From: Ancylobacter mangrovi | Lineage (GTDB): Bacteria; Pseudomonadota; Alphaproteobacteria; Rhizobiales; Xanthobacteraceae | Direction: 5' to 3' | NCBI RefSeq assembly: GCF_024752355.1 | Contig: NZ_JANTHZ010000004.1 | Span: forward strand, 186,001-250,000 | Length of the DNA stretch: 64,000 nt | Shown: positions 1 through 64,000 of the stretch, piece after piece | Layout: each line of letters starts with the position of its first letter | Numbering within the stretch: position 1 is the first letter of the stretch | The notes under the pieces: generated by a model | Seen by the model: only the letters and a program-made list of their open reading frames with translations | Database searches by the model: none | Told to the model about the DNA's origin: nothing | Made by a program: the position numbers and the translations under genes

Positions 1-320
1 GCACCCATGTCGAGCACGTCGATCAGGGCCAGCGATTCGAAGTGCTTCTCGACCAGGTCGGCGAAGCGCAGCAGGCATTGCTGGCGCTCGAACGGGGTGA
101 AGCGGCTCCACGGCCCGGTGAAGGCGCGCCGCGCGGCGGCGACGGCGAGGTCGATGTCGGCGGCGTCGCCCTCGGCGACGTTGGCCAGCAGCTCGCCCGT
201 CGCCGGGTTGCGGGTCTCGAAGGTCCGGCCCGACAGGGCGGGGACGAACTTGCCATCGATCAGGAGCTGCTTGGGAAGGCCCCCGACGACATTGGCGGTG
301 ACGTCTACATTGATGGTCAT
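1..320 (-). CDS. NAD(P)-dependent aldehyde dehydrogenase, N-terminal part (cut by window edge)
   Basis: Reading down from an ATG at 318-320, 106 codons encode the start of an aldehyde dehydrogenase: MTINVDVTANVVGG, then an LLIDGKFV strand, ETRNPATGELLANVAEG and a helix with RRAFTGPWSR. This is the usual N-terminal Rossmann-fold entry of the ALDH superfamily, oxidising aldehydes to acids with NAD(P)+. The catalytic Cys and Glu lie outside the window, so subfamily and substrate cannot be named. It is divergent from the flavin reductase at 639; the 318-base gap is a shared promoter region. Family call is firm, specificity unknown. Confidence 0.9.
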   Translation of the reverse strand, partial: MTINVDVTANVVGGLPKQLLIDGKFVPALSGRTFETRNPATGELLANVAEGDAADIDLAVAAARRAFTGPWSRFTPFERQQCLLRFADLVEKHFESLALIDVLDMG

Positions 321-507
321 GGCGGTACTTTCGGTCCGAAAGGGATGCGGGGAGGTCCGCAAGAGATATGCCACCCCCAGGTCGCGCGCGCCCGGCCCCG
401 GCGCACGCCCGGTGCGCGCGGGTTAACCCGACGTGGCTGCTCGATTTTCCGATTGTTCCGCGCCCCGGCGAAGCGTCTCCGCCGGCGCCGGCGGCCGTCT
501 CAGTTCA

Positions 508-521
508 GCGACACTTGTCGC
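508..521. promoter_or_regulatory. Palindrome GCGACA-CT-TGTCGC upstream of a sigma-54 promoter
   Basis: Perfect 6-bp arms around a 2-bp centre, about 70 bp upstream of the -24/-12 element at 577-591. This is the position and shape expected of a binding site for a sigma-54 enhancer-binding activator, but the activator is not in the window. It is the clearest feature of the 321-638 gap besides the promoter itself. Confidence 0.4.
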
Positions 522-576
522 AGCCGGTGCCGAGACAGGGACCCTCTACGGCCCGCAACTGCGTGCGATCGCGACG

Positions 577-591
577 TGGCACGCGACTTGC
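577..591 (+). promoter_or_regulatory. Sigma-54 (-24/-12) promoter for the flavin reductase
   Basis: TGGCACGCGACTTGC matches the RpoN consensus TGGCAC-N5-TTGC exactly, with the invariant GG and GC ten bases apart. Transcription would start near 603, giving a leader of about 35 bases before the ATG at 639. The orientation fits the flavin reductase, not the divergent aldehyde dehydrogenase. Chance occurrence is possible in GC-rich DNA, but the intergenic position and the palindrome just upstream support it. Confidence 0.65.
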
Positions 592-638
592 GGTCCCGGC
601 GGCAACGTGCCCGCGCGGGCCGCGAAGCGGAGTTCGCC

Positions 639-1136
639 ATGATCGATCCAGTCCATTTCAAGCACGGCATGCGGCGCCTCGCCGCCGGCGTGTCGGTGAT
701 CACCACCTGCGAGGACGGCCAGCCGCACGGCTTCGTCGCCACATCCGTGACCTCGGTCGCCGCCGATCCGACGCCGACCCTGCTGGTCTGCGTCAACCGC
801 TCGGTGTCCTGCCACGACGTGATCGACAAGTCCGGCTCGTTCTGCGTGAACCTGCTGGCCGAGCCCGACCTCGAGCTCGCCAAGGCGTTCAGCTCCGGCC
901 GGGACCGGCACCTGCGCTTCAGCACGCATGAATGGCGCCCGCTCTCGACCGGCGCGCCGGCGCTGGCCAGCGCGCTGGCGAGCTTCGACTGCGTGCTGAC
1001 CGAGCGCATGTCGGTGCACACGCACACCATCTTCCTGGGCAGCGTGGTGGATATCGTCCTGCCCGACGGCCCGCTCCACCCGCTGATCTATGCCGGCGGG
1101 CAGTTCGACACGCTGGGCTCGCGCATGCGGGCCTGA
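639..1136 (+). CDS. Flavin reductase-like domain protein (HpaC/DIM6/NTAB family)
   Basis: 165 residues. The start MIDPVHFKHGMRRLAAGVSV and the segment PHGFVATSVTSVAADPTPTLLVCVNR are typical of short-chain flavin reductases that pass NAD(P)H electrons to free FMN or FAD for a two-component monooxygenase. FCVNLL and the C-terminal PLIYAGGQFDTL are further family motifs. ATG at 639 is chosen because the frame upstream has no family similarity and family members begin here. No monooxygenase lies beside it; the aldehyde dehydrogenase is the only neighbour. The sigma-54 promoter suggests induction by a substrate-sensing enhancer-binding protein outside the window. Confidence 0.88.
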   Translation: MIDPVHFKHGMRRLAAGVSVITTCEDGQPHGFVATSVTSVAADPTPTLLVCVNRSVSCHDVIDKSGSFCVNLLAEPDLELAKAFSSGRDRHLRFSTHEWRPLSTGAPALASALASFDCVLTERMSVHTHTIFLGSVVDIVLPDGPLHPLIYAGGQFDTLGSRMRA

Positions 1137-1144
1137 TGCGCCAA

Positions 1145-1168
1145 GCCGGCCTGACGCATCAGGCCGGC
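1145..1168. terminator. Hairpin between convergent genes
   Basis: GCCGGCCTGA, a four-base CGCA loop, then TCAGGCCGGC: a perfect 10-bp stem in the 48-bp gap between the convergent flavin reductase and MFS genes. No T-tract is present on either side, so termination may be weak or Rho-assisted; it could serve both strands. Confidence 0.5.
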
Positions 1169-1184
1169 CGGGGGCGCGGGCGGC

Positions 1185-2504
1185 TCAGCCGGCCGCGGCC
1201 AGTTCCAGATTGCGGTTGAACCGCAGCGCCAGCAGCGTGCACAGCGCGCCCGAGAGCAGGTAGGCGCCCGAGGCCCCGAGCCCGAAATGGCTGGAGAGCA
1301 GCAGCGCCACCAGCGGCGCGAAGCCGGCGCCGAACAGCCAGGCGAGATCGTTGGTCAGCGCCGAGGCGGTGTAGCGGAAGCGGGGCGCGAAGTTGGTCGC
1401 CACCACGCCCGAGGACTGGCCGAACGAGATCCCGAGCAGGCTGAAGGCGAGCACCATGAACACCGTCTCGCCGACCACGCCGCCGGCCAGCAGCAGCGGC
1501 GCGAAGCCGCTGAAGATGGCGATTGCCAGCGCCGAGCCGCCGAGCAGCGTGCGCCGCCCGATGCGGTCGGCCACCGTGCCGGAGACGACGACCGCGATCA
1601 GGCCGCAGAACGCCGCCATCGCCTCGATCAGCAGGAAGCGGGTCGGCCGCTCCGGGGTGAACAGGAACACCCAGGACAGCGGGAACACCGTCACCATGTG
1701 GAACAGCGCGAAGGTGGCGAGCGGCGCGAAGGCGCCCACCAGGATGCCCTTGCCCTCGGCGCGCACCGTGTCCGACACGCGCTGCGGCTCCAGGTCGCCG
1801 CTCTCGAACAGCTTCTTGTATTCGGGCGTCACCGCCATGCGCAGCCGCGCGAACAGCGCCACCACGTTGATGGCGAAGGCGACGAAGAACGGGTAGCGCC
1901 AGCCCCAGCTGAGGAAGTCGGCCGCGGTGAGGCTGCCGAGGAAGAAGGCAAACAGCGCACTGGCGATGATGAGGCCGATCGGCGCGCCGAGCTGCGGCAA
2001 CATTGCGAACCAGCCCCGCCGTCCCTCCGGCGCGGTGATCGCGAGGAGCGGGGCGAGCCCGTCCCAGGTGCCGCCCCAGGCGATGCCCTGGCCGATGCGC
2101 AGCGCCGCGAGCAGCCAGATCACCGCCGGGCCCAGGCTGTCATAGGAGGGCAGGAAGGCGATCACCACGGTCGAGGTGCCGAGCAGGAAAAGCGCCGAAA
2201 TGAGCTTGGCGCCGCGCCCGTGCTGCCGGTCGATCGCCATGAAAAGCGTCGTGCCGAAGGGCCGCGCGACGAACGCCAGCGCGAAGATCCCGAAGGAATA
2301 GAGCGTGCCCGTCAGGGGATCGACGAAGGGGAAGACCAGCTTCGGAAACACCACCACGGAGGCGATGGCGTAGACGAAGAAGTCGAAGAACTCCGAGGCG
2401 CGACCGATGAGAACGCCGACCGCGATCTCGCCCGGATGCACATCATCGTCATGCGCATGAATTCGCCGCGGATCGTGCGTAAGCGTAGAGGTCGATGTCG
2501 TCAT
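1185..2504 (-). CDS. MFS transporter, metabolite:H+ symporter (MHS) type
   Basis: 439 residues with about 12 hydrophobic segments. GRASEFFDFFVYAIAS and VARPFGTTLFMAIDRQHGR form the first-loop signature of the MHS subfamily (ProP/ShiA/KgtP-like symporters for small acids, betaines or osmolytes), repeated in the second half as GTVADRIGRRTLL. ATG 2504 is preferred over an in-frame TTG 39 bases upstream because GGTAAG stands seven bases before it and family members start there. Substrate cannot be told from sequence. It is transcribed away from the cyo operon and converges on the flavin reductase. Confidence 0.88.
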   Translation of the reverse strand: MTTSTSTLTHDPRRIHAHDDDVHPGEIAVGVLIGRASEFFDFFVYAIASVVVFPKLVFPFVDPLTGTLYSFGIFALAFVARPFGTTLFMAIDRQHGRGAKLISALFLLGTSTVVIAFLPSYDSLGPAVIWLLAALRIGQGIAWGGTWDGLAPLLAITAPEGRRGWFAMLPQLGAPIGLIIASALFAFFLGSLTAADFLSWGWRYPFFVAFAINVVALFARLRMAVTPEYKKLFESGDLEPQRVSDTVRAEGKGILVGAFAPLATFALFHMVTVFPLSWVFLFTPERPTRFLLIEAMAAFCGLIAVVVSGTVADRIGRRTLLGGSALAIAIFSGFAPLLLAGGVVGETVFMVLAFSLLGISFGQSSGVVATNFAPRFRYTASALTNDLAWLFGAGFAPLVALLLSSHFGLGASGAYLLSGALCTLLALRFNRNLELAAAG

Positions 2505-2700
2505 AGATCTTACCGAAACTGGAATAAATATAACTCTTATCAAGATGCCTATGCGGGCATTCCGATTCCGTCCGACACGGTTATCACCCCCGGCCCCCGA
2601 GGGGGATGCGACACTTCGACGTGGTATGCCAGACTTGATATTTCGATTGCTGCGGTGCAGCTATGCCTACAGCGATCCGATATCATAGGTGTACATTCCG

Positions 2701-3900
2701 TTGCGTCGCCTTCATCTTCTCGCATTGCTTCCGCTGACGCTCGCTCTTGGTGGCTGCAACTTCGTCGTTCTTGACCCTACGGGTGACGTTGCTGCACAGC
2801 AGCGTGACCTTCTGGTCGTGTCCACGCTGCTCATGTTGCTTATCATCATACCGGTGATGGCCCTGACGGTGTTCTTCGCCTGGAAGTACCGCGCGTCCAA
2901 CACCGAGGCCCGCTACGAGCCGAACTGGAGCCACTCCACCCAGATGGAGCTGGTCATCTGGGCCGCGCCGCTGGTGATCATCATCTGCCTCGGCGCCCTC
3001 ACCTGGATGGGCACGCATCTGCTTGACCCCTATCGCCCGCTCGACCGGCTCGCGGCTGACACCGTGGTGCCCGGCGACGCCAAGCCGCTGGAGGTCGAGG
3101 CGGTCGCGCTCGACTGGAAGTGGCTCTTCATCTACCCCGAACAGGGCATCGCCACCGTCAACGATCTCGTGACCCCGGTCGGCCGCCCGCTGCGCTTCCA
3201 CATCACCTCCTCCTCGGTGATGAACGCCTTCTACGTGCCGACGCTGGCGGGAATGATCTACGCCATGCCGGCCATGACGACCGAGCTCAACGCGGTCGCC
3301 AACGCCCCGGTCGAATCGCGCGGCTTCTCCAGCAACTATTCCGGCGCCGGCTTCTCCGGCATGAACTTCCGCTTCCGCGCGGTCGACGATGCCGGCTTCG
3401 AGGCCTGGATCGCCAAGGCCAAGCAGGGCACCGACCAGCTCACCCGCGCCGCCTATCTCGAGCTGGAGCGGCCGAGCCAGAACGTGCCGGCCCGCTACTT
3501 CTCGGACGTTGACCCGACCCTGTTCAACGCCATCGTCAACCTGTGCGTCCAGCCGGGCAAGATGTGCATGAGCGACATGATGGCGATCGACGCCAAGGGC
3601 GGGCTCGGGCTGGAGAGCGTGTCGAACACGCTGCCGCTCAACTATGACAAATATGCCCGCCGCGGCACCGTCTTCGGCGGTCCGGCGAGCTATGTCATAG
3701 GCGTGTGCTCGCCCGAGGACATGGCCGACATGCAGATGGGCCGCGCGCCCGCCGCGCCGATCGCGCCCGAACTGCGCGAGGCGGTGCACGGCGCCGGCCT
3801 GCCGCTGCCCGGCCTGTTCTCGCCGGCGTCCACCTTCACCCCGATCCGACTGCCGTCGAGCGAGGCCCTCGCGGGCCCGCGCCGGCCCTCCAACTCCTGA
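2701..3900 (+). CDS. cyoA: Cytochrome bo quinol oxidase subunit II
   Basis: About 399 residues. A lipoprotein signal ends in the lipobox LGGC, followed by two membrane helices (roughly residues 35-60 and 80-103) and a periplasmic cupredoxin-like domain. The CuA ligands of cytochrome c oxidases are absent, as in quinol oxidases, and the C-terminal [15 protein letters not shown] segment is typical of CyoA. It anchors quinol binding for the proton-pumping terminal oxidase. The start is uncertain: TTG 2701 has AGGTG nine bases upstream and gives an ideal signal peptide; GTG 2689 is in frame but has no ribosome-binding site. First gene of a five-gene operon. Confidence 0.92.
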
Positions 3901-3908
3901 CGGCCCCC

Positions 3909-5918
3909 ATGAACGAGACACAAGCCATCGAGCCGAGCTTCCTCCTGGGCCGGTTCACCCTCGAGGCCATCCCCTATCACGAGCCCATCCTCGTGGTGAC
4001 CTTCATCGCGGTCGCCATCGGCGGCATCGCGGTGCTGGGGGCGATCACCTATTTCCGCCTGTGGGGTTATCTCTGGAAGGAGTGGTTCACCAGCGTGGAC
4101 CACAAGAAGATCGGCATCATGTACATGGTGCTCGGAACCATCATGCTGCTGCGCGGCTTCGCCGACGCCATCATGATGCGCCTGCAGCAGGCGCTCGCCT
4201 TCGGCGGCAGCGACGGCTATTTGCCGGCCCACCATTACGACCAAGTCTTCACCGCCCACGGCGTTATCATGATCTTCTTCGTGGCCATGCCGATGGTCAC
4301 GGGGCTGATGAACTACGTCGTGCCGCTGCAGATCGGCGCGCGCGACGTCTCCTTCCCGTTCCTGAACAACTTCTCGTTCTGGATGACGGTGTCGGGCGCG
4401 ATCCTGGTCATGACCTCGCTGTTCGTCGGCGAGTTCGCGCGCACCGGCTGGCTCGCCTATCCCCCGCTCTCGGGCATCGCCTACAGCCCGGATGTCGGCG
4501 TCGACTACTACATATGGTCGCTGCAGATCGCGGGCGTGGGGACATTGCTGTCCGGCGTGAACCTCATCTGCACCATCGTGAAGATGCGCGCGCCCGGCAT
4601 GACCATGATGAAGATGCCGATCTTCACCTGGACCGCGCTCTGCACCAACGTCCTGATCGTCGCCGCCTTCCCGATCCTGACCGCGGTGCTCGCCCTGCTC
4701 GCCGCCGACCGCTACCTCGGAACCAACTTCTTCACGAACGACTTCGGCGGCAACCCGATGATGTACGTGAACCTGATCTGGATCTGGGGCCACCCGGAGG
4801 TCTACATCCTCATCCTGCCGTGCTTCGGCATCTATTCCGAGGTCACCTCGACCTTCTGCGGCAAGCGGCTGTTCGGCTACACCTCCATGGTCTACGCGAC
4901 GGTGGTCATCACCATCCTGTCGTACCTGGTGTGGCTGCACCACTTCTTCACCATGGGCTCCGGCGCCAGCGTGAATTCCTTCTTCGGAATCACGACCATG
5001 ATCATCTCGATCCCCACGGGCGCGAAGATGTTCAACTGGCTGTTCACCATGTATCGCGGCCGCATCCGCTTCGAGCTGCCAATGATGTGGACCATCGCCT
5101 TCATGCTGACCTTCGTCATCGGCGGCATGACCGGCGTGCTGCTCGCGGTGCCGCCGGCCGACTTCGTGCTGCACAACTCGCTGTTCCTGATCGCGCACTT
5201 CCACAACGTGATCATCGGCGGCGTGCTGTTCGGCGCCTTCGCCGGCATGAACTACTGGTGGCCCAAGGCGTTCGGCTTCAAGCTCGACGAGTTCTGGGGC
5301 AAGTGCTCGTTCTGGTTCTGGGTGGTGGGCTTCTACTTCGCCTTCATGCCGCTCTACGTGCTCGGCCTGATGGGCGTGACGCGGCGCCTGCGCGTGTTCG
5401 ACGACCCCTCGCTGCACATCTGGTTCATCATCGCGGCCTTCGGCGCGGCGCTCATCGCCTGCGGCATCGCCTGCCTGCTGATCCAGATCGGCGTCAGCAT
5501 CCTGCGGCGCGAGCAGCTTCGCGACACCACGGGCGACCCGTGGGACGCGCGCACGCTGGAATGGGCGACCTCCTCGCCGCCGCCGGACTACAACTTCGCC
5601 TTCACGCCGGTGGTGCACGACCTCGACGCGTGGTGGGACATGAAGGCCCGCGGCTACAGCCGTCCGCTCGCCGGCTTCAAGCCGATCCACATGCCCCGGA
5701 GCTCCGGCACCGGCCCGATCCTGGCGGCGATCTCCTTCGTCCTCGGCTTCGCGCTGATCTGGTACATCTGGTGGCTCGCCGCGATCGCCTTCGTCGCCCT
5801 GATCGGCACCGCGATCGGCCACACCTTCAACTACAACCGCGACTTCGACATCCCCGCCGATGACGTCGCCCGCACGGAGGACGCGCGCACCCGGCTGCTC
5901 GCGCAGGTGAACGCATGA
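3909..5918 (+). CDS. cyoB: Cytochrome bo quinol oxidase subunit I
   Basis: 669 residues, the normal length for CyoB. It carries the heme-copper centre. TAHG near residue 117 supplies a low-spin heme ligand; WGHPEVY near 293-299 holds the CuB histidine and cross-linked tyrosine; HH near 342-343 gives the other CuB ligands; HFHN near 429-432 gives the heme o3 and heme b ligands. The C-terminal extension beyond the 12 core helices is the CyoB type. It reduces O2 to water with quinol electrons and pumps protons. ATG 3909 lies eight bases after cyoA ends; its last codons overlap cyoC (ATGA). Confidence 0.97.
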
Positions 5919-6541
5919 ATTCCGTCGTGACGACCGCCGACCAGGCGCCCGTCTTCTACGAGGTTGACGAGCACCCGCACCCGGAAGGCCACAGCACCTC
6001 GCTGGGCTTCTGGATCTACCTGATGAGCGATTGCCTCATCTTCGCGGCGCTGTTCGCGGTCTATGGCGTGCTGAGCGGCAATTTCGCCGCCGGCCCGGGG
6101 CCGAAGGAGCTGTTCGAGCTGCCGCTGGTGGCGCTCAACACCACCATGCTGCTGTTCTCCTCCATCACCTATGGCTTCGCCATGCTGACGATGGAGAAGG
6201 ACCGCGTCGCCGCGACCCAGGCCTGGCTCGTCGTCACCGCGCTGTTCGGCCTCGCCTTCCTCGGCATCGAGCTCTACGAGTTCCACCACCTCATCGCCGA
6301 GGGCGCGACGCCCCAGCGCAGCGCGTTCCTGTCCGCCTTCTTCACGCTGGTGGGCACGCACGGGCTGCATGTCACCTTCGGCACCATCTGGCTGGTGACG
6401 CTGATGGTCCAGGTCGCCCGGCGCGGGCTGATCACCGCCAACAAGCGCCGGCTGATGTGCCTGTCCATGTTCTGGCACTTCCTCGACGTGATCTGGATCG
6501 GCGTCTTCACCTTCGTCTATCTGATGGGAATGGTGCGATGA
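5915..6541 (+). CDS. cyoC: Cytochrome bo quinol oxidase subunit III
   Basis: 208 residues with five predicted membrane helices. The N-terminal [21 protein letters not shown] and the later [15 protein letters not shown] and [18 protein letters not shown] are CyoC signatures. It has no redox cofactor and stabilises subunit I. The ATG overlaps the cyoB stop by four bases (ATGA) and its own stop overlaps cyoD, so the three are translationally coupled. Confidence 0.95.
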
Positions 6542-6957
6542 GCGCTCACGACACCACCGCCGGTCCCGCGCACGACGACACCGGCGCCCTCTCGCCCGTC
6601 CATCACGGGCACGAGGACCACGGCGCCGAGCCGCACGGCTCGCTGCGCAGCTATCTCATCGGTTTCGGCCTGTCGGTCGTCCTCACCGCCATCCCGTTCT
6701 GGCTGGTGATGACCGGGGTGCTGGGCAACGCGACCGCGACGGCGCTGGCCATCATGGGCTTCGCCGCCGTGCAGATCGTGGTGCACATGATCTACTTCCT
6801 GCACATGAACTTCCGCTCCGAGGGCGGCTGGACCATGCTGGCTCTGGTGTTCACCCTGATCCTGGTGGTGATCACGCTCGCCGGCTCGCTGTGGGTCATG
6901 TACCACCTCAACACCAACATGATGCCCGGCGCCTACGAATCGAGACCGATGCCGTGA
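6538..6957 (+). CDS. cyoD: Cytochrome bo quinol oxidase subunit IV
   Basis: 139 residues: a His-rich hydrophilic N-terminus, then three membrane helices. [22 protein letters not shown] and [13 protein letters not shown] are diagnostic of CyoD, the small assembly subunit that helps CuB insertion. ATG 6538 overlaps the cyoC stop. No cyoE (heme o synthase) follows; SURF1 takes its place, so heme O must be made from a gene elsewhere. Confidence 0.94.
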
Positions 6958-6992
6958 GCCATGCGCCTGCCGGGGCGCGGGGGGAGACGACG

Positions 6993-7703
6993 ATGCCCGC
7001 GCGGGACCCGCTCCCGCGCCGAGGACGGGGACTGCCGCTGGTCCTGTGCGCGCTGTTCGCGCTCGTCTTCACCGCGCTCGGCGTCTGGCAGGTGCAGCGC
7101 CTTTCCTGGAAGCTCGACCTGATCCACCGGGTCGAGACGCGGATCCACGCCGAGCCGGGCCCGCCCCCCTCGCCGGCCGCCTTCACGCCCGACGACGCCT
7201 ATCGCCGCGTGCGCCTCACCGGGCATTTCCTGAACGGGCGCGAGACGCTGGCGAAGGCGGTGACCGAGTTCGGCGGCGGGTTCTGGGTCGTCACGCCCTT
7301 CGTCACCGACGAGGGCTTCACCGTGCTGGTAAATCGCGGCTTCGTCCCGCCCGAGCGGCGCTCCCCCGACAGCCGCGGGCCGGCGCCGGACGACGCGCCC
7401 GTGAGCGTCACTGGGTTGATCCGGCTCACCGAGCCCGGCGGCGCCTTCCTGCGCTCCAACGATCCGCAGGCCGGCCGCTGGTACTCGCGCGACGTCGCCG
7501 CCATCGCAAGCGCCCGCGGGCTCGGCACCGTCGCGCCCTATTTCGTCGATGCCGAGGCGGCGCCGGGAGGCACCGGCTACCCGGTCGGCGGGCTCACCGT
7601 GGTGCGCTTCGCCAACAACCATCTCAGCTACGCGCTGACCTGGTTCGCCCTCGCCGCCATGAGCGTCGCGGCGGGCGTGCTGGTCTGGCGCCGCCGGATC
7701 TGA
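6993..7703 (+). CDS. SURF1 family heme-copper oxidase assembly protein
   Basis: 236 residues with an N-terminal helix (LVLCALFALVFTALGVWQVQRLSWK), a periplasmic core and a C-terminal helix (YALTWFALAAMSVAAGVLVW). GVWQVQRLSWK, GGGFWVVTPF and VLVNRGFVP are classic SURF1/Shy1 motifs. It helps insert heme into subunit I. ATG 6993 has the strong GGGGGGAGA site upstream; a GTG at 6954 overlapping the cyoD stop is the alternative. Last gene of the cyo operon. Confidence 0.9.
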   Translation: MPARDPLPRRGRGLPLVLCALFALVFTALGVWQVQRLSWKLDLIHRVETRIHAEPGPPPSPAAFTPDDAYRRVRLTGHFLNGRETLAKAVTEFGGGFWVVTPFVTDEGFTVLVNRGFVPPERRSPDSRGPAPDDAPVSVTGLIRLTEPGGAFLRSNDPQAGRWYSRDVAAIASARGLGTVAPYFVDAEAAPGGTGYPVGGLTVVRFANNHLSYALTWFALAAMSVAAGVLVWRRRI

Positions 7704-7725
7704 CCGGCCGGCGCACGGCGTTCCG

Positions 7726-8100
7726 TCAGCGCGGCTCGCGGGCGTCGAATTCGGCCCGCCGGGTGTCGATTTCGGACAGGTGCTCCCTCACCCAGCTCCC
7801 CAGCCGCATGCCCTCGGCGGCGAGCGAGAGGCCGAGCGGGGTCAGCTTATATTCGACCTGCGGCGGCACGGTGGGGTGGACCGTGCGCGTCACCATGCCG
7901 TCGCGCTCGAGCGCCTTCAGCGTCCGGGTCAGCATCTGCTGCGAGATGCCCTCGACCGCGCGGCGGATGCGGTTGAAGCGCAGCGGCCCGTCATTGAGCG
8001 CCACCGCCACCCGCAAGGTCCAGCGGTCGCCGATCCGGCCCAGAAGCTCGCCGATCTGCGTACATTCATGGTGCGATGGCGTCATGTCGGTCATATCCAT
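7726..8100 (-). CDS. HxlR-family winged-helix transcriptional regulator
   Basis: 124 residues. GRIGDRWTLRVAVALNDGPLRF, the recognition region GISQQMLTRTLKALERDGMV and the wing PPQVEYKLTPLG are the HxlR domain. A single cysteine (Cys13) sits just before the domain, as in redox- or quinone-sensing HxlR proteins such as YodB and HypR. It is divergent from the azoreductase, with 88 bp between starts, so it probably represses that gene and itself in response to electrophiles or quinones. The sensing role is inferred. Confidence 0.92.
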   Translation of the reverse strand: MDMTDMTPSHHECTQIGELLGRIGDRWTLRVAVALNDGPLRFNRIRRAVEGISQQMLTRTLKALERDGMVTRTVHPTVPPQVEYKLTPLGLSLAAEGMRLGSWVREHLSEIDTRRAEFDAREPR

Positions 8101-8188
8101 ATGACCTCACCTCAAAAATATGCGTTCTTGTGAGATCTGCCGGGGCTTCGTACCTCCATGTGGACACGTTTTCACATGGACCTACCCG

Positions 8189-8773
8189 ATGAAACTCCTG
8201 CACATCGATTCGAGCATCCAGGCCGATTCGTCCGCCAGTCGAGCGATTACCTCCGAGATCGTCAAGCAGTTCCGCGCGCGCGATCCCGGCCTCGAGATCG
8301 ACTATCGCGACCTCGCCGCCGCGCCGCTGCCCCATCTCTCCTTCGCCGGCCTCGCCACACCCGAAGCGCAGGCGGTGCTGGAGGACTTCCTCGCCGCCGA
8401 CATCGTGGTCATCGGCGCGCCGATGTACAATTTCACCATCTCCAGCCAGCTCAAGGCGTGGCTCGATCACATCCTGATCGCCGGCCGCACCTTCAGCTAC
8501 GGGCCGGAGGGCGTCACCGGCCTCGCCGGCGGCAAGCGCGTCGTGGTCGCGCTCTCGCGCGGCGGGCTCTATTCGGAGGGAATGCCGGGCGCAGCGAACG
8601 AGCACGCCGAGACCTATCTGCGCGCCGTGCTGGGCTTCATCGGCATCGCCGATCCCGAGTTCATCGTCGCCGAGGGCGTCGCGCTCGGCCCGGACCAGCG
8701 GCAGGCGGCGCTGGAGGCCGCGCTCGCCCGCTCCGCGCCGGTCGCCGGCAGCGTGCTGGCGCGCGCCGCCTGA
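8189..8773 (+). CDS. azoR: FMN-dependent NADH:quinone reductase / azoreductase
   Basis: 194 residues, the usual AzoR length. The flavodoxin-like fold shows [14 protein letters not shown] (FMN phosphate loop), [18 protein letters not shown] (isoalloxazine contact and dimer helix) and ALSRGG. It performs two-electron reduction of quinones or azo compounds with NADH, avoiding semiquinones. ATG 8189 begins directly with the first beta strand (MKLLHID). Paired with the divergent HxlR regulator. Confidence 0.93.
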
Positions 8774-8786
8774 GAACGCACCGGCG

Positions 8787-8821
8787 CCCCGCTCCCGCGC
8801 ATCGTCGTGCCGGGAGCGGGG
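8787..8821. terminator. Hairpin between convergent azoR and DUF1348 genes
   Basis: CCCCGCTCCCG and CGGGAGCGGGG form a perfect 11-bp stem around a 13-base loop, filling the 54-bp gap between two convergent genes. There is no clear T-tract, so it may act with Rho, on both strands. Confidence 0.55.
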
Positions 8822-8827
8822 TTCGGC

Positions 8828-9292
8828 TCAGAAGCCGAAATCGCTGAGGCCGGGGTGCTCGTCCGGGCGCCGGCCGAGCGGCCAGTGGAACTTGCGCTCG
8901 CTCTCCGGGATCGGATGCTCGTTGATGGAGGCGAGGCGCCGGCGCATCAGCCCGTCCGCGTCGAACTCCCAGTTCTCGTTGCCATAGGCGCGGAACCAGG
9001 TGCCGCTGTCATCGTGGAACTCATAGGCGAAGCGCACCGCGATGCGGTTGCCGGTGAACGCCCACAATTCCTTGATCAGGCGGTAGTCGAGCTCGCGCGC
9101 CCATTTGCGGGTGAGGAAGGCGACGATCGCCTCGCGGCCGTTGACGAATTCGGCGCGGTTGCGCCAGGCGCTGTCGACCGTATAGGCCAGCGACACCTTG
9201 GCCGGGTCGCGGCTGTTCCAGCCGTCCTCGGCGAGGCGGACCTTCTCGGTCGCGCTCTCTTCGGTGAAGGGGGGAAGGGGCGGACGGGACAT
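8828..9292 (-). CDS. NTF2-like fold protein, DUF1348 family
   Basis: 154 residues, full length for DUF1348. Family pattern visible: [64 protein letters not shown], ending [22 protein letters not shown]. The SnoaL/NTF2-like barrel suggests a small-molecule binding or minor catalytic role; none is established. AAGGA precedes the ATG. Often beside reductases and stress genes, as here (azoR, aldo/keto reductase). Confidence 0.88.
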
Positions 9293-9354
9293 GGGCTGTT
9301 TCCTTCAGCTTCAACGAATGCGGGCCGCAGCACGCTGCGACGGCCCGCTCGCGC

Positions 9355-10242
9355 TCAGGGACGGGCGGGCGCGCTCAAGCCGGCGAAATCCTCCTCGGAG
9401 AGCGCGATCGAGGCCGCCGCGACGTTCTCCTCCAGATGCGCCCGCTTCGAGGTGCCCGGGATCGGCAGCATCACCGGGCTGCGCTTCAGCACCCAGGCGA
9501 GTGCGATCTGGCCCGGGCTCGCCGCGTATTTGTGGGCCAGCGCGTCGACCACGCCGCCGGGACGGGCGAGATCGCCCGCGGCGAGCGGGAACCACGGGAT
9601 GAAGCCGATGGCGTTGCGCTCGCAATAGTCCAGCACCGCCTCGCTGGCGCGGTCGGCGAGGTTGTAGCGGTTCTGCACCGTGGCGACGGGGAAGACCCTG
9701 CGCGCCGCCTCGATGTCCTCCACCGAGACCTCGCTGAGGCCGGCGAAGCGGATCACGCCCTCGTCGAGGAGCTGGCGCACCGCCGCGAACTGCTCGTCGC
9801 GCGGCACCGCCGGGTCGATGCGGTGGAGCTGCCACAGGTCGATCCGCTCGACGCCGAGCAGTTCGCGGCTGCGATGGGCCTGGCCGATCAGGTAGTCGGG
9901 CTTGCCATTGGGCGTCCAGACGCTCGGCCCCGGCCGCAGCAGCCCGGCCTTGGTGGCGACGAACAGCCCCTCATAGGGATGCAGCGCCTCGCGGATCAGC
10001 TTCTCCGAGACTTCGGGGCCGTAGGAATCAGCGGTGTCGATGAAGTCGACGCCGAGCTCGGGCAGCGCCTTCAGCGTGCGCAGCGCCTCGGCGCGGTCGG
10101 CGGGCTCGCCCCAGATGCCGGGGCCGGTCAGGCGCATGGCGCCGAAGCCGAGACGATGGACCGCCCGCTCGCCGCCGATGCGGAACGAGCCGGCGGCGGA
10201 AGCACTGATGGCGGAGGTGGGGGAAGCGGAGGTGGGAGACAT
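9355..10242 (-). CDS. Aldo/keto reductase
   Basis: 295 residues in a TIM barrel. The catalytic tetrad is readable: Asp in [10 protein letters not shown], Tyr in the same motif, Lys in FVATKAG and His in WQLHRID. The C-terminal [17 protein letters not shown] binds the NADPH phosphate. It reduces aldehydes or ketones; substrate unknown. ATG 10242 has AAGGGTG upstream; the N-terminal leader has a short repeat ([17 protein letters not shown]) from GC-rich DNA and is probably disordered. Transcribed toward the DUF1348 gene. Confidence 0.92.
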
Positions 10243-10509
10243 GAAGCACCCTTGATGTCGCGGTCGAACGGACAGAATTGCTGGCCGCAAGGTACTCCTT
10301 TCTGCCGCCCTGTCTTCCCGATCCGAACGTGCCGCGACGCCAGCAAGGGCAACGCCGGAATCATCTCTTCGTGTACGCGAACACTATCGCGCGCGGTGCC
10401 ATGTTGGGCTGCCCGCCGACCGGATGCGGTTTTTTCTCGATCCCGGCGTCACCCTGCGCGGTTAAGATGGCGGGAAACGTCGCTGACGTCCCGCAGCGAG
10501 GAGGGCCGC

Positions 10510-11352
10510 ATGAGCCTGCGCAAGAAATTCGTCGTCGAGCCCGGCACCCGGATCAGGCTGAAGGACGTCGACGCCTCCTTCCACGGCGACTACGCTTCCG
10601 CCGAGCACGCGAAGGCGGACCTCGCGCGCAACGTGGCACGCCTCGCCGAGCTGCAGCAGAAGCTGTTCGCCGAGAAGAAGCACGCGCTGCTGGTGGTGCT
10701 GCAGGGCATCGACGCCGCCGGCAAGGACGGCACCTGCTGGCACGTCATGGCAGCGATGAACCCGCTCGGCACCTATGTGAAGAGCTTCAAGCAGCCGACA
10801 GAGCAGGAGCTGCGCCACGATTTCCTGTGGCGCGTGCATCCCTTCGCGCCCGGGCTCGGCCAGGTCGCGGTGTTCAACCGATCGCATTATGAGAACGTGC
10901 TGGTGGTGCGCGTGCACGAGCTGACGCCGAAGCCGGTCTGGTCGACCTATTACGACACCATCAACGCCTTCGAGACGACGCTCGCCAATGCCGGCGTCAC
11001 CATCCTCAAATTCTTCCTCTACATCACGCCCGAGGAGCAGCTCGAGCGCTTCCGCCAGCGTCTCGACGACCCGGCGCGGCAATGGAAGATCAGCGAATCC
11101 GACTACACCGAGCGCGCCTGCTGGAACCAGTATATCGACGCCTATGAGGACATGCTGGAGAAGTGCTCGACGGCGCACGCGCCGTGGTATGTCATCCCCT
11201 CCAACCACAAATGGTTCCGCAACCTCGCCGTCTCCAGCATCATCGAGGCGACGCTCGACGACATGAAGCTGCAACTGCCCGAGCCGAGCGTCGACATCGA
11301 CGAGATCCGCCGCAAATACCATCAGGCGGCGAAGGAAGGTTCGCCGCAGTGA
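10510..11352 (+). CDS. ppk2: Polyphosphate:nucleotide phosphotransferase, PPK2 family (class III-like)
   Basis: 280 residues. Walker A GIDAAGKDGT, then the PPK2 signature blocks KSFKQPTEQELRHDFLWRVH, VAVFNRSHYENVLVVRVH and APWYVIPSNHKWFRNLAVS. It transfers phosphate from polyphosphate to AMP, ADP or other nucleotides. Overall pattern (PTEQEL, LWRVH, DRSHYE-type NRSHYE) resembles class III enzymes that act on both AMP and ADP, but class needs an alignment. ATG 10510 follows GAGGGCCGC. Stands alone between divergent and convergent neighbours. Confidence 0.92.
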   Translation: MSLRKKFVVEPGTRIRLKDVDASFHGDYASAEHAKADLARNVARLAELQQKLFAEKKHALLVVLQGIDAAGKDGTCWHVMAAMNPLGTYVKSFKQPTEQELRHDFLWRVHPFAPGLGQVAVFNRSHYENVLVVRVHELTPKPVWSTYYDTINAFETTLANAGVTILKFFLYITPEEQLERFRQRLDDPARQWKISESDYTERACWNQYIDAYEDMLEKCSTAHAPWYVIPSNHKWFRNLAVSSIIEATLDDMKLQLPEPSVDIDEIRRKYHQAAKEGSPQ

Positions 11353-11389
11353 CCGTAAATAGCCGGCTAAGGACGAGCCCGCCGGCCCC

Positions 11390-13714
11390 TCACCGCCGCT
11401 TCAGCGCGTCCATCAGCGCGGCGCCGAGCGCGCCCTGCGGCTCGCGTGCTGGCGCCTTGGCGGGCGGGCGGCCGCCGCCCGGCTTGCCCCGCTCCTCGCG
11501 GGCGCCGCGCCCGGGCGCGTCCCGCCCGGCCGGCCCGCCGGCCTCGCGGCGCATGGAGAGGGCGATGCGCTTGCGCTTCAGGTCGATGTCCAGCACCCGC
11601 ACCTTCACCACGTCGCCGACCTTCACCACCTCATGGGCGTCCTTCACGAAGCGGTCGGCGAGCTGGGAGACGTGCACCAGCCCGTCCTGATGCACGCCGA
11701 TGTCGACGAAGGCGCCGAAGGCGGCGACGTTCGTCACCGTGCCTTCCAGCTCCATGCCGGGCTTGAGGTCCTTCATCTCCGAGACGTCCTCGGCGAAGGT
11801 CGCGGTGCGGAAGGCCGGGCGCGGGTCGCGGCCCGGCTTCTCCAGCTCGGCGATGATGTCGCGCACCGTCGGCAGGCCGAAGCGCTCGTCGGCGAAGGCG
11901 CGCGGGTCCACCGCTCCCAGCGCCGCGCTGTCGCCCATCAGCGTGCGCAGGTCGCGCCCGCAGGCGGCGACGATCCGGCGCGCCACGCCATAGGCCTCGG
12001 GATGCACGGCCGAGGCGTCGAGCGGCTCGGAACCGTCGCGGATGCGCAGGAAGCCGGCGCACTGCTCGAAGGTGCGCGGGCCGAGCCGCGCCACGTCGAG
12101 AAGCTGGCGGCGGCTGGCGAAGGGTCCGTTGGCGTCGCGATGCGCCACCACCGCCTCGGCGAGCGAGGCGCCGAGCCCCGACACCCGCGCCAGCAGCGAG
12201 GCGGAGGCGGTGTTGAGGTCGACGCCGACCGCGTTCACCGCGTCCTCGACCACACCGTCCAGCGCGCGCGCCAGATGGTACTGGTCGACATCGTGCTGGT
12301 ACTGGCCGACGCCGATCGACTTCGGCTCGATCTTCACCAGTTCGGCGAGCGGGTCCTGCAGCCGCCGTGCGATCGAGACCGCGCCGCGCAGCGAGACGTC
12401 GAGGCCGGGGAACTCGGCGGCCGCCGCCTCCGAGGCCGAATAGACCGAGGCGCCGGCCTCCGACACCACCACCTTGATCGGCTTGGGCGGCGGCATGTCG
12501 GCGAGCATCTCGGCCACCAGCTTCTCGGTTTCGCGGCTGCCGGTGCCGTTGCCGATCGCCACCAGCTCGACGCCGTGCCGGCGGATCAGGTTCGCGAGCT
12601 CGCCCTGCGTGCCGCGCACGTCGTTCTTCGGCGGGAAGGGATAGACGGTGGACGTCGTCAACAGCTTGCCGGTGCCGTCCACCACCGCCACCTTGACGCC
12701 GGTGCGGATGCCCGGATCGAGCCCCATCGTCGCCCGCGAGCCGGCCGGCGCGGCGAGCAGCAGGTCCTTGAGGTTGCGCGCGAAGACGTTGATGGCCTCG
12801 GTCTCCGCCCGCATCCGCAGTTCGGTCATGAGGTCGATCGACAGATGGAGCGCCAGCTTGACCCGCCAGGTCCAGCCGGCCACCTCCATCAGCCAGACAT
12901 CGGCCGGCAGCCGCGCGCCGATGTCGTAGGCCTCGGCGATCATCCGCACCGCCGGCTTCACCGGCGCGGGATCGTCCGCATCCGCCTCGATCTCCAGCGC
13001 CAGCACCTCCTCGTTGCGCCCGCGCAGCATGGCGAGGGCGCGGTGGCTCGGGACGTTCGCCCAGCGCTCCACATGGTCGAAATAGTCGGAGAACTTGGCG
13101 CCCGCCTCCTGCTTGCCGTCGACCACGCGCGCGCGCAGGCTGGCATTGGCCTTCAGGTAGCCGCGCAGCCGGCCGATCAGCTCCGCGTTCTGCGCGAACT
13201 GCTCGGAGAGGATGTCGCGCGCGCCCTCCAGCGCGCTCTTCGCGTCCGGCACCTCGTCGGTGATATAGGCCTTGGCGAGTTCCGCCGGCACCTGCGCGCG
13301 GTCGGCCAGGATCGCCTCGGCCAGCGGGCCGAGGCCGCGCTCGCGGGCGATGTCGGCCCGGTTCCGGCGCTTGGGCTTGAATGGCAGGTAGATGTCCTCG
13401 AGCTCGGCCTTGGTCGCCGCGCCGGCGATCGCCGCCTCCAGCTCGTCGGTCAGCTTGCCCTGCTGGCGCACGGATTCGAGGATTGCGCCGCGCCGCGCCT
13501 CCAGCTCGCGCAGATAGATCAGCCGCTCGCCGAGCAGGCGGAGCTGGGTGTCGTCGAGCCCGCCGGTCGCCTCCTTGCGGTAGCGCGCGATGAAGGGAAT
13601 GGTGGCCCCCTCGTCGAGCAGGGCGATGGCGGCGGCGGCCTGCGGGGGACGCGCGCCGATCTCGTCGGCGATCTGGCGGGCAAGGCGGGCGGCGAGGGAA
13701 GAGCTGTCGGTCAT
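11390..13714 (-). CDS. tex: Tex-like RNA-binding transcription accessory protein
   Basis: 774 residues, full length. In order: N-terminal helical Tex domain ([22 protein letters not shown]), YqgF/RuvX-like resolvase domain ([23 protein letters not shown]), helix-hairpin-helix repeats ([24 protein letters not shown]) and an S1 RNA-binding domain ([31 protein letters not shown]). A low-complexity Gly/Arg/Pro-rich tail precedes the final helix. It binds nucleic acid and affects transcription. ATG 13714 is chosen because earlier in-frame codons lack similarity. Confidence 0.95.
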
Positions 13715-13888
13715 GCGCAACACGGAATCGCTTCGGGAAGCGAGACCATAGTCAGCCCGGCCCGCCCGCGCCACGCCCCCCGACCCGGGCACCGCCGGCC
13801 TGTGGGCAGCGCCCTCGCCGTGGACGGCGCGCCGCGCCGCCGCGCCTCACGCGGGCCGGAGTCCCGGCACCCGCGCGGGCCGCGCCCT

Positions 13889-13922
13889 CCTCAGAGCAGC
13901 GACTTCCTCAGAGCAGCGACTT
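13889..13922. repeat. 17-bp perfect tandem duplication at the end of an amidase gene
   Basis: CCTCAGAGCAGCGACTT occurs twice back to back (13889-13905 and 13906-13922). The copy at 13906 contains the stop of the FmdA-family gene; the other copy lies just after it, so codons for K-S-L-L-stop are present twice but in different frames. Looks like a recent slippage event with no effect on the protein. Confidence 0.85.
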
Positions 13923-14843
13923 GGGCAGCATCATGTGGATGCCCTTGTTGCCGTCGACGAGCTGCGTCACCCGCAGGTTCCCCGCCAGCGAGCAGAGCAT
14001 GTAGGCCTGGTTGCGCGAGAGATTGGTGCGCTCGCAGATATGCTTGACCATCTGGCGCGTCGCCTGCTTGGCGGCGTCGTCGAGATCCTCGTCGAGGCCG
14101 ATCGAGATGAGATGGGTCGCGCTCTCGGCGAACGGCCAGTCGAGCTCCATGTCCTTGCGCAGCGTCAGCCGGAAGGTGCCGGTGACGCCGGTCTCCAGCG
14201 CGGTGATGCACACCTCGCCGTCACCCTGCACGCCGTGGCCGTCGCCGGCGAAGAACAGCGCGCCCTCGTTGAACACCGGCAGGTAGAGCGTGGTGCCCGC
14301 GCGCAGCTCCTTGTTGTCCATGTTGCCGCCGAAGGCGCGCGGCACCGGCGAGCCGCAGCGCCCCCAGGCCGGCGGCGGGGCGGTGGCGATGATGCCGAAG
14401 AACGGGTCGAGCGGGATCTCCGTGCCCCAGGGCATGACGCAGACATTGCGCGCATGGTCGACCACCGGGTGGATGGTCTCGTAGTCGGTGAAGTCGTCCG
14501 GCAGCGTGCCGAGCAGCGGCAGGATGGAGACGAAGCCCCAGTCCTGGCGCACCTTCACGTCGAGGATGTCGACCTGCAGCACGTCCCCGGGCCGGGCGTC
14601 CTTCACGAATACCGGGCCGGTGATGAAGTGCGGGCCCGCGCCCTGCGGCAGCGTGTCCAGCGCCAGCGCGTAGTCCTCGGGAACGGGAAGGTTGTCGGGC
14701 AGCGTCTCCTTGCCGCCGGCGGGGAAGGAATGCAGCGTCACCACGTCGCCGGAGCTCACCTCCAGGATCGGCGGGGTCGAGCTGTCGAGATAGCCCCAGA
14801 CCATGTTTTCCGGCGTGGAGGGGATTTCAAAGCGGCGCGACAT
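13908..14843 (-). CDS. Acetamidase/formamidase (FmdA/AmdA) family protein, short form
   Basis: 311 residues, the short (about 300-residue) form of the family. Visible: MVWGYLDSSTPPILEVSSGDVVTLHS, GPVFVKDARPGDVLQVDILDV, PPPAWGRCGSPVPRAFGGNMDNKEL and the active-site-region motif GDGHGVQGDGEV near residues 208-219. It should hydrolyse short aliphatic amides to ammonia and acid in the cytoplasm. It follows urtE by 35 bp on the same strand, like the fmdDEF-fmdA arrangement known for formamide use, so the importer probably brings its substrate. GGGAG precedes the ATG. Exact substrate unknown. Confidence 0.88.
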   Translation of the reverse strand: MSRRFEIPSTPENMVWGYLDSSTPPILEVSSGDVVTLHSFPAGGKETLPDNLPVPEDYALALDTLPQGAGPHFITGPVFVKDARPGDVLQVDILDVKVRQDWGFVSILPLLGTLPDDFTDYETIHPVVDHARNVCVMPWGTEIPLDPFFGIIATAPPPAWGRCGSPVPRAFGGNMDNKELRAGTTLYLPVFNEGALFFAGDGHGVQGDGEVCITALETGVTGTFRLTLRKDMELDWPFAESATHLISIGLDEDLDDAAKQATRQMVKHICERTNLSRNQAYMLCSLAGNLRVTQLVDGNKGIHMMLPKSLL

Positions 14844-14878
14844 GCGTAACTCCCGATGCGGTGGGCAAAAAACGAGGA

Positions 14879-15571
14879 TCAGACGGCGATGAAGCGGGTG
14901 AGGTTCTCCCGGCTCATCACCTCGGCTCGGCCGGTCTCCACGACCGCACCGCGCGACAGCACCACGAAGGCGTCGGCGGTGGCGATCGCGAAGTCGAGAT
15001 ACTGCTCGACCAGCAGGATCGACATCCGCCCCTTCAGCGCGCGCAGCACCTCGCCGATAGCGGCGACGATGTTGGGCTGTATGCCCTCGGTCGGCTCATC
15101 AAGGATGAGGAGCCGCGGGCGGGTGACGAGGGCGCGGGCGATGGCGAGCTGCTGCTGCTGGCCGCCCGAGAGCGCGCCGCCCGAGCGTTTCCACATCTCG
15201 CGCAGCACCGGGAACAGGCTCACCGCCTCCTCCACCACCCCGGTGCCGTAGGTGCCGTGGGCGCGGGCGGCGGCCTCGATGTTCTCGCCGATGGTGAGCT
15301 CGGAGAAGATCTCGCGCCCCTGCGGCACATAGGCGATGCCGGCGCGCGAACGCCGGTGCGGCGACCAGCCGGTGATGTCCTGCCCGTCCAGCAGCACCCG
15401 GCCGGAGGTGGGCGCGAGCAGGCCCATGATGCAGCGCAGGAGCGTGGTCTTGCCCGCCCCGTTGCGGCCGAGCACGGCGAGGCACTCGCCCGGCGCGATG
15501 CCGAAGCCGACATGGCGCAGCACCTGGGCCGAGCCGTAATGCTGGTCGAGCTCTTCGATGCGAAACTGCAT
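14879..15571 (-). CDS. urtE: Urea/short-chain amide ABC transporter ATP-binding protein UrtE
   Basis: 230 residues. Walker A GRNGAGKTT, Q-loop in YVPQGREIFSELT, signature LSGGQQQQLAIARAL, Walker B LLILDEPTEGIQP and H-loop region ILLVEQ. GIAYVPQGREIFSELTIGEN and TEGIQPNIV are typical of UrtE rather than LivF. The ATG 15571 starts two bases after the urtD stop region. Fifth importer gene of urtABCDE; drives uptake of urea or amides. Confidence 0.93.
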   Translation of the reverse strand: MQFRIEELDQHYGSAQVLRHVGFGIAPGECLAVLGRNGAGKTTLLRCIMGLLAPTSGRVLLDGQDITGWSPHRRSRAGIAYVPQGREIFSELTIGENIEAAARAHGTYGTGVVEEAVSLFPVLREMWKRSGGALSGGQQQQLAIARALVTRPRLLILDEPTEGIQPNIVAAIGEVLRALKGRMSILLVEQYLDFAIATADAFVVLSRGAVVETGRAEVMSRENLTRFIAV

Positions 15572-15573
15572 GT

Positions 15574-16302
15574 TCAGCGCCCCAGATAGACCTCGACCAC
15601 CGCCGGGTCCGCCCGCACCCTGTCCATCGAGCCTTCGAACAGCGTGCGCCCCTCGTGCAGCACCGTCACCCGGTCGGCGATGCGCTCGACGAAATCCATG
15701 TCGTGCTCGACGACCACGATCGCCCGGTCCGGGCGCTTCAGCGCACGCACCAGGCTCGCCGTGCGCTCGGTCTCCTCGTCGGTGAGGCCGGCGACCGGCT
15801 CGTCGAGCATCAGCACCTTGGGCTCGGAGGCGAGCACCATGCCGATCTCCAGCCACTGCTTCTGGCCATGGCTGAGCGCACCGGCGAGCGCGTCCGCCTT
15901 GTCGGCGAGCCGTACCGTCTCCAGCACCTCGCCGACGCGGTCCTCCAGCGCGGGCGTGTCGAGCCGGCTGCGGAAGCCGACATCGGCGCCGATGGCGATG
16001 TGCTGGCGCACGCTCAGCCCCTCGAACACGCTCGGCTTCTGGAACTTGCGGCGGATGCCGGCCCGCGCGATCGCCGCCTCGCTGCGGCCGACGATCTCAT
16101 GCGCGCCGTCGAACAGCACCCGCCCCTGCTTCGGCCGGGTGATGCCGGAGATGACGTCGAGCAGCGTCGTCTTGCCCGCCCCGTTGGGGCCGATCACCGC
16201 GCGCACCTCGCCATAGTCGATGGCGAGCGAGAGGTCGTCGATCGCCTGGAAGCTGCCGAAGCGCACGCTCAGGCCGTCGACGAGAAGCGCGGTCATCGCC
16301 AT
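15574..16302 (-). CDS. urtD: Urea/short-chain amide ABC transporter ATP-binding protein UrtD
   Basis: 242 residues. Walker A GPNGAGKTT, RRKFQKPSVFEGLSV (Q-loop, characteristic of UrtD), signature LSHGQKQWLEIGMVLA, Walker B VLMLDEPVAGLT and VVVEHDMDFVERIAD. The LSHGQKQWLEIGM signature separates UrtD from LivG. ATG 16302 forms a TGATG overlap with the urtC stop; a second ATG six bases later is possible. Confidence 0.94.
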   Translation of the reverse strand: MAMTALLVDGLSVRFGSFQAIDDLSLAIDYGEVRAVIGPNGAGKTTLLDVISGITRPKQGRVLFDGAHEIVGRSEAAIARAGIRRKFQKPSVFEGLSVRQHIAIGADVGFRSRLDTPALEDRVGEVLETVRLADKADALAGALSHGQKQWLEIGMVLASEPKVLMLDEPVAGLTDEETERTASLVRALKRPDRAIVVVEHDMDFVERIADRVTVLHEGRTLFEGSMDRVRADPAVVEVYLGR

Positions 16303-17396
16303 CAGCGCGCCTCCCCGACTTCGGCCGCGATCCGCTTCGGCCCCATGGGGCGCACCAGCTTCAGCCGGGCGAGGTCGATCAGCCCGTTGGGGAACACCAG
16401 CACCACCAGCACGATGAGGCCGGAGAGGATGAAGGGCCACACGTCCGGCGCCGCCGAGGAGAGCCAGAACTTCACCGCGTTGACGAGCAGCGCTCCGATC
16501 ACCGCGCCGACCAGATGGCCGCGCCCGCCGATCGCCACCCACACCGCGATCTCCAGCGACAGCTCCGGCGAGAGCAGGCGCGGGTTGATGATGCCGACCT
16601 GCGGCACGTAGAGCATGCCGGCGATCATCGCGATCACGGCGGACAGGCACCAGACGGTGAGCTTGAGCCGCAGCGTCTCGTAACCGAGCGTGCGCAGGCG
16701 GGTCTCGTCGTCCCGCGTCGCCAGCATCAGCGCGCCGAAGCGGCTGCCCACCAGCCAGCGGCAGCCGACAAGCACCCCCGCCAGCACCACCAGCGAGGCC
16801 ACGGCGAGCCCGGTGATCATGCCGCTGGTGCCCATCGGCCAGCCGAACATGACGGTGAAGCCGGTCATGCCGTTATTGCCGCCGAAACCGGTGTCGTTCC
16901 GGAACATCAGCAGCATCGCCACATAGACCAGCGCCTGGGTGATGATGGCGAAATAGACCCCGCTCACCCGCGAGCGGAACGAGACGTAGCCGAACACGCC
17001 GGCGATCAGCAGCGTGACGACGACCGCCGCCAGCAGCGCATAGGGGAAGAAATCGAAGCCGGCCCAGTAGAAGGGGAAGTCTTTCCAGCCCATGAACTGG
17101 AGGAAGTCCGGCACCGTGCCCGTCACCACGAAGGAGTGCTTCAGCAGGTACATGGCGACGACATAGCCGCCGACGGCGAAGAACAGGCCGTGGCCGAGCG
17201 ACAATATGCCCAGATACCCCCAGATGAGATCGAGCGAGAGCGCCAGCACCGCGAAGGCGGCGAGCTGGCCGATCGCGTTGGCGAGGTAGCGCGACAGGCC
17301 GAACGGCGTGCCGGCGAACAGCGCCATCGCCAGCGCCACCACGACGAGCAGCCCGACGAGGCCGAGGAAGGGCCAGTCCGCGGTCCAGCGTTTCAT
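16302..17396 (-). CDS. urtC: Urea/short-chain amide ABC transporter permease UrtC
   Basis: 364 residues, eight to ten membrane segments. LDLIWGYLGILSLGHGLFFAVGGYVVAMYL is the BPD_transp_2 motif, and the extended loop with LQFMGWKDFPFYW and NDTGFGGNNGMTGF is typical of UrtC. ATG 17396 overlaps the urtB stop (ATGA). Inner-membrane channel partner of UrtB. Confidence 0.95.
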   Translation of the reverse strand: MKRWTADWPFLGLVGLLVVVALAMALFAGTPFGLSRYLANAIGQLAAFAVLALSLDLIWGYLGILSLGHGLFFAVGGYVVAMYLLKHSFVVTGTVPDFLQFMGWKDFPFYWAGFDFFPYALLAAVVVTLLIAGVFGYVSFRSRVSGVYFAIITQALVYVAMLLMFRNDTGFGGNNGMTGFTVMFGWPMGTSGMITGLAVASLVVLAGVLVGCRWLVGSRFGALMLATRDDETRLRTLGYETLRLKLTVWCLSAVIAMIAGMLYVPQVGIINPRLLSPELSLEIAVWVAIGGRGHLVGAVIGALLVNAVKFWLSSAAPDVWPFILSGLIVLVVLVFPNGLIDLARLKLVRPMGPKRIAAEVGEAR

Positions 17397-19000
17397 TTGC
17401 GCCGCCCCTTCACCGCGAACAGGCCCTCGGGCCGCCATTGCAGGAAGGCGATGATCATCAGCAGCACGATCACCTTGGCCGCAACCGCGCCCCAGAGCGG
17501 CTCGATCAGCACGTTGATCTGCCCGATGCCGAGCGCGGCGACGACGGTCCCGGCGATGGTGCCGACCCCGCCGAGCACCACCACCATGAAGCTGTCGATG
17601 ATGAAGTTCTGCCCCATCTGCGGGTTCACCGAATAGATCGGCGACAGGGCGAGCCCGGCGAGGCCCGCGAGCCCGGAGCCGAGCCCGAACGCCATCATGT
17701 CGACGCGGCGCGTGGGAATGCCGATGCAGGCCGCCATGTCGCGGTTCTGCGTCACCGCCCGGATGTTGAGCCCGAGCGGCGTCTTGCGCACCACGAGCCA
17801 GGTCAGGGTGAGCGTCACGATCGCGAAGGCAATCGCGAACATGCGGTTCCAGGTGAAGATGAAGTCGCCGATCACCGGCACCCCGCCGGAGACGTAGAAC
17901 GGCGTCTCGAACTGGAGGTTCTGGGTGCCGAACACGACCCGCACCAGGTTGATCAGGAACAGGCTCACCGCCCAGGTGGCGAGCAGGCTCATCAGCGGGC
18001 GCCGGTAGAGATGGCGCAGCAGCGAGACCTCGATGGCGATGCCGATGGCGGCGGTGACGAGGAAGGCAGCCGGGATGGCGAGCACGAGGTACCAGTCGAG
18101 CAGCGAGGGCGCGGCGTAGCGCAGCCCCTGCTGCACCAGCCAGGTGACATAGGCGCCGATCATGATCAGCTCGCCCTGGGCGAGGTTGATGACCCCCATC
18201 AGCCCGAAGATGATGGCGAGGCCGATCGCCGCCATGAACAGGATCGAGGCGAAGCTCAGCCCGTTATAGAGCGTCGCCAGCGCGTCGCCGATGGCGATGC
18301 CGCGCTCGATCCGCGCGCTCGCCGCGTCCACTGCCCGCCGGAAGTCGTCATTCGAGGCGTAGGCGGGATCGCTGGTCAGCGCCGAGACCTTGGTCAACGC
18401 CCGGCGGCTGGGGTTCTCCGCGATGCTCGCCAGCGCCCGGATGCGGGCGGCGGGATCGGAGGCGTTGAGCGCGGCGGTCTGCGCCAGCGCGTCGATCTGC
18501 TCGCGCAGGCCGGCATCGGTCTCGCTGGCCGCGGCCGCCTCGAGGAGCCCGTCGGGGATCTGCGACGGCTTGCGCTCCAGCGTCTTCAGCGCCGCCTCGC
18601 GCGCGCCGACCGCGCTCGCGCTGCGCAGGGCGAGGGCGGCATCGGCGAGCTGGAACACGGAGCGGTTCTTGAGGCTGGCGAGCGGCTTGCGCGCCTTGTC
18701 ACCCGGCTCGCGCGGGGCGCGGGTGAGCGCGTCGAGCCCGGCTTCCGCCAGCACCGCGCTCTCCTCGTCGCAGGCGAGGCCGCGCGCCAGCACCGCCCCG
18801 GCGAGCGGCGCGGCCCAGGCGCGGTCCTCCGCGCTGCCGTTCGCCGCCACGTCGAGCAGCGCCGTGCCCGCCTGCCCCATCTGCCCCGCATCGCCGCACA
18901 GGTCGGCGACGAGCGCGGCGCGGTCGAGCGGCGCCGCCTGGGCACCGGAGGCCAGCAGCAGGAGGCAGGACAGGAGGATCGGCAGGCGCCAGAAGCTCAT
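17393..19000 (-). CDS. urtB: Urea/short-chain amide ABC transporter permease UrtB
   Basis: 535 residues. A signal peptide (LSCLLLLASGAQA) leads into an Ala-rich helical periplasmic domain of about 210 residues, then the branched-chain-type permease core (FGLMGVINLAQGELIMIGAYVTWLVQQ, LGLNIRAVTQNRDMAACIGIPTRRVDM, GGVGTIAGTVVAALGIGQINVLIEP). The long N-terminal extension and the last motif identify UrtB rather than LivH. It is 66 bp after urtA. Confidence 0.95.
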   Translation of the reverse strand: MSFWRLPILLSCLLLLASGAQAAPLDRAALVADLCGDAGQMGQAGTALLDVAANGSAEDRAWAAPLAGAVLARGLACDEESAVLAEAGLDALTRAPREPGDKARKPLASLKNRSVFQLADAALALRSASAVGAREAALKTLERKPSQIPDGLLEAAAASETDAGLREQIDALAQTAALNASDPAARIRALASIAENPSRRALTKVSALTSDPAYASNDDFRRAVDAASARIERGIAIGDALATLYNGLSFASILFMAAIGLAIIFGLMGVINLAQGELIMIGAYVTWLVQQGLRYAAPSLLDWYLVLAIPAAFLVTAAIGIAIEVSLLRHLYRRPLMSLLATWAVSLFLINLVRVVFGTQNLQFETPFYVSGGVPVIGDFIFTWNRMFAIAFAIVTLTLTWLVVRKTPLGLNIRAVTQNRDMAACIGIPTRRVDMMAFGLGSGLAGLAGLALSPIYSVNPQMGQNFIIDSFMVVVLGGVGTIAGTVVAALGIGQINVLIEPLWGAVAAKVIVLLMIIAFLQWRPEGLFAVKGRRK

Positions 19001-19011
19001 CAGGCCATCAA

Positions 19012-19041
19012 GACGGCCGCCCCGGACAGGACGGCCGCCCC
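19012..19041. repeat. Direct repeat GACGGCCGCCCC, 18-bp spacing, in the urtA-urtB gap
   Basis: The 12-mer occurs at 19012-19023 and 19030-19041 in the 66-bp gap between urtA and urtB. It could form alternative RNA structure after the binding-protein gene or be simple slippage. No hairpin with a T-tract is seen here. Confidence 0.4.
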
Positions 19042-19066
19042 TTCATGTTGCGGGAATGCCGGGGGA

Positions 19067-20308
19067 TCAGCTGTAGGGGCTGAACGGCACCGGCTTCGGC
19101 GTGCCTTCCGACTGCCAGAGCACGTCGAAGCCCTGCTTGTCGTTGACCGAGCCGATGAACACGCCGCGCGCGACGTAGTTGTTCTCGCCGGTCATGGAGA
19201 TCTTGTAGCCCGACGGGCAGTCGAACGTCAGACCATCGAACGCCTTGGTGACCTCCGGCACGTCGAACGAGCCCGCCTTCTGCGCCGCCATCGCCCACAG
19301 ATGCACCGAGTCGTAGGCCGACACCATCGGGTCGATCGAGACGTCGCCGCTGAAGGGCACGTTGTTGGCCTTCACATAGTCCGCCCAGTTCTTCAGGAAG
19401 GTCTGGTTGGCCGGACCCTTGGCGTTCTGCAGATACGCCCAGCAGTTCAGGTGGCCGACCAGCTTCTGGGTGTCGAGGCCCTCGAGGTCGGCCTCAACCA
19501 TGTCGAGGCCGAGCACCGGGATGTCGGTGGCGAGGATGCCCTGGTTGGCGAATTCGCGCAGGAAGTCCGGGATCGAGGAGCCGACCACGGTCAGCACCAC
19601 GATCGGCTGCCCGCCGCCCTCGTCGGCGAAGGCGCGGATCTGGTTCACCAAGGTCTGGAAGTTGGAGAAGCCGAAGGGGACGTATTCCTCCTTCCAGGCG
19701 CTCTCGGTGATGCCCTTGGTCTTCCAGTAGCCCTTGAGCTGCTTGTTGATGGTGCGCGGCCACACATAGTCCGAGCCGAGCATGAAGAAGCGCTTGGCCG
19801 AGACGCCGTCGTCGCTCATCAGGTAGTCGACCGCGGGCAGCACCGAGCTCGCCGGCGGCGAGTTCACATAGACGACGTTCTTGGAGTTCTCGTCGCCCTC
19901 GAAGTGCAGCGGGTAGTAGAGCAGGCCCTTCTCCTGCTCGACCACCGGCAGCACGGTCTTGCGCGACACCGAGGTCCAGCATCCGAACAGCGCCGCGGCC
20001 TTCTCCTGCTGCAGCATCTGCTTGGCGGTCTGGGCGTAGAGCGGCCAGTCGGAGGCCGGGTCGGACACCATCACCTCGATGGTGCGCCCGTTGACGCCGC
20101 CCTTGGCGTTGATCTCGTCGGCCGCCATCTTCACCACGTAGTTCAGGCGGCCCTCGAGATTGGCCATGGTGCCGGAGGAGGAGAACAGGCAGCCGAGCTT
20201 GACCGGGCCGGATTGCGCCTGCGCGCTGCGCAGGATGGCGGGGGAGGCGAGCCCTGCAACGGCAAGGCCGCTCGCCTGCAGGAGTGAACGCCGCGAGATC
20301 TTGACCAT
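19067..20308 (-). CDS. urtA: Urea/short-chain amide ABC transporter substrate-binding protein UrtA
   Basis: 413 residues. Twin-arginine signal SRRSLLQASGLAVAGLASPAI, then a type-1 periplasmic binding fold (PVKLGCLFSSSGTMANLEGRL, LFGCWTSVSRKTVLPVVEQEKGLLYYPLHFEG, SDYVWPRTINKQLKGY). The block GCWTSVSRKTVLPVVE is specific to UrtA/FmdD-type urea and short-chain amide receptors. Use of a Tat-type leader is common in this family. ATG 20308 starts the leader. First gene of the urtABCDE-amidase operon; the long 424-bp gap upstream separates it from a divergent HTH gene. Confidence 0.95.
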   Translation of the reverse strand: MVKISRRSLLQASGLAVAGLASPAILRSAQAQSGPVKLGCLFSSSGTMANLEGRLNYVVKMAADEINAKGGVNGRTIEVMVSDPASDWPLYAQTAKQMLQQEKAAALFGCWTSVSRKTVLPVVEQEKGLLYYPLHFEGDENSKNVVYVNSPPASSVLPAVDYLMSDDGVSAKRFFMLGSDYVWPRTINKQLKGYWKTKGITESAWKEEYVPFGFSNFQTLVNQIRAFADEGGGQPIVVLTVVGSSIPDFLREFANQGILATDIPVLGLDMVEADLEGLDTQKLVGHLNCWAYLQNAKGPANQTFLKNWADYVKANNVPFSGDVSIDPMVSAYDSVHLWAMAAQKAGSFDVPEVTKAFDGLTFDCPSGYKISMTGENNYVARGVFIGSVNDKQGFDVLWQSEGTPKPVPFSPYS

Positions 20309-20732
20309 GGACGACACCTCAATGTTCGAAGATGCCGCGAATTCTGTTGAGACACGGCGCGGGCGCAACTTCATATAATGTTCAGCCCTGCCCAAAGCGG
20401 CGCCAACCGCGTCCCGCTGCGGCACTTTCTGGCACTATTGTCATCCCTGTGGCGGGGCCTACCCCGCCTCGCCCGGACGCGCCGCCGTCCCGTGCCCCGG
20501 CACCGACGGCGGCCGTGCGCCCGCAAGGCCCGGATCGGCCGGCGCGGCAACGATTGAGCATTCACTTAACGAGCCGATCGGCTATAGTGCTGCTCACGAT
20601 AAACGCATGCCCACACAATGTGCGGCTGACGGCCGCCGCGCGTATCGTCAACCGGGCAGGCACAGGGGGAGATCGTCCTCGCGCGAGGGCCGACCGTCAT
20701 CCGATCCGTCAACACCTTCCGAGGGCGATCCG
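20309..20732. other. 424-bp gap between urtA and the HTH gene
   Basis: No convincing gene. It should hold the urtA promoter on the minus strand (an AT-rich stretch around 20373-20380, ATATAATG on the plus strand, is the best -10 candidate, with no clear -35) and the promoter described at 20561-20588 on the plus strand. No sigma-54 element, riboswitch or terminator was recognised. Confidence 0.5.
20561..20588 (+). promoter_or_regulatory. Candidate sigma-70 promoter for the IS3-OrfA-like gene
   Basis: TTCACT (4/6 to the -35 consensus), 16 bp, TATAGT (5/6 to the -10). It lies in an AT-richer patch 145 bp before the HTH gene's ATG. No experimental support; low-to-moderate confidence. Confidence 0.35.
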
Positions 20733-21116
20733 ATGCGACGTTCGCAATTCACCGACAGCGAAATCATCCACCTCCTGCGCGAAGCCGATTCCGGGGTCCC
20801 GGTCGGCGAGATCTGCCGCACCGCCCAGGTCTCCCTGCGCACCTTCTACCGCTGGCGCCGGCGCTTCGGCGGGCTGACGGCGCCGGCCGTGATGCAGATG
20901 AAGGAGCTGGAGGCGGAAAACCGCCGGCTGCGCTCGCTGGTCAGCAACCTGTCCGAGCGCCTGCACGCGCCGCTCCCCGGCGAGATGCTGCATCTGCCCG
21001 AGCGCGCCACGCGCAGCGACACCCGGCTGCAGCCGGGGCGCGCCTCCATGCTGGCGGCGGAGCGCTGCGGCGGGGCCGTGGTGGGCCGCTTCGCCTCCGT
21101 GCGCATCACCCGCTGA
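20733..21116 (+). CDS. Orphan IS3/IS407 OrfA-like helix-turn-helix protein
   Basis: 127 residues. MRRSQFTDSEIIHLLREADSGVPVGEICRTAQVSLRTFYRWRRRFGGL matches the HTH_Tnp_1 domain of IS3-family OrfA, followed by the coiled leucine-zipper segment MKELEAENRRLRSLVSNLSERL. The remaining 55 residues are unlike OrfA. No OrfB transposase, inverted repeats or target duplication is seen, so it is not a working insertion sequence. Its place between two divergent amide operons suggests either a relic or a domesticated DNA-binding protein. GAGGG lies upstream of the ATG. Confidence 0.75.
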   Translation: MRRSQFTDSEIIHLLREADSGVPVGEICRTAQVSLRTFYRWRRRFGGLTAPAVMQMKELEAENRRLRSLVSNLSERLHAPLPGEMLHLPERATRSDTRLQPGRASMLAAERCGGAVVGRFASVRITR

Positions 21117-21134
21117 GGGCGACGCCCTTTTGTT
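21117..21134 (+). terminator. Short terminator after the HTH gene
   Basis: GGGC-GAC-GCCC followed by TTTTGTT, starting directly after the stop codon of the OrfA-like gene. The stem is short (4-5 bp) but GC-only with a T-rich tail. Confidence 0.45.
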
Positions 21135-21256
21135 GGGCGGCCCAAATGTCAAAAGCGCCACAATGGGCGGGGCGCGCGGATAAATGCGCCATGCTGCCGG
21201 CACCACGCGCAGGCCGGGGCGTGCAAACTGTGCAGCGAAAATGTCAAAGGCGTCAC
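21133..21256. promoter_or_regulatory. Repeated 18-bp box plus palindrome before the NitT/TauT-type operon
   Basis: AAATGTCAAAAGCGCCAC (21144-21161) and AAATGTCAAAGGCGTCAC (21239-21256) differ at 2 of 18 positions and are 95 bp apart. The first overlaps the inverted repeat TTGGGC-G-GCCCAA (21133-21145). They lie 230 and 135 bp before the binding-protein ATG and look like operator copies for a regulator of this operon. The regulator is not identified; the adjacent HTH protein is one candidate. Confidence 0.45.
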
Positions 21257-21390
21257 TTTGGCAGCACCGCCGATACATGCCGATGGCGAGGGCATCTCCT
21301 GCGATCTATTTCGACTTGAGGACGAGGGGGCGAGGCTTTCTCCTAATTTCCCAAGGCATATGCCCTTCCAGGAACGTGGAGAACGACCCG

Positions 21391-22413
21391 ATGTCCAGCT
21401 TCATGCGCAGCGGCCTTGATCGTCGCGGCTTTCTGAAAACCTCGGCGCTGGCCGCCGGCGGCCTGATCGCCGCGCCCTATGTCAGCCGGTCCGCGCGCGC
21501 GGCGGCGCTGAAGACGGTCAATTTCAGCGAGGCGGTGCACAATCTGGGCTACATCAACCTCTATGTCGGCATGCATGACGGGATCTTCGAGAAGAACGGT
21601 CTCGACATGAAGGTCTCCGCCGCCGGCGGCGACACCCAGACCTTCGCGGCCGTGCTCGGCGGCTCGGCCGACTTCGCCATCGGCGACGCCACCATGGCGG
21701 TGATCTCGCGCGAGAATGGCGGGCCGGGCGAAGTGGTCGGCACGGTGGTGCAGCGCGCCCACTATTTCGGCGTGTCGAAGACCATGGAGCCCTTCACCGA
21801 CCCGAAGGACCTCAAGGGCAAGAAGGTCGTGACCTCGCCCGAGCCGAACACCAACTATTCGGTGACCAAGCGTATGGTCGAGCAGGCCGGCCTCAAGCTG
21901 GGCGAGGACGTCACCATCGTGACGGTGAACCCGGGCACCGAGATCGCCGCCATGCTCGCGGGCCAGGCCGACATGGCCGTCGCCTACCAGCCGAGCGTCG
22001 CGGCGGCGGAATCGCAGGGCGCCAAGGTCGTGTTCGACTTCTCGAACTATATCGGCCCGTTCTGCAACACCGGCATCATGGTGCTGCCGAGCACGATCAA
22101 GAACGACCCGGAAATGGTGCAGGCGCTGGTCACCTCCTTCGAGGCCGCCTCGCGCAAGACCTATGCCGACCCGGACTTCTCCAAGAAGGTGGCCCGCGCC
22201 GAATTCCCGGACCTGCCGGGCGACGTCGTCGACAAGGCGATCGACGCCGAGCTGAAGTACCTGATTCCGGCCCAGTCCGTCATCACCAAGAAGGACCAGT
22301 GGCAGAACCTGATGGACATGCAGCTCTACCTGAAGAACATCAAGGGCACGATCAGCTTCGACCAGATCATCGACAACTCCTTCGCGGAGAAGGCGATCAA
22401 GCAGCTCGGGTGA
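21391..22413 (+). CDS. NitT/TauT-family ABC transporter substrate-binding protein
   Basis: 340 residues. Twin-arginine leader DRRGFLKTSALAAGGLIAAPYVSRSARA, then an NMT1/SsuA-like fold: YINLYVGMHDGIFEKNGLDM, LGGSADFAIGDATMAVISREN, DLKGKKVVTSPEPNTNYSVTKRM. This class binds sulfonates, nitrate, thiamine precursors, bicarbonate or other small anions. Here the operon ends in an FmdA-family amidase, so an amide-bearing ligand is inferred. ATG 21391 begins the leader. First of four genes. Confidence 0.9.
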   Translation: MSSFMRSGLDRRGFLKTSALAAGGLIAAPYVSRSARAAALKTVNFSEAVHNLGYINLYVGMHDGIFEKNGLDMKVSAAGGDTQTFAAVLGGSADFAIGDATMAVISRENGGPGEVVGTVVQRAHYFGVSKTMEPFTDPKDLKGKKVVTSPEPNTNYSVTKRMVEQAGLKLGEDVTIVTVNPGTEIAAMLAGQADMAVAYQPSVAAAESQGAKVVFDFSNYIGPFCNTGIMVLPSTIKNDPEMVQALVTSFEAASRKTYADPDFSKKVARAEFPDLPGDVVDKAIDAELKYLIPAQSVITKKDQWQNLMDMQLYLKNIKGTISFDQIIDNSFAEKAIKQLG

Positions 22414-22415
22414 GC

Positions 22416-23243
22416 ATGGTGCGTTCCCCCAACCACGCCGCCGGAGCGGGCGCCGCGAATGGCGCCCCCACCGGCGCGCCGCCCCTCGTGGTCGAGCACG
22501 TCGCCAAGAGCTACGACGCGGACGGGCGCATCGTGCCCGTCATCGGCGACCTGTCGCTGACGCTGGACGAGGGCGAGATCGTCGCCATCGTCGGCCCCTC
22601 GGGCTGCGGCAAGACCACCCTGCTCAACACGCTGTGCGGGCTCATCACCGCCGATACCGGACGCATACGCTGGCACGGGCGCGATATCGCCGGCCAGCCC
22701 GCCGGCGTCGGCTACATGCTGCAGAAGGACCTGCTGCTGCCCTGGCGCACGGCGCTGAAGAACGTGATGCTGGGGCTGGAGATCCGCGGCGTCGGCCTGT
22801 CCGATGCCGAGGAGCGCAGCCATGTCATGCTCGACCAGCTCGGCCTGCACGGCTTCGCCGAGCATTATCCCTCCACGCTCTCGGGCGGCATGCGCCAGCG
22901 CGTGGCGCTCGCGCGCACGCTGGTCAACGAGCCCGACGTGCTGCTGCTCGACGAGCCCTTCGCCGCGCTCGACTTCCAGACCAAGCTGCTGATCGAGAGC
23001 GACACCGCCAAGCTGGTGCGCGAGAGCCGCCGCTCGGTGCTGCTCATCACCCACGACATCGAGGAGGCGGTCTCGCTCGCCGACCGGGTGATCGTGCTCT
23101 CCAAGCGCCCGACGCGGGTGAAGGCGGTCTACGAGATCGAGCTCGGCACCGAGCGCACCGACATGATCGCCGCGCGCGAGAGCGCGGGCTTCTCCGACTA
23201 TGTCCGCCGCATCTGGGCCGACCTCGACGTCGGCCGGCAATAG
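22416..23243 (+). CDS. NitT/TauT-family ABC transporter ATP-binding protein
   Basis: 275 residues with a short disordered leader (AAGAGAANGAPTGAP). Walker A GPSGCGKTT, Q-loop MLQKDLLLPWRTALKNV (typical of SsuB/TauB), signature LSGGMRQRVALARTL, Walker B VLLLDEPFAALD and H-loop LLITHDIEEAVSLADRV. ATG 22416 lies two bases after the previous stop; a GTG at 22410 overlapping that stop is an alternative. Energises the importer with genes on either side. Confidence 0.93.
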   Translation: MVRSPNHAAGAGAANGAPTGAPPLVVEHVAKSYDADGRIVPVIGDLSLTLDEGEIVAIVGPSGCGKTTLLNTLCGLITADTGRIRWHGRDIAGQPAGVGYMLQKDLLLPWRTALKNVMLGLEIRGVGLSDAEERSHVMLDQLGLHGFAEHYPSTLSGGMRQRVALARTLVNEPDVLLLDEPFAALDFQTKLLIESDTAKLVRESRRSVLLITHDIEEAVSLADRVIVLSKRPTRVKAVYEIELGTERTDMIAARESAGFSDYVRRIWADLDVGRQ

Positions 23244-23256
23244 GGAGCGAACGGCC

Positions 23257-24120
23257 ATGGACAGTTCCGCCCGTTACGACGCGCCCCCCGCCCGCCCGCT
23301 GCCCGACGCCGCCGGGGCGCCGCCCGCGCCGGCGGTCTCGGCCCGGCGCTCCTCGCGCCTGCGCCTGACGGCGCTCGTCGTCGCGACGCAGATCGTCGTG
23401 CTCGCCGCCTTCCTGGCGTTCTGGGAGTACATGACGGTCTTCGACAAGCAGGCCGCCTTCATGTTCGGCTCGCCGACCGCGATCGCCGGCTTCCTCATCG
23501 CCATGGCGCAGGACGGCAGCCTGTGGCGCGACAGCTACGTGACCGGCATGGAGACGCTGCTCGGCTTCGCCGTGGGCAACGTCATCGGCACGCTGATCGG
23601 CCTGTCGCTGTGGTATTCGCGCTTCGTCTCGCGCGTCATCGAACCCTTCGTCATCGCGCTCGGCTCGATCCCGATCATCGCGCTGGCGCCGATCATCATC
23701 ATCTGGTTCGGCACCGGGCTGATGTCGAAGATCGCCATGTCGACGCTCTCGGTGGTGATCGTCGCGCTGGTGACCTCCTACAAGGGCGCGGTCGGGGTCG
23801 ACCCGGATCAGATCAACCTGATGCGCACGCTCGGCGCCTCGAAGTTCCAGATCTTCCGCAAGCTGGTGGTGCCCGCCTCGCTCACCGACATCTTCGCCGG
23901 GCTGAAGCTCACCGTCGGCTTCGCGCTGATCGGCGCCATCGTCGGCGAGTTCATGTCCTCCTCCGAGGGGCTCGGCCACGCGATCTTCAAGGCCGGCTCG
24001 CTCTACATCATCCCGAAAGTGTTCGCCGCGCTGGTGGCGACCATCGTGCTCGCGCTCCTGCTGACCTTCGTGGTGGGCAAGGTCGAGCGCCTTCTCATGC
24101 CCTGGCGCCGCCTCGCCTGA
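23257..24120 (+). CDS. NitT/TauT-family ABC transporter permease
   Basis: 287 residues. After a Pro/Ala-rich leader, six membrane segments with the EAA-type loop MRTLGASKFQIFRKLVVPASLTDIFAGLKLTVGFALIGAIVGEF, the SsuC/TauC signature. GGGAG lies before the ATG at 23257, 13 bp after the ATPase gene. Forms the inner-membrane channel. Confidence 0.93.
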   Translation: MDSSARYDAPPARPLPDAAGAPPAPAVSARRSSRLRLTALVVATQIVVLAAFLAFWEYMTVFDKQAAFMFGSPTAIAGFLIAMAQDGSLWRDSYVTGMETLLGFAVGNVIGTLIGLSLWYSRFVSRVIEPFVIALGSIPIIALAPIIIIWFGTGLMSKIAMSTLSVVIVALVTSYKGAVGVDPDQINLMRTLGASKFQIFRKLVVPASLTDIFAGLKLTVGFALIGAIVGEFMSSSEGLGHAIFKAGSLYIIPKVFAALVATIVLALLLTFVVGKVERLLMPWRRLA

Positions 24121-24162
24121 CGCGACGCCGCCTTCTTCCTTTCAGTGCCTCGTGGAGTGACC

Positions 24163-25086
24163 ATGACCCAACGTGTCAGCAAGGCCGGCAACATCAAATA
24201 CGCCTTGTCGGCGAATGACGGCTTCGTCGCCAGCGTCGAGCCGGGCGAGACCTTCGTCGTCGAAGCGGCGATCAACGCCAATGACGGTACGATCCGCCAT
24301 GTGGGTCAGCAGCTCACCGAGGCGGATGTCACCTTTCCCTTCGTCAACGGCGCGACCGGGCCGATCGAGGTGAAGGGCGCGAAGCCCGGCGACATGCTGG
24401 TGCTGGAGATCGTCGGCATGGAGCTCGACACGCTCGGCTTCACCGCGCTGTGGCCCGGCGTCGGCATGTTCCCGGACTGGGTGCGCCAGAAGGAGTTCGG
24501 CCACCTCACCCGTGTGGTCGAGGTGAGCGACGGCGTGGTGCACTGGAGCGACAAGGTGAAGCTGCCTGTGCGCCCGATGATCGGCGTCGCCGGCGTCGCC
24601 CCGGTGGCGGGCGCGGTGCTCACCGTCGACAATGGCCCGCATGGCGGCAATCTCGACGTGCAGGAGATCACGCCCGGCAACACGGTGATGTTCCGCGTCA
24701 ATCACGAAGGCGCGCACCTGTTCCTCGGCGACTGCCACGCGCTGCAGGGCGACGGCGAGGCCAACGGCATGGGCGCCATCGAGATCGCCGCCACCCTCAC
24801 CGTGAAGGTCTCGCTGAAGCCGGCGCCGAAGCGCCTCGGCCATCCGCGCATCGACACGCCGACGCATATCTGCACGCTCGGCTGCGCCCGCCCGCTCGAG
24901 GACGCGATGCGCATCGCCTTCCAGGAGATGATCTACTGGCTGGAGGACGATTACGGCATCCCCGCGCCGGAGGCCTACATGCTGCTCGGCCAGATCGCCG
25001 AGGCGCGCTGCACCCAGGTGGTGAACCCGAAATACACCTACATCTGCAAGGTCGACAAGAAACTGCTCGCCCAGTTCGCCGGCTGA
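24163..25086 (+). CDS. Acetamidase/formamidase (FmdA/AmdA) family protein, short form
   Basis: 307 residues. GPIEVKGAKPGDMLVLEIVGMELDTLGF, PMIGVAGVAPVAG, NGPHGGNLDVQEITPGNTV and GDCHALQGDGEANG near residues 189-202 are family blocks; the last matches the GDxHxxQGDxE motif of the other three amidases here. Compared with the copy at 13908 the two are clearly diverged, so this is an old paralogue. It sits 42 bp after a NitT/TauT-type permease in the same operon. GGAG precedes the ATG. Likely hydrolyses the imported amide; substrate unknown. Confidence 0.88.
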   Translation: MTQRVSKAGNIKYALSANDGFVASVEPGETFVVEAAINANDGTIRHVGQQLTEADVTFPFVNGATGPIEVKGAKPGDMLVLEIVGMELDTLGFTALWPGVGMFPDWVRQKEFGHLTRVVEVSDGVVHWSDKVKLPVRPMIGVAGVAPVAGAVLTVDNGPHGGNLDVQEITPGNTVMFRVNHEGAHLFLGDCHALQGDGEANGMGAIEIAATLTVKVSLKPAPKRLGHPRIDTPTHICTLGCARPLEDAMRIAFQEMIYWLEDDYGIPAPEAYMLLGQIAEARCTQVVNPKYTYICKVDKKLLAQFAG

Positions 25087-25107
25087 CCCGAAACGCCGGC
25101 AAAGCGC

Positions 25108-25139
25108 GGCCGGCGGGGCGAAAATCGCCCGTGCCGGCC
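25108..25139. terminator. Strong hairpin between convergent amidase and fructokinase genes
   Basis: GGCCGGC...GCCGGCC outer stem (7 bp) and GGGCGA...TCGCCC inner stem (6 bp) around an AAA loop, with a small internal bulge. It fills the 61-bp gap between convergent genes. No long T-tract; may stop transcripts from both sides. Confidence 0.55.
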
Positions 25140-25147
25140 CTCCCCGC

Positions 25148-26116
25148 TCAACCGAGCTCGTGCCGCCAGGGCGGGTTGGCGCCCGCCCGCGTGACCGAGA
25201 CCGCCGCGGCGCGCACCGCGAAGTCGAGCGCCGCGCGCAGCGCGTCGGCGCTCATTCCGGCCAGCCCGGCGGGGATCAGAGCGCCCTGCTCGGCCAGCGC
25301 CGAGAGGAACCCGGCATTGAACGTGTCACCGGCCCCGACCGTGTCGGCGACGGTGACCGCGGGCGCCGGAACCTCGACGTCGAGCCCCTCGCCGAAGGCG
25401 CGCGCGCCGCGCCCACCCAGCGTCACCAGCACCAGGCGCGGCCCCAGCGCCTGCACCTTGCGCGCCTGCGTGGCGAGATCGCCCGCGCCGGTCAGCCAGA
25501 ACAGGTCCTCGTCCGAGAGCTTCACCACGTGGGCGAGCCGGATCAGGCGGCCGATCCGCGCGCGATAGGTCGCCTCGTCGCGGATGAAGCCCGGCCGGAT
25601 GTTGGGGTCGAGCATGATGAGGCGGCCCATCCCGTCCGCCGCCACCTTGGCCGCCAGCGCCTCCATGGTGGAGCCGACCGGCTCGCCGACCAGGCTGATG
25701 CCCCCGACGAACAGCGCCCCCACCTCCGCCGGCATCTCCGGCAGGTCGGCCGGGGTGAGCATGCGCCCGGCGGTGTTCTCGTCGAGGAAGAGATAGCGCG
25801 CCTGCCCCTCGGACAGTGTGACGAAGGCGAGCGTGCTCGGCCGGTCGACCGCCTCGCACAGCCGCGTGTCGACCCCCGCTGCTGCAAGAGCGTCGCAAAG
25901 CTGGTCGCCGAACATATCGGTCGAGAGCCCGTACCAGAAGAAGGTCCGGGTGCCGAGCCGCGCACTGGCGATGGCGGTGTTGAACACCGATCCGCCGGGC
26001 AGCGGCAGGAAGGCCTGACCCTCCGATATCTGCCGGGGCACCATGTCGATCAGCGCCTCGCCGGCGCACAGGATGACCGGCGGGGAGGACGGGGTCGGCG
26101 AAGAAGGCTCGGGCAT
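25148..26116 (-). CDS. PfkB-family fructokinase
   Basis: 322 residues in a ribokinase-like fold. N-terminal GEALIDMVP and GGSVFNTAIASARLG, and the C-terminal DTVGAGDTFNAGF with catalytic Asp. In context it phosphorylates fructose produced by the mannitol 2-dehydrogenase next door, completing polyol entry into glycolysis. CAGGAAAC lies before the ATG. Last gene of the polyol operon, 65 bp after the dehydrogenase. Confidence 0.9.
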   Translation of the reverse strand: MPEPSSPTPSSPPVILCAGEALIDMVPRQISEGQAFLPLPGGSVFNTAIASARLGTRTFFWYGLSTDMFGDQLCDALAAAGVDTRLCEAVDRPSTLAFVTLSEGQARYLFLDENTAGRMLTPADLPEMPAEVGALFVGGISLVGEPVGSTMEALAAKVAADGMGRLIMLDPNIRPGFIRDEATYRARIGRLIRLAHVVKLSDEDLFWLTGAGDLATQARKVQALGPRLVLVTLGGRGARAFGEGLDVEVPAPAVTVADTVGAGDTFNAGFLSALAEQGALIPAGLAGMSADALRAALDFAVRAAAVSVTRAGANPPWRHELG

Positions 26117-26181
26117 GTTTCCTGTCCCTGCCGCGGGAGGGCGGCGCCGGCCCTTGGGCCGGCGCTACCGTTGTGAGGGCG

Positions 26182-27624
26182 TCAGCCCTCGAGATACTCG
26201 GTCAGCACCGCGCGCGCACCATTCGTCCACAGCGCATCCAGCGCCTCGGCGAAGGCCGCGACCACCTCCTCGTCGGCGCCGAGGTCGCCATAGACCTCGC
26301 CCATGGCGAGCCAGGCCGCCGGGTTCTGCCGCGCCTCCCGGGCGCGCGCGGTCAGCGCCTCCCAGTTCGGGTCGTTCGGCGCGATGACGGTGCCGGAATC
26401 GGTGGTGCCGGCGCAATAGCGGCACCACAGCGCGGTGCCGAGGATCAGCCCGCGCGGCAGGCGCCCGGCCACGCGGTTGTCGCGGATCGAGGGGACGATG
26501 AACTTGGGCTGCCGGTTCGAGCCGTCGAGGCAGAGCCGGCGCACCGTGTCCGCCACTTCCGGGTTGGCGAAGCGCTCGCGGATCACCTGGTAATAGGCGT
26601 CGAGGTCGGTGTCCGGCACCGGCGGCACGATGGGGATGATCTCCTCGCGCTCGACCTTCTCAAGGAAGGCGGCGACCAGCGGCTCGGCCATCGCCTCGTG
26701 CACGAGGTCGACATCCATCAGCCCGGCCGGATAGGCGATCAGCGCGTGCCCGCCATTGAGGATGCGGATCTTCATCGTCTCATAGGCATGGACCTGCTGG
26801 GTGAAGACGACGCCGACCTTCTCCAGCGCCGGCCGCCCGGCGGGGAAATCGTCCTCCAGCACCCATTGCCGGAACGGCTCGCAGGTGACCGGCACCGGGT
26901 CGTCGAGCCCGAACGCCAGCGCCATGGCACGCTCGCGCTCGCCGGTGGCGGGGGTGATGCGGTCGACCATGGCGTTGGGGAACGCCACATGGGCGTCGAC
27001 CCAGTCGGCGAAGGCGGGATCGGACAGCCGCGCCAGCCCGACCACCACCTGCCGCGTGACGTTGCCGTTGCCCGGCAGGTTGTCGCACGACATCACGGTG
27101 AAGGGCGGGATGCCGGCGGCTCGGCGCGCCTTCAGCGAGGCGAGAATGGCGCCGAAGGCGGTCCCCGGCGCCTCGGGATCGGCGGCGTCGGCCGCGATCT
27201 CGGCCGCGCCGGTGTCGAGCCGGCCGGCATGGTCCATGAAGTAGCCGCCCTCGGTCACCGTCAGGCTGACGATGCGGATTTCCGGCTGCGACATGGCGGC
27301 GATCAGCGCGCCGTTGCCGGTCTCCACCGGGATGAAGTCGATCATGGCGCCGACCCGGCGCGCGCGCTTGCCGGTCGGGTCGAGCTCGATCACGGTGGAG
27401 AGGCAGTCCTGCGCCTTCAGCGCGTCGCGCATCGCCGCGTCGGCCGGGCGCACGCCGGCGCCGATGATGGCCCAGTCATGGCCCTCGCCGAGCGCGAACA
27501 GGTCGTCGAGATAGACCGCCTGGTGCGCGCGGTGGAAATTGCCGAGGCCGATATGGACGATGCCGGGCGTGAGCTGCGCGCGGTCATAGGCGGGGAGCGA
27601 TACGGCAGGCAGCGTCGTACTCAT
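26182..27624 (-). CDS. mtlK: Mannitol 2-dehydrogenase
   Basis: 480 residues, normal for the long-chain polyol dehydrogenases. VHIGLGNFHRAHQAVYLDDL is the N-terminal NAD site, FTVMSCDNLPGNG the conserved core, and FVDRITPAT-like VDRITPATGERER and FRQWVLEDDFPAGRP the catalytic-lysine domain landmarks. Oxidises mannitol (perhaps also arabitol or sorbitol) to the ketose with NAD+. The ATG 27624 directly abuts the TAG stop of the importer ATPase. Gene symbol follows the smo/mtl polyol operons of Cereibacter. Confidence 0.93.
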   Translation of the reverse strand: MSTTLPAVSLPAYDRAQLTPGIVHIGLGNFHRAHQAVYLDDLFALGEGHDWAIIGAGVRPADAAMRDALKAQDCLSTVIELDPTGKRARRVGAMIDFIPVETGNGALIAAMSQPEIRIVSLTVTEGGYFMDHAGRLDTGAAEIAADAADPEAPGTAFGAILASLKARRAAGIPPFTVMSCDNLPGNGNVTRQVVVGLARLSDPAFADWVDAHVAFPNAMVDRITPATGERERAMALAFGLDDPVPVTCEPFRQWVLEDDFPAGRPALEKVGVVFTQQVHAYETMKIRILNGGHALIAYPAGLMDVDLVHEAMAEPLVAAFLEKVEREEIIPIVPPVPDTDLDAYYQVIRERFANPEVADTVRRLCLDGSNRQPKFIVPSIRDNRVAGRLPRGLILGTALWCRYCAGTTDSGTVIAPNDPNWEALTARAREARQNPAAWLAMGEVYGDLGADEEVVAAFAEALDALWTNGARAVLTEYLEG

Positions 27625-28620
<996 letters not shown>

Positions 28621-28633
28621 GGTTCTTTCCCCC

Positions 28634-29464
28634 CTATTTCACGGCGCCGAAGGTCAGGCCGCGCACGAGCTGCTTCTGGCTGAACCAGCCCAGAATCATG
28701 ATCGGTGCGATGGCCATGGTGCTGGCGGCCGACAGCTTGGCGTAGAAGAGCCCTTCCGGGCTCGAATAGCTGGCGATGAAGGCCGTGAGCGGGGCCGCGT
28801 TGGCGGCGGTGAGATTCAGCGTCCAGAAGCTCTCGTTCCAGGCGAGAATGACGTTGAGCAGCAGCGTCGAGGCGATGCCCGGCACCGCCATCGGCGTCAG
28901 CACATAGAGGATTTCCGAGGACAGCGTCGCCCCGTCCATCCGCGCGGCCTCCAGGATCTCGCCGGGGATCTCCTTGAAGTAGGTGTAGAGCATCCAGACG
29001 ATGATCGGCAGGTTGACCATGGTCAGCACGATGACGAGGCCGATCCTGCTGTCGAGCAGGCCGGTGTCGCGGGCCAGCAGATAAATCGGCACCAGCACGC
29101 CCACCGCCGGCAGCATCTTGGTGGAGAGCATCCACATCAAGAGGTCCTTGGTCCGCCGGCCCGGCACGAAGGCCATCGACCAGGCGGCCGGCACGGCGAT
29201 GACGAGACCGGCCAGCGTCGAGCCGATCGAGATCACCACCGAGTTCCAGAAGTGCAGCAGGTAGTCCGAGCGCTGGTTGACGGTGGTGTAGTTCTCCAGC
29301 GTCCAGTGAAAGTCGACGAAGGCCGGGGGCGAGGCGATCGCCTCGGCCTCGGTCTTGAACGAGGTGATCACGGTCCACAGGATCGGGAAGAAGATCAGCA
29401 GCCCGATGCCCCAGGCGACCACGGTGAGCACGGCCTTGCGGCCCTTTGTTGCCTCGCGCGCCAT
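28634..29464 (-). CDS. smoG: Polyol ABC transporter permease (SmoG/MalG-like)
   Basis: 276 residues, six membrane helices, CUT1 MalG type. The EAA loop reads [28 protein letters not shown], and the N-terminus has the usual single helix then [22 protein letters not shown]. Start ATG 29464 follows the smoF stop directly. Inner-membrane partner of SmoF. Confidence 0.93.
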
Positions 29465-29465
29465 C

Positions 29466-30338
29466 TCATGCCTCCAGGTTCTTGCCGATCATCCGCATCA
29501 GGAAGATCGCGACGATGTTGGCGAGGATGACGGCGACGATGCCGCCGGCGGAGCCGAGCCCGACGTCGAACTGCAGCATGGACTGCACGTAGACGAGGAA
29601 GGTCAGCGTGGTGGAGGCGGTGCCCGGGCCGCCATTGGTGGTCACCAGGATCTCGGCGAACACCGAGAGCAGGAAGATGGTCTGGATCAGCACCACCACC
29701 GTGATGGCGCGCATCAGGTGCGGGATGGTCAGGTGCACGAAGCGCCAGACCGGCCCCGCCCCGTCCATCTCCGCCGCCTCCATCTGCTCGCGGTCGAGGC
29801 TCTGCATCGCCGTGAACAGGATCAGCGTGGCGAAGGGCAGCCACTGCCAGGCGACGATGGCGATGATCGAGGCCAGCGGCGCGTCGGCGAAGAAGTCGAA
29901 CGGCCTGAGCCCGAGCCCGCGCGCGATGGCGGCGAACAACCCGTTGACCGGGTTCATCAGCATGTTCTTCCACACCAGCGCGGACACGCTCGGCATGACG
30001 AAGAACGGCGCGATCACCAGGATCCGCACGATACCCTGGCCCCACATGGGCTGGTCGAGCAGCACCGCGAGCCCGACCCCGCCGATGACGGTGATCGCCA
30101 GCACGCCGAAGACGAGGATCAGCGTGTTGACCAGCGCCGGCCAGAAGGAGGGGTCGGTGAAGAAGTAGTAGTAGTTCTCGAACCCGGTGAAGTCGTTCGT
30201 TCCCGGCATCAGCAGGTTGAAGCGCAGGAACGAGAAATAGACGGTCATGCCGAGCGGCACGATCATCCACAGGAACAGCAGGACGACCGCCGGGGAAAGC
30301 ATGAGCCGGCCTGCTGCGCGGGAGGCTTGCGTCGCCAT
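29466..30338 (-). CDS. smoF: Polyol ABC transporter permease (SmoF/MalF-like)
   Basis: 290 residues, six membrane helices. FTGFENYYYFFTDPSFWPALVNTL and the EAA loop EAAEMDGAGPVWRFVHLTIPHLM are CUT1 MalF features. ATG 30338 is chosen: AAGGTAG stands ten bases upstream and the in-frame stretch before it (Arg-rich) is unlike the family. Confidence 0.92.
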   Translation of the reverse strand: MATQASRAAGRLMLSPAVVLLFLWMIVPLGMTVYFSFLRFNLLMPGTNDFTGFENYYYFFTDPSFWPALVNTLILVFGVLAITVIGGVGLAVLLDQPMWGQGIVRILVIAPFFVMPSVSALVWKNMLMNPVNGLFAAIARGLGLRPFDFFADAPLASIIAIVAWQWLPFATLILFTAMQSLDREQMEAAEMDGAGPVWRFVHLTIPHLMRAITVVVLIQTIFLLSVFAEILVTTNGGPGTASTTLTFLVYVQSMLQFDVGLGSAGGIVAVILANIVAIFLMRMIGKNLEA

Positions 30339-30540
30339 GGGGATGGCTACCTTGGCTGGAGCAGGCCGCGGGCGGCGTTCGCCGCGGACATGCAGGCAAC
30401 GGACAGGGCGCGGCAGGGCAGCGGAAGCGCGATCGGTCGAGTTCACCGCGGTTCGCGGGCCGCTCGCCCCCGACCGCGTCCGGTGCCCCCCGGCGCGGGG
30501 CGGGCGAACCTGAGGTTCAGCCGCCCCTTCGATGGTGTTC

Positions 30541-30568
30541 CGGGCCGGTTCCCGAGGGAACCGGGCCC
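30541..30568 (-). promoter_or_regulatory. Stable hairpin just after the binding-protein gene smoE
   Basis: CCGGTTCCC-GA-GGGAACCGG, extended by a further GGG/CCC pair, 17 bases after the smoE stop and 200 bp before smoF. Such hairpins after a binding-protein gene commonly protect the 5' message or partly stop transcription, giving more binding protein than permease. A second small inverted repeat GAACC-TGA-GGTTC lies at 30506-30518. Confidence 0.5.
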
Positions 30569-30584
30569 GTGTCGATGGCCGGTC

Positions 30585-31904
30585 CTACTTGGGATAGCCG
30601 GCGCGCTGCATCTCGCGCGTCGTCACCGCCTGGGCGGCGCCCAGCGCCTGGGCGGCCGAAGCCCGGCCGGCGAGCGCGGCGGAGAACTGCTGGCCGACCG
30701 CGGTGCCGATCGCCTGGAATTCGGGGATCGCCACGAACTGCCCGCCCGTATAGGGCACGTCCTGGTCGGAAGGATGCTGCGTGTTCGCCGACTGGATGGC
30801 GGTGAGCGTCATCTTCGCGAAGGGCGCGACCTTCAGATATTCCGGGTTCTTGTAGAGCGAGGTACGGGTGCCGGGCGGCACGTTGGCGATGCCGTCCTTC
30901 TGCGCCACCAGCTCGGTATAGGCCGGCGAGGTCGCCCAGGCGACGAAGGTCTTGGCCGCGTCCGCCTTCGAGGTCGTCGCGGGGATCGCGAGGTTCCACG
31001 ACCACAGCCAGTTGCCGTGGTTCTCACCGCCCTTGCGCACCGGCGCCGGCGCGAAGCCGACCTTGTCGGCGACCTTCGATTCCTTCGGGTCGGAGATGAA
31101 GGAGGCGGCAACGGTGGCGTCGATCCACATGCCGCACTTGCCGGTCTGGAACAGCGCGAGGTTCTCGTTGAAACCGTTCGAGGAGGCGCCGGGCGGGCCG
31201 TACTTGGTCATCAGTTCGAGATAGGTCTCGAGCGTCTTCTTCCACTCGGGGCTGTCGAACTGCGGCTTCCACTGCATGTCGAACCAGCGCCCGCCCATGG
31301 AATTGTTCATCGAGGTGATGAACGCCATGTTCTCGCCCCAGCCCGCCTTGCCGCGCAGGCAGATGCCGTACACGCCGTCCTTCTTGTCGGTCATCTTGGC
31401 GGCGGCTTCGGTGATGAACGCCCAGTCCGGGTTCTCGGGCATCTTCAGCCCGGCCTTCTCGAGCAGGTCGGTGCGGTACATCAGCATCGAGCTCTCGGCG
31501 TAGAACGGCACGGCGTAGAGCTTGCCGTCGACGGTGAGGCCCTCGGCCACCTGCGGCAGCAGGTCGGCCTGGTCGTAGTCGGCACCGAGATTGTCGAGCG
31601 GCATCAGCCAGTTCTGCTTGGCCCAGATCGGCACTTCGTAGTTGCCGATGGTCAGCACGTCGTACTGGCCGCCCTTGGAGGCGATGTCGGTGGTCACGCG
31701 CTGGCGGAGCACGTTCTCCTCCAGCGTCACCCAGTTGACCTTGATGTCGGGATGCTTGGCGTAGAAGTCCGGCATGAGACGCTGCATGCGGATCATGTCG
31801 CCATTGTTCACCGTCGCGACGGTGATGGTGGTCTCAGCCGAGGCCGTACCAGCGAGCGCAAGCACCAGCGGCACGCCCAGAAGAGCGCGGAACGTCACGG
31901 TCAT
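30585..31904 (-). CDS. smoE: Polyol/sugar ABC transporter substrate-binding protein (SmoE-like)
   Basis: 439 residues. Signal peptide ALLGVPLVLALAGTASA, then a CUT1 type-2 binding fold: TITVATVNNGDMIRMQRLMPDFY, DVLTIGNYEVPIWAKQNWLMPLDNL, YGICLRGKAGWGENMAFI, GKCGMWIDATVAASF. Close to sorbitol/mannitol receptors of alphaproteobacteria. ATG 31904 has GGGAGGAGAG, the strongest ribosome-binding site in the operon, fitting high expression. First gene of smoE-F-G-K-mtlK-fructokinase. Confidence 0.93.
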   Translation of the reverse strand: MTVTFRALLGVPLVLALAGTASAETTITVATVNNGDMIRMQRLMPDFYAKHPDIKVNWVTLEENVLRQRVTTDIASKGGQYDVLTIGNYEVPIWAKQNWLMPLDNLGADYDQADLLPQVAEGLTVDGKLYAVPFYAESSMLMYRTDLLEKAGLKMPENPDWAFITEAAAKMTDKKDGVYGICLRGKAGWGENMAFITSMNNSMGGRWFDMQWKPQFDSPEWKKTLETYLELMTKYGPPGASSNGFNENLALFQTGKCGMWIDATVAASFISDPKESKVADKVGFAPAPVRKGGENHGNWLWSWNLAIPATTSKADAAKTFVAWATSPAYTELVAQKDGIANVPPGTRTSLYKNPEYLKVAPFAKMTLTAIQSANTQHPSDQDVPYTGGQFVAIPEFQAIGTAVGQQFSAALAGRASAAQALGAAQAVTTREMQRAGYPK

Positions 31905-31923
31905 GTCTCTCCTCCCTAACGGC

Positions 31924-31981
31924 GAATTGAGCAATTCATCGCCTTGTGGGCAAATATTCATACCGTTTCGCGGATCGTCAA
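31924..31981 (-). promoter_or_regulatory. Promoter and palindromic operator of the polyol operon
   Basis: On the minus strand TTGACG (31976-31981), 17 bp, AATATT (31953-31958) form a sigma-70-type promoter. Downstream, just before the ribosome-binding site, GAATTG-AG-CAATTC (31924-31937) is a perfect palindrome suited to a repressor or a SorC-family regulator; the SorC gene is next upstream. Confidence 0.5.
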
Positions 31982-32168
31982 GCTTCTTCCATGCTGCAGG
32001 CGCGAAGGCGCGCCCCGCCCAGAGGGCGCGTTCCAGAGGAACGCGGGAAGGGGGTAAAAGGATCCGCCGTGCCGGTAATATCGCTGCAGCGGGCGCGAGG
32101 GGCGGCGCGGGCAGAGCCGTGCGGAACCGTGCGGAACCCCTGCGGAACCTGTGCGCCTCGGCGCCAGC

Positions 32169-33134
32169 CTATTGGCTGCGCGCCAGAATTCCGCGTGCCG
32201 TCGGCTCGTCCGTGACCAGCCCGTTGATGATGCCGGACCTGAGCGCGGCGGTGGCGGCGACGACCTTGGAGGCGCCGGCGGTGATGCCGATCACCGGCCG
32301 GTCGGCGCTCGTCTCCGGCACCCGCACGCCGGTCATCCGGCGGTTGATCGACAGGTCGAGATAGCGCCCTTCCTCATCGAAGATCCAGCCCGCCACCTCG
32401 CCGGCGGCGCCGAGCTGCTGGATCTCGCGCAGCTCCTCCGGCGTCAGGAAGCCGTCGGTCAGCAGCGGCGCGTCGTCGCTCATCTGGCCGATGCCGACGA
32501 AGGTGACGTCCGCGTTGCGCGCGAGGTCGCGCACCTTGCGCAGCACGCCGAGCGCCTGCAGTGCCGCGTTCTCCTCCGCGCTGTCGGCCATCACCGGGAC
32601 CGGCATCGGGTAGTGGGGGGCGCGCACCTTCTCCGCCAGCCGCATGATGACCTCGAAGAACGAGGCCGAGCCGTCCGGCGCGATGTTGCCGAGCAGCGAG
32701 ACCAGCCGGTGCTGCGGCGCCTCGGCCGGCCCCAGCGCGTCCACCATGCCGCGCAGCGCCCGGCCGGTGCCGAGCGCGATGACCAGCGAGCGCGGCTCGC
32801 GCAGCACGCGCTCCATCTCCTCCGCCGCGGCGGGCGCGATCGAGCGCACCGGGTCGCGGTCCGGCCCCAGCCCCGGCATGACCCGGCAGCGCACCAGCCC
32901 GAACCGCTCGCGCAGCGCCGATTCCAGCGCCTGGCAGGTCGCGAGGTGGTGGTTGAGCCGCACATGGATCAGCCCGGCCGCCACGGCGCGGCTGACGAGC
33001 CGCTGCGCGCGCTGGCGCGACAGCCCCATCTCGCTGGCGATCTGGTCCTGGGTCAGGCCGCCGACATAGTAGAGCCAGGCGGCGCGCGCGGCCTGGTCGT
33101 CGGTCGAGGAATCGGTGGTGATGGGCAGGTTCAT
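32169..33134 (-). CDS. smoC: SorC/DeoR-family sugar-binding transcriptional regulator (SmoC-like)
   Basis: 321 residues. N-terminal HTH AAWLYYVGGLTQDQIASEMGLSRQRAQRLVSRAVAAGLIHV, then the SorC effector domain (LVIALGTGRALRGMVDAL, DVTFVGIGQMSDDAPL, GEVAGWIFDEEGRYLD, RPVIGITAGASKVVAATAALRSG). It senses a phosphorylated or free polyol and should control the smoE operon that starts 264 bp downstream. Its ATG overlaps the HAD gene's stop by four bases. Confidence 0.93.
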   Translation of the reverse strand: MNLPITTDSSTDDQAARAAWLYYVGGLTQDQIASEMGLSRQRAQRLVSRAVAAGLIHVRLNHHLATCQALESALRERFGLVRCRVMPGLGPDRDPVRSIAPAAAEEMERVLREPRSLVIALGTGRALRGMVDALGPAEAPQHRLVSLLGNIAPDGSASFFEVIMRLAEKVRAPHYPMPVPVMADSAEENAALQALGVLRKVRDLARNADVTFVGIGQMSDDAPLLTDGFLTPEELREIQQLGAAGEVAGWIFDEEGRYLDLSINRRMTGVRVPETSADRPVIGITAGASKVVAATAALRSGIINGLVTDEPTARGILARSQ

Positions 33135-33823
33135 ACCGGGCTAGCGACCCCAGCGGGCGGGTGGAACAGATCGGGCATCGCCCCCTTCAGCTCGGCGAAG
33201 CTCGCATAGCTGGAATGGGGACGCACATCCTCGGGCAGCGCCCATGCCGCCCCGGCGAGGTGGCTGCCGCCGGTGAAATGCCACACCTGCATCCCCGCGG
33301 CGAGCCCCGCGCGCAGGCCGGCGACGCTGTCCTCCACCACCGCGCAGTCGGCGGGGTCGAACCCCATCCGCGCTGCGGCATGCAGGAACAGGTCCGGCGC
33401 CGGCTTGCCGTGGGCGACCTCGCTGGCCGTGAAGGCGCGGCCGGCGAACAGCCGCTCGAGCCCGGCGATCCGCAGCGAGGCGGCGAGCCGCGCCGGGCTG
33501 GAGGAGGTGGCGACGCAATAGGAAACACGCAGCGCCTCGACCAGCTCGACCGCGCCGGCCATGGCCGCGAGCTCGGTCTCGAAGCGGGCGAGCAGGCGCG
33601 TGCGGTAGTCGTGCTCGAACCGTGCGGGAAGCTCCAGCCCGAACTGCGCGCGTACCTCGGCCTGCACCACCGGATAGGCCCGGCCGATGAAATGGCGCGC
33701 GACGAAATCCAGGTCCACGGCGATGCCATGGCAGGCAAGCTCGTCGATCAGCGCACGGGCGCTGAGAACCTCGCTGTCGATCAGCACGCCGTCGCAGTCG
33801 AAGATGATGAGGGCCGGGCGCAT
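33131..33823 (-). CDS. HAD-superfamily (subfamily IA) phosphatase
   Basis: 230 residues. Motif I FDCDGVLIDSE with the nucleophile Asp, motif II ATSSSP, Lys in HGKPAPDLF and motif IV VVEDSVAGLRAG. Phosphoglycolate- or sugar-phosphatase-like; in polyol operons such proteins act on sugar phosphates. ATG 33823 starts right at the fold; an in-frame ATG at 33844 would add seven residues. Co-transcribed with the SorC regulator (ATGA overlap). Confidence 0.88.
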   Translation of the reverse strand: MRPALIIFDCDGVLIDSEVLSARALIDELACHGIAVDLDFVARHFIGRAYPVVQAEVRAQFGLELPARFEHDYRTRLLARFETELAAMAGAVELVEALRVSYCVATSSSPARLAASLRIAGLERLFAGRAFTASEVAHGKPAPDLFLHAAARMGFDPADCAVVEDSVAGLRAGLAAGMQVWHFTGGSHLAGAAWALPEDVRPHSSYASFAELKGAMPDLFHPPAGVASPV

Positions 33824-33959
33824 GGCTAGCGGTCTAATCCCCATCCCGCCCGTCGTCCAGTGACGCGCCGGCGGCGGGTCCCGCGGCGACCCTCCGGCGC
33901 GCCTCGCTTGCACGCCGGCGGCCGGCCGATAAGCTGTCGGTCTCCTCACGCCCGCGAAC

Positions 33960-34913
33960 ATGATGCAGCGCCGCGACAAGACCCAGGCCCGCCACGCCCT
34001 CGCCAATCTCATCCTCGGGCTCGTCGGCACGCTCCGCCTCGCGGCCGGCCACCACATGACCGAGGAATGGCTGGCGGCGCAGCTCTCGGTCTCGCGCACG
34101 CCGATCCGCGCCGCGCTCTCCCTGCTGGCACAGCGCGGCGTGGTGGTGGCACGCCCGCGGCAGGGCTTCTTCCTCGCCGTCTCCTGGGACCGGATCACCC
34201 GCCAGCACGCGCTGGAGATTCCCTCGACGCCCGAGGAGGCCTTCTATTCGGCGCTGCTGCGCGACCGGCTCGCCGGCGATCTCGCCAACTCCTTCACCCA
34301 GACCGAGCTGGCGCGCCGCTACAAGGTCAACCGCACCGTCATGCTGCGCGCCCTCACCCGCATGGGGGACGAGGGGCTGGTCATGCGCAACAAGGGGCAG
34401 GGCTGGCACTTCCTGCCGACGCTAGATTCCGAGTGCGCGCTTCACAACAGCTACGATTTCCGGCGCATGGTGGAGCCGGCGGCGCTGCGGCTGCCCGGCT
34501 TCCGCGCCGACCCGGCGGTGCTGGCGCGCCTGCGCGCCGATCACGAATACGCGCTCGCCAGCGAGGCGGGCATGAACGAGCGCGCCCTGTTCGAGCTCGA
34601 TTCCGGCTTCCACGAGACGCTCGTCGGCTTCGGCGGCAATCCCTATTGCATGCAGAGCGTGCAGCAGCAGAACCGGCTGCGCCGCCTGCTCGAATATCAG
34701 GGCTACGCCAATCGCCGCCGCGTGCGCGACTGGGTACAGGAGCATCTCGCCATCATCGCCGCGCTGGAGGCGGGCGAGCCTGCCCGCGCGGCCGAGCTCA
34801 TGCGCGCGCATCTCGACAATGCGGTCGCCGCCACCCCGTCTCCGGCAGAAGCGGGGCCGCCAGCCGCGCCGGACGCCGGGCGCGCAATTGCCTCGCCCCT
34901 CGTTCGCCGATAG
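33960..34913 (+). CDS. GntR-type regulator with two tandem winged-helix domains
   Basis: 317 residues. First winged helix near 33-72 (MTEEWLAAQLSVSRTPIRAA, LLAQRGVVVARPRQGFFL); a second DNA-binding-like unit near 101-153 (DRLAGDLANSFTQTELARRY, VNRTVMLRALTRMGDEGLVM, GWHFLPT); then an FCD-like all-helical effector domain with HETLVGFGGNPYCMQSVQQQNRLRRL. The tandem arrangement is not the normal GntR plan. A close paralogue is at 49351. The tail after residue 285 is Pro/Ala-rich. Regulates amino-acid or amide genes by inference only. Confidence 0.85.
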   Translation: MMQRRDKTQARHALANLILGLVGTLRLAAGHHMTEEWLAAQLSVSRTPIRAALSLLAQRGVVVARPRQGFFLAVSWDRITRQHALEIPSTPEEAFYSALLRDRLAGDLANSFTQTELARRYKVNRTVMLRALTRMGDEGLVMRNKGQGWHFLPTLDSECALHNSYDFRRMVEPAALRLPGFRADPAVLARLRADHEYALASEAGMNERALFELDSGFHETLVGFGGNPYCMQSVQQQNRLRRLLEYQGYANRRRVRDWVQEHLAIIAALEAGEPARAAELMRAHLDNAVAATPSPAEAGPPAAPDAGRAIASPLVRR

Positions 34914-34961
34914 ACAAAAGCCTCATTCTCCGCGAGCGGACGCCTTGGCCCGCCGCGCCCG

Positions 34962-35648
34962 ATGCAGGACACGATGAACGAGCCGGCCCTCGACGAAGCC
35001 GCCCCGCGCCGCCTTGCCCATGAGGTCCACCGCCGCCTCGAGGACATGATCTTCTCCGGCCGGCTGCGCGGCGGCGAGGTGCTCACCGAACGGCGGCTCG
35101 CCGACGCGCTCGAAGTCTCGCGCACGCCGCTGCGCGACGCGCTTCTGATGCTGGAGAGCGAGGGCCTGCTGAAGCGCCGCGGCACGCGCTATCTCGAAGT
35201 GCGCCAGATGACGGTGCCCGAGTTCATGCAGGTGCTGAACATCCGCCGCCTGCTGGAGCCGGAAGCCGCGCGGCTGTGCATCGGCCGGGCCGACCTCGCC
35301 CGCCTGCGCGAGTTGCGCGAGCGGCTGGAGGAACTGGTCGCCGACGGCGCCGGCGGGCACCACGACGAGGACCCGGAGGCGAGCGCGGCGATCGACGCCG
35401 CCATGCATGACGAGATCGCCGCCGCGTCCGGCAACCCGCTGATGGCGAACATGATCCGCGACCTGCGCCGGCGCACCCGCATCTTCGATCTCGGGCGCAT
35501 GCCGGACCGCGCGGTCGCGGTCTATCGCGAGCACATCGAGATCATTGCGGCGGTCGAGAAGGGCGACGCGGACGAGGCGGCGGGCGCGATGGTCCGCCAC
35601 ATCGACAATGTGAAGGCCTGCATCATCCGCCACCTGTCGACGATCTGA
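34962..35648 (+). CDS. GntR-family regulator, FCD subfamily
   Basis: 228 residues. Winged helix LAHEVHRRLEDMIFSGRLRGGEVLTERRLADALEVSRTPLRDALLMLESEGLL, then the FCD domain with metal-binding type pattern (RRLLEPEAARL, AAMHDEIAAASGNPLMANMI, YREHIEIIAAVEKGD, MVRHIDNVK). It follows the tandem-HTH regulator by 48 bp and may share its message. Its C-terminal VRHIDNVKACIIRHLSTI resembles that of the GntR at 37397 (HIENVKHSIILKLSSI), so the two are paralogues. Confidence 0.9.
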   Translation: MQDTMNEPALDEAAPRRLAHEVHRRLEDMIFSGRLRGGEVLTERRLADALEVSRTPLRDALLMLESEGLLKRRGTRYLEVRQMTVPEFMQVLNIRRLLEPEAARLCIGRADLARLRELRERLEELVADGAGGHHDEDPEASAAIDAAMHDEIAAASGNPLMANMIRDLRRRTRIFDLGRMPDRAVAVYREHIEIIAAVEKGDADEAAGAMVRHIDNVKACIIRHLSTI

Positions 35649-35675
35649 CGCCGCCGCCCGCCTAGAGATCGCCCC

Positions 35676-36452
35676 TCACAGCCCCCGGATCAGCCCGCCA
35701 TCGACCCGCACCTGCGAGCCGGTGACGTAGCTCGCCCGCGCGCTCGCCAGGAACGTCACCACGTCGGCGAATTCCTGCGAATCGCCGTAGCGCCCGGCGG
35801 GGATGGTCGCGCGCGAGGCCTCGGCCACCGCTTCCGGGGTCGAGCCGGTGCGCTTCGCCGCCGCCGCGTCGAGTTCGTCCACCCGCGAGGTGTGGATGCG
35901 CCCGGGCAGCACGCAGTTCACCGTCACCCCGTCCTTCGCCACCTCGCCGGCCAGCGTCTTGGCCCAGCCGACGATGGAAGCGCGCAGCGCGTTGGACAGG
36001 CCGAGATTGGGGATCGGCTGGGCGACGCCGGAGGAGACGAGGTTGACGATCCGCCCGAAGCCGCGCGCGCGCATGCCCGGCAGCAGCTTCGTGGTGACCG
36101 CGAAGATCGCGCCCACCATGGCCTCGAAGCTCGCGCTCCACTGCTCTTCGCTCGCCTGCGCGACCGGGCCGGGCGGCGGGCCGCCGCTGTTGTTGATGAG
36201 GATGTCGACCGGCACGGCGATCGTGTCGAGCGCAGCCAGCAGGCCGGCACGGTCCGACAGGTCGAGCACCAGCGTGTCCGCGTTGCCGCCGGCCGCGCGG
36301 ATGTCGCCGGCCACCTTGGCGACGCGGTCCGCATCGCGCCCGGTGACGATCACCCGCGCGCCCTCCTTCGCCAGGGTACGGGCGATGGCCTCGCCCAGCC
36401 CCCGGCTGGAGCCGAGCACGAGCGCGGTGCGCCCTTCAAGTCCGAGGTCCAT
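35676..36452 (-). CDS. SDR-family oxidoreductase with degenerate active site
   Basis: 258 residues. Rossmann motif [26 protein letters not shown] and NNSGGPPPG are intact, and the C-terminal [16 protein letters not shown] is normal. The catalytic Tyr-x-x-x-Lys is missing: after [10 protein letters not shown] comes [23 protein letters not shown], with Leu and Asn at those places. A known SDR group shares this LSNxLRA form, so function may differ from simple alcohol oxidation. Three bases after the DHDPS-family gene; last in the eight-gene operon from 42121. Confidence 0.85.
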
Positions 36453-36455
36453 GGC

Positions 36456-37388
36456 TCACTTCCCCAGCTTGGCGTCGAGGCGGGCCATCAGCTCGTCAAG
36501 CTCCTGATGGTCGCGTGCGGTCATCTTCGGGCCGGGATGGCGCGTGGCCGAGCAGGCGATGGCGCCGCGCCGGCGCAGGATCTCCTTGCGCACCGCGAGG
36601 CCGAAGCCGAGCTGCTGCTCGTGGCGCAGGATCGGCAGGTAGATGTCAAACAGGTCCTCGGCCGCCTCGACCTCGCCGGCGAAGAACTTGTCGCACACCC
36701 CGACCAGCATCTCGGGATAGGCGAAGCCGGTCATCGCCCCGTCGACGCCGCGCCGCAGCTCCTGCGGCAGGTAGAGCCCGCCATTGCCGACCAGGATCGA
36801 GATGCGCCGGCCCTTGCCGGCGTCCGAGCGCTCGCGCAGCCGGCTGATCTTGGAAAGCCCCGAGCCCTCCTCGTGCTTCAGCATGACGAAGTTCGGGAAG
36901 TCGTCGATCAGCCGGTTGAGCACCGACACCGAGGTCACGACCTGCGTGGTCTGCGGGTAGTCCTGGTAGCAGACAGGGATGTCCGGGCCGAGCCGGGTGA
37001 GCACGGCCTGCCAGTAGGCGTAGATCTGCTCGTCGGTCTTCAGCCCCGGCAGCGGGGCGATCATCAGCCCGGCGGCGCCCTTCTCCATCGCCCGGTTGGC
37101 GAAGCGCACCAGATTGTCGGTGCCCGGGTTGCTGGCGCCGACCACGATCGGCTTGGTCCCGTCCACGCGCTTCATCACATGGTCGAGGAAGATCGCGGCC
37201 TCCTCCGGCGTCAGCTTCCCCGCCTCGCCGAGCACGCCGAGGATGGTGATGCCGGTGACGCCCTTCGCGTCGTAGAAGTCCAGCAGCGTATCGGTGCTGG
37301 CGAGATCGACCTTCCCGTCCTCAGTGAAGGGCGTCGGCGAGATGATGTACACGCCGCGCGTGCTTTCGCTGATTCGGTGTTGAGACAT
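36456..37388 (-). CDS. Dihydrodipicolinate synthase/N-acetylneuraminate lyase family protein
   Basis: 310 residues, class I aldolase barrel. ISPTPFTEDGKVDLAS at the N-terminus, ILGVLGEAGKLTPEE substrate loop, the Tyr in VCYQDYPQTT and Schiff-base Lys in FVMLKHEEGSG. Acts as a lyase, aldolase or dehydratase on a keto acid; true DapA is unlikely in this setting. ATG 37388 has GAGG nine bases upstream; the TTG at 37400 is a weaker choice. Eight bases after the GntR gene. Ends MTARDHQELDELMARL, a helical tail. Confidence 0.88.
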   Translation of the reverse strand: MSQHRISESTRGVYIISPTPFTEDGKVDLASTDTLLDFYDAKGVTGITILGVLGEAGKLTPEEAAIFLDHVMKRVDGTKPIVVGASNPGTDNLVRFANRAMEKGAAGLMIAPLPGLKTDEQIYAYWQAVLTRLGPDIPVCYQDYPQTTQVVTSVSVLNRLIDDFPNFVMLKHEEGSGLSKISRLRERSDAGKGRRISILVGNGGLYLPQELRRGVDGAMTGFAYPEMLVGVCDKFFAGEVEAAEDLFDIYLPILRHEQQLGFGLAVRKEILRRRGAIACSATRHPGPKMTARDHQELDELMARLDAKLGK

Positions 37389-37396
37389 TTGCGTCC

Positions 37397-38071
37397 TCAA
37401 ATGCTGCTGAGCTTCAGGATGATGCTGTGCTTCACATTCTCGATGTGCTGCTGGATCGCCGCGCGCGCCCCCTCGCGGTCGCGCCGGCGCAGTGCGTCGA
37501 TCATGACGAGGTGCTCGCGATGGCCGATCTCGAAGCGCTCGGGCATGCGGTCGAGATTGAACGTATACGTCTTCACGCGCAGGTTTTCGATCATGCCGGC
37601 CAGCACGCCGTTGCCGCTGTGATGGGCGATCATGCGGTGCAGGGCGCTGTCGACCTGCCAGTCGTCCTCCGCGCTCGGGTTCTGCTGCGCCAGCAGGGCG
37701 TGGATGTCGGCCTCGACCGCGTCGAGCTCCCCGGGCGGGATGCGCGGCGCCGCCAGCGAGATCGCCTCGCTCTCCATGATCTGGCGCACGTGCAGCGTCT
37801 CGATAAGCTCGCGGGTCGAGAACTCCTTCACCACCAGCACGCGCCCGGGCTTGCGGGTGACGAAGCCCTCGCTCTCCAAGCGGTTCAGCGCCTCGCGCAC
37901 CGGGGTGCGCGAGATGTCGAGGGATTCGGCCAGCCGGCGCTCCTGAAGCACGGCGCCGACCGGGATCTCGCGCTTGATCAGCCGGTCGAGCAGCTGGTCG
38001 TAGGCCATCTGGCTCAGCGCCCGCGGCGCGGGCTCCAGCGTGGCGCGCGTCTCCTCTTCCCTGTCCTTCAT
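37397..38071 (-). CDS. GntR-family regulator, FCD subfamily
   Basis: 224 residues. Winged helix LSQMAYDQLLDRLIKREIPVGAVLQERRLAESLDISRTPVREALNRLESEGFVTR, then FCD (RQIMESEAISLAAPRI, DSALHRMIAHHSGNGVLAGMI, HREHLVMIDALRRRDR). Located inside the operon running from the DUF1989 gene to the SDR gene, so it probably senses a metabolite of that pathway. Similar to the GntR at 34962. Confidence 0.92.
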   Translation of the reverse strand: MKDREEETRATLEPAPRALSQMAYDQLLDRLIKREIPVGAVLQERRLAESLDISRTPVREALNRLESEGFVTRKPGRVLVVKEFSTRELIETLHVRQIMESEAISLAAPRIPPGELDAVEADIHALLAQQNPSAEDDWQVDSALHRMIAHHSGNGVLAGMIENLRVKTYTFNLDRMPERFEIGHREHLVMIDALRRRDREGARAAIQQHIENVKHSIILKLSSI

Positions 38072-38121
38072 CTCAACTCTCGTCGCGGTGGCGATGCCTG
38101 CCGTCCCGTCGAAACGTGAAG

Positions 38122-38147
38122 GGCACGCCGGAAGGCTCCGGCGTGCC
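38122..38147 (-). promoter_or_regulatory. Hairpin after a substrate-binding-protein gene
   Basis: GGCACGCCGGA, a four-base AGGC loop, TCCGGCGTGCC: perfect 11-bp stem 24 bases after the stop of the binding-protein gene at 38171 and 51 bases before the GntR gene, all on the minus strand. No T-tract. Likely raises binding-protein message relative to the genes after it. Confidence 0.5.
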
Positions 38148-38170
38148 GTCGCGAATGACCGCCCGAAGGC

Positions 38171-38959
38171 TCAGAACTGCGTGCGGATGGGGTCCTTCGG
38201 CGCGGGCGAATAGCCGATCAGCGGGGTGGTCAGCTTGGCATAGGTGCCGTCGGCGATCATGTCGGCGAGCGCCTTGTTCACCGCCTTGACGAGGTTCGGC
38301 TTGCCCTTCTTGAAGGGGAAGCCCTTCTGGACATGGCTGACATAGTCCTCGGTCATGGTCAGCGGCAGCTTGGATTCCTGGATCGCATAGGCGGCGGCGA
38401 TCGAATCGGTGATCACCCCGTCGATATTGCCGTTGACGAGGTCCTGCAACGCGTCGGATTCGGCTTTGTAGGTCTTCACCTTGGCGCCGCGCTCCTCGGC
38501 CAGCTTCTGCCAGGTGGAGGCGACCAGCACGCCCACCGTGCGGCCCTTGATGTCGGCCGACTTCTTGATGTCGGAGCCCTTCTTGACGACCACGCGCCCG
38601 CCCGACTCCAGCCAGCCATCGGCGAACATCACCTGCTTCTGGCGCTCGGCGGTGATGTCCATGGCGTCGGAGGCGAAGTCGTACTGGCCGGCCTCGAGGC
38701 CGACAAGCAGCGACTCCCACTTGATGATGACCGGCGTGTATTCGAGGTTCAGCCGGCGCGCGATCTCCTTGCCGACGCGGATCTCGAGCCCGTCGAGCGT
38801 GCCGTCGGGCGCGCGCATGGAGAAGGGCGGGTAGGTGCCCTCGGTGGCGATCATGAGCTTGCCGGGCTGGATCAGCTCGAGGTCCTGCGCGGCGGCCGGC
38901 TGGGCGAGCAGCGCGCCGAGCGCGGCGGCGGCGAGCACGGAGAGAAATGGAAGACGCAT
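38171..38959 (-). CDS. PAAT-family (amino-acid type) ABC transporter substrate-binding protein
   Basis: 262 residues. Signal peptide SVLAAAALGALLAQPAAAQ, then SBP_bac_3 fold: KLMIATEGTYPPFSMRAPDG, DGLEIRVGKEIARRLNLEY, WESLLVGLEAGQYDFASDAM, DALQDLVNGNIDGVITDS. The Asp of the alpha-amino-binding site lies in DFASDAM. Ligand probably an amino acid, guanidino or opine-type compound, given the ureohydrolase next to it. Part of the DUF1989-ATPase-permease-ureohydrolase-SBP operon. Confidence 0.92.
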   Translation of the reverse strand: MRLPFLSVLAAAALGALLAQPAAAQDLELIQPGKLMIATEGTYPPFSMRAPDGTLDGLEIRVGKEIARRLNLEYTPVIIKWESLLVGLEAGQYDFASDAMDITAERQKQVMFADGWLESGGRVVVKKGSDIKKSADIKGRTVGVLVASTWQKLAEERGAKVKTYKAESDALQDLVNGNIDGVITDSIAAAYAIQESKLPLTMTEDYVSHVQKGFPFKKGKPNLVKAVNKALADMIADGTYAKLTTPLIGYSPAPKDPIRTQF

Positions 38960-39039
38960 GATGTTCCCCTTTGTGAGGCCTTGCGGAGAGGTCTGACGGT
39001 GGAAGGTGGCGGCACGTCTTTTTGGTTGTTCGAAAGGCG

Positions 39040-39981
39040 TCAGCGGTCGGCCCGGAGCGCGATCAGCTCGGCCATCACGGTCGCGGCGAGCAGCGCCGTG
39101 ATCTGCGCGGGTTGGTCGAAGCCCGGGCTCAGCTCGACCACGTCGGCGCCGACGAGGTTGATGTCCTTGAGCGCGCGCAGCAAAGCGAGCGTCTCGCGGG
39201 CATTCGGCCCGCCCGATTCCGGCGTCTGCACGCCGGGCGCGGCGGCGGGGTCGACGAAGTCGAGGTCGAAGGTCAGGAAGGCGGGGCGCCCGGCGGTGCG
39301 CGCGGCGATGTGCTGCGCCAGCGCGGGCAGGCCCATCTCGAACATCGCGTCGGTGGTCACCACCTCGTAGCCGAGATCGAGCGACTGGCTGACGTCGTCC
39401 GGGGCGAAGAGCGAGCCGCGCATGCCGATCTGGATCGAGTGCGAGGGGTCGATGATGCCCTCCTCCACGCCGCGGCGGAACGGCGTGCCAGCGCTGTACT
39501 TCTTGCCGGCGAAATAGCTGTCCCAGGTGTCGGAATGGGAATCGAACTGGATCAGCGCGAGCGGGCCGTGGGTCGCCGCCACCGCGCGCAGCTCCGCCAG
39601 CGTCACCGAATGATCGCCGCCGATGCCGAACGGGGTGAGCCCGGCCTGCGCCAGCGCCCGCACCGCGGTCTCGATCTGCGCCAGCGTCTCCTCAAGATAG
39701 CCCGGCACCACCGCCGCATCACCCGCATCGGCGACGCGCAGCCGCTCGAACACGTTGATGCCGCCGCGATAGGGATTGATCGGCCGCAGCATGATCGACA
39801 TCGCCCGCACCGCGTTCGGCGCGAAGCGCGCGCCGGTGCGGAACGGCGCGCCGGAATCCGACGGCAGGCCGATGATGGCGGCGTCCAGCCCTTCGAGGCT
39901 GGTCGCCTGCGGCAGGCGCATGAAGGTCGGCACCCCGCAGAAGCGCGGCGTCGCCAGCGAATCCGTCGGCAGGACGCTCAT
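39040..39981 (-). CDS. Ureohydrolase (agmatinase/guanidino-acid hydrolase) family protein
   Basis: 313 residues. Mn-binding motifs: GGDHSVT, DSHSDT (usual DAHxD) and FDLDFVDPAAAPG. These hydrolyse a guanidino group to urea plus an amine. The protein is like the agmatinase/guanidinobutyrase branch; N-terminal PRFCGVPTFMRLP is typical there. Placed between a permease and a binding protein gene, it suggests the imported compound carries a guanidino group, and urea produced could feed a urease not seen here. Exact substrate unresolved. Confidence 0.9.
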   Translation of the reverse strand: MSVLPTDSLATPRFCGVPTFMRLPQATSLEGLDAAIIGLPSDSGAPFRTGARFAPNAVRAMSIMLRPINPYRGGINVFERLRVADAGDAAVVPGYLEETLAQIETAVRALAQAGLTPFGIGGDHSVTLAELRAVAATHGPLALIQFDSHSDTWDSYFAGKKYSAGTPFRRGVEEGIIDPSHSIQIGMRGSLFAPDDVSQSLDLGYEVVTTDAMFEMGLPALAQHIAARTAGRPAFLTFDLDFVDPAAAPGVQTPESGGPNARETLALLRALKDINLVGADVVELSPGFDQPAQITALLAATVMAELIALRADR

Positions 39982-40008
39982 GGCGCGTGCCTCAGAAGAG
40001 GGCGGCGG

Positions 40009-40671
40009 TCAGACGTAACGGGCATTGTAGCGCTCCAGCATGGCCGCGACCTGCGAGAGCATCGTGGTCATGACCAGGTAGATGACCGCGGTCGCGGCGT
40101 AGAACTCGAACGGGCGGAAGGTCGTGGCGATGATGGTCTGCGCGTAGAGCGTCAGCTCGACCACGGTGATGGTGGAGAGCAGCGAGGTGTTCTTCAGCGT
40201 CGAGATCGCCTCGTTGGTGATCGCCGGCAGGATGATGCGCACCACCTGCGGCAGCACGATGCGCCGCATCGTCTCGCTCCGGCTCATGCCCAGCGCCAGC
40301 GAGGATTCCACCTGGCCCTTGGGGATGGCCGAGAGCCCCGAGCGGATGATCTCGGCGACATAGGCGCCGCTGTTGATGCCGAGCGCCAGCACGCCGGCGA
40401 CGAAGGGCGACAGCCCGAGCCCGAGCTGCGGCAGGCCGAAATAGACGATGAAGATCTGGATCAGCGCCGGCGTGCCGCGCACGAACCAGATGTAGAACAC
40501 GCTCGCCTGCCGGATCACGCCGATCTGCGAGGCCTTGCCCAGCGCGACGACAAGCCCGCACGCCCAGCTCACCAGGATCACCAGCACGGTGAGCACCAGC
40601 ACCAGCCAGGAGGCGTGCAGGAAGCCGGGCACGTAGGGCAGGAAGAAGTCGAGCCATTCGGAGAAGCTCAT
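40009..40671 (-). CDS. PAAT-family ABC transporter permease
   Basis: 220 residues, five membrane helices. [24 protein letters not shown] and [43 protein letters not shown] are the HisM/GlnP-type motifs. Only one permease gene is present, so it probably forms a homodimer. ATG 40671 overlaps the ATPase stop (ATGA). Confidence 0.93.
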
Positions 40672-41495
40672 GGCGCCTCTCCCGTCGGGCCGGCGACGTG
40701 CTCGTGCAGCACGCGCTTGAGGAACTGCTGCAGCCGCTCGCTCGCCGGCCGGTAGAGCACCTCGCGCGGCGGGCCGTCCTCGGCGATGCGGCCCTGGTCG
40801 AAGAACACGGTGCGCGTCGACACCTCGCGCGCGAAGCCGATCTCGTGGGTGACGAGCAGCATGGTCATGCCCTCCTTGGCGAGGGAGGCCATCAGCGCCA
40901 GCACCTCGCCCACCAGCTCCGGATCGAGGGCCGAGGTCACCTCGTCGAACAGCATCAGCCGCGGCTTCATGGCGAGCGCGCGCACGATGGCGACGCGCTG
41001 CTGCTGGCCGCCCGACAGCCGGCTCGGATAGGCGCCGCGCTTGTCGGCGAGGCCGATGCGCTCCAGCAGCCCCTCGGCGAGCGCCACCGCCTCGGCGCGG
41101 GGAACGCCCTTCACCCGCATCGGCGCCTCGATGACGTTCTCCAGCACGCTCATGTGCGGCCACAGATTGTAGCTCTGGAACACCATGCCGATGCGCGCGC
41201 GCAGCGCCCTGAGTTGCGCCGGGGTCGGCCGGCCGCGCGCGCCGGGCGCGAAGTCGAAATGGGCGTCCTCGAAGTCGAGCAGCCCGCCGTCGGGCATCTC
41301 CATCACGTTGATGCAGCGCAGGAAGGTGCTCTTGCCCGACCCGCTGGCACCGATGATGGACACCACCTCCCCGGCATGGACCTCGAGCGAGATGTCCTTC
41401 AGCACCTCATGCGCGCCGAAGCTCTTCCTCAGCTCGCGGATGCGCAGCAGCGGCGCGGGCGATGTCGGCGCGGATGGTGTCGGCGCCGCCGCCAT
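40668..41495 (-). CDS. PAAT-family ABC transporter ATP-binding protein
   Basis: 275 residues. Walker [28 protein letters not shown] (Q-loop), signature [16 protein letters not shown], Walker [16 protein letters not shown] (Glu followed by Val, a mild variant of DEPTSALD) and [14 protein letters not shown]-terminal Ala/Pro-rich leader of about 15 residues. TGATG overlap with the upstream DUF1989 gene. Confidence 0.93.
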
Positions 41496-42121
41496 CAGGG
41501 CGCGTCCGCGGGCGGCAGGATCTTCAGCACGCAGTCGCGCGGCGTGCGGTCCGGCCCGTTGATGGTGGTCACGTCCTGCGGGCAGTTGGAGAACACCAGC
41601 ACGGCATCGAACTCCGCGCGCAGCTCGACATGGGCGCCGGGCTTGGAACGCGGGAGGATGCGGTCGAGCGAGCCGTCCGGGCGCACGTCGACGCTCATGA
41701 ACATGTTCAGCGGCGCGGGGGTGAAGGGCACCTTCCAGCCGATCTCGCCCAGCGCCTCGTGCAGGTTGTCCGAGCAGCTGCGGTGATAGCCCTTCACGCC
41801 GAGCTCGCGGTAGATCGCCGGGTTGCAGGCGCACAGCAGCGTGTCGTGCTGGCCGGCCGAGGTGTCCTCGGTCATGCACACGATCGGCCGCCGCTGCGTG
41901 GTGACGAGCGCCGTCTCCTTCTCGACATAGGCGACGGAGTTGAACGAGCGCACATTGTCCATCGACAGGAATTCGGACGGGTCCGCCGCGTTGAAGGCCC
42001 AGAAGTCGAGCGCCTGCGTGCCGTGGGGATTGACCACCCGCACCCGCCAGCCGGCCCGCAGGCAGATGGCCTTGCCGTGGGCGGCGGGCAGCACGAGGGT
42101 GCCGGCTTCCTCGAAATCCAT
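41495..42121 (-). CDS. Urea carboxylase-associated (DUF1989) family protein
   Basis: 208 residues. [81 protein letters not shown] and [18 protein letters not shown] are DUF1989 blocks, seen in proteins next to urea carboxylase and carboxyguanidine deiminase. DUF1989 members of that group act on carboxyguanidine. Here it is the first gene of an operon with a ureohydrolase and a PAAT importer but without urea carboxylase or allophanate hydrolase, so its reaction is open. Confidence 0.85.
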
Positions 42122-42201
42122 GAGTTCTCGCCATCGAAAAGGCGCCTCCGAAAAGCGGGCGGAGACGCGGTGGATCGGGGGTCGCTGGTTGGAATTTCTT
42201 T

Positions 42202-42209
42202 GGTATACC
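42202..42209. promoter_or_regulatory. GGTATACC palindrome upstream of the DUF1989 operon
   Basis: Perfect 8-bp palindrome 81 bp before the DUF1989 ATG in the divergent gap shared with pxpB. The same octamer occurs at 49294, 97 bp before the glutaminase gene, also on a minus-strand operon. FCD-type GntR operators often have a T-N-G-T-A-T-A-C-N-A core, so it is a candidate site. Confidence 0.35.
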
Positions 42210-42321
42210 GTCGGAATTCAAGTGGATTTTTTATGCAGGAGCTGCCTTGGATTTGATCTTTGCGGATCGCCGGACGTGATCGATCATGCACAGCTCGCCC
42301 ACGCGATGACATCCGTAATAT

Positions 42322-42333
42322 ATTGATATAAAA
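42322..42333. promoter_or_regulatory. ATTGATATAAAA box before pxpB
   Basis: A 12-mer in an AT-rich island 59 bp before the pxpB ATG. Exactly the same 12 bases occur at 58729-58740 inside the aminotransferase promoter. May include the pxpB -10 (TATAAA) or be a regulator site. Confidence 0.35.
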
Positions 42334-42391
42334 GACTATTTTAGAACACCTCTCCCGAGACCGACCGCAAGCACGAGCGCCCGCACGCACC

Positions 42392-43162
42392 ATGACGCTG
42401 AAGGACCCGACCTTCCCCCGCCTGCTCGACGCCGGAGAAAGCGGGCTCGTCGTCGAGTTCGGCGACGGCATCGACGAAACGGCGAATGCGCGCGTCATCG
42501 CCCTCGACCGGGCGCTCGCCGCGGCCGCGATCGAGGGGGTGCGCGAGGCGGTGCCGACCTATCGCTCGCTGCTGATCCTGTTCGACCCGCTGGTCGTCGA
42601 CCGCGCCGCCCTCGCCGGGCGCGTCCGTGCGCTGGAGACGGCGCCCGGCGCTGAGGCCGCCGGCACGCTCTGGCGCGTGCCCGTGCTCTATGGCGGCGCG
42701 CACGGGGTCGACCTCGAGGCGGTGGCAAGCCAGCACGGGCTGACGCCGGACGAGCTGGTCGCGCTGCACGCGGGCGCGCTCTACCGTGTCTACATGATCG
42801 GCTTCGCGCCCGGCTTCGCCTATCTCGGCGGCCTGCCCGAGCGGCTGCACACCAGCCGCCGCACAGATCCGCGCCCGAAGACGCCGCCGCGCAGCGTCTC
42901 CATTGGCGGGCGGCAGGCGGCCGTCTCGCCGCCGATCGAGGTGCCGAGCGGCTGGCACCTGCTGGGCCAGACCCCGGTGCGCTCCTACGATCCCGGGCGC
43001 GAAAAGCCGTTCCTGTTCGCGCCCGGCGACACGATCCGCTTCACGCCCATCGACGCCGGCGCGTATCGCGACATGCTGGCCGCCGCCGAGGCGGGCGAGA
43101 TGGTCGCCACGCCCGAGACGATGCCCGTGCCATCATCCGCGGGAGGCGCGCATGACGCCTGA
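42392..43162 (+). CDS. pxpB: 5-oxoprolinase subunit PxpB
   Basis: 256 residues. PTYRSLLILFDP, VPVLYGGAHGVDLEAVASQHGLTPDELVALH, YRVYMIGFAPGFAYLGGLPERLHTSRR and VSIGGRQAAVSPPIEVPSGWHLLGQTP are the KipI/PxpB blocks. With PxpC and PxpA it hydrolyses 5-oxoproline (pyroglutamate) to glutamate using ATP. ATG 42392 heads the operon; divergent from the DUF1989 gene. Confidence 0.95.
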   Translation: MTLKDPTFPRLLDAGESGLVVEFGDGIDETANARVIALDRALAAAAIEGVREAVPTYRSLLILFDPLVVDRAALAGRVRALETAPGAEAAGTLWRVPVLYGGAHGVDLEAVASQHGLTPDELVALHAGALYRVYMIGFAPGFAYLGGLPERLHTSRRTDPRPKTPPRSVSIGGRQAAVSPPIEVPSGWHLLGQTPVRSYDPGREKPFLFAPGDTIRFTPIDAGAYRDMLAAAEAGEMVATPETMPVPSSAGGAHDA

Positions 43163-44228
43163 CCCGCAGGGCGCGCCCCATCTCGCCGTCACCGATGGCG
43201 GGCTGTTCTCGACCCTGCAGGATGCCGGGCGGTTCGGCTATCAGCGCTTCGGCATTTCCGGCTCGGGGGCGATGGACCCCCCCGCGATGCGCCTCGCCAA
43301 CGCGCTCGTCGGCAACCCGCCGGGCACCGCCATCGTCGAGATGACCATGACGGGCCTTGCCTTCACCGTCGTCGCCGATACCTGCCGGATCGCCCTCGCC
43401 GGCGCGGAAATGGCGCTCACCATCAACGGACGGCCGGCCGAGCCGCTGCAGGCGCACGATCTGGCGCGCGGCGACCGGGTCGCCATCGGGCGGGCGCGCA
43501 CCGGCATGCGCGCCTGCCTCGCCATTGCCGGCGGCCTCGACGTCGCCCCGGTGCTCGGCAGCATCTCGACCCATACGCGCTCGGGCCTCGGCGGGCTCGA
43601 CGGCGGCCCGCTCCGGCCGGGGACGGTGCTGCCGCTGCGCGGCGGCGGCGCCGGCCCGCTGCTGCGGCAGGGCCGCCGCCATCTCGCGCCCGCCGAAGGA
43701 CCGCTGCGCGTCGTGCTCGGGCCGCAGGCGGACGCCTTCACCCCCGCCGGCCTCGCCACCTTCCTGTCGGCGACCTATACGCTCTCGACCCGCGCCGACC
43801 GCATGGGCTGCCAGCTCGAGGGCCCGGCTATCGAACACGCCGCCGGCTTCAACATCGTCTCGGACGGCATCGCCAATGGCAGCGTCCAGGTGCCGGGCCA
43901 CGGACGGCCGATCGTCCTGCTGGCCGACCGCCAGAGCACCGGCGGCTATCCCAAGATCGCCACCGTGATCGGCCCCGATCTCGGCCGCCTCGCCCAGCTC
44001 CGCCCCGGTGACACGCTGAGCTTCACCGCGATCGACGCCCGGGAGGCCGCCGAGGCGGCACGCCGCGCCGCCGCCGCGCTTGAGGCCGCCATCGCCGCCA
44101 TGGAGCCGGTGGTGCTGGGCACTGCCGCCCTTTCCAGCGAGCGGCTGCTCGGCCTCAATCTCGTCAGCGGCGTCGCCTCCGCCGCCCACGACCCCTTCTG
44201 CCCCCATCCTCCCAGCCACCCCTCTTGA
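43152..44228 (+). CDS. pxpC: 5-oxoprolinase subunit PxpC
   Basis: 358 residues. GGLFSTLQDAGRFGYQRFGISGSGAMDPPAMRLANALVGN, CLAIAGGLDVAPVLGS and MGCQLEGPAIEH are KipA/PxpC motifs; IVLLADRQSTGGYPKIATV closes the domain. ATG 43152 overlaps pxpB by 11 bases. Order here is B-C-A, the common bacterial order. Confidence 0.95.
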   Translation: MTPDPQGAPHLAVTDGGLFSTLQDAGRFGYQRFGISGSGAMDPPAMRLANALVGNPPGTAIVEMTMTGLAFTVVADTCRIALAGAEMALTINGRPAEPLQAHDLARGDRVAIGRARTGMRACLAIAGGLDVAPVLGSISTHTRSGLGGLDGGPLRPGTVLPLRGGGAGPLLRQGRRHLAPAEGPLRVVLGPQADAFTPAGLATFLSATYTLSTRADRMGCQLEGPAIEHAAGFNIVSDGIANGSVQVPGHGRPIVLLADRQSTGGYPKIATVIGPDLGRLAQLRPGDTLSFTAIDAREAAEAARRAAAALEAAIAAMEPVVLGTAALSSERLLGLNLVSGVASAAHDPFCPHPPSHPS

Positions 44229-44244
44229 GCGAAGCGAGACAGAC

Positions 44245-45018
44245 ATGGCCGTGATCGACCTCAACAGCGACATGGGCGAGGGCTTCGGCGTCTATTCCCT
44301 CGGCGACGACGAGGCGATGCTCGGCATCGTCACCTCCGCCAACATCGCCTGCGGCTTCCATGCCGGCGACCCACTGGTGATGGCGAAGACGCTCGCTGCC
44401 GCGCAGGCGAACGGCGTCGGCGTCGGCGCGCATCCGAGCTTCCTCGACCTGTGGGGCTTCGGCCGCCGCCCGATCATGGGCGAGCGGCCCGAGGATGTGG
44501 AGAAGCACCTCATCTACCAGATCGGCGCGCTGCAGGCGCTCGCCCACGCGAACGGGCAGAAGCTCCAGCACGTGAAGACCCACGGCTCGCTGGGCAATCT
44601 CGCCAACGAGGACGCCAGCCTCGCCCGCGCCGTCGCCCGCGCCATCCGGGCGGTCGATCCCGGCCTCGTCTTCGTGGTGATGCCGGGGCTGGAGATGGAG
44701 CGCGCCGGCGAGGCGGAGAACCTTCGCCTCGCACGCGAGATCTATGCCGACCGCGCCTATGCCGACAATGGCAACCTGGTCTCGCGCAAGCTGCCCGGCG
44801 CGGTGATCCACGACGCCGACGACGCCGCCACCCGCGTGCTGCGCATGGTCGAGGACGGCGAGATCGTCACCGCCGGCGGCGGCCGGCTGAAGGTGAAGGC
44901 GGATACGGTCTGCGTCCATGGCGACACCCATGGGGCGGTGGAGATGGCCCGCCACATCCGCGCGCGGCTCGAAGGCGCGGGCATCGAGGTGCGCCCCTTC
45001 GGCGAATGGCTGGCCTGA
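44245..45018 (+). CDS. pxpA: 5-oxoprolinase subunit PxpA
   Basis: 257 residues, LamB/YcsF family. DLNSDMGEGFGVYSLGDDEAML, ANIACGFHAGDPLVM, GAHPSFLDLWGFGRR, VKTHGSLGNLAN and VCVHGDTHGAVEMARHIRARL. Usual motif is VKPHGALYN; here it is THGSLGN, as in one branch of the family. ATG 44245 is 16 bases after pxpC. Completes the ATP-dependent 5-oxoprolinase. Confidence 0.95.
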   Translation: MAVIDLNSDMGEGFGVYSLGDDEAMLGIVTSANIACGFHAGDPLVMAKTLAAAQANGVGVGAHPSFLDLWGFGRRPIMGERPEDVEKHLIYQIGALQALAHANGQKLQHVKTHGSLGNLANEDASLARAVARAIRAVDPGLVFVVMPGLEMERAGEAENLRLAREIYADRAYADNGNLVSRKLPGAVIHDADDAATRVLRMVEDGEIVTAGGGRLKVKADTVCVHGDTHGAVEMARHIRARLEGAGIEVRPFGEWLA

Positions 45019-45134
45019 CGCCGGCCAGCGCCGCCTTTCATCGCCGCTTGCCTCGCGGGCCCGGCGGCGGAATGATCCCCCGCCCCCGGCCTTCCACGCC
45101 GCACAACAAGAAGCCGGGGCGTGGGAGGTTACAC

Positions 45135-45650
45135 ATGCTTCAAGCGCGTACCGGCGCCGCGATCGCGGCCGCTCTTCTTCTCATGACGTCGCAGCTCTGC
45201 GCCGACGGGTCGGGCAATCCCGCCGCCACCAGCTCGTCCGACGGCGAATATAGCGACAGTCAGGGCAACCCGACCTTCAAAATCGACAAGGACGGCACCG
45301 TCGACTGGTACACCTCGGTCGGCTACATCCGCTACACGGCGAACTGCATGCAGTGCCACGGCCCGGACGGGCTGGGCTCCAGCTTCGCGCCGTCGCTGGT
45401 CGATGCGCTGCAGAACCTCAGCTACAGCCAGTTCCTCGACACCGTGACCAACGGCAAGAAGAATGTGAGCGCGAGCCAGGATCTGGTCATGCCCGCCTTC
45501 GGGGTGAACCCGAACGTCATGTGCTACATCGACGCCATCTTCGTCTATCTGCGCGCCCGCTCCGACGGCGCGCTCGGCCGCGGGCAGCCGCAGAAGAGCG
45601 CCCCGCGCCCCGCCGGCTACAGCGCCGCGGAGGACGCCTGCATGGGCTAA
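45135..45650 (+). CDS. c-type cytochrome, methanol-metabolism-related four-cysteine type
   Basis: 171 residues with signal peptide AAIAAALLLMTSQLCA. One heme site CMQCH; two further cysteines lie in NVMCYIDAIFVYLRARSDGALGRG and the C-terminal EDACMG, fitting the group annotated as methanol metabolism-related 4-Cys cytochrome. Met ligand probably in LVMPAFGVNPN. In methylotrophs this gene lies with mxaF/xoxF; here no methanol dehydrogenase is in the window, and it follows pxpBCA by 116 bp. GGGAGG precedes ATG 45135. Soluble periplasmic electron carrier by inference. Confidence 0.85.
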   Translation: MLQARTGAAIAAALLLMTSQLCADGSGNPAATSSSDGEYSDSQGNPTFKIDKDGTVDWYTSVGYIRYTANCMQCHGPDGLGSSFAPSLVDALQNLSYSQFLDTVTNGKKNVSASQDLVMPAFGVNPNVMCYIDAIFVYLRARSDGALGRGQPQKSAPRPAGYSAAEDACMG

Positions 45651-45678
45651 GGCTGATCGCTGGGCGCGGGCGGCGCCG

Positions 45679-46947
45679 TCACCCGTTGTCGTCGCGCGCC
45701 AGCAGGTGGGCGATGACGTCGGCGGCGACGACGAAATCCGCCATCTCAATCGCCTCGTGCGGGTTGTGGCTGCCGTTCTGGTTGCGCAGGAAGACGAGCG
45801 CCGAGGGCACGCCGGCATTGGCGAACACCGCCGTGTCGTGCCCGGCCCCGCTCGCCATCTCCACATGCCCCGCCCCGCGGGCAGCCGCGACGCCGGCGAG
45901 CCGGGCACGCAGCGCCGCGTCGAGCCGGGCGGGAGACGAGCCGGTGCGCGCCCCGAGCTCGAAGCGCACGCCGCGCGCCGCCTCGATACCTGCCACGATC
46001 TCCATCAGCCCGGCATGGATGCGATCGAGGCAGGCCGGCGACAGGCTGCGCACGTCGAGGCAGAAGGAGACCTCGCCCGGCACCTTGCTGAAACCGTGCA
46101 GCGCCGGATCCGTGCCGACCTCGCCGAAGGTGACGGTCGCGCCCTCGCCTTCCGCCAGCACCTCGCCCCAGAGCCGGTCGAGCGCGGTGACGAGGTCGGC
46201 CAGCGCGAATACCGCGTCGTGGCGATGGCCGCGCGGCACCGCGCCGGAATGGCCCCATTCGCCGAGGATGCGCGCGCGGCGGTAGCGGAAGCTGCCCGAG
46301 ATGCCGGTGACGAGGCCGATCGGCACGTCCGCCGCCTCCAGCACCGGCCCCTGTTCGATATGGAGCTCGATGAAGCCGTGGATCCGCGCCGGATCGAGAT
46401 GGACCCTGCCCTCGCCGACGCGGGTGGGATCGAGCCCGAGGCGGCGCATGTGCTCGGCGAGCGCGACGCCCGTATCCGAGCGCGGCGTCGCGAGGCTTTC
46501 CTCCGGCAGCAGACCGAGCGCGGCGCGGCTGCCGAGATAGGAGAGCGGGAACCAGTTGCTCTCCTCCGCCCGGATCGCCATCACCGTGATCGAGCGGCGC
46601 GGGCGGATGCCGGCCTCGACGAGCGCGCGCACCGCGCACAGCCCGGCGATCACCCCCGCCGCACCGTCGAAATTGCCGCCATGCGGCACCGAATCGAGGT
46701 GCGAGCCGACCACCCACGCGGCGAGCGAGGGATCGCGCCCCTCATAGGTCAAATAGAGGTTGCCGGCCGGATCGACATGGCGCGCGAGGCCCAGTGCCGC
46801 GGCCTCGCGGCTTATCACGTCATGGGCGATCTGCTCACCCTCGCCATAGGCGGCGCGGGTGATGCCGGGCGCATCGCCGGTGCGCGCCGCCAGCTCGTCG
46901 AACAGGCGTTCGGCGAAGGCGCGGTCGATGGCGATCGGCTCGGTCAC
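45679..46947 (-). CDS. M20-type Zn-dependent amidohydrolase (allantoate/N-carbamoyl-amino-acid type)
   Basis: 422 residues. Metal ligands lie in GSHLDSVPHGGNFDGAAGV, AEESNWFPLSYLGSR and GFIELHIEQGPVLEA, and the final His in GSHNPHEAIEMADF. This matches the allantoate amidohydrolase/beta-ureidopropionase/N-carbamoylase group that frees NH3 and CO2 from ureido compounds. Start is GTG 46947, chosen for the strong AAGGAG seven bases upstream; a GTG at 46989 overlapping the neighbour's stop is possible. Third gene after the glutaminase and dehydrogenase. Confidence 0.9.
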   Translation of the reverse strand: MTEPIAIDRAFAERLFDELAARTGDAPGITRAAYGEGEQIAHDVISREAAALGLARHVDPAGNLYLTYEGRDPSLAAWVVGSHLDSVPHGGNFDGAAGVIAGLCAVRALVEAGIRPRRSITVMAIRAEESNWFPLSYLGSRAALGLLPEESLATPRSDTGVALAEHMRRLGLDPTRVGEGRVHLDPARIHGFIELHIEQGPVLEAADVPIGLVTGISGSFRYRRARILGEWGHSGAVPRGHRHDAVFALADLVTALDRLWGEVLAEGEGATVTFGEVGTDPALHGFSKVPGEVSFCLDVRSLSPACLDRIHAGLMEIVAGIEAARGVRFELGARTGSSPARLDAALRARLAGVAAARGAGHVEMASGAGHDTAVFANAGVPSALVFLRNQNGSHNPHEAIEMADFVVAADVIAHLLARDDNG

Positions 46948-46985
46948 GCGACGCTCCTTCGGGGCACGGTCTCTCGCGGTGCCGC

Positions 46986-47960
46986 TCACGCGCGCGGCCC
47001 GGGCGGCCAGGTTTCGGGGTTGACGAGATGAGCCGGGCGGCGGCCGGCGAAGACGTCGACGACCTGCTCCGCCACGAGGCGCGCGGTCCGCTCCAGCGCC
47101 TCCACCGCCGATCCCGCGACATGCGGGCTCAGCACCACATTGTCGAGCGCGACGAGCCGGGAGCCGGCCGGCAGCGGCTCAAGAGCGAACACGTCGAGCC
47201 CGGCGCCGCCGATCCGCCGCGCCGCCAGCGCCTCCACCAGCACCTCCTCGTCGATCAGCGCGCCGCGCGAGGTGTTGAGCAGGAACGCGCCGGGCTTCAT
47301 CAGCGACAATTCGCGCGCACCGATCACCCCGCGCGTCGCCGGCGTGCTCGGCAGGTGCAGCGACACGACATCGGCGACGCGCAGCAGCGCGTCGAGCGTC
47401 GCCATGCGCTCAACCCCGGCGCGGGCGAACGCCTCGTCCGGCTGGCTGCGCGAAAAGCCGGCCACCTTCATGCCGAAGGCCCGCGCCAGCGCGGCCGTCG
47501 CCTGGCCGATATGGCCGAAGCCGACGATGCCGAAGGTCGCGCCGGCGAGCTCGCGCAGCGGCGCCCGGTACTTGAAGCCGAAATCGCCCGCGCGCGCCGC
47601 CGCGTCCGCCGCCGGAACCTGTTTGGCGAGCGCCAGCGCGAGGGCGAGCGTCTGCTCGGCCACAGCACGCACATTGGCGCCCGGCGTGTTGACGACGCAG
47701 ACACCGAGCCGGCTCGCCTCGGCAATGTCGACCGGATCGGTGCCCACGCCGTGCACGCCGATCACCCGGAGCACCGCCGAAGCGCCGATCGCCGGGCCGC
47801 GCAGCCCGGCATCGCGCGTGATCACCGCCTCCATGCCCGGCATCGCGGCGACGATGGCCTCGGCATCATAGGCCGGCGCCGGCACCGGGGTGATGCCGGC
47901 CTTCTCGAGCAGCTCGAGACCCGCGGCATGGATGGGCTGGACGATCAGGCAGCGGGGCAC
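46986..47960 (-). CDS. D-2-hydroxyacid dehydrogenase (NAD-binding)
   Basis: 324 residues. Dinucleotide site FGIVGFGHIGQATAALARAFG, catalytic Arg in LLNTSRGALIDEE, Glu in GGAGLDVFALEP and His in LSPHVAGSA. Glyoxylate/hydroxypyruvate- or phosphoglycerate-dehydrogenase-like; substrate open. GTG 47960 is the start that opens directly on the first strand (CLIVQPIH); no strong ribosome-binding site is seen. 28 bp after the glutaminase gene. Confidence 0.9.
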   Translation of the reverse strand: MPRCLIVQPIHAAGLELLEKAGITPVPAPAYDAEAIVAAMPGMEAVITRDAGLRGPAIGASAVLRVIGVHGVGTDPVDIAEASRLGVCVVNTPGANVRAVAEQTLALALALAKQVPAADAAARAGDFGFKYRAPLRELAGATFGIVGFGHIGQATAALARAFGMKVAGFSRSQPDEAFARAGVERMATLDALLRVADVVSLHLPSTPATRGVIGARELSLMKPGAFLLNTSRGALIDEEVLVEALAARRIGGAGLDVFALEPLPAGSRLVALDNVVLSPHVAGSAVEALERTARLVAEQVVDVFAGRRPAHLVNPETWPPGPRA

Positions 47961-47988
47961 GGGCGAATTCCGGAACGGGTGGGGGAGG

Positions 47989-49197
47989 TCATCGGGACGC
48001 CATCGCGGCGAGCAGGCCGGCGAGGAGCGGGTGCGGCCGGCCGCGGCGGCTGGCAAGCTCGGGATGGCCCTGCATGCCGACGAAGAAGCGCAGCGCCGGT
48101 AGTTCGATCGCATCGGCGAAGGCGCGCTCGGCTTGCCGGGCGCCGATGGCGAGGCCCGCAGCCGCGAGCGGGCCTTCCAGCGCCGGATCGAGCACGAAGC
48201 GGTGGTTGTAGTGCACGTCGAGCCGCTCCGCGCCGCCGGCCAGCGCGGCGAGGCGGCTGCCCGGTTCGAGCCGGCTGGCAAGCAGGCCGAGCCGGTGCGC
48301 GGGACGGCCCAGTTCGTCGTGCAGGCGCACGAAGGTCTTCGTCTGCGCGCCGGGATCGGCCTCTTCGAGATTGGCGTCGTTCATGCCGCACAGCTCCTGC
48401 GCCACCGCGCTCGCCATGGTCTGCATGCCGAGGCACAGGCCGGCGGTCGGCATGTCCCGGCGGATCGCCGCCCGCGCCGCCGCGATCTGCCCCTCCACCT
48501 GCTCCATGTCCGAACCGCCGGGCAGCAGCAGCCCGTCGACGCCGGCGAGGAGCCGATCCCACACCGGCGCAGGCTCGGCGCGCGGATCGGCGAAGACCGG
48601 CGTCAGGTCGAGCCCGAGCGCCTCGGCCGCATCGCCCAGCGCGGCGAGCGGGGCGGGATAGACCTCGCGCTGCAACGCCTCGTCGCCGACGATCAGCACA
48701 CGCAGCGCGCGCCCTTCGGGGGCGGGGAGCGTCGCGTCGAGGGGCAGCGGGCGGCCGAAGCCGTTGCGCCGCCACGCCGCGACGATTTCCCCGCCGGTGG
48801 TGAGCAGCTCCAGGCGGTCGTCCAGCTCGCGGACGTCGAGGGTCTCGACCGCCCGTCCGGCCCGTGCGGCAGTGGCGAGGATGCGCGCCTCGGCATCGCG
48901 ATGGGCGGCCAGATGAGGATTGATCGGCACGACGACGGTGCCTGGGATCCGGGCCACCGCGCCTCGGTCGACCGGCGCGCCGACCGGCCGGTCGCCCGCC
49001 CGCTCCGCCCAGAGCAGCCCGTTGGGCGCCAGCTCGCCATGGGCGAGCACGTGCTGGGCGCAGTCGAAGCGGGCATGGCCGGCCCCGCCGGTGGCGAGCG
49101 CCGTGAACCGCGCCCCGCGCGCGGCGGCGAACTCGCCGGCGACCATGCCGTCGAGCGCGGGCAGGCACGTGTCATGACGGACGAGCAGGATGGTCAT
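47989..49197 (-). CDS. CTP-synthase-type class I glutamine amidotransferase fused to an unknown N-terminal domain
   Basis: 402 residues. The C-terminal part, residues about 165-402, is like the glutaminase half of CTP synthase: VDGLLLPGGSDMEQVEGQIAAAR, nucleophile Cys255 in TAGLCLGMQTMASA, NHRF (330-333), and His378/Glu380 in GMQGHPEL. The N-terminal 160 residues (MTILLVRHDTCLPALDGMVA, FDCAQHVLAHGELAPNG) match no family I know. There is no amidoligase or P-loop, so it cannot make CTP; it may hydrolyse a gamma-glutamyl or amide bond of an unknown compound. GAGG precedes the ATG. First gene of a three-gene operon. Confidence 0.8.
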   Translation of the reverse strand: MTILLVRHDTCLPALDGMVAGEFAAARGARFTALATGGAGHARFDCAQHVLAHGELAPNGLLWAERAGDRPVGAPVDRGAVARIPGTVVVPINPHLAAHRDAEARILATAARAGRAVETLDVRELDDRLELLTTGGEIVAAWRRNGFGRPLPLDATLPAPEGRALRVLIVGDEALQREVYPAPLAALGDAAEALGLDLTPVFADPRAEPAPVWDRLLAGVDGLLLPGGSDMEQVEGQIAAARAAIRRDMPTAGLCLGMQTMASAVAQELCGMNDANLEEADPGAQTKTFVRLHDELGRPAHRLGLLASRLEPGSRLAALAGGAERLDVHYNHRFVLDPALEGPLAAAGLAIGARQAERAFADAIELPALRFFVGMQGHPELASRRGRPHPLLAGLLAAMASR

Positions 49198-49277
49198 GAA
49201 ATCCTCGCGGACGAACGCCGCTCGCATTGTTTGGCCGGCGGGCGCCGGCCCGGCCCGGCGCGCCTGCACGAAGCGCG

Positions 49278-49307
49278 CCACTGGTTCTTAATCGGTATAC
49301 CACTGGT
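49278..49307. promoter_or_regulatory. CCACTGGT direct repeat (22-bp period) with GGTATACC between
   Basis: CCACTGGT occurs at 49278-49285 and 49300-49307, two helical turns apart, with GGTATACC at 49294-49301. All lie 80-110 bp before the glutaminase ATG in the gap to the tandem-HTH GntR gene. Candidate operator for that regulator. Confidence 0.4.
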
Positions 49308-49350
49308 CGACAATGGGAGACCTCCCCGACGCCGACCCGCCACCGCCCGC

Positions 49351-50253
49351 TCAGGCGCGCCGGCCGGTCTCGAAGCTCGGCACGGCGGAAAAGGCGTTGG
49401 TGAGGTGGAGGCGCATGATCTCGGCCGCCCCCGCCTGGTCGCCCGCGGCCACCGCGTCGAGGATCGCCAGATGCTCGCGGCACCAGTCGCGCACGCGGCG
49501 GCGGTTCACATAGCCGCCGAATTCCAAGAGGCGCCGCAGCCGGTTCTGCTGCTGGATCGCCTGCAGCAGGAACACGTTGCCGCTGAAGCCGGCGATGGTC
49601 TCGTGGAAATGGGCGTCGGTGTCGAATAATTGCCGCGCGTCGACGGTCGCGATGCGTGGATGGGTCTCGAGATAGAGATGCTGGATGCGCAGCCGCTCCA
49701 GCGCCGCCGGATCGGCCTTGAAGGTCGGCACCAGCAGCCCCTGCGGCTCGGTGATGAGGCGGAAATCATAGCTGTTCTGCAGCGCCATCCCGGTGTCGAG
49801 CGCCGGCAGGAAGGTCCAGCCCCGGCCCGTATTGCGCTCCAGCAGCCCGTCGTCGACGAGGCGCGTCAGCGTGCGCTGCAGCAGCGCGCGGTCGACGTCG
49901 TAGCGCCGGGCGATCTCGGTCTGGGTGAAGGAGGCCGGCAGGCGGCCGGCCAGCCGGTCCTGCACGATGTCGCTGTAGAGGTCCTGGTCGGCGCTCGGCG
50001 GCACTTCGAGGCTGAAGCGGTGCAGTTCCTCCGGCGTCGCCTTCAGGAAGAAGCCCTGATGGCGCCGCGCCTCCACCACCCCGTGCTCGGCGAGCAGGGA
50101 CAGCGCAGCGCGCACCGGCGTGCGCGAGACCTGCAGCAGGTCGCCGAACTGCTGCTCGCGCAGGTGATGGCCGACCTCGAAACGCCCGTCGCGAACCACC
50201 TCAAGAATCTGATTCGCCAGACGAAAACGGTTCTGGCTCGGACTGCGCGCCAT
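49351..50253 (-). CDS. GntR-type regulator with two tandem winged-helix domains
   Basis: 300 residues. First winged helix near 30-70 (LREQQFGDLLQVSRTPVRAALSLLAEHGVV, RRHQGFFL), second near 99-150 (DRLAGRLPASFTQTEIARRY, VDRALLQRTLTRLVDDGLL, GWTFLPAL), then an FCD-like domain (HETIAGFSGNVFLLQAIQQQNRLRRLLEFGGYVNRRRVRDW). Clear paralogue of the protein at 33960 along its full length. ATG 50253 fits the paralogue's start. Lies between a PAAT operon (divergent) and the glutaminase operon (same strand), and may regulate both. Confidence 0.87.
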   Translation of the reverse strand: MARSPSQNRFRLANQILEVVRDGRFEVGHHLREQQFGDLLQVSRTPVRAALSLLAEHGVVEARRHQGFFLKATPEELHRFSLEVPPSADQDLYSDIVQDRLAGRLPASFTQTEIARRYDVDRALLQRTLTRLVDDGLLERNTGRGWTFLPALDTGMALQNSYDFRLITEPQGLLVPTFKADPAALERLRIQHLYLETHPRIATVDARQLFDTDAHFHETIAGFSGNVFLLQAIQQQNRLRRLLEFGGYVNRRRVRDWCREHLAILDAVAAGDQAGAAEIMRLHLTNAFSAVPSFETGRRA

Positions 50254-50265
50254 AGGCCACCAGCT

Positions 50266-50292
50266 TTGTATGAAATTTGAACTCGCATACAA
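50266..50292. promoter_or_regulatory. Inverted repeat TTGTATG-N13-CATACAA before the tandem-HTH regulator
   Basis: Perfect 7-bp arms directly upstream of the regulator's ATG. A third TTTGTAT half-site overlaps the -10 region of the divergent binding-protein promoter at 50476-50482. Suggests autoregulation plus control of the transport operon by the tandem-HTH protein. Confidence 0.5.
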
Positions 50293-50454
50293 TAGATGAA
50301 ATCGCCGAGGCAAGCCTTTCCCTCATCTCGGAGGCGCGGCGGAGCGCGGCCACGCCGGTCCTCCGATCCTGGCTGGCGCGCGCCGACTCTCGCAAATGCT
50401 CATTTTTCATCATCCATCGTCCATCATTTGTGCACCGCCCCCAAAGGTGCACGC

Positions 50455-50485
50455 TTGACAGTTCGGCCCGACGGATTTGTATAAA
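50455..50485 (+). promoter_or_regulatory. Sigma-70-type promoter of the PAAT/catabolic operon
   Basis: TTGACA at 50455-50460 is a perfect -35; TATAAA at 50480-50485 follows after 19 bp (or GTATAA after 18 bp). The start would be near 50492, giving a leader of about 70 bases before ATG 50562. The -10 overlaps a TTTGTAT half-site. Confidence 0.6.
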
Positions 50486-50561
50486 TGTCGTCATAAAGTG
50501 CAATTCAGAACAAGACGCCTTCGACAACCAGAGCCATCCAGATCGCACTCAGGGGACCAAC

Positions 50562-51371
50562 ATGCTTCGTAAAATCGTCGCTGCCCTCGTCCTTCCGCTC
50601 GGCATGATGCAGGCCGCAGGCGCCGCCGAGATGCCCAAGAGCGGGCTCGTGGAAGACGGCGCCATCACCTACGGCGTCGCCGCGACCTTCGCGCCGTTCG
50701 AGTTCCAGAAGGACGGCAAGCTCGCCGGCTTCGACATCGACCTGATCGAGGCGCTCGGCAAGAAGCTGAGCGCCACGCCCAAGGCCATGAACATGGAGTT
50801 CAAGGGCCTGATCCCGGCGTTGCAGGGCGGGCGCATCGATATCATCAACTCGGCCATGTACATGAACCCGCAGCGCGCCGAGCAGGTCGACTTCGTGCCC
50901 TATCTCAAGATCGGCAACCGGGTGATGGTGAAGGCGGGGAATCCCGCCAAGATCACCGGCCGCGACGACACGCTGTGCGGCAAGACCATCGCCGTCACCC
51001 TCGGCGGCATCCAGGAAAGCCAGGCCCGCGCCGACGACAAGCGCTGCCAGGGCAAGGGGCTGGCCGCGGTCACCGTGCTGACCCTGCCGACCGCGCAGGA
51101 TTCCGCGCTCGCCCTGCGCCAGGGCCGCGCCGACGCCTATTACGACTCGACCCCCGGCTCGGTGAAGCTGATGCAGGAGTTGCCGGACGTGTTCGAATCC
51201 GTCGGCGACGAGTTCGAATCCAACACCTCGGTCGGCATGGCCACCCGCAAGGGCGACGCCGCCATGCAGGAGGCGCTGAAGGGCGCGCTGAAGGAGATCG
51301 TCGACGACGGCACCTACACCGCGCTGATCAAGAAGTGGAACCTGCCGCCCACGGTGTCGATCTTCAACTGA
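50562..51371 (+). CDS. PAAT-family ABC transporter substrate-binding protein
   Basis: 269 residues. Signal peptide IVAALVLPLGMMQAAGA, then SBP_bac_3: AITYGVAATFAPFEFQKDGKLAGFDIDLIEALGKKL, MEFKGLIPALQGGRIDIINSAMYM, DSALALRQGRADAYYDSTPG. Two Cys (in TLCGKT and KRCQGK) could form a disulfide, less common in this family. AGGGGA lies before the ATG. First gene of SBP-permease-ATPase-M20-enolase-M24-DHDPS operon; imports the substrate for those enzymes. Confidence 0.93.
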   Translation: MLRKIVAALVLPLGMMQAAGAAEMPKSGLVEDGAITYGVAATFAPFEFQKDGKLAGFDIDLIEALGKKLSATPKAMNMEFKGLIPALQGGRIDIINSAMYMNPQRAEQVDFVPYLKIGNRVMVKAGNPAKITGRDDTLCGKTIAVTLGGIQESQARADDKRCQGKGLAAVTVLTLPTAQDSALALRQGRADAYYDSTPGSVKLMQELPDVFESVGDEFESNTSVGMATRKGDAAMQEALKGALKEIVDDGTYTALIKKWNLPPTVSIFN

Positions 51372-51424
51372 CGGCACCCGCCTGATCGCCGGCCCGCAAT
51401 GCCCCGGAACGGGAGAAGACGCGC

Positions 51425-52153
51425 ATGATGTCGCTCGACCTCGTCTTCGACTACATCGTCTCGCCGCCCTTCTTCCACGGTGCGGTGCTGACCCTGCTCA
51501 TCACCGTCACCTCGCTGTTCTTCGGCGTCCTCGCCGGGCTCGTCATCGCCCTGATGCAGGAGACGCGCTCGCGCCCCCTGCAGCTCTTCACGCTGATCTA
51601 CATCTGGCTGTTCCGCGGCACGCCGGTGCTGTTCCAGATCATCTTCATCTACAACGTGCTGCCGAGCTACGGCATCCGCCTGTCCGCCTTCCTCAGCGCG
51701 GTCATCGCGCTGGCGCTGAACGAGGGCGCCTACATGGCCGAGATCCTGCGCTCGGGCCTCAACGCGGTGAAGAAGGGCCAGCGCACCGCCGGCCTCGCGC
51801 TCGGGCTCACCACCTCGCAGGTGATGCGCTTCATCGTCCTGCCGCAGGCCGCCCGCATCGTGCTGCCGCCCATGGGCAACCAGATGATCGGCATGCTCAA
51901 GACCAGCGCGCTGGTCTCGGTGATCGCGGTCGAGGAGCTGCTGCTGGTCGCCAACCAGACCGCCAGCGCCTCCTTCCGCTATCTCGAGGCGCTCACCGCC
52001 GCCGGCGTCTACTACCTCGTGCTCACCACCATCTTCATGGCGCTGCAGGCGATGCTGGAGCGCAGCCTCGACCCGAAGAAGCGCCGCCGCCGCGAGAAGC
52101 GCCCGCTGCTCGACCGTCTCCTGCTCGCCACCGAGAGCGCCGATGTCCGCTGA
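51425..52153 (+). CDS. PAAT-family ABC transporter permease
   Basis: 242 residues. LIYIWLFRGTPVLFQIIFIYNVLPSYGI and NEGAYMAEILRSGLNAVKKGQRTAGLALGLTTSQVMRFIVLPQAAR are the HisM/GlnP motifs. A basic C-terminal tail KKRRRREKR is cytoplasmic. Single permease gene, likely homodimeric channel. Confidence 0.93.
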   Translation: MMSLDLVFDYIVSPPFFHGAVLTLLITVTSLFFGVLAGLVIALMQETRSRPLQLFTLIYIWLFRGTPVLFQIIFIYNVLPSYGIRLSAFLSAVIALALNEGAYMAEILRSGLNAVKKGQRTAGLALGLTTSQVMRFIVLPQAARIVLPPMGNQMIGMLKTSALVSVIAVEELLLVANQTASASFRYLEALTAAGVYYLVLTTIFMALQAMLERSLDPKKRRRREKRPLLDRLLLATESADVR

Positions 52154-52163
52154 GGGGGCCGCC

Positions 52164-52952
52164 ATGAACGACACGACCCGCGCCGACCCGCCGACGAGGC
52201 GCCCCGCCACCCGCGCCGACGCGCCGCTGCTGGAGATCGTCGGCATCGACAAGAGCTTCGGCCAGTCCCGCATCCTCAAGGGCTGCTCGCTCGACGTGCG
52301 GCGCGGCGAGACCGTGGTGCTGATCGGCCCGTCCGGCTCGGGCAAGTCCACCCTGCTGCGCTGCGTGAACCTGCTCGAGCCCGCCGATGGGGGCGACATC
52401 TTCTTCGAGGGCGCCAACATCACCGGCGACTTCGCCAACGCCGCGCGCATCCGCCGCGAGATCGGCATGGTGTTCCAGAACTTCGAGCTGTTCCAGCACC
52501 TCTCCGCGGCCCAGAACATCATGCTGGCGCCGATGAAGGTGCTCGGCCTGTCGCGCGCCGACGCCCACGACGTCGCGCTCGACCTGCTGCGCAAGGTGCG
52601 CATCTCCGACAAGGCCGACGCCTTCCCGGACGAGCTCTCAGGCGGCCAGCAGCAGCGCGTCGCCATTGCCCGCGCGCTCGCCATGAAGCCCAAGCTGATG
52701 CTCTATGACGAGCCCACCTCCGCGCTCGACCCCGAGATGATCCGCGAGGTGCTGGACGTGATGGCGGACCTCAGCGCCGAGGGCATGACCAGCCTCGTCG
52801 TCACCCACGAGATGGGCTTCGCGCGCCGGGCCGCCGACAAGATCGTGTTCATGGAAGACGGCCGGATCGTCGAGACCGCGTCGAGCGAGGCCTTCTTCGG
52901 CGGCTCGGTCAATGAACGCGCGCAACGCTTCCTCGACCAGATCCTCCACTGA
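52164..52952 (+). CDS. PAAT-family ABC transporter ATP-binding protein
   Basis: 262 residues. Walker A GPSGSGKST, MVFQNFELFQHLSAAQNI, signature [15 protein letters not shown], Walker B LMLYDEPTSALDPEM, LVVTHEMGFARRAAD. ATG 52164 is preferred over ATG 52143 (which overlaps the permease stop) because GAGGGGG stands nine bases before it. Third gene of the operon. Confidence 0.93.
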   Translation: MNDTTRADPPTRRPATRADAPLLEIVGIDKSFGQSRILKGCSLDVRRGETVVLIGPSGSGKSTLLRCVNLLEPADGGDIFFEGANITGDFANAARIRREIGMVFQNFELFQHLSAAQNIMLAPMKVLGLSRADAHDVALDLLRKVRISDKADAFPDELSGGQQQRVAIARALAMKPKLMLYDEPTSALDPEMIREVLDVMADLSAEGMTSLVVTHEMGFARRAADKIVFMEDGRIVETASSEAFFGGSVNERAQRFLDQILH

Positions 52953-52963
52953 CGAGTGCCCCG

Positions 52964-54160
52964 ATGTCCGTCCCCGCGTCTCACGCCCCTACCTCTCCTG
53001 TCAGTTCTTCCGCGCCTGACCTTGCCCGCATGAAGCGCGAGCTCGCCGAGCTCGTCGCCATCCGCAGCGAGAACCCGCCCGGGCGCGAATACGACGTCGC
53101 GCTCTATCTGCGCGAGGCACTCGCCCCGCTCGGCTTCGAGATCGCCTTCGACGAGTTCAGGCCGGGACGCGTGAACATCGAGGCCAGGCTCGTCAACGGC
53201 CCGGGGCCGGTCTTCGCCTTCAACACCCATATGGACGTGGTGCCGGCGGGCGAGGGCTGGAGTTCGGACCCGTTCGTGCTGCGCGAGAGCGAGGGACGGC
53301 TCTACGGGCGCGGCGCCTGCGACTGCAAGGGCCCGCTCGCCGCGATGCTGGAGGCGGCGCGCCTGCTCGCCGCCGACCGCGCCTCCTGGTCGGGTACGCT
53401 GCTCGCCGTCTTCGTCGCCGACGAGGAGATCGCCAGCGAGGGCGCGAAGCTCTACGCCGCGCGCCGGCCGAAGATCGACTTCGCCATCGTCGGAGAGCCG
53501 ACCTCCAACACCGTCTATTCCGCGCATAAGGGCAGCCTGCGCCCGCTTGTGCGCGTGCACGGCGTGCCGGCCCATTCCGGCTCGCCGCATCTCGGCGAGA
53601 ATGCGATCTACCGCGCCGGCGAATTGCTGGCGCTGGTCGCCGAGACGCATGAGAACGACGTGCGCCACCGCACCCATCCGCTGGTCGGCGGGGCGAGCCT
53701 CACCGTCACCCGCATCCATGGCGGCCACGCCGACAACGTGCTGCCCGGCGCCTGCGAGATGCTGCTCGACCGCCGCCTCGTGCCCGGCGAGGACGAGCAG
53801 GCGGTGAAGGCCGACATCGCCGCCATGCTGCGCCGCGCCCATGAGCGCACCGGCCTGCGCGCCGAGATCGTCGACTGGAAGCCGACCACCGGCGGGGCGA
53901 CCGAGACCGCGCCCGACCGGCCGATCGTCGCCGCGAGCCTTGCCGCCTGCCGCGCCCACGGCATCGCCGAGCCGGGGCCGTTCGGCTTCCAGGGCGCCTG
54001 CGACCTCGTCCATTTCCGCGCCGCCGGCGCGGAGGGCGTGGTGATCGGCCCGGGCTCGCTCGCGGTCGCGCACAAGGCGGACGAGTTCGTGCCGGTGGGC
54101 GAGTTCGCGGCCGCAAGCCTGATCTACCGCGACATCGCCCGGGCCATGCTGGCGGGCTGA
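52964..54160 (+). CDS. M20-family metallopeptidase (ArgE/DapE-type deacylase)
   Basis: 398 residues. Zn ligands: His in FNTHMDVVPAG, Asp in LYGRGACDCKGPLAAML, general-base Glu and ligand in VADEEIASEGAKL, Asp/Glu in VGEPTSNTVYSAHKG, and the final His in SLAVAHKADEFVPVGEF. The dimerisation domain begins GSLRPLVRVHGVPAHSGSP. It probably removes an acyl group from an N-acyl amino acid. In an operon with an amino-acid importer this fits uptake and deacylation. Eleven bases after the ATPase. Confidence 0.92.
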   Translation: MSVPASHAPTSPVSSSAPDLARMKRELAELVAIRSENPPGREYDVALYLREALAPLGFEIAFDEFRPGRVNIEARLVNGPGPVFAFNTHMDVVPAGEGWSSDPFVLRESEGRLYGRGACDCKGPLAAMLEAARLLAADRASWSGTLLAVFVADEEIASEGAKLYAARRPKIDFAIVGEPTSNTVYSAHKGSLRPLVRVHGVPAHSGSPHLGENAIYRAGELLALVAETHENDVRHRTHPLVGGASLTVTRIHGGHADNVLPGACEMLLDRRLVPGEDEQAVKADIAAMLRRAHERTGLRAEIVDWKPTTGGATETAPDRPIVAASLAACRAHGIAEPGPFGFQGACDLVHFRAAGAEGVVIGPGSLAVAHKADEFVPVGEFAAASLIYRDIARAMLAG

Positions 54161-54163
54161 ACC

Positions 54164-55270
54164 ATGCGGGCATCCCTTCATCGCGCCATGCTGACCTATC
54201 GCGGAGGGCTGGTGCTCCACACCGCCTCCTCCGGCCGCGTCGACGGGCTCGACACGCTCTATCTGCGGCTCGAGCAGGACGGGCTCGTCGCCGCCGGCGA
54301 GGTGCGCATCAACATCGCCTATCTCAACGGCCTCGCCGCCGAAGCGGTGCTGGCGGAGGCGCTCGACGTCCTCGGCGGGCTCGATTTTGCCCGCGACGCC
54401 GCGTCCCTCCTCGCCGAGCCGCCCGCCGCCGCCCGGGCCAGCGCGCCGGTGCGCACGCTGATCGACTGCGCGCTGCACGACATGTGCGCCCGGCAGGCGG
54501 GCGTACCGCTCGCGGTCCGTCTCGGCGCGCCCGACGGCGCCCCGATCACCCACGCCACCAACCAGACGCTGTTCGTCTCCTCCGACGAGACCTTCCTCGC
54601 CCGCGCCGCCGCCTATGTCGCGCGCGGCTTCACCGAGCTGAAGGTGCGCATCGGCGCCGGCGACATCGCCGACGATCTCCGCCGCGTGGCGCTGCTGCGC
54701 GAGCGCTTCGGCACCGGCGTCACGCTCGCCGCCGACGCCAACGGCGCCTGGGAGCTGCCCGCCGCCCTCGCCCATCTCGACGCGCTCGCCCGCTACGATC
54801 TCGCCTATGTCGAGCAGCCGGTCGCCCCCGGCGACTGGAAGGCGCTGGACGAACTCGCGGCGCGGAGCCCGATCCCGGTGATGCTCGACGAGAGCGTGAC
54901 CGGTCTCGACGAAGTGCGCCGCATCGCCGACGCCGGCAACGGGCTGATGGCCCATCTCAAGCTGGTCAAGCTCGGTGGCCTCACCCCCGCGCTCGAGGCG
55001 GCCCGCCTCCTGTCCCGCGCCGGCGTGCCCTTCATGATCGGCCAGATGAATGAGGGCGGGCTCGCCACCTCCGCCGCGCTCCACCTCGCCTGCGCCACCC
55101 GCCCGCGCTTCGCCGAGCTCTACGGCGCGGACGGCCTGGAGAACGACCCCGCCGGCGATCCCGCCACTTGCCTCGCCTATGGCGACGGCCACGTGAGCGC
55201 GCCCCCGACCCCCGGCCTCGGCCTTCGCTTCGATGCGTCGCGCACGCATCTCATCAGGGAGTTTTCGTGA
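54164..55270 (+). CDS. Enolase-superfamily (mandelate racemase/muconate lactonizing) enzyme
   Basis: 368 residues. N-terminal capping domain, then the barrel: K160-V-R162 in place of the usual KxK, Asp191 in AADANGAW, Glu217 in AYVEQP, Asp242 in VMLDES, and Lys266 in HLKLVKLGG. The three acids bind Mg2+. MLE-type enzymes epimerise or dehydrate carboxylates; the missing second lysine suggests a one-base chemistry or an epimerase variant. Neighbouring M20 and M24 enzymes hint at an N-substituted amino acid. Three bases after the M20 gene. Confidence 0.87.
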   Translation: MRASLHRAMLTYRGGLVLHTASSGRVDGLDTLYLRLEQDGLVAAGEVRINIAYLNGLAAEAVLAEALDVLGGLDFARDAASLLAEPPAAARASAPVRTLIDCALHDMCARQAGVPLAVRLGAPDGAPITHATNQTLFVSSDETFLARAAAYVARGFTELKVRIGAGDIADDLRRVALLRERFGTGVTLAADANGAWELPAALAHLDALARYDLAYVEQPVAPGDWKALDELAARSPIPVMLDESVTGLDEVRRIADAGNGLMAHLKLVKLGGLTPALEAARLLSRAGVPFMIGQMNEGGLATSAALHLACATRPRFAELYGADGLENDPAGDPATCLAYGDGHVSAPPTPGLGLRFDASRTHLIREFS

Positions 55271-55271
55271 C

Positions 55272-56447
55272 ATGACCGCCACCGGCAGCGTGGTTCAGGG
55301 GCAGGAATCCGCCTTCCCCAAGGCCGAATACGACGCGCGTGTCGCCAAGGCCCGCGAGGGCCTCGCGCAGGCGGGGCTCGACGTGATGATCGTCACCGGG
55401 CCGGAGAACCTGTTCTATCTCACCGGCCAGCAGACGCCGGGCTACTACACCTTCCAGGCCTTGGTGCTGCCGGTGGAGGGCGACCCGGTCTTCGTGGTTC
55501 GCCAGCTCGAATATTTCAACTTCGTCGCCAACACCTTCATTACCGACGCGGCGATCTACCAGGACACGGACGACCCGGTCGCCTTCCTCGTCGCGCTGAT
55601 CGATGCGAAGGGGCTGAAGGGCCGGCGCGTCGGCATCGACAAGCGCGGCTGGTTCCTGCCGATCGCCACCTACGAGGCGTTGCAGGCCGCGCTCGGCACG
55701 GTCCACGACGCCGCCGGCATCGTCGAGAAGCTGCGCGTGGTGAAATCGCCGCTGGAGATCGGCAAGTTGGAGCGCTCGGCCGCCTATGTCGACGCGGGAC
55801 TGAAGGCCGGCCTCGCCGCGGTGAAGGTCGGCAATACCGAGAACGACATCGTCGCCGCCATGATGGGCGCGGCGATCGCGGCCGGCTCGGAATATATGGG
55901 CATGGAGCCGCTGGTCTCGTCCGGCCCGCGCAGCGGCGTGCCGCACGGCACCTGGAAGCGGCGCCGGCTGGAGGCGGGCGACCCCGCCTTCCTGGAGATG
56001 GCCGCCAGCCACGACCGCTACCACGCCGCGCTGATGCGCTCGGCCTGGATCGGCACCCCGCCGGCCGAGGCGCTCGACATGATGAAGGTCTGCCAGGAGG
56101 TGCTCGACGCCGCGCTCGACGCCATCCGGCCGGGCGTCGCCTGCGAGGTGCCGCACCTCGCCGGGCAGAAGATCATCGACGCCGCCGGCTATACCGACAA
56201 TTTCCGCAAGCGGCTCGGCTACAGCGTCGGCATCTCCTTCGCGCCGGATTGGGGCGAGGGCGGCATCCTCAGCCTCAATGCCGGCGTGAAGACGCCGCTC
56301 GCGCCGGGCATGACCTTCCACCTGCCGCCGGCGCTGCGCATCTATGGCCGCTTCACCGTGGGGGTGAGCGAGACCATCGTGGTGACCGAGACCGGCTGCC
56401 GGGTGCTGGGCACGCTCGACCGGGCGCTGGTCCAGGTCGCGGCCTGA
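55272..56447 (+). CDS. M24-family creatinase/ectoine-hydrolase-like protein lacking metal ligands
   Basis: 391 residues. N-terminal creatinase domain (RVAKAREGLAQAGLDVMIVTGPENLFYLTG), then a pita-bread domain. Positions that hold metal ligands in aminopeptidase P are changed: FLEMAASHDRYHAALMRS replaces the two-Asp motif, GYSVGIS replaces GHGIG, and MTFHLPPAL lacks the Glu. GYSVGISFAPDWGEG is close to ectoine hydrolase (DoeA/EutD). It probably cleaves a cyclic amidine or C-N bond without metal. ATG 55272 lies one base after the previous stop. Confidence 0.87.
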   Translation: MTATGSVVQGQESAFPKAEYDARVAKAREGLAQAGLDVMIVTGPENLFYLTGQQTPGYYTFQALVLPVEGDPVFVVRQLEYFNFVANTFITDAAIYQDTDDPVAFLVALIDAKGLKGRRVGIDKRGWFLPIATYEALQAALGTVHDAAGIVEKLRVVKSPLEIGKLERSAAYVDAGLKAGLAAVKVGNTENDIVAAMMGAAIAAGSEYMGMEPLVSSGPRSGVPHGTWKRRRLEAGDPAFLEMAASHDRYHAALMRSAWIGTPPAEALDMMKVCQEVLDAALDAIRPGVACEVPHLAGQKIIDAAGYTDNFRKRLGYSVGISFAPDWGEGGILSLNAGVKTPLAPGMTFHLPPALRIYGRFTVGVSETIVVTETGCRVLGTLDRALVQVAA

Positions 56448-56466
56448 GCGCGGGAGGTCTCGAACC

Positions 56467-57390
56467 ATGAAGGACGTGAACGAATGCCGCGCGCGCCTCG
56501 CGGGCATCTTCAACATCACCGTCACCCCGTTCGACGCCTCCGGCGCGCTCGACAGGGCGGGCCTCGCCCGCTCGATCGAGCGCGTCATCGGGCTCGGCTA
56601 TGACGGCATCCTCATCGGCGGCACCTATGGCGAGTTCCCCGCCATGTCGCCGGCCGAGCGCGCGGAGCTGTTCCGCGCCGCGATGGAGGTGGCGGGCGAC
56701 CGGGTGCCGGTCATGCTGTGCTCGGCCGCCTCGGATGCGCGCACCGCGCGCGAGCTGACCGCGCTCGCCGGCGAGCTGGGCGGCCTGCCCATGGTCACGC
56801 CGCCCTTCGTCTCCGAGGTCACGGACGTTCAGATCGCCGCCTTCTTCGAGGAGATGGCGCCGCTCTCGCGCACCGGCATCCTGATCTACAACGCGCCCGG
56901 CATCGGCATCACGCTGGCGCCGGATCTGATCGAGCGGCTCGCCGATATTCCCGGCGTGGCCGGCATCAAGCAGGGCGACCTGTCGGTGACCGCGATCGAC
57001 CGGATCGCCAACCGGCTCGGCGGGCGCATCAAGCTGTTCTGCGCCTCCGACCTCGCCTTCCTCGGCCCGATGATGGCCGGCTTCGACGGCATCTCCTCGA
57101 CCAATTCCTGCGCGCTGCCGGAGCTGATCCTGGCGACCTATCGCGCGCTGGAGGCGGGCGACGCCGCCACCGCGCGCGAGATGCACAAATGCTGGTACGC
57201 GTTCCGCGCCCTCGCCCGCCGGCACGGCCAGCCGCAGATGGTGAAGGCGGCGATGAATTTGCGCGGCTTCGACGGCGGCCATGTGCGCGCCCCGCTGCGC
57301 GATCTCGACGCGGAGGCCTTCGCCGAGGTGACCGCGATGATGCAGGCCCTCGCCGCCGATCCGCGCACCAGGGTCACGCTGAAGGGCTGA
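56467..57390 (+). CDS. Dihydrodipicolinate synthase family protein
   Basis: 307 residues. FNITVTPFDASGALD, IGGTYGEFPAMSPAERAEL (substrate loop), Tyr in ILIYNAPGIGI and Schiff-base Lys in VAGIKQGDLS. A class I lyase or dehydratase acting on a keto acid; a true DapA is unlikely in a catabolic operon. GGGAGG precedes the ATG. Last gene of the operon, ending 22 bp before the terminator. Confidence 0.9.
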   Translation: MKDVNECRARLAGIFNITVTPFDASGALDRAGLARSIERVIGLGYDGILIGGTYGEFPAMSPAERAELFRAAMEVAGDRVPVMLCSAASDARTARELTALAGELGGLPMVTPPFVSEVTDVQIAAFFEEMAPLSRTGILIYNAPGIGITLAPDLIERLADIPGVAGIKQGDLSVTAIDRIANRLGGRIKLFCASDLAFLGPMMAGFDGISSTNSCALPELILATYRALEAGDAATAREMHKCWYAFRALARRHGQPQMVKAAMNLRGFDGGHVRAPLRDLDAEAFAEVTAMMQALAADPRTRVTLKG

Positions 57391-57412
57391 CGACCGCCTG
57401 CGAGCGAGCACG

Positions 57413-57450
57413 AAAAAAGGCCCGGCGGGGCGACCTGCCGGGCCTTTTGT
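57413..57450. terminator. Bidirectional Rho-independent terminator
   Basis: AAAAGGCCCGGC and GCCGGGCCTTTT form a perfect 12-bp stem; the left arm lies in six As and the right arm ends in four Ts. Terminates the plus-strand operon and the minus-strand aminotransferase. Confidence 0.92.
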
Positions 57451-57471
57451 CGTCGAGTGGAGGCGGGAGGC

Positions 57472-58692
57472 TCAGGCCGCCGCCTTCAGCGACAGCGCGC
57501 GGCAGGCGGCCTCGATCCGCCGGCAGGCCGCGCGCAGCGTCTCGGTGTCCACCGCATAGGCGATGCGGATATAGCCGGGCGCGCCGAAGGCCGCGCCATG
57601 CACCACGCCGACATGGGCGGCCTCGAGCAGGTAGGTGGCAACATCGAGATCGCTGGCGATCACCCGCCCGGCGGGGGTCGTCGCGCCGATCATCGCCCGG
57701 CAGTCCGCGAACACGTAGAAGGCGCCCTCGGGCACGTCGCTCGCGAGCCCGTCCACGCGGGCGATCATGTCGAGCACGATGTCGCGGCGCGTGCGCAGCG
57801 TCTCCAGCCATCCGGTCATGAAGTCGCGCCCGCCCTCCAGCGCGGCGATGCCCGCGCGCTGGCTGATGGTGCTCGGGTTGGAGGTGCTCTGCGACTGCAG
57901 CACCTGCATCGCGGCGACGAGCCACGCCGGCCCGCCGGCATAGCCGAGGCGCCAGCCGGTCATCGAATAGCCCTTGGACATGCCGTTGACGGTCAGCGTG
58001 CGCTCGCGCAGCGCCGGCTCGACCGCGGCGGGCGTGGCGAACGCGCCCTCGAAGCGGACGTGCTCGTAGATGTCGTCGGCCAGCACCAGCACCTGCGGGC
58101 AGCCGAGCAGCACCTCGGTCAGCGCCTTCATCTCTTCCGGGCTGTAGACCGCGCCGGTGGGATTGTTCGGCGAGTTCAGCACTACCCAGCGGGTGAGCGG
58201 GGTGATCGCCTGCTTCAGCGCCTGCGGGGTCAGCTTCCAGCCGTCCGCGGGGGTGCAGGGCACGATCACCGGCACGCCTTCGGCGAGGCGCACCATGTCG
58301 GGATAGGACACCCAGTAGGGCGCCGGCACGATCACCTCCTCGCCCGGCGCCAGCGTCGCCAGCAGGGCGTTGAAGATGAGCTGCTTGGCGCCCGCCCCGG
58401 CGATCACCTCCTCGTCCGAATAGTCCAGCGCGTTCTCGCGCGCGAACTTGGCGCGGATCGCGGCCTTCAGCGCCGCCGTGCCGGCGACAGCGGTGTATTT
58501 GGTGTCGCCCTCCTCGATGGCGGCGATGCCGGCGGCGCAGATCGCCTCCGGGGTCGGGAAGTCGAGCTCGCCCTCGCCCAGATTGACCACCGCATGGCCC
58601 TGCGCGGTCAGGGCGCGCACCTTGTTGGAGATTTCGGCGGTGGGCGACGAACCGGCGCCGTTCATTCGCGGCGCAAGCCGGGCGTGGGACAT
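57472..58692 (-). CDS. Pyridoxal-phosphate aminotransferase, class I (AspC-like)
   Basis: 406 residues. VNLGEGELDFPTPEAI, AGAGAKQLIFNALLA, LNSPNNPTGAVYS, Asp/Tyr in VLADDIYEHVRF and the PLP lysine in NGMSKGYSMTGWRLGYAGG are all present; the substrate arginine is in YIRIAYAVDTETL. Transfers amino groups between amino and keto acids; may act with the DHDPS-family and amidase neighbours. GAGGAG precedes the ATG. 116-bp gap to the AraC-amidase gene upstream holds its promoter. Confidence 0.92.
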   Translation of the reverse strand: MSHARLAPRMNGAGSSPTAEISNKVRALTAQGHAVVNLGEGELDFPTPEAICAAGIAAIEEGDTKYTAVAGTAALKAAIRAKFARENALDYSDEEVIAGAGAKQLIFNALLATLAPGEEVIVPAPYWVSYPDMVRLAEGVPVIVPCTPADGWKLTPQALKQAITPLTRWVVLNSPNNPTGAVYSPEEMKALTEVLLGCPQVLVLADDIYEHVRFEGAFATPAAVEPALRERTLTVNGMSKGYSMTGWRLGYAGGPAWLVAAMQVLQSQSTSNPSTISQRAGIAALEGGRDFMTGWLETLRTRRDIVLDMIARVDGLASDVPEGAFYVFADCRAMIGATTPAGRVIASDLDVATYLLEAAHVGVVHGAAFGAPGYIRIAYAVDTETLRAACRRIEAACRALSLKAAA

Positions 58693-58719
58693 TCGATGGC
58701 TCCTCAGTCAGGAACCCGC

Positions 58720-58747
58720 ATTGTATCGATTGATATAAAATGTGCAA
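58720..58747 (-). promoter_or_regulatory. Promoter of the aminotransferase gene with an internal ATTGATATAAAA box
   Basis: On the minus strand TTGCAC (58742-58747), 16 bp, TACAAT (58720-58725; 5/6 to consensus). The 12-mer ATTGATATAAAA (58729-58740), identical to that before pxpB, lies between the two, where a bound repressor would block polymerase. TTGTATC and GATATAA around it form a near-perfect inverted repeat. Confidence 0.5.
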
Positions 58748-58808
58748 TTAAACGGAAGGCAAAGCCGGGCCCGATTCCGCGCGGCCGCAGGGCGGGGCCG
58801 GCGGCCCG

Positions 58809-61157
58809 TCAGGGTTCGAACAGGCGCTTGGCAAGGATGGCGTGCACGCCCCAATTGCCGTCCACCACCTGGGTGATGCCGAAATCCACCGCCGCCGACA
58901 TCAGCGCGATCGCCTCGTCCTCGTCGAGCCCCTTGGTGGTCATGAGGAAGCGCCGCACCTTGCGGAAGGCATCACGCATGGCGAGGTCGAGCGAGGATTT
59001 GTTGTAGACGTCGCTCTGCCCGTTGGCGCCGAACTCGGCGAGGTAGTTCGGGTGGCTGAACCCGGTCAGCACCCAGTTCTCCGGCGTCTCGATCAGCGGA
59101 TAGGTGAGATCGGTGAGCACGGTGCCGACCGTATCGGCCTTCTTGTGGAGCACGACCCGGAAGGTGCCGGTCATCGAGCATTCGATCGCGGTGCCGGAGA
59201 GCTCGCCGTCGCCCTGCGTGGCGTGGGGGTCGCCCACCGAGAGCAGCGCCCCGGGCACGGAGACCGGGAGATAGACCGTCGCTCCCTTGCCCAGTCGCCA
59301 GTTGTCGAGGTTCCCGCCGAAATAGGCCGGCGGCACGGAATCGATCAGGTCCGCCTCGCGCGGCGCCACCGCGATCACGCCGAAATGGGGACGCAGCGGG
59401 ATGCGTATGCCCTTCAGCACCTCGCGCCGCAGCGTGACGCCGGCAAGGTCCACCGGCACGCCGGGATAGTCGTAGAGCGCGTGGCGCACGCCGAACGGGT
59501 CGGCCTGCGGCTCCCAGCGGAAGGCGTGCACGGCCTGCGCATAGGGCTCTTCCGCATCGGCGAAGATCTCGTAGATCGTCACCGTCTCGCGCGGGCGCGG
59601 CTCGGTGAGGAACTCGGAATAGTGGTAGCCCCACCATGCCGCCACGCTGCTGCCGAACACCTGCCCGGCGAAGCGCGGGTTGCGCGATCCCCGCGGCTCG
59701 ATGTCGAGTATGTTGACTTCCAGCACGTCGCCCGGCTCGGCGCCGCGCACCGCGATCGGCCCGGTGCAGATGTGCACGCCGAAGCCCTCGCCCGCCCCGC
59801 GCCCGAACACCGAGGCGTCAAGCGGCCCGGCGCCGCGGCGGTCGACATTCTTGGCCTTGGCGGTCCAGTGGAACACGCTTTCCGCGCCGGCATCGCCGCG
59901 GATCATGCGCTCGGGATCGTCGGAGGCGTGCTGGGTCAGGGTCTCGATCGTCACCGCGTCGCCCGAGCCGATCTCGATCAGCGGCTTCAGCGAGCGGCTG
60001 AAATAGCCCCAGTGCACGGTCGAGGCGTCGACCGCGAGGTGATGGTGCAGCGGGGCGTGGGCGGGCGCCGGCCGGGCCTCGCCGCGGCCGGACGCGGCCC
60101 CGGCGCGCTCGCCGCCCTCGACCCGGCCCTGCAGCGCGCGAAGGCGCACAAGTGCCTGCTGCGGCCAGCCCCGGTGGCCGCCGGTCGACACGCTGGCGCT
60201 CTGGCGGTCGGCCTCGCGCCGGCGCAGCTCGCGCGGCGGCAGACCGAAGCGCTCGCGGAACAGCCGGCTGAAATGGGCCGAATCCGAGAAGCCGTGGCGA
60301 TAGGCGATCTCCGAGATCGGCACCGCGCTCTCGGCCGGATTGACCAGGTCGTGCCAGGCGCGCTGCAGCCGGCGCTCACGCACATAGTGGCTGAAGCTGT
60401 CGCCGGTGCCCTCGAACAGCTTCTGCACGTAGCGCTCGGAGATGCCCTCGCCCTGCGCGATCTCCGAGACGCTGAGCCCCTCGCTGCCGAGATTGCGCTC
60501 GATGCTGGCATAGAGCCGCTGCAGCAGCGCCGCCCGGCCCGAGGGCGTGTCCACATTGTCGGCCGCGCGCTCGCTCGCCAGCGCCAGCAGCCATTCGGCC
60601 GCGCTCTGCGCCACCGCCTCCCATTCCGGCTCGGAAAGGCGGTCGAGCGCCTGCGCCGCCGCCTCGATGGTGCGGGCGAGCACGTCCGGCAGGCCCTCGG
60701 GGTCGACGATGAGCGGCTGGACGAGGTGCAGCGGCGCGACCTTGCGGCCGCGGAACACGTCGGCCGGCACCGCCAGCACGAGGGCGCGCAGGCCGCGCGG
60801 GAACTGGAGCTGCCAGTCGCCGCTACGCGGGCCGAGCAGGAACTGCCCAGTGCCGAGTATCTTGCGGCCCTCGGCCGTGTGGAGGACGCTGCCGCCCTCC
60901 AGCGGCAGCACCAACAGCGGCAGGCCGGCACCGCCCGGGCCCGGGCGAGACGCCACCGGGCGCAGCGCCTGCGCTTCCGCCGACAGCCGGCCGAGCCGGA
61001 CGCCGAGCGAGGAGGCGCGGCACATGGCAGTCGCGTGCGAGGGAAGGGCGGCCCGCCCCGCGAGCGACTGGAGCCCGAATCCGCCGAGAACCTCCTGCCA
61101 GGCGCGCTCACGGGAGTCCTCGGAATAGGATTCGCTCGTGAACGGCTGCGCATTCAT
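58809..61157 (-). CDS. AraC-family regulator fused to a complete FmdA-type amidase
   Basis: 782 residues in one frame. Residues 1-200: AraC-binding-type sensor domain. Residues 208-315: two-HTH AraC domain (LSVSEIAQGEGISERYVQKL; ISEIAYRHGFSDSAHFSRLFRERFGLPPRELRR). Residues 316-370: Arg/Gly/Ala-rich linker. Residues 371-782: whole FmdA domain, starting HHHLAVDASTVHWGYFSRSL and containing GDPHATQGDGE (642-652), colinear with the stand-alone paralogue at 61237 (415 residues). No stop or frameshift lies between them. It may sense and hydrolyse the same amide. I know of no characterised protein of this kind. Start ATG 61157; a palindrome covers its ribosome-binding region. Confidence 0.9.
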   Translation of the reverse strand: MNAQPFTSESYSEDSRERAWQEVLGGFGLQSLAGRAALPSHATAMCRASSLGVRLGRLSAEAQALRPVASRPGPGGAGLPLLVLPLEGGSVLHTAEGRKILGTGQFLLGPRSGDWQLQFPRGLRALVLAVPADVFRGRKVAPLHLVQPLIVDPEGLPDVLARTIEAAAQALDRLSEPEWEAVAQSAAEWLLALASERAADNVDTPSGRAALLQRLYASIERNLGSEGLSVSEIAQGEGISERYVQKLFEGTGDSFSHYVRERRLQRAWHDLVNPAESAVPISEIAYRHGFSDSAHFSRLFRERFGLPPRELRRREADRQSASVSTGGHRGWPQQALVRLRALQGRVEGGERAGAASGRGEARPAPAHAPLHHHLAVDASTVHWGYFSRSLKPLIEIGSGDAVTIETLTQHASDDPERMIRGDAGAESVFHWTAKAKNVDRRGAGPLDASVFGRGAGEGFGVHICTGPIAVRGAEPGDVLEVNILDIEPRGSRNPRFAGQVFGSSVAAWWGYHYSEFLTEPRPRETVTIYEIFADAEEPYAQAVHAFRWEPQADPFGVRHALYDYPGVPVDLAGVTLRREVLKGIRIPLRPHFGVIAVAPREADLIDSVPPAYFGGNLDNWRLGKGATVYLPVSVPGALLSVGDPHATQGDGELSGTAIECSMTGTFRVVLHKKADTVGTVLTDLTYPLIETPENWVLTGFSHPNYLAEFGANGQSDVYNKSSLDLAMRDAFRKVRRFLMTTKGLDEDEAIALMSAAVDFGITQVVDGNWGVHAILAKRLFEP

Positions 61158-61161
61158 GGTT

Positions 61162-61183
61162 CGAACCCCTGTGCAGGGGTTCG
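61162..61183 (-). promoter_or_regulatory. 22-bp perfect palindrome at the translation start of the AraC-amidase fusion
   Basis: Arms CGAACCCCTG and CAGGGGTTCG around a 2-bp centre, ending five bases before the ATG at 61157. In DNA it is a symmetric operator, possibly for the AraC protein itself. In RNA it would fold into a hairpin that hides the only Shine-Dalgarno-like AGGGG. It lies in the 79-bp gap after the stand-alone amidase gene. Confidence 0.75.
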
Positions 61184-61236
61184 TCCAAGCAAGGATCGTG
61201 CCCTCAAGGAACCTCCGCCCGCCGGCTTCGGCCGGG

Positions 61237-62484
61237 TCAGCCGCCCGCGCGGCCGGCGAAGATCGCCTTGCGGATGGTGCCGGTCACGCCCCAATTGGCG
61301 TCGACCACCTGGGTCACCGCGAAATCGGCCGCCACCGACATCAGCGAGATCGCCTCGTCCTCGGTGAGCTTGTGCACCGTCATCAGGAAGCGCCGCAGCT
61401 TGCGGAAGGCGTCGCGCATCGCGTTGTCGAGGCTGGAGCGATTCAGGATCTCGCTCTGGGGGTCGGGACCGAGCTCGGCGAGATAGTTGGTGACGCTGAA
61501 GCCGTAAACCGACCACACATCGTCGGTCTCGAGCAGCGGATGGGTGAGCCCTTCGAGCACCGTGCCGGGCAGGTCCGCCTTCTTGTGCAGGACGAACTCG
61601 AACTCGCCGGTGAGCGAGATCTCGATCGCGGTGCCGGAGAGCTCGCTGTCGCCCTGCGAGGCATGGGCGTCGCCGCAGGAGAACAGCCCGCCGGGCACGG
61701 CGACCGGGTAGTACATGCGCGCGCCTTTGGCGATGCGCCAGTCGTCCATGTTGCCGCCGGTGTAGTTGGGCGGAATGGTGCTGACGAAATCGGCCTCGGC
61801 CGGGGCGAGCCCCATCGTGCCGAAATGGAGCCGCGCGGGCACCTTGATACCGGCGAGCACGCCCTCCTTCTTCGCGATGGTCGCGTGGTCGACCCGCACG
61901 CCGGGATAGTCGATGGTCGGGTGGACGATGCCGTCCGGGTCGGTCTGCGGCGTCCAGACATAGGAATAGAGCGCCTTCACCGCCGCCTCTTCCATGTCGA
62001 GCTCGTAGATAGTCACGCTCTCGCGCGGCTTCGGCTCCTCGATCAGGTCCTTGTACTGGAAGCCCCAGTTGGCCGCCGGGTTGGAGCCGAAGAAGCGGCC
62101 CTCATAGGCCGGGTTGGCGCTCGGGCGCGGCCAGGTGTCGATCACCCGCACCTCGATCACGTCGCCAGGCTCGGCGCCCTCGACGGCGATCGGCCCGGTC
62201 AGCAGGTGCACGCCGAGCCCCTCGCCCGAACCGTAGGTGAACGGCCCGTCGGTCGCCCCCGCCCCGCGCCGGCGCATGGTCTTCTTCTCGCCGGTCCAGA
62301 GGAAGATCTCCTCCGCCGCCTTGTCGCCGGCAATCATGCGCTCGTAGTCGTCATTGGCGTGGTGGGTGATGGTCTCGATCACCGCGCTGTCGCCGGACTT
62401 CAGCGTCAGCACCGGCGCCAGGGTCCGGCTGAAATACCCCCAATGGACGGTCTCGGGCGTGGCGGGCAAATGGTGCTTGGTCAT
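61237..62484 (-). CDS. fmdA: Acetamidase/formamidase (FmdA) family protein, long form
   Basis: 415 residues, typical of formamidase proper. ETVHWGYFSRTLAPVLTLKSGD, ITHHANDDYERMI, GPIAVEGAEPGDVIEVRVIDTWPR, IPPNYTGGNMDDWR and GDAHASQGDSELSGTAIE (271-288) are family motifs. Hydrolyses formamide or another small amide to NH3. Closest relative in the window is the C-terminal part of the AraC fusion next to it, so one arose by duplication. GAGG precedes the ATG. Lies 62 bp after the permease-ATPase gene on the same strand. Confidence 0.92.
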   Translation of the reverse strand: MTKHHLPATPETVHWGYFSRTLAPVLTLKSGDSAVIETITHHANDDYERMIAGDKAAEEIFLWTGEKKTMRRRGAGATDGPFTYGSGEGLGVHLLTGPIAVEGAEPGDVIEVRVIDTWPRPSANPAYEGRFFGSNPAANWGFQYKDLIEEPKPRESVTIYELDMEEAAVKALYSYVWTPQTDPDGIVHPTIDYPGVRVDHATIAKKEGVLAGIKVPARLHFGTMGLAPAEADFVSTIPPNYTGGNMDDWRIAKGARMYYPVAVPGGLFSCGDAHASQGDSELSGTAIEISLTGEFEFVLHKKADLPGTVLEGLTHPLLETDDVWSVYGFSVTNYLAELGPDPQSEILNRSSLDNAMRDAFRKLRRFLMTVHKLTEDEAISLMSVAADFAVTQVVDANWGVTGTIRKAIFAGRAGG

Positions 62485-62546
62485 GGCAAACCTCGGTCTG
62501 GAAGCGGTATGCGCGGCGGCCGGGCCGCCCTTCAGGGTTCGCGCCG

Positions 62547-64000
62547 CTATTCGGCGCTCATCTTGCTGAGGAAGCGCGCGGTGAGGGGGTGGCGGGGCGT
62601 GTTGAGCACCTGGTCGGCCGGGCCCTCCTCCACGATCCTGCCGCCGGAGAGGAACACCACGCGGTCCGCCACCTCGCCGGCGAAGCGGAGCTGATGGGTG
62701 GAGATGACCATGGCGAGCCCCTCCTCCACGGCGAGCCGCTGGATCACCTCCAGCACCTCGTTGACGAGTTCGGGGTCGAGCGCCGAGGTCGGCTCGTCGA
62801 GCAGCAGCACGCTCGGGCCCGGCGCCACCGCGCGGGCGATGGCGACGCGCTGCTGCTGGCCGCCCGAGAGGTGGCGCGGCAGCGCATCGGCGCGGTGGGC
62901 GAGGCCGACGCGCTCCAGCAACTCCTGCGCGCGGCGGTCGGCATTGAGGCGCGAGAGCCCCTGCACCCAGCGCAGCGGCCCGGCGATGTTCTCGCGCGCG
63001 GTCAGGTGACCGAACAGGTTGAACTGCTGGAACACCATGCCCACGCCCACGCCGGCGCGCATCTGCGCCACGTCGCGCGGGGAGAGCGCACGCCCGGCCT
63101 CGTCGGTGCCGAGGAAGCGCCCGCCGACGCGGATCGCGCCCTCGTCCCAGCCCTCCAGCCGGTTGATGCAGCGCAGCAGGGTCGACTTGCCCGAGCCCGA
63201 GGGGCCGAGCATCGCCACGATCTCGCCGGCGCGCACGGTGAGGTCGACGCCGGCGAGCACGGCCTGCGGCCCGTAGGACTTGCGCAGCCCCGTCACCTCG
63301 ACCGCCACCGCGTTGCCGGCGAGGCGGCGGGCGCGGGCCTCGCGGTCGATGCCGCGCACATGCAGGTTCACCACCTTGGGCGAGGCCGGCGGCAGCGGGT
63401 CGGTCTCGATCTCCTCGAGGATCTCCTCGGCGACGTCGGCCGGCGTCTGCGGCGCCGCGCCGGCGGTGGCGAGCGCGCTCTCGCCGCGACCCGGCAGCAG
63501 CGCGCGCATGAAGCGGGCGAACTGCTCCTTCGGCGGGGGCCGATCGAGGTCGAGCAGCAGCTCGATGACGATCTGGATTACCGCGACGGCGCCGGTGAGC
63601 ACCAGATACATCAGCCCCGAGGCGAAGAAGATGGAGAAGAAGTCGAAGGTCGCCGAGGCGAGCTGGGTCGAGCGCAGGGTCAGCTCCTGCACCGCGACCA
63701 CCGAGGCGAGCGAGGAGTTCTTGAGCGCGCTGATGGTCTCGTTGCCGAGCGCGGGCACCATGGAGCGGATCGCCTGCGGGGCGACGATGCGGCGCATGAT
63801 GGCGGCCGGCGTCATGCCCAGCGCCTGCCCGGCGCTGACCTGTCCTCGATCGACCCCGATCACGTTGGCGCGCAGGATCTCGGCGATGAAGGGCGCCTCG
63901 TTCAGCGCCAGGGCGAGGCTGGCGGCGGAGATGGCGGTCAGCTTGATGCCGATCAGCGGCAGGGCGTTGTAGCAGAACACCATCTGCAGGATCAGCGGCG
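62547..64000 (-). CDS. PAAT-family ABC transporter, permease fused to ATPase (N-terminus outside window)
   Basis: At least 484 residues, open at the window edge. Permease part: NEAPFIAEILRANVIGVDRGQVSAGQALGMTPAAIMRRIVAPQ, then a roughly 70-residue linker (PLPPASPKVVNLHVRG), then an ATPase with Walker A GPSGSGKST, MVFQQFNLFGHLTARENI, signature [15 protein letters not shown], Walker [16 protein letters not shown] and ISTHQLRFAGEVADRV. Fused permease-ATPase proteins are known for amino-acid importers in Proteobacteria. Imports the probable substrate of the two amidases that follow on the same strand. The binding protein must lie outside. Confidence 0.9.
   Translation of the reverse strand, partial: PLILQMVFCYNALPLIGIKLTAISAASLALALNEAPFIAEILRANVIGVDRGQVSAGQALGMTPAAIMRRIVAPQAIRSMVPALGNETISALKNSSLASVVAVQELTLRSTQLASATFDFFSIFFASGLMYLVLTGAVAVIQIVIELLLDLDRPPPKEQFARFMRALLPGRGESALATAGAAPQTPADVAEEILEEIETDPLPPASPKVVNLHVRGIDREARARRLAGNAVAVEVTGLRKSYGPQAVLAGVDLTVRAGEIVAMLGPSGSGKSTLLRCINRLEGWDEGAIRVGGRFLGTDEAGRALSPRDVAQMRAGVGVGMVFQQFNLFGHLTARENIAGPLRWVQGLSRLNADRRAQELLERVGLAHRADALPRHLSGGQQQRVAIARAVAPGPSVLLLDEPTSALDPELVNEVLEVIQRLAVEEGLAMVISTHQLRFAGEVADRVVFLSGGRIVEEGPADQVLNTPRHPLTARFLSKMSAE

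Follow-up and report, generated by a model that had tools for sequence, protein, structure and literature searches.

Near one end of the window (the whole 64,000-nucleotide stretch of Ancylobacter mangrovi DNA analyzed here) lies a gene that begins with an ATG at 61157, ends with a stop codon at 58809-58811 and contains no internal stop. The first-pass annotation had described one continuous 782-codon frame joining an AraC DNA-binding module, a linker and an amidase; that frame is borne out, with Pfam domains on both sides of the junction, and all three parts are present. What had been overlooked is that the N-terminal ~200 residues form a complete AraC-type domain, so the protein consists of a whole AraC regulator and a whole amidase. 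It matches four Pfam families (AraC_binding_2, HTH_18, HTH_AraC and FmdA_AmdA), and its parts are as follows.

58809..61157, reverse strand: AraC::FmdA fusion gene, a single 782-codon frame with the same architecture in 17/17 confirmed homologous loci
60582..61022, reverse strand: AraC_binding_2 N-terminal domain, residues 46-192 (Pfam 30.4 bits, cut-off 27)
60216..60458, reverse strand: HTH_18 AraC DNA-binding module, Pfam range 234-314 (75.1 bits, cut-off 33.6)
60054..60203, reverse strand: linker, residues 319-368, fast evolving except for the RGWP peptide
60162-60173, reverse strand: RGWP peptide in the linker, residues 329-332, invariant in 17/17 rows of the lineage-A linker alignment
58812..60053, reverse strand: FmdA_AmdA amidase domain, residues 369-782 (Pfam 109.7 bits, cut-off 27)

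The hallmarks of AraC/XylS regulators that Pfam detects here are the two-helix-turn-helix module (HTH_18) and the N-terminal ligand/dimerization domain, and the presence of an enzyme domain and a DNA-binding domain on one polypeptide is the hallmark of enzyme-derived one-component regulators, or trigger enzymes. The FmdA_AmdA match falls in two stretches, the best at residues 607-766. In a structure predicted from 28 sequences (mean pLDDT 74, pTM 0.51), the N-terminal domain is modeled as a beta-rich fold with helices, and Foldseek matched the AraC part of this model to CuxR (5nla), Rns and ToxT. An internal start that would yield a free amidase was considered and rejected, as residues 312-386 contain no methionine in 16 of 17 aligned rows (L017 has one).

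Conservation and distribution of the fusion

All 17 confirmed loci, from Ancylobacter, Bradyrhizobium, Martelella and two other Xanthobacteraceae, carry the same domain order end to end, with matches that start at residue 1 and reach 780/781; every row of an 18-row alignment of fusions keeps Met 1. In a scan of ten further fusions, drawn from nine genera or groups at other loci, AraC_binding_2, HTH_18 and FmdA_AmdA were found in 10/10 at E 0.01 or better; AraC_binding_2 exceeded the Pfam cut-off in nine of these and fell just below it in L099 (26.0 versus 27). Genome scans, whose family, order, phylum and G705-family sets overlap, recovered the fusion in 21/149 Xanthobacteraceae (the family of the window; one with an internal stop), 20/397 Rhizobiales (its order), 8/398 Pseudomonadota (its phylum; seven of the eight belong to the family of the window) and 5/200 members of the family of a relative genome, G705; in most genomes of the order and phylum sets only the two best candidates were scored. 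The A. mangrovi genome itself encodes a second fusion, 49% identical, at C5:17440-19740 (L103). Among 13 plasmid records examined of 20 that matched, 12 carry the fusion, which is a single frame in 11 and broken in one, with hosts in Rhizobium, Neorhizobium, Sinorhizobium, Novosphingobium, Caballeronia, Paraburkholderia, Variovorax and unclassified Hyphomicrobiales. A search of phages returned no fusion and a single distant amidase match. Public annotation labels such genes either “acetamidase/formamidase family protein” or “AraC family transcriptional regulator”. These sequences indicate that the fusion is kept intact in many soil bacteria.

Across seven pairs of relatives, dN/dS was 0.03-0.14 for the amidase, 0.015-0.19 for the HTH module, 0.085-0.37 for the N-terminal domain and 0.20-0.75 for the linker, and identity between relatives ranged from about 23-66% in the N-terminal domain to 58-87% in the amidase. 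RGWP occurs in the linkers of cassette-type fusions and was not seen by eye in the linker of the second A. mangrovi fusion.

That the gene reflects a frameshift, a lost stop codon or an assembly artefact is suggested by the rarity of the architecture and by nothing else. The same frame is present in independent assemblies from several families and is under purifying selection across its length, and the 17/17 full-length relatives refute an error of this kind, leaving it a vanishingly small probability. None of the homologs found is split at the linker: the two broken copies are interrupted elsewhere, L036 (genome G114) by a stop within the amidase half and L093 (R. johnstonii TP60), annotated as two ORFs, by a break within the N-terminal domain.

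The amidase domain and its origin

The GDxHxxQGDxE motif that the first-pass annotation reported in the fused amidase is present as GDPHATQGDGE, and four features of the domain were followed through 30 fused domains.

59304..59318, reverse strand: GGNLD motif, residues 614-618, with G614, G615, N616 and D618 in 30/30
59202..59234, reverse strand: GDPHATQGDGE motif, residues 642-652, with G642, D643, H645, Q648, D650 and E652 in 30/30 (G649 in 27/30)
59931..59933, reverse strand: Q409, fusion-specific, Q in 28/30 fused domains and H in 25/25 free T and C relatives
59268..59270, reverse strand: L630, fusion-specific, L in 30/30 fused domains; among 25 free relatives, Y in 24 and F in one

A catalytic role for the GGN-D and GD-H--QGD-E residues is assumed from their conservation. 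The clade-specific H409Q and Y630L substitutions could mean that catalysis has been lost or changed. The amidase part of the predicted model aligns with 3b9t at 61% identity over 413 columns (TM 0.90 by target length), with the catalytic loops modeled poorly (pLDDT <50 at residues 602-616 and 644-656). FmdA_AmdA proteins are described, in the passages of PMC12421990 that treat the family, as hydrolyzing short-chain aliphatic amides, and a remark in PMC5353710 calls the mechanism of the solved relatives unknown; our search of the open-licence literature on the active site of these relatives found no mechanism paper. Against the NCBIfam formamidase equivalog NF045496 (cut-off 500), the fusion scored 67.2 bits and the neighboring amidase 69.2 bits, and neither is therefore classed as a formamidase proper.

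The likeness to the amidase next door that had been pointed out is real, at 57% identity between residues 367-782 and the 415-aa neighbor, but other amidases are closer kin. A tree was built from 62 amidase domains, of which 30 are fused, 21 are cytoplasmic or distant and 11 are long free ones. In it, the fused domains form one clade (support 98/98, a single change needed, 99% of 200 bootstrap trees) and the cassette amidase next door falls in another, which rules out an origin by duplication of that gene. The fused clade instead joins nine long free amidases (support 96/97), and 21 of 23 long free amidases have an RR-x-F leader, read by eye as a Tat signal. Because a single fused clade lies beside apparently Tat-exported amidases, the simplest account would be one fusion event in which an AraC regulator replaced the export leader.

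Gene neighborhood and a candidate operator

The fusion gene belongs to a conserved cassette composed of a family-3 binding protein, an ABC permease/ATPase, a cytoplasmic FmdA amidase and the fusion, often with RidA (8 loci). The remaining features at the A. mangrovi locus extend past the end of the window.

61237..62484, reverse strand: cytoplasmic FmdA amidase of the cassette, 415 aa
62547..64000, reverse strand: ABC permease/ATPase of the cassette; the gene continues to 64250, past the window
64261-65181, just beyond the window: family-3 binding-protein gene
65268-65292 (A. mangrovi C17:251268-251292), reverse strand, just beyond the window: putative operator, upstream of the binding-protein gene

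Genes outside the cassette vary between loci; the flanking aminotransferase, DHDPS, M24 peptidase and enolase genes were considered as parts and rejected, since they are not conserved there in other loci. Wherever the cassette-type cytoplasmic amidase occurs in the family and order sets, it adjoins a fusion (23/23 genomes). Outside the cassette, the fusion is arranged divergently with either a TRAP transporter plus gamma-glutamyltranspeptidase (L106 and the second A. mangrovi fusion, L103, examined over C5:9000-27000) or an exported amidase (e.g., L105, L108, L098 and L099), and in Caballeronia it is divergent from ABC/FmdA genes with a nitrile hydratase nearby. Such a divergent placement is a regulator-like position. 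Elsewhere in the window, two further FmdA_AmdA genes lie at 13908-14843 (reverse strand), beside branched-chain/urea-like ABC transporter genes, and at 24145-25086 (forward strand), beside NMT1-type ABC transporter genes, giving four FmdA-family genes beside three different transporters.

The putative operator is a 30-bp motif, ACAA-N18-ACAA with GTGCGC between, whose half-sites repeat at 22 bp, and it sits about 20 bases before a TAAGCT-like -10 element read by eye. We built a matrix from cassette loci only (21 sites, 17 distinct), the training sites having been chosen with an anchored pattern selected by eye. Scores of at least 27.8 were obtained at 25/27 cassette loci, 21 of which are the training sources; the four outside the training set are L014, L016, L024 and L093. 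L090 has a weak motif (11.5), and the scan found none at the ABC-linked L091. Without retraining, 17/23 non-cassette fusion loci, many of them close relatives and not independent, scored at least 11, 14 of the 17 within 400 bp around the fusion start, and no motif was found at the other six (L041, L066, L068, L095, L096 and L113). Among 1340 background windows, five reach 11, two reach 13 and none reaches 20, values that are slightly low because the surroundings of the top match at each locus were masked, which excluded the in-gene top match of L095 (13.7). Loci not included in this background have in-gene matches as high as 20.5.

The motif was also absent from the promoters of free exported amidases in genomes without a reported fusion (0/19, best 7.7; whole-locus best 9.6), the absence of a fusion being taken from the family, order and phylum scans and two of the 19 genomes being <90% complete. 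L042 was excluded, as the contig ends within its upstream region (whole-locus best 4.8). A rank test of non-cassette fusion loci, including L041, L095, L096 and L113, against the amidase-only loci gave p = 2.9e-6, a value that ignores relatedness. A relaxed pattern matched the 4.9-Mb A. mangrovi genome three times, twice upstream of its two fusion loci; this pattern was composed after the lineage-B sites had been seen, so the C5 match is not blind and the matrix scan of lineage B is the fairer comparison. The third match (C17:283559) scores only 6.1 and was taken as chance. In one genus group, operator-like matches lie inside the fusion coding sequence (20.5 in L037; 14.4-16.7 in L033, L034, L035, L038 and L088) and may be chance or an intragenic site. 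The motif goes with the fusion at target operons that are otherwise unrelated (ABC, TRAP and exported amidase). Together with the conserved joining of a complete regulator to a complete enzyme, this link suggests a genetic switch with its own enzyme built into the sensor.

Proposed mechanism and comparison with known systems

We consider it likely that the fusion activates the genes for amide uptake and hydrolysis as a one-component regulator, with its amidase domain serving as a built-in sensor that is probably still catalytic. A regulatory role is indicated by the divergent placement of the gene, by the conserved HTH module and by a motif that accompanies the fusion next to unrelated target genes; the strictly maintained amidase argues for a pocket that is important, whether as sensor, enzyme or both. 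The fusion protein would bind the ACAA-N18-ACAA repeat as a dimer near the -35 region, and an imported amide would switch the regulator on by binding in the amidase pocket, perhaps with the N-terminal domain taking part. The activated protein would then drive the binding-protein, transporter and amidase genes and, within the cassette, its own gene, and hydrolysis by the fused domain would probably cause induction to fall as the substrate runs out. Family-3 binding-protein transport and the nearby nitrile hydratase or RidA suggest that the substrate is a small polar amide. A more specific version, which we regard as doubtful, is a self-resetting switch, in which the activating amide is hydrolyzed by the regulator's own amidase and catalysis times each activation; the amidase would have been recruited once, from a periplasmic enzyme whose export leader gave way to a whole AraC regulator.

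The first-pass idea that the fused amidase has a sensing role is plausible, and it would also be compatible with a domain that binds an amide or related ligand without turnover, as in BzdR. The fusion-specific H409Q and Y630L changes adjoin conserved motifs, a second amidase is usually encoded alongside, which would make catalysis redundant, and loss of activity in BzdR is presented as essential in the passages of PMC3602430 that deal with it. Such a pseudo-enzyme would nevertheless have kept the checked motif residues in 27-30 of 30 fused domains, in what is the slowest-evolving or near-slowest part of the protein, and we consider it unlikely, if the most serious competitor to a catalytic sensor. 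Somewhat further from our expectation is a protein whose ligand sensor is the AraC N-terminal domain, with the amidase fused for co-expression and acting as a catalytic passenger or oligomerization module: the full AraC_binding_2 domain in every scanned fusion and the fast-evolving linker would fit, but sequence divergence among relatives is much greater in the N-terminal domain than in the amidase, and a passenger enzyme would be redundant beside the second amidase.

It is also conceivable that some other, unlinked regulator of amide genes uses the 22-bp repeat and that the fusion is only one of its targets. The association of repeat and fusion is drawn from sequence, and in some genomes the site faces the fusion gene. 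Such a regulator would not explain why the motif follows the fusion across ABC, TRAP and exported-amidase operons and is missing at all 19 promoters of the same exported amidase in genomes lacking a reported fusion, making this explanation improbable.

Compared with AraC/XylS regulators such as CuxR (5nla), Rns and ToxT, the fusion shares the N-terminal beta-rich domain and the two-HTH module, and it adds a 410-residue C-terminal enzyme domain. Many AraC activators bind a direct-repeat site near -35, an arrangement that the candidate operator here would share. Relative to FmdA_AmdA proteins (3b9t, a Tat-signal protein; 2wkn, a gamma-lactamase), the motif residues are kept, whereas a regulator stands in place of the leader and Q409 and L630 are clade-specific. 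Enzyme or enzyme-like domains share a chain with DNA-binding domains in PutA, BirA, NadR, MocR/GabR, Ada and the AraC-DJ-1/PfpI regulators; to our knowledge, none of these uses an FmdA amidase. Enzyme-regulator fusions are thus already known, and the form joining an FmdA amidase to AraC was not found described in the open-licence literature, where a search of titles and abstracts returned no AraC-FmdA fusion protein; within open-licence full texts, this agrees with the earlier remark that no characterized AraC-amidase protein was known.

The question of how an enzyme turns into a sensor is most clearly approached through enzyme-regulator fusions. The present case offers one ancient fusion, free relatives of its enzyme, both cytoplasmic and exported, and a candidate operator, which together make it directly testable whether catalysis was kept, lost or turned to timing a switch; the fusion would also provide a regulator that responds to amides through a defined operator. 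BzdR comes closest as a precedent in kind and is described in those passages of PMC3602430 as a DNA-binding domain linked to a shikimate-kinase-like C-terminal domain that has lost catalysis. In both proteins a linker connects an enzyme-derived domain with one that binds DNA; unlike BzdR as described there, the AraC::FmdA fusion has intact motif residues and a second, AraC-type sensor domain.
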